Below, in pieces: positions 1-35,718 of a stretch of DNA of 35,718 bases. The position numbers and the translations under genes were made by a program. The stretch comes from Rhodospirillaceae bacterium. GTDB lineage: Bacteria > Pseudomonadota > Alphaproteobacteria > UBA7985. Under the pieces are notes generated by a model, which saw only the letters and a program-made list of their open reading frames with translations, had not been told where the DNA came from and ran no database searches. The stretch lies in NCBI GenBank assembly GCA_002700865.1, contig PAFB01000067.1, positions 1 to 35,718 of the forward strand. Reading direction: 5' to 3'. Numbering within the stretch: the stretch's first letter is position 1; every line of letters starts with the position of its first letter.

Positions 1-92
1 GAATTGGCTCTTTGGTGGAGGCGCCGGGTACCGCCCCCGGGTCCGCAACATCTATTACCTGCTTGGTTTATTGCCATAGAGCGAGGCTCGCC
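1..92 (-). ncRNA. ssrA: Probable acceptor (3') piece of a two-piece permuted alphaproteobacterial tmRNA; rest of gene lies left of the window
   Basis: Minus strand reads ...CTATGGCAATAAACCAAGCAGGTAATAGATGTTGCGGACCCGGGGGCGGTACCCGGCGCCTCCACCA: a CCGGG/CCCGG stem with 7-nt loop, a 7-nt acceptor-like strand and an encoded CCA. The loop is not a canonical T-loop and the coding piece is out of window, so the call is moderate. Ends approximate. Confidence 0.5.
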
Positions 93-96
93 TTTC

Positions 97-124
97 AATA
101 TAAGGGTTTTCGACGTGCTTGCAA
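97..124 (-). promoter_or_regulatory. Candidate promoter of the minus-strand RNA
   Basis: Minus strand TTGCAA - 16 nt - TATATT, just upstream of the inferred RNA 5' end. Confidence 0.35.
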
Positions 125-215
125 TTGGATAGCGCGCTTACCGCTCTTAAAGACAACGCGCTATGTCTGAATGTGCGTTTGCAGCGGCTTCGGAATTGGC
201 TACTGCTATCTGATT

Positions 216-1166
216 ATGAGTGACAAAACAGACCAAGACCGCAGCATCGACCTTGAGATCGAAGAGCTCCGCGCCTTTACCCGCCCAACTTCGCGGGTAA
301 CGTCGAGCGCCCTTGAGGATCGGCTATACAAGATTTTCCCAGTGCTCGATCACGGCTTTGTCCGGGTGGTTGACTACATGGGGGACGATACATCCATCGT
401 GCAGGCTGCCCGTGTTTCCTATGGCAAGGGCACGAAATCAGTGCGCAATGACGAAGGGTTGATCCGCTACCTCATGCGGCATCGCCACTCGACACCGTTT
501 GAGATGTGCGAAATCAAGTTCCACATCAAGCTGCCCATCTTTGTCGCTCGCCAATGGATTCGTCACCGGACAGCCAACGTAAACGAATACTCGGCCCGCT
601 ACTCCATGCTCGACCGGGAATTCTACATTCCAGCCCCCGAACATCTCGCCGCTCAGAGCGAGATCAACAATCAGGGGCGCGGTGACGTGCTGCGGGATGA
701 GGAAGCGAATGACGTTTTGGAAATGCTCAAAGCCGACGCCGTGCGTTCCTATGACCGCTATGAGACGTTGCTGAACGAGCGCCAGGACGGGCGCATCATT
801 AATGATGACAAGCAAGGCCTGGCGCGGGAACTGGCGCGCATGACCTTACCGCTCTCGGCCTATACTCAGTGGTACTGGAAAGTCGATCTGCACAACCTGA
901 TCCACTTCCTGAGCCTGCGCATGGACCCGCATGCACAGTACGAAATCCGCGCCTTCGCTGACGTCATGTATGACATGGTGCGCGATTGGGTGCCGCTGAC
1001 GGCCAAGGCCTTTGAGGACTACCGCCTGAACAGCTTTTCGCTCTCTGGTCCCATGGTTGCCGCTGTCCGGCGCATGGTCAGCGGTGAAAAGGTTACAGTG
1101 GAGAACTGCGGCATGTCCGCGCGTGAGTGGCGGGAGTTGCAGGCTGCATTGGGGTTGAGCAACTAG
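216..1166 (+). CDS. thyX: FAD-dependent thymidylate synthase ThyX
   Basis: ORF 171..1166; ATG at 216 preferred. ThyX signature [15 protein letters not shown] and [31 protein letters not shown]. Confidence 0.95.
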
Positions 1167-1170
1167 CGCT

Positions 1171-1944
1171 ATGGTCGACCCGACCCCGCCAAACCCCTAC
1201 AGAACCGCTGCATTTGGCCCGGCTGATCATGGCATGATGATTCCGGCGGGGCACGTGGGGCTTGTGCTCGGTGTGCTGCTGTTGCTGACGCCGATTTCGA
1301 TTCTGGTGCAGGGCCTGATTCGCAGCGTTTGGGTGCCTGACGTACCCAGCCACGCCACGATCACCACAGAAGTTCTGCTCAGTCTGGCGCTGATAGCCGC
1401 TCTGTTTCTCGTGGGGCAAAGCGGGCGCTACAGCTGGGAGCGGTTTGGGTTCTGGGTGCCGGTGCGCACGGATTTCCTGTTTGTTGGCGGCGTACTAGGC
1501 GTTTCAATCTTTATCCAGCCGCTGTTCATGTTCGGCTACGACCCGGCAAACTCGACTGACCTGCGCGATACCTTCTTCGCCGCCTTCCATCCGCGGGGCG
1601 CTCTGGTATTTGAGCTGCTGGTTTTCGCCGCTCTGGTCATCCTCGCACCCTTGCTTGAGGAAATGATTTTCCGCGGTTTGTTCTTTGGATGGGCACGGCA
1701 ACGCCTGCGGTTTGTGGACGCGGCAATCTTCAGCTCGCTCGTCTTCGCTGCTTTTCACGCGCCCTACGTGGACGCGCTGGGCTGGCATTGGGGATTGCGG
1801 GCTTTGGCGATGATTTTCACGTTGGGAATGCTCTCGGCGCTGCTGTTTGAGCGCACAGGCTCGCTGATCGCGCCGACGCTCCTGCACGGCTTATTTAACC
1901 TACAGGCGACGATTCCTTTGATGTTGGATATCCCGCCAGCTTGA
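1171..1944 (+). CDS. CPBP family intramembrane glutamic endopeptidase
   Basis: Hydrophobic protein with LLEEMIFRGLFFGW and FAAFHAPY motifs typical of CPBP (Abi) proteases. Confidence 0.85.
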   Translation: MVDPTPPNPYRTAAFGPADHGMMIPAGHVGLVLGVLLLLTPISILVQGLIRSVWVPDVPSHATITTEVLLSLALIAALFLVGQSGRYSWERFGFWVPVRTDFLFVGGVLGVSIFIQPLFMFGYDPANSTDLRDTFFAAFHPRGALVFELLVFAALVILAPLLEEMIFRGLFFGWARQRLRFVDAAIFSSLVFAAFHAPYVDALGWHWGLRALAMIFTLGMLSALLFERTGSLIAPTLLHGLFNLQATIPLMLDIPPA

Positions 1945-2026
1945 ATTAACTCCCGCAGACCCCACGTTTCGGGTCAAAGATGCGCCTCGAAAAGGCAGGC
2001 GCGAACACTAGCGATGATTTAGGGAA

Positions 2027-3415
2027 ATGTTGATGTCAGATTTGGGTGGCGATAACTCCAACCTGAACCAGAGCTCCAACGGGTCCGGCCCGTGGGGTGG
2101 CGGTGGCAAAGGACCATGGGGTGGTTCCGGCAATAACGGCGGCGGCAATCGTCCCGGCTCGGGCGGACAGGGCCCGTGGGGTGGCGGGTCCAATGGAGGC
2201 GACGGCAACAACAGCGGAAGCAGCGGTGGCGGTAATGCCAATGTCGAAGAGCTGTTCAACCGGGCCCGCCGTAACCTTGGCGGCGGCGGTAGTGGCGGCG
2301 GCGGACGTCGTCAGGCACCGGGCGGGTTCCCGCGCAATCTGCCGCTTCCCCTGATTATCCTCGGTCTGATCGCGGCTTTTGCTGTCGTCTGGTGGAACGC
2401 CGGCGGTGTGCGTCTGGTATCGCCTTCGCAGCAGCTGGTCGTAACCTTCCTTGGTCAGTACCAGACGACCAAGGGCGAAGGTCTGCAAATTCAACCGCTG
2501 GCACCCTTGCAGCGCAGCTTCGTGGTCAACGTGCTCCAACAGCGGGAAACACCGGTCGGTGCAAATGGCGAACGTGTTGACGTTTCTGCCATCATCGAAC
2601 GCCGCAACCAGCGCCTGGCACAGTCTAACCCGCGGGCCAGTTCCACAACGGAAACGCTGACCGAAGAGGATTTCGTTGAGCCGAACGTGGTTCTTCAGGA
2701 GCTGCAGAACGAAACCCGAGGACGATTGAACCAGAATCTCATGCTCACCAACGAAGGCAAAATCGCCGATGTTGATGTCAACGTCTTCTGGAATGTCAAC
2801 AACGCGCAAGACTTCCTGTTCAACGTCAAGGACCCTTCCGAGGGCCTGGGCGGCCTGAACTCGGTTGATCCGACCGAAACCATCAAGCTGGCGGCCGAAG
2901 CCGCGCTGCGCTCAGCTGTGGCGACGCGGGATTTGGATGAGGTGGTTGACCGTACCGGTCTGGCCATCGACATCGAAACCCAGTTGCAAGCCCTGCTCGA
3001 TGAATATGGTGCCGGGATCAACGTGGTACGTGTTGACGTCCCCTACGCTCAGCCACCGCTGGCGGTTCTGCCGTCTTACAACGCGGTGAAAAACGCTGAA
3101 AAGACCAAGAACGAAATCATCAACAAGGCGCAAGCTGAAGCGACCCGCGTGACCAATGAGGCCCAGGGTACGGTGGATAAGGTTCTGCAAGAAGCGACAG
3201 CCTTCAAGAACGAGACCGTCGCTGCGGCGCGCGGTGAAGCGGAGCGGTTTACGCAGGTTCTCTCGGCCTATCAGGAAGCACCAGATGTGACCGTTCAGCG
3301 CCTGTACCTCGATACCATGCAAGATGTCCTGACCAACGCTGACATGACGATTATCGATGAAGCTTTGGGCGGCGACGCTTTGCCTCTGCTTCCCATTAGC
3401 CCTTTGAACCAATAA
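2027..3415 (+). CDS. hflK: FtsH protease modulator HflK
   Basis: Gly/Trp-rich N-terminus, one TM segment, SPFH/band-7 domain, followed by hflC. Confidence 0.93.
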   Translation: MLMSDLGGDNSNLNQSSNGSGPWGGGGKGPWGGSGNNGGGNRPGSGGQGPWGGGSNGGDGNNSGSSGGGNANVEELFNRARRNLGGGGSGGGGRRQAPGGFPRNLPLPLIILGLIAAFAVVWWNAGGVRLVSPSQQLVVTFLGQYQTTKGEGLQIQPLAPLQRSFVVNVLQQRETPVGANGERVDVSAIIERRNQRLAQSNPRASSTTETLTEEDFVEPNVVLQELQNETRGRLNQNLMLTNEGKIADVDVNVFWNVNNAQDFLFNVKDPSEGLGGLNSVDPTETIKLAAEAALRSAVATRDLDEVVDRTGLAIDIETQLQALLDEYGAGINVVRVDVPYAQPPLAVLPSYNAVKNAEKTKNEIINKAQAEATRVTNEAQGTVDKVLQEATAFKNETVAAARGEAERFTQVLSAYQEAPDVTVQRLYLDTMQDVLTNADMTIIDEALGGDALPLLPISPLNQ

Positions 3416-3437
3416 GCGAAAACGGAGACCTGAAGTC

Positions 3438-4304
3438 ATGAACCGAATTCTTATCCCCGTTGCCGGCGTTATTGTTGCCGTTCTTTGGGCTTTGTCCGCC
3501 GTGGTCGTCGTGCGCGAAGACCAGCAGGCCGTCATCCGATCATTTAACGCAATTCAGCGGGCCCAGACCGACTCTGGGCTGAGCTTCAAATTGCCTACGC
3601 CGTTTGGCTCAGTTGATTTTATCGAAAAGCGCGTGCTGGCCACCGACCCGGAAATCGAGCAGTTCATTCTGTCCGACGATACCCGTCTGGATGTCGATTA
3701 CTACGTCCGTTACAGGATCACCGATCCCATCACCTATGTCCGTAACACCAATGATCTGCTGAGCGTTCAGCAGGTTGAGCAGGCGTCCAAAGACAGCCTC
3801 TCCGAAGCCTTGCGCTCGGTGAACCTGTCAACGGTTCTCTCTGATCAGCGGGATCAGTTGCTGTTGGAAGTGCGGTCCAGTATTTCCGACAAGATGGGAC
3901 AGCTCGGGATTGACGTGGTGGATATTCGCATCGGCCGCGCTGACTTCGTGGCGGAAAACCTGCCCTTTGCGTTTAATGAAATGTCTGCGGACTTGCTGGA
4001 TACCTACAAGTCAGAACTCTCCAACGGTTCCGCAGAAGGTGAGCGCTTGCGCGCTACGGCGAACCAGGAAGCCAGAACCCGCGTCGCAGAAGCCAACGCA
4101 ACGGCCGCCATCATGCGTGGTGAAGCTGAAGCGGAAGCTGCCCGGTTGCTTAACGCGGCCCATGGCCAAGATGTTGAGTTCTATACCTTCTGGCGTTCTA
4201 TGCAGTCCTATCGGGAGTCGATTGCCACGGATGAAAAGTCCCTGATTCTGACGACCGACAATGACTTCCTGAAGTCATTGCAAAGCCCAAATTTGCTGCA
4301 GTAA
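3438..4304 (+). CDS. hflC: Protease modulator HflC
   Basis: N-terminal TM, band-7 domain (VVVREDQQAVIRSF...), follows hflK. Confidence 0.93.
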   Translation: MNRILIPVAGVIVAVLWALSAVVVVREDQQAVIRSFNAIQRAQTDSGLSFKLPTPFGSVDFIEKRVLATDPEIEQFILSDDTRLDVDYYVRYRITDPITYVRNTNDLLSVQQVEQASKDSLSEALRSVNLSTVLSDQRDQLLLEVRSSISDKMGQLGIDVVDIRIGRADFVAENLPFAFNEMSADLLDTYKSELSNGSAEGERLRATANQEARTRVAEANATAAIMRGEAEAEAARLLNAAHGQDVEFYTFWRSMQSYRESIATDEKSLILTTDNDFLKSLQSPNLLQ

Positions 4305-4320
4305 AGCTGATTTAGGAAAC

Positions 4321-4356
4321 GATCCCCCGGTTCAGTCAGGGGGATCGTCTTTTTTG
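4321..4356 (+). terminator. Rho-independent terminator after hflKC
   Basis: GATCCCCC-ggttcagtca-GGGGGATC followed by gtcTTTTTT. Confidence 0.85.
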
Positions 4357-4580
4357 TCCCTATGCGGGATCGAGACACTTGCCTCATTTGGCAGCATCGC
4401 CACATTCACAAAGGCAGAGCCTGCATTCACTGGTCCTCACCCTTTGGTGAAGTCCGGGATTTCGACCGTTATTGGTCTAGGTTCAGACACAATTGACCCC
4501 AATTTCTGAGGCGTGACAGGGCGGACTCACCAAACGAAGGCCGTCTTTCTAGCAGAATAACTAATTTTCAGTTTTTAGGA

Positions 4581-6056
4581 GTGAAACGCATGAGACACTT
4601 TGGCTTGATGAGCCTCAACAGTGTGCGCGCCAGCTTTGGTTTGATGGCACTGGCCGTCGTCGCAACGGCCCCGGTTGCCAACGCAAAACCTGCGCCGGAC
4701 AGCTTTGCCGATATCGTCGAAGAATTGCTGCCAACAGTCGTTAACGTTTCGACATCAGCCGCCGCCAGCCGCAATCCGCTTGATTCGGAGGAGTTCCAGC
4801 AGTTCCGCGACTTCATGGAACAGTTCGGACGTCCGGCGCCACTGCCGGAACCCAATGGACGCCGGGCGCAGTCACTCGGGTCAGGATTCATCATCGATGA
4901 AAGTGGCATCATTGTTACGAACAACCACGTCGTAGCCGGCGCGGAAACGATTACGATTACCCTCCACGATGACACCCAATTCGAAGGGACGTTGTTGGGC
5001 ACGGATGAGAGTACCGACCTCGCCGTGGTCAAAATTGAGCCCGGAGATGTGGATCTGGTCGCGACGGAGTGGTCCGACAGCGACGAGGCGCGCGTGGGTG
5101 ACTGGATCGTGGCGATCGGTAATCCGTTTGGTCTTGGCTCCACAGTGACAGCAGGCATCATCTCAGCCAAAGCCCGCGACATTCGCTCAGGCCCCTATGA
5201 CAGCTTCATTCAGACCGACGCATCGATCAACCGTGGCAACTCAGGCGGTCCTTCCTTTGACATCGAAGGCCGTGTCGTCGGTGTGAACACAGCGATTTTC
5301 TCGCCCTCAGGCGGGTCTGTGGGCATTGGTTTTGCCATCCCGTCGAATATCGCCAAGACCATCGTGGACCAACTGGCCACGCGTGGCGAAGTGCGCCGTG
5401 GCTTCTTGGGCACGCGGATTATGCCGGTGGGTGTAGATGAAGCCGAAGTTCTGGGTATGGACGATCCACGAGGCGCGCTGGTGCGCTCGTTGATTGAGAC
5501 GGGCCCTGCGAAGGATGCCGGGATCGAACCGGGTGACGTGATCATCAAATTTGACGGCAAGGACGTCAAAAATGCCCGTGATCTGCCGCTGATGGTGGCG
5601 CAGACCCCCGTGGGTAAGCAAGTGCGCGTCGTACTTTGGCGTGACGGTGAGGAACTGACTGTTTCGCTGTCTCTGGGCTTATTGGAGCAGGACGACATCG
5701 CCGTTGCCACCCCGCCCGCACCCGCGCCGGAGGAAGACGACAGTATCCCCGGTGAAGAAGATCTGCGCGCCTACGGTCTTGCCGTGACACCGCTGAACCG
5801 CGACGAGCTCGAAGACTTGCAACTGCCCGGCTACGAAGCGGGCGTGGTCGTCACGGAACTGGTCGAAGACAGCCCCTTTATTGATCAAGGGCTGACGGCA
5901 GGGGACATCATCCTCGAAATCGATAACGCGGATGTAGATTCTGCTGAAGATGTCGCCTCGGCGATCCGTTCAGCCGACGAAGACGGTGCGGGCATTATGG
6001 CCGCGGTTATCGTGCGAGAGGGCCAGCGTATCTGGCTGATCCTGCGCACGCGTTAA
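4581..6056 (+). CDS. degP: Do-family periplasmic serine endoprotease (DegP/MucD-like)
   Basis: Signal peptide, trypsin-like domain (TNNHVV, DLAVVKI, GNSGGP), two PDZ domains. GTG 4581 or ATG 4590 start. Confidence 0.93.
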   Translation: MKRMRHFGLMSLNSVRASFGLMALAVVATAPVANAKPAPDSFADIVEELLPTVVNVSTSAAASRNPLDSEEFQQFRDFMEQFGRPAPLPEPNGRRAQSLGSGFIIDESGIIVTNNHVVAGAETITITLHDDTQFEGTLLGTDESTDLAVVKIEPGDVDLVATEWSDSDEARVGDWIVAIGNPFGLGSTVTAGIISAKARDIRSGPYDSFIQTDASINRGNSGGPSFDIEGRVVGVNTAIFSPSGGSVGIGFAIPSNIAKTIVDQLATRGEVRRGFLGTRIMPVGVDEAEVLGMDDPRGALVRSLIETGPAKDAGIEPGDVIIKFDGKDVKNARDLPLMVAQTPVGKQVRVVLWRDGEELTVSLSLGLLEQDDIAVATPPAPAPEEDDSIPGEEDLRAYGLAVTPLNRDELEDLQLPGYEAGVVVTELVEDSPFIDQGLTAGDIILEIDNADVDSAEDVASAIRSADEDGAGIMAAVIVREGQRIWLILRTR

Positions 6057-6079
6057 TCCGGCTGTTCGTCTGGGATAAA

Positions 6080-6109
6080 GGGGCCGCGACGACCGCGGCC
6101 CCTTTTTTT
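6080..6109 (+). terminator. Rho-independent terminator after degP
   Basis: GGGGCCGCG-acga-CGCGGCCCC type stem followed by TTTTTTT. Confidence 0.85.
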
Positions 6110-6134
6110 GTGGCCAATCACGGGTTGGCAGGTC

Positions 6135-7061
6135 ATGTCTAGCGGCATGACGGCGAACATTTCCGCGATTTATGGCCCCACAGCTTCGGGCAAAACCGCT
6201 TTGGCGATCGAGCTGGCGCGTGCGACTGGCGCTGTGGTTGTCAATGCCGATTCCATGCAGATTTACGATGATCTGAGGATCGTCACGGCGCGACCGACGA
6301 TAGCGGAGGAAGCGGCGGCCGAGCATCGGCTCTATGGCGTGCTGCGTGGGGATGATCCCTGCTCTGTTGCGCGATGGATTAGGTTGGTGAAGGCTGAGAT
6401 CGAGCAGATTGCGCCTCGGCCCGTGATTTTGGTCGGCGGCACCGGTCTGTATCTCAGCGCGCTGCACGACGGGCTATCCGAGATTCCTGACCCCGGGCCA
6501 GAGGTCCGAGAGGCAGCACAGGCGCGGTTGCAGGCGCTGGGACAGGCAGCGTTTCGGGCAGAGGTGCTGCAGCGCGATCCACACACGCCCTCAACCATCA
6601 TTGATCCACAGCGATTGCTGCGCATCTGGGCGGTTTGCGAGGCGACGGGAAAGCCCTTGAGTCAGTGGCAGGGCGACCGAAAGGGAGGATTGGGGCCTTT
6701 TCCCATCTTTGATCTGGCACCAGACCGGGACCATTTGCACGATCGCATCAATCGCCGTTTTGATCACATGCTCACCCTCGGCGCGGTTCAGGAAGTGGCA
6801 GATTTGCTGGCCCGCAACCTCCCGGCCACCATGCCAATCATGCGGGCTGTGGGGGTTCCGGAGTTGGCGGCGGTGGTGCAGGATCGCTTGGATATCGACA
6901 CAGCGCGCGAAAAAGCCTGTGCTTCCAGTCGACAATATGCGAAACGCCAGCTCACTTGGGGTCGAAACCAACTCACCAGCGCAATAAAATTTCGTGAATA
7001 CCCCATCGAAATGGAATATTTAAAAACAATCAAGGCTGATATCTTGTCAGTTATTGGCTGA
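6135..7061 (+). CDS. miaA: tRNA dimethylallyltransferase MiaA
   Basis: ORF 6108..7061; P-loop IYGPTASGKTALAIELA, VVNADSMQIY, VGGTGLYLSAL. Start 6135 or 6147. Confidence 0.93.
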   Translation: MSSGMTANISAIYGPTASGKTALAIELARATGAVVVNADSMQIYDDLRIVTARPTIAEEAAAEHRLYGVLRGDDPCSVARWIRLVKAEIEQIAPRPVILVGGTGLYLSALHDGLSEIPDPGPEVREAAQARLQALGQAAFRAEVLQRDPHTPSTIIDPQRLLRIWAVCEATGKPLSQWQGDRKGGLGPFPIFDLAPDRDHLHDRINRRFDHMLTLGAVQEVADLLARNLPATMPIMRAVGVPELAAVVQDRLDIDTAREKACASSRQYAKRQLTWGRNQLTSAIKFREYPIEMEYLKTIKADILSVIG

Positions 7062-7162
7062 GACGGTTGACGGTCAATTTTGTCTCTGGTTAGCCTACCC
7101 CTGAAATTGCGGGAGTCGCATCCCTCTACCGACCCAATTTTTTGAGGCATCAGGTTCGAAAC

Positions 7163-8938
7163 ATGAGCGATACCAAAACTGGCGCAGAGACCCTTATCAA
7201 CGCTTTGGTCGAGCAAGGCGTGGAAGTAATCTTCGGCTATCCCGGCGGGGCAGTGCTGCCCATCTACGACGCCCTGTTTCAGCAAAATTCGATCCGTCAC
7301 ATTCTGGTGCGGCACGAGCAGGCGGCGGTTCATGCTGCCGAAGGCTATGCTCGGTCAACGGGCAAAGTTGGTTGTGTGCTGGTTACCTCTGGCCCGGGGG
7401 CGACCAACGCCGTGACGGGGCTGACCGATGCGCTGATGGACTCGATTCCGATTGTCTGCCTGACCGGTCAGGTGCCAACGCACCTCATCGGCCAAGACGC
7501 GTTTCAGGAAGCCGACACCACGGGCATCACCCGCGCCTGCACCAAGCACAACTATCTGGTCAAGAACGCCGATGACGTGTCTTCGGTGGTCCATGAAGCC
7601 TTTTTGGTGGCCAGCACCGGGCGTCCTGGCCCAGTCGTTATCGACCTGCCCAAAGACGTGCTGATGAACCAAACCGGCGTTTATAAGCGTAAAGCCGATG
7701 TGCGGCGCAGCTCTTACCGGCCTGTGGTTAAGGGTGAACTGTCGCAGATCGAAAAGGCGGTAGAAGCCTTGGCCGGTGCCAAGCGTCCGATCATTTACGC
7801 CGGCGGCGGCGTGATCAATGCTGGCCCCAATGCCTCAAAGCTGCTGGTTGAATTCACCCGAATGACCGGTGTCCCGATTACAAACACGCTGATGGGGCTG
7901 GGCGTTTACCCCGCTTCGGATAAGCAGTTTGTCGGCATGTTGGGGATGCACGGCACTTACGAAGCCAACCTCGCCATGTACAATTGTGATGTCATGATCA
8001 ACATCGGCGCGCGGTTTGATGACCGGATTACCGGCAAGATCGATGAATTCTCGCCCAACTCCACCAAAGTTCATGTCGATATCGACCCCTCGTCGATCAA
8101 CAAGAACATCATGGTCGATATCCCGATTATCGGTGACGCCGGACACGTTCTCGAAGACATGATCCGCATGTGGCGGTCCAAGGCGCTGTCGATCGACGCT
8201 GGCGCGCTGTCTGACTGGTGGGGGCAGATAGAGTCGTGGCGGTCGGTGGACTGTCTGGGCTTCACCCAGGACACGGGCGACGCCGAAATCCGCCCTCAGC
8301 ACGCCCTCAAGCGCTTGCATGAAATGACCAAGCATCGCGACGATGTTCTGATTTCAACCGAAGTGGGTCAGCACCAGATGTGGGCGGCTCAGTACATTGG
8401 CTTTGAAAAGCCAAACCGGTGGATGACCTCTGGCGGTCTGGGCACTATGGGCTACGGTTTTCCGGCAGCGATTGGTATGCAGATTGGTAATCCTGACGCC
8501 TGCTGTATCGACGTCGCGGGGGAGGCTTCGATCCTGATGAATATTCAGGAGCTTTCGACAGCCGTTCAATATCGCCTGCCCGTGAAAATCATGATCATCA
8601 ACAACCAGTGGATGGGCATGGTCCGCCAGTGGCAGGAATTGTTGCACGGGGGTCGGTATGCTGAATCTTATACGGAAAGCCTGCCTGACTTCGTAAAGCT
8701 GGCGGAGAGCTTTGGGGCCAAGGGTATTCGGGCGACCAAAGAAAGCGAACTCGACGCCGCCCTCCAAGAAATGCTCGACAGCGACACCATGACGATCTTC
8801 GACTGCTGCGTCACCAAGGACGAGAACTGTTTCCCCATGATCCCGTCAGGCAAGCCGCACTACGATATGCTGCTGCCCGGTACCAGTCAGGAAAAGGTTG
8901 CCGCCGCCATTCAGGGCGAAGGTCTGGCGCTGGTGTAA
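7163..8938 (+). CDS. ilvI: Acetolactate synthase large subunit
   Basis: ThDP enzyme: GYPGGAVLPIYDAL, VTSGPGATNAVTGLTDAL, GTMGYGFPAAIG; ilvH follows. ATG 7163. Confidence 0.95.
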   Translation: MSDTKTGAETLINALVEQGVEVIFGYPGGAVLPIYDALFQQNSIRHILVRHEQAAVHAAEGYARSTGKVGCVLVTSGPGATNAVTGLTDALMDSIPIVCLTGQVPTHLIGQDAFQEADTTGITRACTKHNYLVKNADDVSSVVHEAFLVASTGRPGPVVIDLPKDVLMNQTGVYKRKADVRRSSYRPVVKGELSQIEKAVEALAGAKRPIIYAGGGVINAGPNASKLLVEFTRMTGVPITNTLMGLGVYPASDKQFVGMLGMHGTYEANLAMYNCDVMINIGARFDDRITGKIDEFSPNSTKVHVDIDPSSINKNIMVDIPIIGDAGHVLEDMIRMWRSKALSIDAGALSDWWGQIESWRSVDCLGFTQDTGDAEIRPQHALKRLHEMTKHRDDVLISTEVGQHQMWAAQYIGFEKPNRWMTSGGLGTMGYGFPAAIGMQIGNPDACCIDVAGEASILMNIQELSTAVQYRLPVKIMIINNQWMGMVRQWQELLHGGRYAESYTESLPDFVKLAESFGAKGIRATKESELDAALQEMLDSDTMTIFDCCVTKDENCFPMIPSGKPHYDMLLPGTSQEKVAAAIQGEGLALV

Positions 8939-8993
8939 ACCGGCTGCCATCTTCCGTCGCTTCCTCAACCCCTTACGTTCCGGACCCCAAATT

Positions 8994-9509
8994 ATGTCTG
9001 AAACCCGTACTTTTGCTGTTCTTGTCGATAACGAACCTGGCGTACTTGCGCGCGTGATCGGGCTGTTTTCCGGGCGTGGCTACAACATTGAGTCGCTGAC
9101 GGTGACAGAAGTTGATGATGACGCGAACTTATCCCGCATCACCATCGTCACAGGCGGCACCACCCAGGTTCTGATCCAGATCCGTAATCTGCTGGAACGT
9201 CTCGTGCCCGTGCATCGCGTGGAAGACCTCACGGCAAATGCGAACAGCAACGATCTGGAGCCACCGGTTCAGCGCGAGTTGGCTTTGGTCAAGGTCGTGG
9301 GTGCGGGTGACAAGCGGGTCGAAGCGCTTCGTATCGCCGATATCTTCAAGGCTGAAGTCGTTGATACCGGCCTGAGCCATTTCGTCTTCGAAGTGAAAGG
9401 CCGCAAGGAGCAGCTGGACCGCTTTATTGAACTGATGGTGCCGCTGGGACTGAATGAAATCTGCCGCTCAGGCGTGATTGCCGTCTCTCGCGGTGATCAG
9501 GCTCTCTAA
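8994..9509 (+). CDS. ilvH: Acetolactate synthase small subunit
   Basis: ACT domain FAVLVDNEPGVLARVIGLFSGRGYNIESLTV; ATG 8994. Confidence 0.95.
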   Translation: MSETRTFAVLVDNEPGVLARVIGLFSGRGYNIESLTVTEVDDDANLSRITIVTGGTTQVLIQIRNLLERLVPVHRVEDLTANANSNDLEPPVQRELALVKVVGAGDKRVEALRIADIFKAEVVDTGLSHFVFEVKGRKEQLDRFIELMVPLGLNEICRSGVIAVSRGDQAL

Positions 9510-9532
9510 CCCTCAGTGTTTGGACGCATTAA

Positions 9533-10675
<1,143 letters not shown>

Positions 10676-10703
10676 GCCAAGTCTACAGTCGACTGTAACG
10701 GAG

Positions 10704-10738
10704 CGGGGGCGAGCCATTTATGGGTTCGCCCCCGTTTT
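10704..10738 (+). terminator. Rho-independent terminator after ilvC
   Basis: CGGGGGCGA...TTCGCCCCCG followed by TTTT. Confidence 0.75.
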
Positions 10739-10802
10739 GCGTTATGGACCTTTGTTGCGCCTCGGGATTGCCAAGCTGTACGAGTCGTGTTTTCATTCAG
10801 TC

Positions 10803-10850
10803 ATGGAATTCAAAGCGGCCCTTACTGTTCTGCTTCTACCCAGCCCCTGA
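10803..10850 (+). CDS. Candidate leuA leader peptide (MEFKAALTVLLLPSP)
   Basis: 15-codon ORF plus stop with GTT CTG CTT CTA run, 150 nt upstream of leuA; stop overlaps an RNA stem arm. No clear SD; start uncertain. Confidence 0.55.
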   Translation: MEFKAALTVLLLPSP

Positions 10851-10945
10851 CGTCTCAGCCGGGCTGCGCTCCGGCATGCGATCAGGGGCCTTGAAAAACC
10901 TTCCTCCAAAATGCGACAACACGGCACCAAAGACGCGGCCTCAAG
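10843..10945 (+). promoter_or_regulatory. Candidate leuA attenuator RNA with mutually exclusive stems
   Basis: GCCCCTGA (10843-10850) pairs with TCAGGGGC (10882-10889), enclosing GCCGG/CCGGC; alternative GGCC (10887-10890) with GGCC (10937-10940) and CTTGA (10890-10894) with TCAAG (10941-10945). No U-tract seen. Confidence 0.5.
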
Positions 10946-11000
10946 ACCAACCTGACGTTGGCACGGGCGCGAGCGGACGCCGAGATCAGGACTAAGATTC

Positions 11001-12578
11001 ATGAGCATGCAGAAAACCGACGAAAACCGCGTCAAAATCTTTGACACCACCTTGCGCGATGGCGAGCAATCGCCGGGCTTTTCCATGAACCACGAGGAAA
11101 AGCTGCGGATGGCGTCAATGCTGGAAGAGCTGGGCGTCGATATCATCGAGGCTGGCTTCCCCATCGCCTCTCAGGGTGATTTCGAATCTGTACGGGCAAT
11201 CGCCAAGCAAGCCTCCGACACCGTTGCGATTGCCGGGCTGTGCCGAGCCTCGACCAAGGATATCGACCGGGCGTGGGAAGCATTGCAGTACGCGCCAAAG
11301 GCGCGGATTCATACCTTCATTTCGACCTCTCCGGTCCATATGAAATACAAGCTTCGCATGGAACCGGAAGCCGTGCTTGAGGCGATCCACAACTCCGTTT
11401 CGCACGCCGCTTCGCTGACCAACGATGTCGAATGGTCCCCTGAGGATGGCACGCGGACGGAGCCGGATTTTCTGGTCAAGTCGATTACGACAGCGGTAAA
11501 GGCCGGTGCGACCACGATTAACGTGCCGGATACGGTGGGCTATTTGGTCGCCGATGAGTATGCCGAACTGATCCGCATGCTGCTCAACTCGGTACCGGGC
11601 TTGGACAAGTGCACCATCTCCACCCACTGCCACAACGATTTGGGCGTTGCGGTTGCAAACTCGCTGGGTGGTGTTTCTGCCGGCGCGCGGCAGATCGAGT
11701 GCACGATCAACGGTATTGGCGAGCGGGCTGGTAACGCGTCGCTTGAGGAAGTCGCAATGGCCCTGCAAGTGCGCGGCGATCGCCTGCCGTACTGGACCAA
11801 CATCGACAGCACCAAGCTGCTCAGAGCGTCGCAGATGCTGCAGTCGATCACCGGCTTTTCGGTGCAGCCCAACAAAGCCATCGTCGGCGCAAACGCTTTC
11901 GCGCACGAGTCCGGTATTCATCAGGACGGTATGCTGAAGAACGCGCAGACTTATGAAATCATGACCCCGGAGAGTGTTGGCTGGACCAAAACCAATCTGG
12001 TTCTGGGCAAGCACTCTGGCCGCGCCGCTTTCCGCGATAAACTTGTGCAGCTGGGTTACGAAGACATCGGCGAGAACGCGTTCCAGGACGCTTTTGTGCG
12101 GTTCAAGGATTTGGCTGATCACAAGAAAGAAGTCACAGATGAAGACATCGTAGCGCTGGTTGACGACAGTGCCAGCGATCAGGCGGCGTCCTTCACCCTT
12201 GATGACCTGAAAATCCACTCGATTGTGCACGGTGTTGCGCGCGTTGACGTGACGGTGAGCGTGGAGGGCAAGGCTCAGACGGTCACGACGGAAGGCAACG
12301 GCGCTGTGGACGCGATCTTTAAGGGCATCAAAGACGTAACCGGTCTGCAGGATCAAAAGCTCGATCTCTATCAGGTTCACGCTGTTACTGGCGGAACAGA
12401 TGCACAGGCGAAGGTGACGGTGCGTTTGAGCCAGGAAGGCCGGACTGTGTCTGGTACGGGCGCTGATTACGATACCCTTTTTGCCTCCGCTCGGGCCTAT
12501 ATCCACGCCCTGAACAAGCTGCAAAGCTCCGAACGGCGGGTGCATGCGCATCGGGGCGGTGAGGGCGAGGCAGCCTGA
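11001..12578 (+). CDS. leuA: 2-isopropylmalate synthase
   Basis: IFDTTLRDGEQSPGFSMN, STHCHNDLGVAVANSL, NGIGERAGNASLEE, LeuA C-terminal allosteric domain. Confidence 0.96.
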   Translation: MSMQKTDENRVKIFDTTLRDGEQSPGFSMNHEEKLRMASMLEELGVDIIEAGFPIASQGDFESVRAIAKQASDTVAIAGLCRASTKDIDRAWEALQYAPKARIHTFISTSPVHMKYKLRMEPEAVLEAIHNSVSHAASLTNDVEWSPEDGTRTEPDFLVKSITTAVKAGATTINVPDTVGYLVADEYAELIRMLLNSVPGLDKCTISTHCHNDLGVAVANSLGGVSAGARQIECTINGIGERAGNASLEEVAMALQVRGDRLPYWTNIDSTKLLRASQMLQSITGFSVQPNKAIVGANAFAHESGIHQDGMLKNAQTYEIMTPESVGWTKTNLVLGKHSGRAAFRDKLVQLGYEDIGENAFQDAFVRFKDLADHKKEVTDEDIVALVDDSASDQAASFTLDDLKIHSIVHGVARVDVTVSVEGKAQTVTTEGNGAVDAIFKGIKDVTGLQDQKLDLYQVHAVTGGTDAQAKVTVRLSQEGRTVSGTGADYDTLFASARAYIHALNKLQSSERRVHAHRGGEGEAA

Positions 12579-12610
12579 CCGCACTGAGCCTGCTCAGTCC
12601 AATAGACTGA

Positions 12611-12643
12611 AAAAGCGCTCTGCGGCAGTAGGGCGCTTTTTTT
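12611..12643 (+). terminator. Rho-independent terminator after leuA
   Basis: AAAAGCGCTC-tgcggcagta-GGGCGC then TTTTTTT. Confidence 0.8.
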
Positions 12644-12700
12644 GGCGTGTCCTGCGTACAAGGCTCCATTCAATCAAGGGCAGGAGTCACCTATAAAATA

Positions 12701-12742
12701 CGAAATAATGTAAAATCAAAAATAAATATTATCGTTATTTCG
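12701..12742. repeat. AT-rich inverted repeat upstream of ferredoxin gene
   Basis: CGAAATAA (12701-12708) and TTATTTCG (12735-12742), 26-bp AT-rich spacer. Confidence 0.6.
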
Positions 12743-12760
12743 CAGTGAGTTAAGGATGGG

Positions 12761-12852
12761 CAGGTCCGGCTGAGAGGGTGGTCAACCATTCGGGCGAAAG
12801 ACCTGGCGCCGCTGGTTTTGGGTGGGCGGTGTCACTTGCTCTCTCCCCACCC
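12761..12852 (+). other. Candidate structured 5' leader RNA of the ferredoxin gene
   Basis: CAGGTC/GACCTG stem (12761-12766/12800-12805); GGCGCCGC/GCGGTGTC stem with GU pairs (12805-12812/12826-12833); GGGTGGG (12820-12826) can pair with CCCACCC (12846-12852). Confidence 0.4.
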
Positions 12853-13036
12853 TTGAAGCAGCAAATGAACGAACCAACTGGTCTGTGAGGGGGTCACTTA
12901 GCGAACCGCCGCTGCTGACACTGCAATCCAGCATCTCGCTGAAAGATGCAGTTGGGGCGCATTTTGTGTTTCACCCACCGACGATAAGCCCTAAAAACAC
13001 CGTCCAAGATCAGTCAAAAGTTTGGAGCGTTCGGAT

Positions 13037-13348
13037 ATGCCAAGCATAACAGTCGTCGACCGCGATGGAAGCGAGCAGGCCATTGAGGCCAAAAGCGGCC
13101 ACAAGGTCATGGAAATTATCCGCGACGCAGGCATGAATATCGAAGCCGCTTGTGGTGGCTGCTGTGCTTGCGCGACGTGCCACGTCTATGTTGATGGTGA
13201 TTGGTTTGGAAAGCTCGCAAATGCCGATGAGGAAGAGCTGGATATGCTTGATCTGGCTATGGACGTGCAGGACACCAGCCGCCTGTCATGCCAGCTTGAA
13301 ATGTCAGACGATCTTGATGGCTTGCGCGTAGAACTCGCTCCAGCCTAA
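13037..13348 (+). CDS. 2Fe-2S adrenodoxin-type ferredoxin
   Basis: ORF 13022..13348, ATG 13037; ACGGCCACATCHVYV and DTSRLSCQLEMSDDLDGLRV. Confidence 0.92.
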   Translation: MPSITVVDRDGSEQAIEAKSGHKVMEIIRDAGMNIEAACGGCCACATCHVYVDGDWFGKLANADEEELDMLDLAMDVQDTSRLSCQLEMSDDLDGLRVELAPA

Positions 13349-13642
13349 TGGCCTCAGGGCAACCCCGTCCTCTGTGAGCCTTGCTCAGCCTTTAGCATTG
13401 ACCCCTTACACACTCGATTTTCGGTGCCAATCAGGATGCTCTGATTTTGGCAGCGCTTGTGGTCATGGGGTGATCTCAACGCATCTGGAAACGCGAAAGT
13501 ATTCGTGATAAACAACTCTAGCACGAAGCCTGCACGTTCTCGGGGGACAAATGTAGAGGCTTTTTCCTCCTGTTTACATCTCACCCAAACTGAAGCTGTC
13601 CATTGGGTAAACAGCCTCGGTTCAACTGAGAGGCTAGAAATC

Positions 13643-14698
13643 GTGAAGCAATTGCGTTCATCCCTTTCTGAGGGCTTCATCAAGATTGGCGCCGACCAAA
13701 AAATCAGTCCAGATGTCTGGGAAGATTTACGCGTTCTGTTGGCTTTTGCGCGCGCGGGTACCATTGCGAAGTGTGCTGAATTGCTGGGGGTAACGCAGCC
13801 AACCGTTATCCGTAAACTCGCCGCGCTGGAAGAGGCGATGGACCGTCGCCTATTGGTTCGCAACACCCGCGGGTCCTCGCTGACTCAGGAAGGCGAGAAG
13901 CTGGTCGCGCTGGCTGATCAAATGGACCGTCAAGTCGCCATGGCCCTCAACGCGGCAACGCTTGATCATTCCGAGGTCGCAGGCAACGTCCGTATCTCCT
14001 GCACCGACGGCTTGCTGAGCTACTGGCTCGCGCCGCGCGTTGAGGAGTTTAAGGCTGAATATCCCGGTATTTCGCTGGAGCTGTATTCGACCAACGAGCC
14101 CCCAGAGTTAGAGCGGCGCGAAGTCGATGTTGTGTGCTCGTTTCTGGACTTCCAGAACGCCAATATTCTCTCGCAGCGGGTCGGTTTCGTCCACCTGATC
14201 CCCTTTGTATCGCGGAGTTTTGTCAGCCAGCACGGCATGCCCGATGCCGACGAAGACTGGTCCAAGTACCCGATTGTTGATCACATAGCTTACCGGGATA
14301 TGGTGGCCGGGTTTGCCGACTGGATGAAGCTTACGGCCAACTCAAAAACCAAGTACGTTAGCAATAACTCGACGACCTATTACCATTTGGTGCGTTCGGG
14401 GCTCGGGATTGGTTTTCTGGGCAACTATGCGGCCCTGGACCCGGAGCTCATGACGATCATGGGCAACCCGGCCCATACCGTTACGCCCCTGTATGTCGGC
14501 GCGCTTCGGGTATTACACGACGATCCATCGGTCAAAGCTGTGGTTGAATGGGTGCATGAAACCTTCGAGCGTTTTGGTGATCCGTGGTTCCGTAAGACAC
14601 TGTTTCAGGCCGATTCTTCGGAATTGGATAACATGGCCCCGAACCGCGAAAAGCTGGAGGGCCTGCTTGGCGTGAACGTGATGACACATAACCGCTAG
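13643..14698 (+). CDS. LysR-family transcriptional regulator
   Basis: N-terminal HTH LLAFARAGTIAKCAELLGVTQPTVIRKLAALEEAM and LysR substrate-binding domain. ORF opens at 13457; GTG 13643 preferred, start uncertain. Confidence 0.85.
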   Translation: MKQLRSSLSEGFIKIGADQKISPDVWEDLRVLLAFARAGTIAKCAELLGVTQPTVIRKLAALEEAMDRRLLVRNTRGSSLTQEGEKLVALADQMDRQVAMALNAATLDHSEVAGNVRISCTDGLLSYWLAPRVEEFKAEYPGISLELYSTNEPPELERREVDVVCSFLDFQNANILSQRVGFVHLIPFVSRSFVSQHGMPDADEDWSKYPIVDHIAYRDMVAGFADWMKLTANSKTKYVSNNSTTYYHLVRSGLGIGFLGNYAALDPELMTIMGNPAHTVTPLYVGALRVLHDDPSVKAVVEWVHETFERFGDPWFRKTLFQADSSELDNMAPNREKLEGLLGVNVMTHNR

Positions 14699-14746
14699 GT
14701 CTTTAGGGTTGATTTTTCGACGGAGTTTAGGCTTTCTAGCCGGGCT

Positions 14747-14764
14747 TGGCGGAGCAAACCGCCA
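14747..14764 (+). other. Hairpin in serC 5' leader (serC RNA motif candidate)
   Basis: TGGCGG-agcaaa-CCGCCA, 20 nt upstream of the serC ATG; no T-run. Confidence 0.4.
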
Positions 14765-14784
14765 CCAGACTAGAGGTTTGAACC

Positions 14785-16047
14785 ATGACGACGCGCGACG
14801 TGCGTTCGCCCTGTGCGCCCTTGCGTGCACCGGCGGACACGGTCAGTGGCGCTGCGGATACGGCCGCAACGCCTCAACCCGCTTTAAAGCCGGTTGACCC
14901 CAATTTTTCTTCAGGTCCCTGTACCAAATTCCCCGGATGGTCTGTTGACCGCTTGGTTGACGCTGCTTTGGGTCGTTCCCATCGCGCCAAGGAGCCGAAG
15001 GCCAAACTGAAAGCGGTCATTGACCGATCCAAAGCCATGCTCGGCCTGCCTGAAGACTGGCTTCTCGGCATTGTTCCCGGTTCAGACACCGGCGCTGTCG
15101 AAATGGCCATGTGGTCCATGCTCGGTGCGCGGCCGGTCACAATTCTGGAGTGGGAGAGTTTTTCCAAGGATTGGGCCACGGATGCGATCAAGCAACTCAA
15201 GCTGAACGACGCGCAAGTGGTCAAAGCTCCCTACGGCGCTTTGCCGGACCTGAGCGCGATAGACCGGTCACACGACATCGTTTTCCCGTTCAACGGCACC
15301 ACCTCCGGCGTGCGTGTGCCGAATATGGATTGGGTCTCAGACGCGCGGGAAGGGATCGTGATTTGCGACGCAACCTCAGCCGCATTTGCCATGGATATGG
15401 ATTTCAGCAAACTCGATGTTGTGACCTGGTCCTGGCAAAAAGTGCTGGGGTCCGAAGCGGCTCACGGCATGCTGGCCCTGTCGCCGCGCGCGGTGGCACG
15501 GCTGGAGAGCTTTGAACCCGACCGCCCGCTGCCCAAGCTGTTCCGGATGACCAAAGCCGGCAAAATCAACAGCGGTATTTTCGAAGGTGCAACCATCAAC
15601 ACCCCTTCGATGCTGGCGGTTGAGGATGTTCTTGCCGCGCTGGACTGGGCAGACAGCCTCGGCGGAGGAAGGGCCTTGATTGCGCGGGCTGAGGCGAACT
15701 TTGCGGCCTTGGACCGATGGGTTCAGAAAACGGACTGGATCGATTGGCTGGCCACTGACCCTGCGACGCGTTCAAGCACGTCCATGTGTCTGAAAATCGT
15801 TGATCCTGCTTTCCAGCAACTCCCGGCAGACGCGCAGGCTGCCTTTTGTAAAGCGCTGGTCAAGCTGGTCGAAAACGAAGGCGCTGGCTTTGACTTCAAC
15901 GGTTATCGCGATGCCCCGGCAGGTCTGCGCATCTGGGGCGGTGCGACAGTCGAAGCGAGCAATATTGAAGCGCTGACACCATGGCTCGAGTGGGCCTTTG
16001 CCACTCAATCTTCCCTGACTTTTTCCCCGAAGGAGACCGCAGCATGA
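14785..16047 (+). CDS. serC: Phosphoserine aminotransferase
   Basis: [39 protein letters not shown] Lys region; overlaps serA by ATGA. Confidence 0.93.
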
Positions 16048-17645
16048 GCGCGAAACCCAAAGTTCTGATTTCCGATTCCCTGTCCTCGCAGGCCGTTCAA
16101 ACCTTTGAAGGCATGGGCTGTGAAGTTACCGTATCTGGCAAGTTGACGCCGGAAGAACTGCAGCACATTATCCCTGAATATGACGGTCTGGCAGTTCGTT
16201 CTGCGACGAAAGTGACCCCTGAACTGCTCGAAAAGGCGACCCGGCTGAAGGTTGTTGGCCGCGCCGGTATTGGTGTTGATAATATTGATGTCAGCGGTTG
16301 CACGCGAAATGGTGTGGTGGTCATGAACACCCCTTTCGGCAACGCGATCACCACTGCGGAGCACGCCATCGCCATGATGTTCGCGCTCGCCCGCCACATC
16401 CCGCAGGCCAATGAATCGACGCACCAAGGGCTTTGGGAAAAGTCGAAATTTATGGGAACTGAGTTGACCGGGAAAACGCTGGGTCTGATCGGGGCTGGCA
16501 ATATTGGGTCGATCGTGGCGTCGAAAGCGATTGGGATTGGCCTTAAGGTCATAGCCTTTGACCCTTTTCTCTCAGAGGATCGCGCAAAGGATCTGGGCGT
16601 GACCAAAGTCGAACTCGATGATCTGCTGGCCAAAGCGGACGTGATCACGCTGCACGTGCCAAAGACGGCCCAGACCGAAAACATGATCAATGCCGACGCT
16701 TTCAACAAAATGAAGAAAGGCGCCATGCTGGTGAATTGTGCGCGCGGTGGTCTGGTCGACGAAACCGCTTTGTTGGGCGCGCTGGAAAGCGGGCACGTGC
16801 GCGGGGCGGCGCTGGACGTCTTTGCGGTTGAGCCGGCAAAGGAGAACCCTTTGTTCGGTCATCCCCGTGTCATTTGCACGCCGCATCTTGGCGCCTCGAC
16901 ACAGGAAGCGCAGGAAAAGGTTGCGGTGCAGGTCGCTGAGCAGATGGCGAATTACCTCGTTGATGGCGCGGTTCAGAACGCTCTGAACACGCCCTCGCTT
17001 ACGGCTGAAGATGCCCGCAAACTTGGGCCGTGGATTGAACTGGCCACGCAGCTTGGCTCCATGATCGGCCAGCTGACCGACGAAGAAATCCTCGATATGC
17101 AGATCGAGTACTGTGGCGACGCGTCCGTGTTAAAGCATGAGCCCATTACCAACGCGGCACTGGCGTCCATGCTGGGGACCAAGTTTGCCTCGGTGAACTT
17201 GGTCAATGTTCGCGATATGGCCAACCAACGCGGCATCAATGTCAAAGAAACCCGCACGGACAGCGCAGGTGATTATCAGGCCGTGATCCGGATTATCGTA
17301 ACCACGCCAGCTTTCAGCCGCTCCATCGCAGGGACGATGATGGCCGGGCGTCCGCGCATTACGGAAATCAAGGGCATTCAGCTCGAATCTACCCTTGGCC
17401 GCTACATGCTGTACATCACCAACAAGGACCAGCCGGGCCTGATTGGAGCTGTGGGTTCGCGCATGGCGGAGAGCGGGATCAACATCGCAAACTTCCACCT
17501 TGGCCGATTGGTACAGGGAGGGGATGCGATTGCGTTTTTGGAGATCGACAGCGCGGTGAGCGAAGAAGATCTTCAAATCCTGCAGTCCCTGCCGCAAATC
17601 GACCGGTGCCGCTTCCTTGAATTCCCGGAAATGAACCAGGCGTGA
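16044..17645 (+). CDS. serA: D-3-phosphoglycerate dehydrogenase
   Basis: ORF 15981..17645, ATG 16044; [37 protein letters not shown]-terminal ACT domain. Confidence 0.95.
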
Positions 17646-18274
17646 CGGCTGCAAGATACCAACTTCTCGTCTCTGACATGGATTCCACCATCGCAGAGGG
17701 CGAGACCATCGTAGATATGGCGGACGCTCTGGGGATTGGCGCAAAAATAGCGGAAATCACGGAGCGTTCCATGCGGGGCGACTTAGACTTTCGCCAAGCG
17801 CTGGAAGAACGCGTCAGGATGCTTCGCGGCCTGGAGCTTTCCACGATAAAGGGGATCGCGCAGGAGGTTGGCTTGTCCGAAGGTGCGGGCGAGCTGATGA
17901 TGGCGTGCCGGCGTCTGGGCATGCGGACAGTGTTGGTGAGCGGTGGGTTTGATCTGATTGCCGATGTGGTTGGGGCCGGTCTGGGCTTTGATCGGGTGGT
18001 TTCCAATCGGCTTGAGCTGGAAGGCCATGCCTTGTCAGGCAAAGTTCTTGAGCCGATTGTGACCGCTGATACCAAGGAATCGGTTCTGCTGGCCGAGTGT
18101 CAGGCTTTGGGCATTGGCCCGGATCGCGCTGTTGCGATGGGCGATGGGGCCAATGATATCGTGATGATTAAGGCCGCCGGCCTTGGCGTTGCCTATCGCG
18201 GCAAGCCCGTTACTCGAGCGGCGGCAGACCTCAGCATCGACCAGTTGCGCGATCTGATCCCGCATTTGTCTTAG
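17642..18274 (+). CDS. serB: Phosphoserine phosphatase
   Basis: HAD motifs VSDMDSTIAEGE and VAMGDGANDIVMIKAAGLGVAYRGKP; GTG start overlaps serA stop (GTGA). Confidence 0.93.
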   Translation: MTAARYQLLVSDMDSTIAEGETIVDMADALGIGAKIAEITERSMRGDLDFRQALEERVRMLRGLELSTIKGIAQEVGLSEGAGELMMACRRLGMRTVLVSGGFDLIADVVGAGLGFDRVVSNRLELEGHALSGKVLEPIVTADTKESVLLAECQALGIGPDRAVAMGDGANDIVMIKAAGLGVAYRGKPVTRAAADLSIDQLRDLIPHLS

Positions 18275-18385
18275 CCAGAAAGGCCCGGCGCGGGTTCGAG
18301 TTTACACGCCAATGTGCCGCAAGGAACGAGTTTGACTTTTCGCCGCTGAACATTCGGGTCTATACCAGTGGTGGAGGATGTACTG

Positions 18386-19762
18386 ATGACCCAACCCGCG
18401 CTGATAAACGCCCTAAGGGACCGGTTCGGCGACCACTTTTCGACCGCTACCGCAATACTTGAGCGCCATGGCAAAGACGAAGCCCACCACGCAGGCGTGC
18501 CGCCAGACGGTGTGGTTTTTGTTGAGACAACGGAGGAGGTCGTCGAGGTTGTGAACCTCTGCGCGGCCCACAACGCGCCGATCATTCCTTACGGTACAGG
18601 GACATCGCTGGAAGGCCATATCAACGCTATTCGCGGGGGCATTTCAGTCGACTTGAGCCGCATGACAGCGTTGCTCGAAGTCAACGCGGAAGATTTGGAT
18701 TGCCGGGTGCAGGCCGGGGTGACGCGCAAGGCGTTGAACGATGAACTTCGCGCGACGGGGCTGATGTTCCCCATCGATCCGGGCGCGGATGCGTCGCTGG
18801 GCGGCATGACCGCAACCCGTGCTTCCGGCACCAATGCTGTTCGCTATGGAACCATGAAAGACACGGTGCTGGGCCTGACGGCGGTTTTGGCCAATGGTGA
18901 AGTGGTTCGAACCGGTGGGCGTGCTCCCAAGTCGTCGGCAGGCTACGATCTGACCCGCTTGATGGTTGGATCAGAAGGCACGCTGGGCATCATTACCGAA
19001 ATTCAGCTTAAGCTATTCGGGCAGCCCGACGCCATTTCTGCCGCTGTTTGTGCTTTCCCCGATATCGACGCGGCGGCCAACACGGCGATCATGGTGAAGC
19101 AGATGGGGATTCCGGTGGCGCGGATGGAACTGGTGGACGCAGATTCAATCCGGGCGGTGAATCAGGCCGATCAACTCGGTATGCAGGAAAAGCCGCACAT
19201 TTTCTTTGAATTTCACGGGACTGACGCGTGGGTGCAGGAGCAGGCTGAACTGACCCAGACCATCGCGACGGATCTGGGAGGCGAGGACTTTCAGTGGTCA
19301 ACCCAGTTGGAAGAGCGAAACCGCCTCTGGAACGCGCGACACAACATGTTCTATTCGGTCCAGCGAATGCGGCCGGGGGCTTCGGCCTGGCCAACGGACG
19401 TTTGCGTGCCGATTTCGCGGCTGGCGGAATGCATCAACCAAACAGTCGAAGACCTCGCCCAAACCAGCGTCCTTGCCCCCATCGTTGGCCACATTGGCGA
19501 CGGTAACTTCCATCTCGCCTTTCTGTACGACAAGGACAATGAGCAAGAGATGAGTCAGGTGAACTGGGTCAACTCCCGCATGATTGACCGGGCGCTTGCC
19601 ATGGGAGGGACGTGCACGGGTGAGCATGGGATTGGTCACGGCAAGATGAAGTACCTTGAGCGCGAGCACGGCGCAGAGGCTGTTTCCATGATGGTGGCAA
19701 TCAAGCGCGCGCTTGATCCGCAAAACATCATGAACCCGGGTAAAGTCCTGCCCATGAATTGA
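18386..19762 (+). CDS. FAD-linked oxidase (D-lactate dehydrogenase / glycolate oxidase GlcD-like)
   Basis: IIPYGTGTSLEGH FAD-binding motif, C-terminal GEHGIGHGKMKYLEREHG...ALDPQNIMNPGKV. Substrate not determinable. Confidence 0.88.
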   Translation: MTQPALINALRDRFGDHFSTATAILERHGKDEAHHAGVPPDGVVFVETTEEVVEVVNLCAAHNAPIIPYGTGTSLEGHINAIRGGISVDLSRMTALLEVNAEDLDCRVQAGVTRKALNDELRATGLMFPIDPGADASLGGMTATRASGTNAVRYGTMKDTVLGLTAVLANGEVVRTGGRAPKSSAGYDLTRLMVGSEGTLGIITEIQLKLFGQPDAISAAVCAFPDIDAAANTAIMVKQMGIPVARMELVDADSIRAVNQADQLGMQEKPHIFFEFHGTDAWVQEQAELTQTIATDLGGEDFQWSTQLEERNRLWNARHNMFYSVQRMRPGASAWPTDVCVPISRLAECINQTVEDLAQTSVLAPIVGHIGDGNFHLAFLYDKDNEQEMSQVNWVNSRMIDRALAMGGTCTGEHGIGHGKMKYLEREHGAEAVSMMVAIKRALDPQNIMNPGKVLPMN

Positions 19763-19773
19763 AGGCGCAGGGG

Positions 19774-20790
19774 TTACAGCCCCAAATCTGCCCTGAAGTA
19801 CATCAGCAAGCCAGTGAGCGTGAAAAAGGCGATGGTGGTTGAGACCAGGATCGCCGCTGAGGCCTCACTGGCCCGCTTGCCATAGGCTGTAGCCATGATG
19901 AAGGCGTTGGTTGCTGTTGGTGTGGCAGCGAGGATCACGCAGGTGGCAAAAATGGCCGGCTCAAGGTCAAACAAAAAGGCAGCGATCAGCGCCGTGATAA
20001 CGGGGTGCACAAGCAGCTTTAGCACGCTTGTTGATAAGAGGATGGGCGCAGCGGCCTGAATGTTCGAAATTGGCCGCAGAGCCATGCCAACACCGATGGA
20101 AAACAGCGCGACGCCAAACGCGGTTGCAGACAGCATTTCCAGCGCTGGAAAAACGAAATCGACAGAGGAGGCAAGGAAGGGCGGCCACTGTGGTCGGAAG
20201 GCGCTGAGTGCGAAACCAATGGCGAAGGGCCATAGGAAGGGGTTGGTTGCAATGCTCCGCGCGGTCTTTTGTCCCGCCCTGAGCATGGATGCCGCCGCAG
20301 AACCCCCGCTGTTTTCCGAGCGGTCCTTGTCAATTTCATGCAGCGCAAAACCGGCGATGGAGATGATAATGATGTCAGCGGCCAGCAGCGAAAAGGCCAC
20401 AAATATCCCGGGTCCGCCGAGCAACTCCAGCGCCAGCGGAATTCCCATGTAGCCCGAATTGCCCCAAGCCGACGTTGTGCCCAGTGCTGCGGTATCACCA
20501 AGGGGCAACCGATACAGCCCGCCATGGATGTGCCACGAAAGCACGATGATTGCCGTATTGCCGCCCATGAAGATCAGCAAGATACGCACGTCAAAACCGC
20601 TCAGGACGTCTTCGCCCAGCAGCTTGGATAGGAACATCGCTGGCAGCGCGAAGTACAGCAGGTAGTTGTTAAACACCTTCGCCGAATCGAGCTGAAAAAA
20701 GCCAAGACGCCCGGCCAGATAGCCAAGCATGATGACCATAAAGAAAGGCGCGACGATACCGACCAACTCAAACAATCGCTTAATCCTCAA
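19774..20790 (-). CDS. AEC (auxin efflux carrier) family transporter
   Basis: Polytopic protein; MLGYLAGRLGF, YFALPAMFLSKL, WGNSGYMGIPLALELLG. Confidence 0.87.
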   Translation of the reverse strand: MRIKRLFELVGIVAPFFMVIMLGYLAGRLGFFQLDSAKVFNNYLLYFALPAMFLSKLLGEDVLSGFDVRILLIFMGGNTAIIVLSWHIHGGLYRLPLGDTAALGTTSAWGNSGYMGIPLALELLGGPGIFVAFSLLAADIIIISIAGFALHEIDKDRSENSGGSAAASMLRAGQKTARSIATNPFLWPFAIGFALSAFRPQWPPFLASSVDFVFPALEMLSATAFGVALFSIGVGMALRPISNIQAAAPILLSTSVLKLLVHPVITALIAAFLFDLEPAIFATCVILAATPTATNAFIMATAYGKRASEASAAILVSTTIAFFTLTGLLMYFRADLGL

Positions 20791-20945
20791 ACCGGTTCGC
20801 TGAATGCGGCAATTTTCTTACCATGCCGATTGCTTAAAGGTCGTGCAATCGCGGCTCAGTCGTTTTCAGACATGCGAAAGTCGTACCCGTGGCAACCGGC
20901 ACTTTGCCAATCGCCTAAATGAGCGATGAGCTATAGAAGTATTCT

Positions 20946-20963
20946 GAGGTCGGCTTCGACCTC
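20946..20963 (+). other. Start-proximal hairpin upstream of corrinoid protein gene
   Basis: Perfect GAGGTCG-gctt-CGACCTC, ends 18 nt before the ATG at 20982. Confidence 0.55.
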
Positions 20964-20981
20964 CGATCTTGGGAGACGACC

Positions 20982-21689
20982 ATGTCTGATGATGATCTTG
21001 ATTTGAACGCCCTGAACGATGATGAACTTGTCGAACAGATGGGCGACGACCTCTACGATGGTTTGAAAGAAGAAATCGAAGAGGCGACGCAAATCCTGTT
21101 GGATCGTGGTTGGACGCCTTACGACGTCCTGACAAAGTCGCTGGTCGCCGGCATGACTATCGTTGGTGAGGATTTCCGTGACGGTATTCTGTACGTGCCG
21201 GAAGTTCTTATGGCGGCAAACGCGATGAAGGCTGGCATGACGATCCTAAAGCCGCTGCTGGCAGAAACTGGCGCGCCGCGGATTGGTTCCATGGTCATCG
21301 GCACTGTTAAGGGTGACATTCACGACATTGGCAAGAACCTCGTCTCCATGATGATGGAAGGCGCTGGTTTCGAAGTTGTCGATATTGGCATCAACAACCC
21401 CGTTGAAAACTACCTCGAAGCGATCGACGAGCATAAGCCTGATATCCTTGGTATGTCTGCGCTGCTGACGACGACCATGCCTTACATGAAAGTGGTCATA
21501 GAAACGCTGGTCGAAAAAGGCATTCGCGACGACTACATCGTTCTGGTTGGCGGCGCGCCACTGAATGAAGCCTTTGCCGAAAGCATTGGTGCGGATGGGT
21601 ACTGCCGTGATGCTGCGGTTGCTGTGGAAACTGCGAAGGACTTTGTGGCACGTCGCCACAACATGATTGGTGCCCGAGCAAACGCCTAA
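20982..21689 (+). CDS. B12-binding corrinoid protein (methyltransferase-cognate type)
   Basis: GTVKGDIHDIGKNLVSMMMEGAGFEVVDIG (DxHxxG cobalamin ligand motif) plus N-terminal helical B12-binding cap. Confidence 0.92.
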   Translation: MSDDDLDLNALNDDELVEQMGDDLYDGLKEEIEEATQILLDRGWTPYDVLTKSLVAGMTIVGEDFRDGILYVPEVLMAANAMKAGMTILKPLLAETGAPRIGSMVIGTVKGDIHDIGKNLVSMMMEGAGFEVVDIGINNPVENYLEAIDEHKPDILGMSALLTTTMPYMKVVIETLVEKGIRDDYIVLVGGAPLNEAFAESIGADGYCRDAAVAVETAKDFVARRHNMIGARANA

Positions 21690-22416
21690 AGACAGCACTC
21701 CCGGAGCCCGACGCCGCTCAACAAGGGCGGGCGGGCGAGCCGGGCGCGCGGAGCGCACGCAGAGCCGCCGCGCTGTGCCCACTATTGAAGCCCGCGATGG
21801 CGCTGCGGGCTTTCAGCATCCAGACAAACCCCTGATCATCATATGCGGTGCTCTGGGTGCAGAAACCAAGGCGGTTTTGGCGGCAGCTGGTCTCGCGGAA
21901 GCCTTTGAAATAACAGCACTCCCCGCCATCTGGCACAACTTCCCCGACCGTATCCCCGCAGGCGTTGAAGCCAAAGCGGTGCAGGCCCGCAAGGATCGTG
22001 AAGACCGTCCCATCTTTGTTGGCTATGCCGACTGTGGCACGGGCGGAATGCTGGACGAGGTTTGTGAGCGCTTGAACCTGCAGCGAATCCCGGGGCCACA
22101 TTGCTATTCTTTCTTTGCCGGAGAAGAGCGATTCAACGCTTTGGCTGAAGAAGAGTTAGGCACCTTCTATCTGACCGACTTTCTTGCCCGACATTTTGAT
22201 ACGCTGATCTGGGAAGGCATGGGACTTGATGCCAATCCTGACATGCTAAAAACCATGTTCGGTGGATACAAACGCCTGATTTTTCTTGCCCAAACAGATG
22301 ATATTCACCTCTCAAACCTGGCTCAGCAGGCAGCTGATAAACTTGGGCTGGAATTCCGGCGGGAGTTTACGGGTTATGGCGAACTTGGCGACTTCGTGGC
22401 GGCGGCTGGCTCCTGA
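21667..22416 (+). CDS. DUF1638 domain-containing protein
   Basis: LIIICGALGAETKAVL...GYADCGTGGMLDEVCE...GPHCYSFFAG...WEGMGLD; follows corrinoid gene. GTG at 21775 is an alternative start. Confidence 0.82.
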   Translation: MVPEQTPKDSTPGARRRSTRAGGRAGRAERTQSRRAVPTIEARDGAAGFQHPDKPLIIICGALGAETKAVLAAAGLAEAFEITALPAIWHNFPDRIPAGVEAKAVQARKDREDRPIFVGYADCGTGGMLDEVCERLNLQRIPGPHCYSFFAGEERFNALAEEELGTFYLTDFLARHFDTLIWEGMGLDANPDMLKTMFGGYKRLIFLAQTDDIHLSNLAQQAADKLGLEFRREFTGYGELGDFVAAAGS

Positions 22417-22474
22417 GTTCTTAACGGGCCTGTCCTTGCAATCGGACTCGGCGAGGTTTACATCAGAAATAAGC

Positions 22475-22500
22475 GGCTCAAGCAGTAACGGTTTTGAGCC
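22475..22500 (+). other. Hairpin upstream of mreB
   Basis: GGCTCAA-12 nt-TTGAGCC, 44 nt upstream of mreB ATG; no T-run. Confidence 0.4.
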
Positions 22501-22532
22501 TGGACCAGGGACCTCACGGGAGGGCCCGCTGA

Positions 22533-23585
<1,053 letters not shown>

Positions 23586-23743
23586 TCAGTTGATTTATTG
23601 ACGATTTAGGTCGATTCGCTTACTAGAATCGGAGAGACAATGGGGCATTGCCGCAGTGTTTCCTTGATGTTGGGTTAAGTGTTGGGAAAGCACTGCTCTT
23701 GTGGAGCCTGTGCCCTTACACTTTTTGAGAACTGGTCACTGAC

Positions 23744-24739
23744 ATGGCTCGTCGCCGCCGCAACATATCGGTCGCGGTCAGCCCGCTTATGGCGTGGTTG
23801 CAGCGCTTTGCTGTGTTCCTTCTGATCATCGTTGCCGTTGGAATGCTGGTCTGGAACCGGATGGACTCCCGGTTTGGGTCGAGTGCCCGCATGCTGGTTG
23901 CTGATGTCATGTCGCCCCTGCTGAATGTCTTCAGCCAGTCCAGCGCGTCGGTGTCTCAAGTCACTGAACGCTTTCGCACCTACGAAGAACTCGCCAACGA
24001 GAATAACCAACTCAAAGACCAGATCCGCATTCTGAACGCCAAGGCGCAAACCCTTGATGAACTGCTGGCGGAAAACGACCGGCTCCGGATGATGCTGCCC
24101 ATTCGCTACAAAACAGCGGCTGCGGAGCAGTGGAACTGGACCCGTGCCTTGGAGACCGGGCGGGATATTGGCGAGACTAAGCGCATGATGGCGTTTGTCG
24201 TTGCCGACCACTCCCGGCGCTATTCCCGCTCTGTGCTGATCAACCTCGGGCGCAACGAGTCCGTGCGGCAGGGTTTGGCTGTGGTTAATGACCGCGGTCT
24301 GGTGGGGCGGGTGCGCGAAGTTGGTGCGGCGGCGGCTCGGGTGCTGCTGATCACAGACCCGAATTCACAAATTCCCGTGATTATTGAGCGGGCCGAGCTC
24401 AACGCCTTTGTGCGCGGAACCCGGGATTCAGGCTTCGACCCGGTCACAGGCTTGCCCTTTGACTACCTGCGGGTTGAGCAGGATTTTATGCTGCCTCAGG
24501 ATCTGGAAAAGATTCAGGAGGGTGATCGCGTGATTACCAGCGGTGCCGATGGCGTGTTTCCGCCCGGCTTGCTGATCGGTTTCATCTCCGAAATCACCCC
24601 CGCCGAAGCCCGCATTCGTCCGACCGTGGATTTTGACCAGCTTTCCAACGTGCTGGTGGTCGATTATCCCGGCGTTGATATCAACGCGGATCTTATTGCT
24701 GCAGGCGCGGTGGGTTTGCAGGCTTTGGACGAGAACTAG
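23744..24739 (+). CDS. mreC: Rod shape-determining protein MreC
   Basis: N-terminal TM, coiled coil, GLVGRVREVGAAAARVLLITDPNSQIPV. Confidence 0.93.
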   Translation: MARRRRNISVAVSPLMAWLQRFAVFLLIIVAVGMLVWNRMDSRFGSSARMLVADVMSPLLNVFSQSSASVSQVTERFRTYEELANENNQLKDQIRILNAKAQTLDELLAENDRLRMMLPIRYKTAAAEQWNWTRALETGRDIGETKRMMAFVVADHSRRYSRSVLINLGRNESVRQGLAVVNDRGLVGRVREVGAAAARVLLITDPNSQIPVIIERAELNAFVRGTRDSGFDPVTGLPFDYLRVEQDFMLPQDLEKIQEGDRVITSGADGVFPPGLLIGFISEITPAEARIRPTVDFDQLSNVLVVDYPGVDINADLIAAGAVGLQALDEN

Positions 24740-24743
24740 CGGC

Positions 24744-25310
24744 ATGCAGGCCTTTCTTCTCATCATCGATATCCTGCTGGGAGGCGTGCTGCGGCGCATC
24801 CGAATTGTGGTGCCGCTGCTGGTGTTTTCGATTTTCGTGGCCTTGGATGCATCGTCGCTTGGACTGGGGCGCGGCATCGCTTTTTTGCCTGATCTGGCCT
24901 TCGCGACCGTGGTTTTCTGGATTATCCGGCATCCGAGTATCATGCCGATACCGCTGGTGTTCCTTATTGGCTTTTGGACTGACGCGCTTAGCGGGGCCCC
25001 TATGGGCTTGTCGATTATTGCCTATCTGACGATTTTCTATCTGCTTGGGTCGCTACGCGCTGACGTGGAGGGGACGGGCTTTTTGGTGCATTGGGGCGCG
25101 GCGGTAACGGCGATTGCGGCCTATTTCGCCGTGCAGTGGGCGTTTTATTCAGCCTACGACCTGCAACTGTCCCCGCCTTTTCAGGATATGATCCGAGCCG
25201 CAATGACCGCCTTGGCCTATCCTTTGGTCTATCTGTTCAACAACACGCTGCGCTCGTTCCTGTGGCGCGGGAGTCTGCAAGGGGAGGACCGGATCGTTGA
25301 CAGCGCGTGA
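24744..25310 (+). CDS. mreD: Rod shape-determining protein MreD
   Basis: ATG 24744 in ORF 24633..25310; small polytopic protein between mreC and PBP2. Confidence 0.85.
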   Translation: MQAFLLIIDILLGGVLRRIRIVVPLLVFSIFVALDASSLGLGRGIAFLPDLAFATVVFWIIRHPSIMPIPLVFLIGFWTDALSGAPMGLSIIAYLTIFYLLGSLRADVEGTGFLVHWGAAVTAIAAYFAVQWAFYSAYDLQLSPPFQDMIRAAMTALAYPLVYLFNNTLRSFLWRGSLQGEDRIVDSA

Positions 25311-27468
25311 TGGAAAAAAGCGTGAAACCGGGTTTACCCGGCGGCTTGTGCTCGCGACCACCATTCAGGGGATGGCGCTGGCGGCGCTCGGGTACCGTCT
25401 GTATTCGCTGCAAGTACCGCGTCAGGATGATTTTCTCGCCGACAGCTTCGATATCCGTACCGTCACCCGCTATGACGCGCCGACGCGTGGTATCATTCTG
25501 GACCGCTTTGGTCGGCAACTGGCGGGGAATGAGAAGAGCTACAATCTCATGTTTTATCCGCAGCGGAAGGCCAAGAAAGTCGAGACCAACAATACCGCCA
25601 TCGTCCGCCGCGCAGCCTCACTGATCGAGGCCAGCCCGTTTCGGACAGAGCGGATGATTGAGCAGTTGGACATCGGCCAGGACGTGATTGCCGGTGAAGG
25701 GCGTTTGCTGACTGAAATTACGGCTGAGGATTTTGACCTGATCGCGCAAGTTGGTCCGGGACGCTGGCCTGGGTTTGGGGCCATCGAGCGCTTTGGCCGC
25801 TATGGTCTGACCTACAAGGTTATTTCTGGCCGTGCCAAGGACGAGGCGCGCGCTCTCGATGATATTTTTGGTGTTCTTCCTCTGACCAGTGCGCAGCAGC
25901 GCGACATCAACCGACGCATCGTTGAGGCCAAGCAGATTAATGCTGAGGGCGGTGTCCTGCTGGCTGAGGATTTGTCTTGGCAGCAGGTAGCCCGGCTCAA
26001 GGCGCGGGCGCTTGATCTGCCCGGTGCGGAGATCGATGTCGCCGAAAAGCGCTTCTACAACTACCCCGGCACCGCTGCCCATGCTCTGGGCTATGTCAGT
26101 CAGGTGCAGCGTGAAGACCTGATCGAGGACGACGACATGCTGCGTCGTCCCAATGCGCGGATTGGGCGGAAGGGTATCGAGCGGACCATGGAAAAGTCAC
26201 TGCGCGGGCGGGCAGGGCGGCGGATCATGGAAATCAACGCCTTCGGGCAGGAGCAACGGGTGGTTTCCCGCGTGCCGCCAATTCCGGGCCGGGTGATTCG
26301 CTCAACCATCGATCTGGGCTTGCAGACCTACGCCGAGCAGCGCCTGGCTGAGCAGGCAATTTCTGAGACTGAGCGCACACGCGCTGGCGCAGCGGTGGTG
26401 ATGAAGGTTGATACGGGCGAGGTGCTGGCCATGGCCTCGCACCCAACCTTTGATCAGTCGATATTCACCAGCCGGATTTCGAACACGGTGTGGAATGAGC
26501 TGGTCAATGACGAGCATAAACCGCTGGTCAACAAATGCGCGGCGGAGCACTACCCGCCGGGGTCCACCTATAAGATGGTGACCATGCTCGCAGCGCTGGA
26601 ACTGGGCATCAGTCCGCGCGAATCTGTCACCTGCTCGGGCCGGACTGAAGTGGGTCCGCAGACATTCTACTGCTGGAAGCGTGACGGGCACGGGCGTGTC
26701 GATATGGAGTACGCGCTGGTCCAGTCCTGCGACACCTGGTTCTATGAAATGAGCCAGCGCATCGGTCCGGAAAAAATGTCGGAAGTTGCCCGGCGGCTGG
26801 GTTTCGGAGATCGCCTGATGATCGATGTTGCCGGAGAAACCCGAGGCGTGGTGCCAACCGAGGAATGGAAGCGGGAGTCGCTGAGTCAGAGTTGGTTCGA
26901 TGGTGATACCGTGCAGGCCAGCATCGGTCAGGGCTACGTGCTGACAACGCCGCTGCAACTGGCGACCATGACGGCGCGCATCGCCAACGGAGGACGGGCG
27001 GTGCGTCCGCACCTGATCCTGCCGGATCTGCCCTATCCCGCTGAAGACCTTGGTTTCAAGCCCGAACACCTTGCCATCGTGCGCCGGGCCATGGAACTGG
27101 TCACAAACTCCGAAGACGGTACCGCTTATCGATATACCCAGGTTGAGGAGCCGTCCTTGCAGATCGCCGGAAAGACAGGCACGGCGCAGGTGGCGCGCTT
27201 GAGCGTGAATGAGCGCCTGCGCATGCTCGAAGACGTGCGTACGCTCGACTATAATCGCCGGAACCATGCTCTGTTCGTTGGCTATGGCCCGCTCAAAAAT
27301 CCACGTTACGCCTGCGCGGTCATTGTCGAGCACGGCAATAGCGGTGGCCAGTCGGCGGGGCCGGTGGTGCTTGATTTGCTGCAGGCGGCCATCGTTGGGA
27401 ACTCTGGAGGGCGCCCCAACATGATCAACGACCGGCATCAGCTGGTGGGGCGCGACGATGAGGCCTGA
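25297..27468 (+). CDS. mrdA: Penicillin-binding protein 2 (peptidoglycan transpeptidase)
   Basis: PPGSTYKMVT (SxxK), KTGTAQVA (KTG), PBP dimerisation domain. TTG start overlaps mreD end. Confidence 0.94.
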   Translation: MTARDGKKRETGFTRRLVLATTIQGMALAALGYRLYSLQVPRQDDFLADSFDIRTVTRYDAPTRGIILDRFGRQLAGNEKSYNLMFYPQRKAKKVETNNTAIVRRAASLIEASPFRTERMIEQLDIGQDVIAGEGRLLTEITAEDFDLIAQVGPGRWPGFGAIERFGRYGLTYKVISGRAKDEARALDDIFGVLPLTSAQQRDINRRIVEAKQINAEGGVLLAEDLSWQQVARLKARALDLPGAEIDVAEKRFYNYPGTAAHALGYVSQVQREDLIEDDDMLRRPNARIGRKGIERTMEKSLRGRAGRRIMEINAFGQEQRVVSRVPPIPGRVIRSTIDLGLQTYAEQRLAEQAISETERTRAGAAVVMKVDTGEVLAMASHPTFDQSIFTSRISNTVWNELVNDEHKPLVNKCAAEHYPPGSTYKMVTMLAALELGISPRESVTCSGRTEVGPQTFYCWKRDGHGRVDMEYALVQSCDTWFYEMSQRIGPEKMSEVARRLGFGDRLMIDVAGETRGVVPTEEWKRESLSQSWFDGDTVQASIGQGYVLTTPLQLATMTARIANGGRAVRPHLILPDLPYPAEDLGFKPEHLAIVRRAMELVTNSEDGTAYRYTQVEEPSLQIAGKTGTAQVARLSVNERLRMLEDVRTLDYNRRNHALFVGYGPLKNPRYACAVIVEHGNSGGQSAGPVVLDLLQAAIVGNSGGRPNMINDRHQLVGRDDEA

Positions 27469-27471
27469 AGC

Positions 27472-28650
27472 ATGACATCGACGCTGGATCAGACTCCACA
27501 GCGCCGGGTGCAACTGTCGCTGCTCGACCGGGTCTCGAGCGTGCCGTGGCCCTTGTTCATTCTCGTGATCATTCTGGGCAGTATCGGCGTTGCCATGCAG
27601 TACTCAGCCGGAGGGCTGGCGTGGGAACCCTTTGCCGGGGTGCACGTGCTGCGGCTCGCGATTTTCTTCCTGCTGGCGGTTATCGCCGGGCTCATTGATA
27701 TTCGTGTGTGGTACCGGCTGGCCTATATTGTGTTCCTCATCACGATGGTCATGTTGATCGCCGTGCCCTTCATTGGTGAGGAATTTAACAGCGCTAAGCG
27801 TTGGATTGATCTGCGGGTCATGACGCTGCAGCCTTCTGAGTTGGTGCAGATTGGGTTGATCATGACCCTCGCGCGGTACTTCAATAACGCAAGCTGGGAA
27901 GAGCTGGGCAATCCGCTCGATCTGATCTTCCCGATTATCGTGGCGGCGGTGCCGACTTATCTGATCATGGAGCAGCCTGATTTGGGCACGTCGCTGAAGC
28001 TGGTGGCCTGTCTGGGCGTGGTGCTGTTCCTGGCGGGGCTTCGGTGGTGGTTGGTGATGGGTGGTGTCGGCATGGTGATCGGGGTCAGCTACTGGTTCAT
28101 TGACCGGTGTTTGACGGCCGGTTTTGAAGCGGCGGGTTATCAGTGCAGGCGGGTCCTGGTGCTTTTCGACAGTGAACTTGATCTCAGCGGGGCCGGTTAT
28201 CACATCCGCCAGGCCAAGATTGCCATTGGATCAGGCGGGGTTGAGGGCCAGGGTTTTGGCCAGGGGCAGCACAACCAACTCGGCTTTACCCCGGAGAACA
28301 ACACGGACTTTGTCTGGTCGCTGCTGGCGGAGGAATTCGGGTTTATTGGGTGCATGGTGGTGCTGTTCCTGTTCTCGCTGTTGCTGTTGTATGGCGTGGT
28401 AACGGCTTTGCGGGCGCGCAGTCAGTTCGGGCGACTCCTCGCTGCCACGCTCACAGCGAACCTGTTTTTCTATGTTGTCATTAACATTGGTATGAACATG
28501 GGCTTACTGCCCGTGGTTGGGATGCCGCTGCCGTTCCTGTCTTATGGTGGTTCGGCCATGCTCGCGACCATGGGATCGGTTGCTTTACTGACGTCGATCT
28601 GGATTCATGCAGACGTACCCGTGGGCGAAGAAGGGAAAACCGCGCGATGA
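27472..28650 (+). CDS. rodA: Rod shape-determining protein RodA (SEDS glycosyltransferase)
   Basis: SEDS signatures: FNSAKRWIDL, LQPSEL, EQPDLGTSL, FTPENNTDFVWSLLAEEFGFIG, LPVVGMPLPFLSYGGSAML. Confidence 0.95.
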   Translation: MTSTLDQTPQRRVQLSLLDRVSSVPWPLFILVIILGSIGVAMQYSAGGLAWEPFAGVHVLRLAIFFLLAVIAGLIDIRVWYRLAYIVFLITMVMLIAVPFIGEEFNSAKRWIDLRVMTLQPSELVQIGLIMTLARYFNNASWEELGNPLDLIFPIIVAAVPTYLIMEQPDLGTSLKLVACLGVVLFLAGLRWWLVMGGVGMVIGVSYWFIDRCLTAGFEAAGYQCRRVLVLFDSELDLSGAGYHIRQAKIAIGSGGVEGQGFGQGQHNQLGFTPENNTDFVWSLLAEEFGFIGCMVVLFLFSLLLLYGVVTALRARSQFGRLLAATLTANLFFYVVINIGMNMGLLPVVGMPLPFLSYGGSAMLATMGSVALLTSIWIHADVPVGEEGKTAR

Positions 28651-29123
28651 GCCAGAGCAAAGACGATATCAAGGCCGACATGCTGACAAAGGTTGGCAGT
28701 GAAGTTGGTGTGACAGACTGGGTGTTGATCGACCAGCAGCGCATTCAGGATTTTGCAGATGCTACGCTGGATCAGCAATGGATCCACACACAGCCCGAAA
28801 AGGCGGCCCAAGGCCCCTTTGGTGGGACCATTGCACACGGCCTGCTGACGCTGTCGCTGTTGCCGTATTTTGGCGAGCAAGTGGCGTGGATTCCGCGTCC
28901 GGCTATGAGCGTGAACTATGGCTATAACAAAGTGCGCTTTACGGCGCCCTTGCCCTCGGGGTCGCGGGTACGTTCTCGGCTGACTTTGGAGAGTGTGGAA
29001 GACCGCAATGATGGTGGGCTGACAGCGATTATCACCCACAGGATCGAACGCGAAGGCGATTTGATTGCAGACGGCGGGCGCCCTATCGTTGTCGCTGAAA
29101 GCGTTGGCCTGCTTTACTTCTAG
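28647..29123 (+). CDS. MaoC-like (R)-specific hydratase
   Basis: DWVLIDQQRIQDFADATLDQQWIHTQPEKA...GGTIAHGLLTLSLLP hot-dog fold motifs; ATGA overlap with rodA. Confidence 0.88.
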   Translation: MSQSKDDIKADMLTKVGSEVGVTDWVLIDQQRIQDFADATLDQQWIHTQPEKAAQGPFGGTIAHGLLTLSLLPYFGEQVAWIPRPAMSVNYGYNKVRFTAPLPSGSRVRSRLTLESVEDRNDGGLTAIITHRIEREGDLIADGGRPIVVAESVGLLYF

Positions 29124-29271
29124 AGCGCTGATTGGCTAACCCTGCGGTTTGTTCCGTGCACCCGTGAGCCTCGTGCCTCTGTGGTGCAACAATCACCAGG
29201 CTGCACCATCGGACCCTTCAGGTGTCGCGTTGACCCGCGAGGCAGCGTTGAGGGAGTCTTGACCAAACGGA

Positions 29272-29292
29272 AAGGGGTCGTTCCGACCCCTT
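29272..29292. terminator. Probable bidirectional terminator between maoC-like gene and helicase gene
   Basis: Perfect AAGGGGTCG-ttc-CGACCCCTT with T-rich flanks on both strands. Confidence 0.6.
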
Positions 29293-29353
29293 GCTCTTTT
29301 CGTCGATCTTTGTGGGATGCACCGCAAGCGTGCAGCTGTGCTGCGAAGCTGGA

Positions 29354-30613
29354 TTACGCCGCCCGCAGGATAAAGGCCGGGATATGCCGCTCGAAGCACT
29401 TTTGCGCTGCTTTGATCGTCTTGGGATCGACCCCGCGGGCTTTGGCGTCGTCGATTACAGCCTGTAGTGCCGCTTCTTCCTGGTTCTTTTGCACATGGCC
29501 CAGATCGTAAGCGCTGATTTCTTTCTTGGTGAGATCAACGATGGCATCAACCAGCTTTTTGTCCCGCGGCGTGGCGATCATGAAGGCGCGGCCTTCGCGG
29601 CCAGCGCGGCCCGTCCGACCAATGCGGTGCACGTAATCTTCGGCGTTAAACGGCACGTCGAAGTTAAAGACATGGGTGATGTGGTCGATATCGATGCCGC
29701 GTGCGGCAACGTCGGAACAGACCAGAATACTGAGCGTCTCCGTCCGAAACGCTTCCAGCGTTTCCATCCGCTTGGGCTGGCTGAGGTCGCCGTGCATCGG
29801 CGCGGCTGAGAAACCGGCCTTGCGCAGGGTATCGACCACCGCTGAGATATCACGCTTGCGATTACAGAACACGATGGACGATTTGGGCGCTTCCGCCTGT
29901 ACGATGGCGCGCAAGGTTGATTGCTTCTCCCGCTCCTCGCTCGACACTAGAAACGCCTCAACGGTCGTCGCGGTTGAGGAGGCGCGTGCAACTTCGATCT
30001 CTTTTGGATTGCGCAGAAACTTGTCGGCCAGCTTGCGGATCGGTGGTGCCATTGTTGCGGAGAACATCAGCGTTTGCCGCTTGGCCGGTAGCCGACCGAT
30101 GATGGTTTCAATGTCAGGAATGAAGCCCATGTCGAGCATCCGGTCCGCTTCATCGATCACCAGGACGGTCACGTCCATGGGCATCACCGAGCCCCGCTCA
30201 ATCAGGTCGAGCAGGCGTCCGGGCGTCGCGATCAGCACGTCAACGCCGCGGGTCAGGATGGCTTCCTGCTCCTTCATGGACTCGCCGCCGATCAGCAAGG
30301 CCATCGAGAGGCGATGGTTGGTGCCATACATTTCAAAGTTTTCGGCAATCTGCGCCGCCAGTTCCCGGGTGGGGGACAGGATCAGCGAACGCGGCATACG
30401 CGCTCTCGCCTGACCTTCGGCCAGAATATCGATCATCGGTAGGGTAAAGCCGGCGGTTTTGCCCGTGCCGGTCTGCGCAACGCCAAGCACGTCACGGCCC
30501 ATTAACACAGCGGGTATCGCTGCCTTTTGGATGGGGGTAGGGGTCTCGTACCCCATTGAGGCTACTGCCTGCTGCAGGCCATCAGAGAGGCCTAAATCTG
30601 CAAATTCATTCAT
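29354..30613 (-). CDS. DEAD-box ATP-dependent RNA helicase (RhlE-like)
   Basis: AQTGTGKTAGF, PTRELAAQI, VIDEADRMLDMGF, SATM, HRIGRTGRAG. Confidence 0.94.
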   Translation of the reverse strand: MNEFADLGLSDGLQQAVASMGYETPTPIQKAAIPAVLMGRDVLGVAQTGTGKTAGFTLPMIDILAEGQARARMPRSLILSPTRELAAQIAENFEMYGTNHRLSMALLIGGESMKEQEAILTRGVDVLIATPGRLLDLIERGSVMPMDVTVLVIDEADRMLDMGFIPDIETIIGRLPAKRQTLMFSATMAPPIRKLADKFLRNPKEIEVARASSTATTVEAFLVSSEEREKQSTLRAIVQAEAPKSSIVFCNRKRDISAVVDTLRKAGFSAAPMHGDLSQPKRMETLEAFRTETLSILVCSDVAARGIDIDHITHVFNFDVPFNAEDYVHRIGRTGRAGREGRAFMIATPRDKKLVDAIVDLTKKEISAYDLGHVQKNQEEAALQAVIDDAKARGVDPKTIKAAQKCFERHIPAFILRAA

Positions 30614-30763
30614 GAAGGGAGGGTTGCCAAAAAGGCCCTAAACCGTGAAGGATCCGACGTGGTAAACGGAAAAACAGCATGACAACCGCGGATCAAATAA
30701 GGGGTCCTCATGCCTGATCGTACTATATACGTTTTTTCGCCCTTTTTCGCAAGGAATGCTGGC

Positions 30764-31468
30764 ATGAGCCACACCGTTGCATTTTTTCCCGGTCTGCTGT
30801 GTGACGACAGGCTGTTTGAAGCGCAGTCGCGTGCCTTGGTCGCGGACGGATATGAGGCCTACGTCGCGGATTTCAGCGCGGCTCACCACGAGTCACTTGA
30901 GGCTATGGCGCTGGACGCTCTCGCCGACCTTCCTGACCGCTTTTCCCTGGTGGCGTTGTCGATGGGGGGTTACGTCGCGCTAAAGGTGATCGAGCTTGTG
31001 CCGCATCGGGTGGAGCGGCTGGCGCTGCTGGATACCAATGCCCGCGCGGACGCGCCGGAGGCGGCTGCCCGCCGTCGCGGGTTGCTGGCCTTATCGGAAA
31101 AGGGCAATTTCAAGGGCGTGACCCCGCGCCTGCTGCCCCTTTATCTGCACGAAAACAGCCTGCAGCAGCCAGCGCTGACAGCGGCTGTGATGGACATGGC
31201 GGAGAGCTTGGGGCCAGAGGTCTTTAAGCGGCAGCAAGCGGCAATCCTCGGGCGTGCTGATCAGCGCGATATGCTGGCAGGCTTCGACGCTCCTGTGCTG
31301 GCCCTGTGCGGGCGACAGGATCAGGTTACGCCGCTGTCTCTGAGTGAAGAAATTGCTGCAATTGCCCCGCAAGGAGAACTGGTGGTGATCGAAGACTGTG
31401 GGCACCTGTCCACGATGGAAAGCCCGGAAACTGTCACCCAGGCCCTGCGGGCATGGCTCCAAAAATAA
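30764..31468 (+). CDS. Alpha/beta hydrolase
   Basis: VALSMGGYVAL nucleophile elbow, C-terminal DCGHLSTMESPE. ORF opens at 30710; ATG 30764 more likely. Confidence 0.88.
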   Translation: MSHTVAFFPGLLCDDRLFEAQSRALVADGYEAYVADFSAAHHESLEAMALDALADLPDRFSLVALSMGGYVALKVIELVPHRVERLALLDTNARADAPEAAARRRGLLALSEKGNFKGVTPRLLPLYLHENSLQQPALTAAVMDMAESLGPEVFKRQQAAILGRADQRDMLAGFDAPVLALCGRQDQVTPLSLSEEIAAIAPQGELVVIEDCGHLSTMESPETVTQALRAWLQK

Positions 31469-31500
31469 TAACAGGAGAGGACGAACCTGTCGTCCTCTCC
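31459..31500 (-). terminator. Rho-independent terminator for the EF-hand gene
   Basis: 11-bp perfect stem GGAGAGGACGA-caggt-TCGTCCTCTCC read on minus strand, then TGTTATTATTTTTGG; T-tract overlaps the convergent hydrolase stop. Confidence 0.65.
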
Positions 31501-31582
31501 CGTATCTGACATAAACCGCGGCAAAAGGGGAGCGCACCCGCTGGTTTAAGTCGAACCAAAGTTGGCTTAGTCGCGACCCGAC

Positions 31583-32095
31583 TTAGGCGTCGCGCAGCGC
31601 TTCCAGCGCTGGGCGAAGTTCACTGCGGGTCAAGGTGCCCGAGTTGTCGGTATCAAGGTCGTTAAAGGATGCCGTAATCTGCGCCTGAACGTCATCCCAG
31701 GTCATGCCATAGACAAAGCCGTTTTCGCCAAGGAAGGCCTTAACGACGCGAGGAGCCTTTCGCTTGCCTTTGTCCCGGCCCTTGCCTTTGACTTTGTCCT
31801 TAAGCTTGCCACCGCGACCCGCTTTTTCACCGGCGTCGGCCATTTCTTCGTCAGCATCGGCCTGGCCCCGCATGCCGCGGCTTGGGATGGCGTCGACTTC
31901 AGCTTGGCTCAACACGCCGTCACTGTCGCTATCGATGCGGGTGAACATACGCTCGGCATTTTCTAGAACGCGCTCGACGGTGACGCTGCGGTCTTTGCCG
32001 GAGTCAGCCTGTGCTTGCTGTGCGACGGAAAGGGACGCAACAGTGCCGGTGGTGAGGAGAACGGCAGATGCAGCCAGAATAAGTTTCGTGTTCAT
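31583..32095 (-). CDS. Secreted EF-hand domain protein
   Basis: Signal peptide MNTKLILAASAVLLTTGTVASLSVAQQAQA; calcium loops DSDSDGVLSQAE and DTDNSGTLTRSE. Confidence 0.88.
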   Translation of the reverse strand: MNTKLILAASAVLLTTGTVASLSVAQQAQADSGKDRSVTVERVLENAERMFTRIDSDSDGVLSQAEVDAIPSRGMRGQADADEEMADAGEKAGRGGKLKDKVKGKGRDKGKRKAPRVVKAFLGENGFVYGMTWDDVQAQITASFNDLDTDNSGTLTRSELRPALEALRDA

Positions 32096-32269
32096 TGTTC
32101 GGTTCCTCCGAAAACATGTGGATGGCTCGCGGTTTTTGGGTGCGCTTGAGCCGGATGAAGAGAGTGGAGGCGACTGGTGTTTGCCGCCTTCGTGGATGTT
32201 TTACGCAGCCACGGTCTCGTTCATCCCCGGAGGACAAAGATTTTTTTCAAATAAGTTGGATTTTTCTGC

Positions 32270-34279
32270 TCAGACGTCGATTTCTTCGACGACGTAAGCG
32301 GCATTTTCCTGAATGAATTCAAAGCGTTTTTCAGCTTTTTTGCCCATCAGATCCTCAACCAGTTCTTTGATGGATTTTCCGGCAGCCAAGCCCGCAGCAG
32401 CATCCGCAAGCGTCACCCGCTCCATCTGACGGGTCGCTGGATCCATGGTTGTTTCGCGCAATTGTTTGGGCATCATCTCGCCCAAGCCCTTAAACCGGCT
32501 GATTTCAACGTTGGCATTGGCGCGGAATTCGTTTGCGAGAATATGGTCCTTGTGCCGATCGTCCCGCGCATAGAATGACTTGCCGCCATGGCTCAGCCGA
32601 TAAAGGGGCGGCACGGCGAGGAACAGGCGGCCTGCTTCGATGATTTGGGGGTAAGTGCGATAGAAAAAGGTCATCAACAGCGAGGCAATGTGAGCGCCAT
32701 CGACGTCAGCGTCGGTCATGATCACAACGCGCTCGTAGCGCAAGTTCTCGATATCGGCAGATTTCCCATCAAAACCGAGCGCCTGGGCCAGATCGGCCAG
32801 CTCCTGATTGCCGCGCAACTTGTCCGCGCTGGCTGAAGCCACGTTCAGGATTTTTCCGCGCAAAGGCAAAATCGCCTGGGTTTCGCGGCGGCGGGCCTGC
32901 TTGGCTGAGCCGCCGGCAGAGTCGCCCTCAACCAGAAACAGTTCAGTGCCCTCCGGCGAGTTACGGGAGCAATCGGTCAGCTTTCCGGGCAGGCGAAGGC
33001 GCTTGGTAACCGACTTACGCGCGGTTTCCTTTTCTGCTTTTTTGCGCAGGCGCTCTTCCATGCGCAGAATGATGCTGTCGAGCAACGCCTTCGCTGCGGG
33101 GCCATTGCCCGCGAGCCAGTGTTCAAAGTGCTCTTTCAGGGCCTGGTCAACCAGCCGAGAGGCTTCAGGACTGCCCAGCCGCTCCTTTGTCTGGCCCTGG
33201 AACTGGGGTTCGGGAATGAAGCACGACAGGACAGCTTGCGCGCCGCCCAGAACGTCATCGGCGGTGATCGAAGCCGCCTTCTTGTTACCCGCCATTTCAC
33301 CGTAGGTGCGCAAAGCCCGGGTGAGACCCGTCCGCAAACCGTTCTCATGAGTACCGCCCTGCGGCGTCGGGATGGTGTTGCAGTAGGAGGTCAGGCTGGC
33401 TTCGCCCGTGCCCTCGTCGTCAGGCCAGGCCAAAGCCCATTCCACTTTGCCGCCCGAGCCATTGAGATCAGCGCGCCCGTCGAACAGGGACTCGCCGATC
33501 AGCGCTTGCGGGCCCAATTGTTCGCGCAGAAAGTCACCCAGTCCGCCCGGAAAATGGAACACCGCCTCGGTTGGGGTTTTGTCACCGTCCTTGATAAGTT
33601 CTTCTGCGCAGGCCCAGCGGATTTCAACGCCGCGTTCCAGATAGGCCTTCGACCGCGCCATCTTGAACAGCGTTGCCGGTTTAAAGCTGTGCTTGTGGTT
33701 GAAAATCTCTTCATCGGGTTTGAACTGTACTGAGGTACCGCGCCGGTTGGGGGCGGAGCCGATTTTTGTGAGCTTTGAGGTTGCCAGCCCGCGCGAGAAA
33801 GACTGCGACCATAGGGTTTTATCACGCGCGACTTCGACCGTGAGGCTCTCCGACAGCGCATTAACAACGGAAATACCAACCCCGTGCAGGCCGCCGGAAG
33901 TGGCGTAGTTCTTGCCGCTGAATTTACCCCCGGAGTGCAGGGTGGTCATGATGACCTCCAACGCTGATTTATCGCGGTACTTGGGGTGCGGATCGACGGG
34001 GATGCCGCGACCGTTGTCCATGACCTTGACGGAGCCGTCGGCCAGCATCTCCACTGATATACGTGTTGCGTGACCGGCAACCGCCTCATCGACAGAGTTG
34101 TCGAGGATTTCAGCCATCAGGTGGTGATAGGCGCGCTCATCCGTGCCGCCGATGTACATGCCGGGGCGTTTTCGGACGGGTTCGAGACCTTCGAGGACTT
34201 CGATATCCTTGGCTGTATAGCCAGTGGCTTTCTTGGTCTGTTCGTCGGAAACGGAGAAAAGGTCCGTATCAGCGGCCAT
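32270..34279 (-). CDS. parE: DNA topoisomerase IV subunit B
   Basis: GHKL ATPase (EILDNSVDEAVAG, DNGRGIPVDPHPKY), TOPRIM EGDSAGGSAKQARRRETQAILPLRGKILNV; ParE-like rather than GyrB-like. Confidence 0.94.
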   Translation of the reverse strand: MAADTDLFSVSDEQTKKATGYTAKDIEVLEGLEPVRKRPGMYIGGTDERAYHHLMAEILDNSVDEAVAGHATRISVEMLADGSVKVMDNGRGIPVDPHPKYRDKSALEVIMTTLHSGGKFSGKNYATSGGLHGVGISVVNALSESLTVEVARDKTLWSQSFSRGLATSKLTKIGSAPNRRGTSVQFKPDEEIFNHKHSFKPATLFKMARSKAYLERGVEIRWACAEELIKDGDKTPTEAVFHFPGGLGDFLREQLGPQALIGESLFDGRADLNGSGGKVEWALAWPDDEGTGEASLTSYCNTIPTPQGGTHENGLRTGLTRALRTYGEMAGNKKAASITADDVLGGAQAVLSCFIPEPQFQGQTKERLGSPEASRLVDQALKEHFEHWLAGNGPAAKALLDSIILRMEERLRKKAEKETARKSVTKRLRLPGKLTDCSRNSPEGTELFLVEGDSAGGSAKQARRRETQAILPLRGKILNVASASADKLRGNQELADLAQALGFDGKSADIENLRYERVVIMTDADVDGAHIASLLMTFFYRTYPQIIEAGRLFLAVPPLYRLSHGGKSFYARDDRHKDHILANEFRANANVEISRFKGLGEMMPKQLRETTMDPATRQMERVTLADAAAGLAAGKSIKELVEDLMGKKAEKRFEFIQENAAYVVEEIDV

Positions 34280-34410
34280 AGGAGCACGATCCCTGTCTGA
34301 AATGGTTGTTCAGTATCTGTTCGCCTTTATCCACTTTATGCGGTCATAGCGCAAGCTGACTTTCCCGTCTCATTTGTTTGGCGCGGAGCAGGACGGGCGC
34401 TGACCTGAGA

Positions 34411-34443
34411 AACAAAAAAGGGCCGCCCGATTGGGCGACCCTT
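34411..34443 (-). terminator. Rho-independent terminator of glnA
   Basis: Minus strand AAGGGtCGCCC-aatc-GGGCGgCCCTT then TTTTGTTT. Confidence 0.8.
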
Positions 34444-34472
34444 GTTTTGGGAGCAAGCTAAGCTTGGGTGGC

Positions 34473-35718
34473 TTAGCAGGAGTAGTACATTTTGAATTCG
34501 ACCGGGTGTGGAGCGAATTCGTATTCGATGACTTCTTCCATCTTCAGCTCGATGTATGCGTCGATCTGGTCCTTGGTGAAGACGCCGCCTTCGAGCAGGA
34601 ATTCGTAGTCTGCCTTCAGGCTGTCCAGCGCTTCGCGCAGGGAACCACAAACCGTTGGAATGTCCTTCAGTTCCTCTTCAGACAGCTCGTAAAGATCTTC
34701 GTCACGCGCTGCGCCCGGATCGATCTTGTTCTTGATGCCATCAAGGCCAGCCATCAGCATGGCGGAGAAGCACAGGTACGGGTTCGCGGTTGGATCCGGG
34801 AAGCGGATTTCCATGCGCTTTGCCTTTGGCGAGGAGCCGAAAGGAATACGACAGGACGCGGACCGGTTACGCGCGGAGTACGCCAGCAGAACTGGTGCTT
34901 CGAAACCCGGGACCAGACGCTTGTAGGAGTTGGTCGATGGGTTGGTGAAGGCGTTCAGTGCTTTAGCGTGCTTCAGGATGCCGCCAATGTACCACAGAGC
35001 TTCCTGGGACAGGCCAGCGTACTTGTCGCCAGCGAACAGAGGCTGTCCGTCTTTCCAGATCGACTGGTGACAGTGCATGCCGGTGCCGTTGTCGCCCTGA
35101 ACAGGCTTGGGCATGAAGGTCGCAGACTTGCCGTAGGAGGCAGCGACGTTGTGCACGACATACTTGTACAGCTGCAGTTTGTCAGCCACGCGGGTCAGGT
35201 GGTCAAAGGTCATGCCCAACTCATGCTGAGCCGGCGCCACTTCGTGGTGGTGCTTGTCCATGTCCACACCCATGGCGAGCAGGGTTGAGGTCATTTCAGC
35301 GCGAATGTCGCCGGACTGGTCAACGGGGTTTACTGGGAAGTAACCGCCCTTGACGCCTGGACGGTGGCCCATGTTGCCGCCTTCCATTTCGTCGCCGGAT
35401 GCGTAAGGGCCTTCTTCGGAGTAAAACTCAAAGAAAGAGCGGTTCATCTCAACGGAGAAACGCACGTCGTCGAACATGAAGAACTCGGCTTCTGGACCGA
35501 AGAATACGTCCGTACCGATGCCGGAATCCTTAACCAGCTGCTCAGCCTTCTTCGCGGTGCCGCGAGGATCGCGCTCGTACAGTTCGCCGGTGATCGGGTC
35601 TTTTACATCGCAAAAGATGATCAGCTGTGGCTGGGCCGTAAACGGATCCATGACAGCGGTTTCCATGTCCGGAACCAACAGCATGTCGGACTCGTTGATG
35701 GCCTTCCAGCCAGCAATC
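34473..35718 (-). CDS. glnA: Type I glutamine synthetase, 5' end beyond window
   Basis: [64 protein letters not shown]; frame open through the right edge. Confidence 0.95.

Follow-up and report, generated by a model that had tools for sequence, protein, structure and literature searches.

The window, by which we mean the whole 35,718-nucleotide stretch of alphaproteobacterial DNA analyzed here, carries in order miaA, the genes for the large and small subunits of acetolactate synthase, ilvC and leuA. A partial alphaproteobacterial tmRNA, truncated by the window end, lies at 1-128 on the minus strand. The features that concern us are the following:

About 10704..10738, + strand: terminator-like hairpin and T-run of ilvC, between ilvC and the leuA leader (read from sequence)
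10768..10796, + strand: promoter-like element, TTGCCA (10768-10773), 17 nt, TTTCAT (10791-10796) (kept in the genus)
10803..10850, + strand: leader ORF MEFKAALTVLLLPSP, probably leaderless (read from sequence; genus alignment)
10821..10838, + strand: proposed regulatory Leu codons CTT 10821, CTG 10830, CTT 10833 and CTA 10836 (invariant in the genus)
10843..10850, + strand: 5′ arm of hairpin P2, GCCCCTGA, which includes the final Pro codon and the stop (covariation, 95 sequences)
10858-10862 / 10871-10875, + strand: inner hairpin of P2, GCCGG/CCGGC (sequence and fold; arms largely kept in the genus)
10882..10889, + strand: 3′ arm of P2, TCAGGGGC (sequence, folds and covariation)
10890..10927, + strand: C/A-rich stretch CTTGAAAAACCTTCCTCCAAAATGCGA, mostly unpaired, no U-tract (genus alignment; centroid fold)
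10987..10996, + strand: leuA Shine-Dalgarno (SD) region CAGGACUAAG, candidate 3′ strand of a long-range helix, P1 (sequence; class-wide cognate pairing)
11001..12578, + strand: leuA, 2-isopropylmalate synthase, the proposed regulated gene (NF002087 and TIGR00973, both above cut-off; LeuA dimer domain)

A scan placed a terminator-like site at 10720-10735, within the ilvC hairpin. The leader ORF comprises 15 codons, from ATG at 10803 to TGA at 10848-10850, with the product MEFKAALTVLLLPSP; its codon run GTT CTG CTT CTA occupies 10827-10838, and an extra Leu codon, CTT, is found at 10821. An initial annotation of this DNA had described such an ORF after the ilvC terminator, and all of these elements are present. 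It had also described the end of the leader and its stop as pairing perfectly with a segment 31 nt away, around a second hairpin. This reading is confirmed by the sequence, as GCCCCTGA pairs with TCAGGGGC over 31 nt, enclosing GCCGG/CCGGC.

The same annotation remarked that the leader has no obvious SD, for which the genus suggests a likely reason. In all five genus members, an invariant TTGCCA is followed at 17-nt spacing by TTNNAT, which lies 6-7 nt 5′ of the ATG. The element falls short of the strict consensus cut-off used in the scan. Transcription is predicted to start at or next to ATG 10803. Since this predicted start falls on the ATG itself, the leader ORF may be leaderless, which would explain the missing SD.

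Conservation of the leader ORF and the stop-codon hairpin

We searched six genomes of the genus, including that of the window, and recovered a readable leuA locus in five. All five contain the leader ORF and the stop-codon hairpin (10843-10889), with the peptides MEFKAALTVLLLPSP, MEFIAALTVLLLPSP, MSFSAALTVLLLPSP, MKTGIVLSALLLLRP and MNSGMVLTALLLFRP. The reading frame, the codons CTT/CTG/CTT/CTA and both P2 arms are unchanged throughout, and the change of GTT to GTC in L003 is silent. The C/A-rich stretch CTTGAAAAACCTTCCTCCAAAATGCGA that follows P2 (10890-10927) is also highly conserved among the genus members. Upstream of the acetolactate synthase gene (7062-7162 in the window), no leader peptide is conserved across the genus, and we rejected a leucine-type leader at this site; the region is also unlike the ilvIH leaders reported for the class.

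Beyond the genus, we collected leuA loci with the leader-leuA segment as query in a DNA similarity search. As matches outside the genus cover leuA only, the resulting set of 25 loci (L002-L026, leuA identity of at least 55%) was not selected for the leader. A Leu-rich ORF ending in a stop-codon hairpin was present in 24 of these 25 alphaproteobacterial loci, with L016 as the sole exception; in L023, the element sits 5′ of an intervening ORF. A covariance model (R1) run on 387 alphaproteobacterial genomes matched 104, in a single copy each, and leuA lay downstream of every match fetched (91/91). Scanning GTDB with a nucleotide pattern yielded at least 120 loci, whose genera include, among the matches listed, Acetobacter, Gluconobacter, Komagataeibacter, Asaia and Caulobacter. 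leuA is directly 3′ in 114 of the 120 pattern matches listed, and the other six run off their contigs.

A phylum-wide sample of 398 genomes gave 79 matches, all in the same class, the sample's share of other classes not being given. One pattern match is labelled Marinimicrobia (L219). Because a 62%-identical LeuA is encoded just downstream, this is likely a mislabelled alphaproteobacterial bin. From this sample and the pattern matches listed, we rejected the idea that the element occurs outside the Alphaproteobacteria.

A Leu-rich peptide that terminates in L-(R/L)-L-x-x-P-stop is found repeatedly before leuA in the class, together with a CCCCTGA/TCAGGGG stem. Most of 64 non-redundant leaders have this terminus; Leu occupies codon -4 in all 64 and codon -6 in 60 of them, and Pro occupies codon -1 in 60. 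Such a constant peptide end could mean that the ORF encodes a functional micropeptide to which the RNA features are secondary, and the Sinorhizobium leader peptide peTrpL, named in PMC10117765, serves a function beyond attenuation. However, the beginning of the peptide differs in length and sequence among family members, and the conserved nucleotides are those that form P2 and P1, leaving this explanation very improbable.

The choice of Leu codons is also distinctive. CTT and CTA make up 48% and 13% of Leu codons in the 64 leaders and 7.2% and 1.3% in the downstream leuA genes, or 61% versus 8.5% together, a contrast that is partly selected since the model that found most later members includes the Leu-codon consensus. 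The leuA-similarity loci, found without the model, share the same rare-Leu-codon pattern. For comparison, eight ORFs of the window use CTT for 8% and CTA for 1% of their Leu codons.

In an alignment of 95 sequences, which was fitted to the covariance model and so leans towards it, 93.9% of P2 cells were paired, two-sided changes numbered 48 cells versus 8.1 in shuffles, and the covariation score was 0.221 versus 0.137. Pairing is kept with other letters, such as CCTCTAGGAC/GTCTTAGGGG in L026, GCTTAAGCG/CGCTTGAGC in L024 and CCTCTGA/TCAGAGG in L118, L126, L133 and L146. The P2 loop ranges from 15 to 53 nt among 114 family members. In 4 of the 114 (L096, L106, L117 and L123), TGG replaces the stop in the P2 arm and the stem is retained; here, the end of the ORF shifts, and the hairpin does not.

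Retention of the stem after loss of the stop is compatible with a structured site for a regulatory protein or ligand in which the ORF is incidental. A role of this kind was suggested for the actinobacterial LEU element: mutations in its Leu codons were reported to be at odds with classical attenuation, and the authors proposed a protein (PMC1262725). Against this, rare Leu codons are strongly over-represented, Leu occupies fixed codon positions, the frame is intact in all genus members, and a loop of 15 to 53 nt is unlike a ligand pocket. We therefore consider such a site improbable.

The ORF is short, and whole-leader folding in the genus of the window is no more stable than in shuffles, as might be expected of a chance ORF beside a chance hairpin. 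This explanation, to which we assign a negligible probability, is refuted by the 91/91 matches that precede leuA and contradicted by the class-wide conservation, the constant place and the covariation. Examining the leuA upstream regions of relatives, as the initial annotation had advised, thus revealed conserved Leu codons and a covarying hairpin, and confirmed that the element is real, conserved and functional-looking. Because of the conserved Leu codons, the rare-codon choice, the covarying stem and the constant place before leuA, a leucine leader peptide that controls leuA is strongly supported as a prediction from sequence.

Pairing of the Leu-codon stretch with the leuA start region

We examined how such a leader might act on leuA. 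Within 15 nt 3′ of the P2 hairpin, the longest T run is two or fewer in 90 of the 114 family members, and a scan of the plus strand from 10740 to 11000 found no terminator-like site. These findings bear out the remark in the annotation that leuA is not preceded by a U-tract, and an intrinsic terminator after P2 was rejected. The annotation had further proposed that the 3′ arm of P2 can pair instead with GGCC/TCAAG. This sequence is present at 10937-10945, but the alignment reveals that it is altered or absent in four genus relatives, and we rejected the alternative pairing as not conserved. Thus, of the classical attenuation layout, the leucine leader before leuA stands, but the competing stem is not conserved and no intrinsic terminator was found.

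As no U-tract follows P2, we sought a pairing partner for the Leu-codon stretch. The 26 nt before CCCCUGA were paired with the last 35 nt before leuA, and cognate pairs were compared with cross-genome permutations in 64 genomes. Cognate pairing gave -16.2 kcal/mol versus -12.3 kcal/mol when permuted (z -10.1). The signal persisted against dinucleotide shuffles (z -8.2), and with GC-matched partners the mean difference was -3.8 kcal/mol (s.e. 0.5). Controls were flat: leuA codons 2-20 gave z -0.9, the P2 loop z -1.3 and the P2 3′ arm z -0.3. The 26 nt immediately 5′ of this stretch likewise exceed chance in their pairing with the pre-leuA region, though more weakly (z -3.2), so the helix, P1, is not limited to the Leu-codon stretch.

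Examples are GTCCTTCG with CGAAGGAC in L063, GACTTACGCG with CGCGTAAGTC in L116, GCTGCTCCT with AGGAGCAGC in L147 and GTCCTTTCGCT with AGCGAAAGGAT in L105, all of which span the SD or the region immediately 5′ of it. The candidate helix in the window joins GUUCUG (10827-10832) to CAGGAC (10987-10992) and CUUA (10821-10824) to UAAG (10993-10996); the SD part reads GUUCUG:CAGGAC in the window and GUCCUG:CAGGAC in L003. Pairing energies in the genus of the window were not better than those of shuffles (z +0.96 for both the window and L004), so P1 is not demonstrable as a helix inside this genus and we claim it at class level only. When the whole leader is folded, its pairing with the region before leuA is seen in all four relatives and is weaker in the window.

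As candidate partners of the pre-leuA region, the P2 loop, 5′ arm and 3′ arm fared poorly, exceeding permutation barely or not at all. For the 5′ arm, pairing of CCTGACGTCTC with GAGATCAGG at the leuA SD is possible by eye in the window, but the class-wide z is only -1.8.

When we modelled a ribosome stalled at the conserved Leu, SD accessibility rose from 0.37 to 0.50 (p = 2.5e-5), and a control mask of equal size on the P2 3′ arm left it unchanged. In the window itself, modelled accessibility changed little, from 0.51 to 0.57; the rise was clearly larger in its four relatives. At class level, these models indicate that the leuA SD would be sequestered by the leader coding region.

Comparison across genomes thus reveals conservation of the end of the ORF, the Leu codons, P2 and the place before leuA, and class-wide pairing of the Leu-codon stretch with the pre-leuA region. 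The translational output that the initial annotation had offered as a fallback is favoured by this comparative evidence, since it is the leuA start region that the Leu codons pair with.

Transcription attenuation, in which P2 or a downstream structure terminates transcription unless a stalled ribosome refolds the leader, is a rival explanation. Termination could be intrinsic, or Rho could act on the unpaired C-rich stretch at 10890-10927. A Leu-codon leader with a stop-containing hairpin does look like classical leaders, the genus conserves a C/A-rich, mostly unpaired segment 3′ of P2, and untranslated leuA mRNA could add Rho polarity. However, beyond the short T runs, the lack of a terminator-like site and the loss of the suggested competing partner in relatives, the C-rich stretch is genus-specific, whereas the pairing with the leuA start is class-wide. 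We regard transcription attenuation as unlikely. The element is most likely a variant of ribosome-mediated attenuation that acts on leuA translation.

A model for leucine sensing and its relation to known leaders

A model that fits these data, to which we give a probability of roughly 0.7, is that the leuA mRNA carries a cis-acting, leucine-sensing leader that works by ribosome-mediated translational attenuation. Transcription would begin at or near ATG 10803, and the leader ORF would be translated without an SD. In the direction of control that we infer, ribosomes would pass the rare Leu codons when charged Leu-tRNA is abundant, reach the stop and leave. P2, with the stop codon inside, would then form, and the Leu-codon stretch would pair with the leuA translation start region as P1, keeping leuA translation low. 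Under a shortage of Leu-tRNA, a ribosome would stall on CTT/CTG/CTT/CTA and cover the 5′ strand of P1; the leuA SD would be freed, leuA translated and more leucine made. P2 possibly keeps the two P1 strands together.

The enterobacterial leuABCD attenuator, Rfam Leu_leader RF00512, relies on a Leu-rich peptide, ribosome stalling and an intrinsic terminator. The element described here shares its Leu-codon sensor before leuA, but not this output. Comparison with the Rfam leucine leaders, which the annotation had recommended, gave no match at the gathering threshold in 21 loci (the window and 20 diverse family loci) and none in the window at a relaxed E-value; we thus rejected membership of a known Rfam family, RF00512 included.

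Within the class, Vitreschak et al. reportedly described an alphaproteobacterial ilvIH attenuator in 2004. A figure of PMC4117421 presents transcription attenuation for the leader coding sequence of Caulobacter ilvIH (ilvL). The ilvIH attenuator is likewise a branched-chain amino-acid leader of this class, for a different gene. The Sinorhizobium meliloti trpL/rnTrpL ORF, which is leaderless (PMC10117765), resembles the present leader as an alphaproteobacterial amino-acid leader with the leaderless ORF predicted here; it differs in responding to Trp, not Leu, and in being a transcription attenuator. We found no description of an alphaproteobacterial leuA leader in the open literature searched, which did not cover Vitreschak et al. 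2004.

The closest match in working principle, likened by its published description, is the actinobacterial LEU element. LEU lies upstream of leuA and has a leader ORF with a Leu-codon run (Seliverstov et al. 2005, PMC1262725). The run pairs with the leuA SD box, a pseudoknot is conserved and no terminator is described (PMC1262725). Both systems thus have a Leu-codon leader before leuA, pairing of the run with the SD region (class-wide here) and no terminator, but LEU is described as a conserved pseudoknot, whereas the constant core here is the stop-codon hairpin CCCCUGA/UCAGGGG.

We judge the odds to be slightly better than even that these loci represent an uncatalogued, class-wide RNA family in which rare Leu codons pair with the leuA start and the stop codon lies in a covarying hairpin, that it serves two LeuA types, and that it is related to LEU by convergence or shared ancestry. 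If so, the major alphaproteobacterial regulatory RNAs would gain a widespread leucine sensor that the Rfam release searched does not contain, with carriers that would include Caulobacter and the acetic acid bacteria Gluconobacter, Acetobacter and Komagataeibacter. It would suggest that the class often regulates leucine synthesis through translation instead of the enterobacterial terminator. It would also offer an independent system for the question posed by actinobacterial LEU, whether a stalled ribosome or a protein releases the leuA SD.

In L064 and L067 (downstream of 372), the gene that follows the element encodes a LeuA of the long type (NF002991, with a score above cut-off in L064) in place of the usual short one. 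The leader therefore tracks function and not one gene lineage. L126 and L146 have a 118-aa ORF with cupin-like sequence situated between the leader and leuA; this ORF would come under the leader's control too.

Pairing of the P2 loop with the pre-leuA region, which also served as a pseudoknot check in the 64 genomes, did not stand out (z -1.3, as above), and L087 individually looks possible. The genomes of this locus, L097 and L026 are small and AT-rich; in all three, the P2 loop CTTTTGGC has a complement, GCCAAAA, downstream and might form a pseudoknot.
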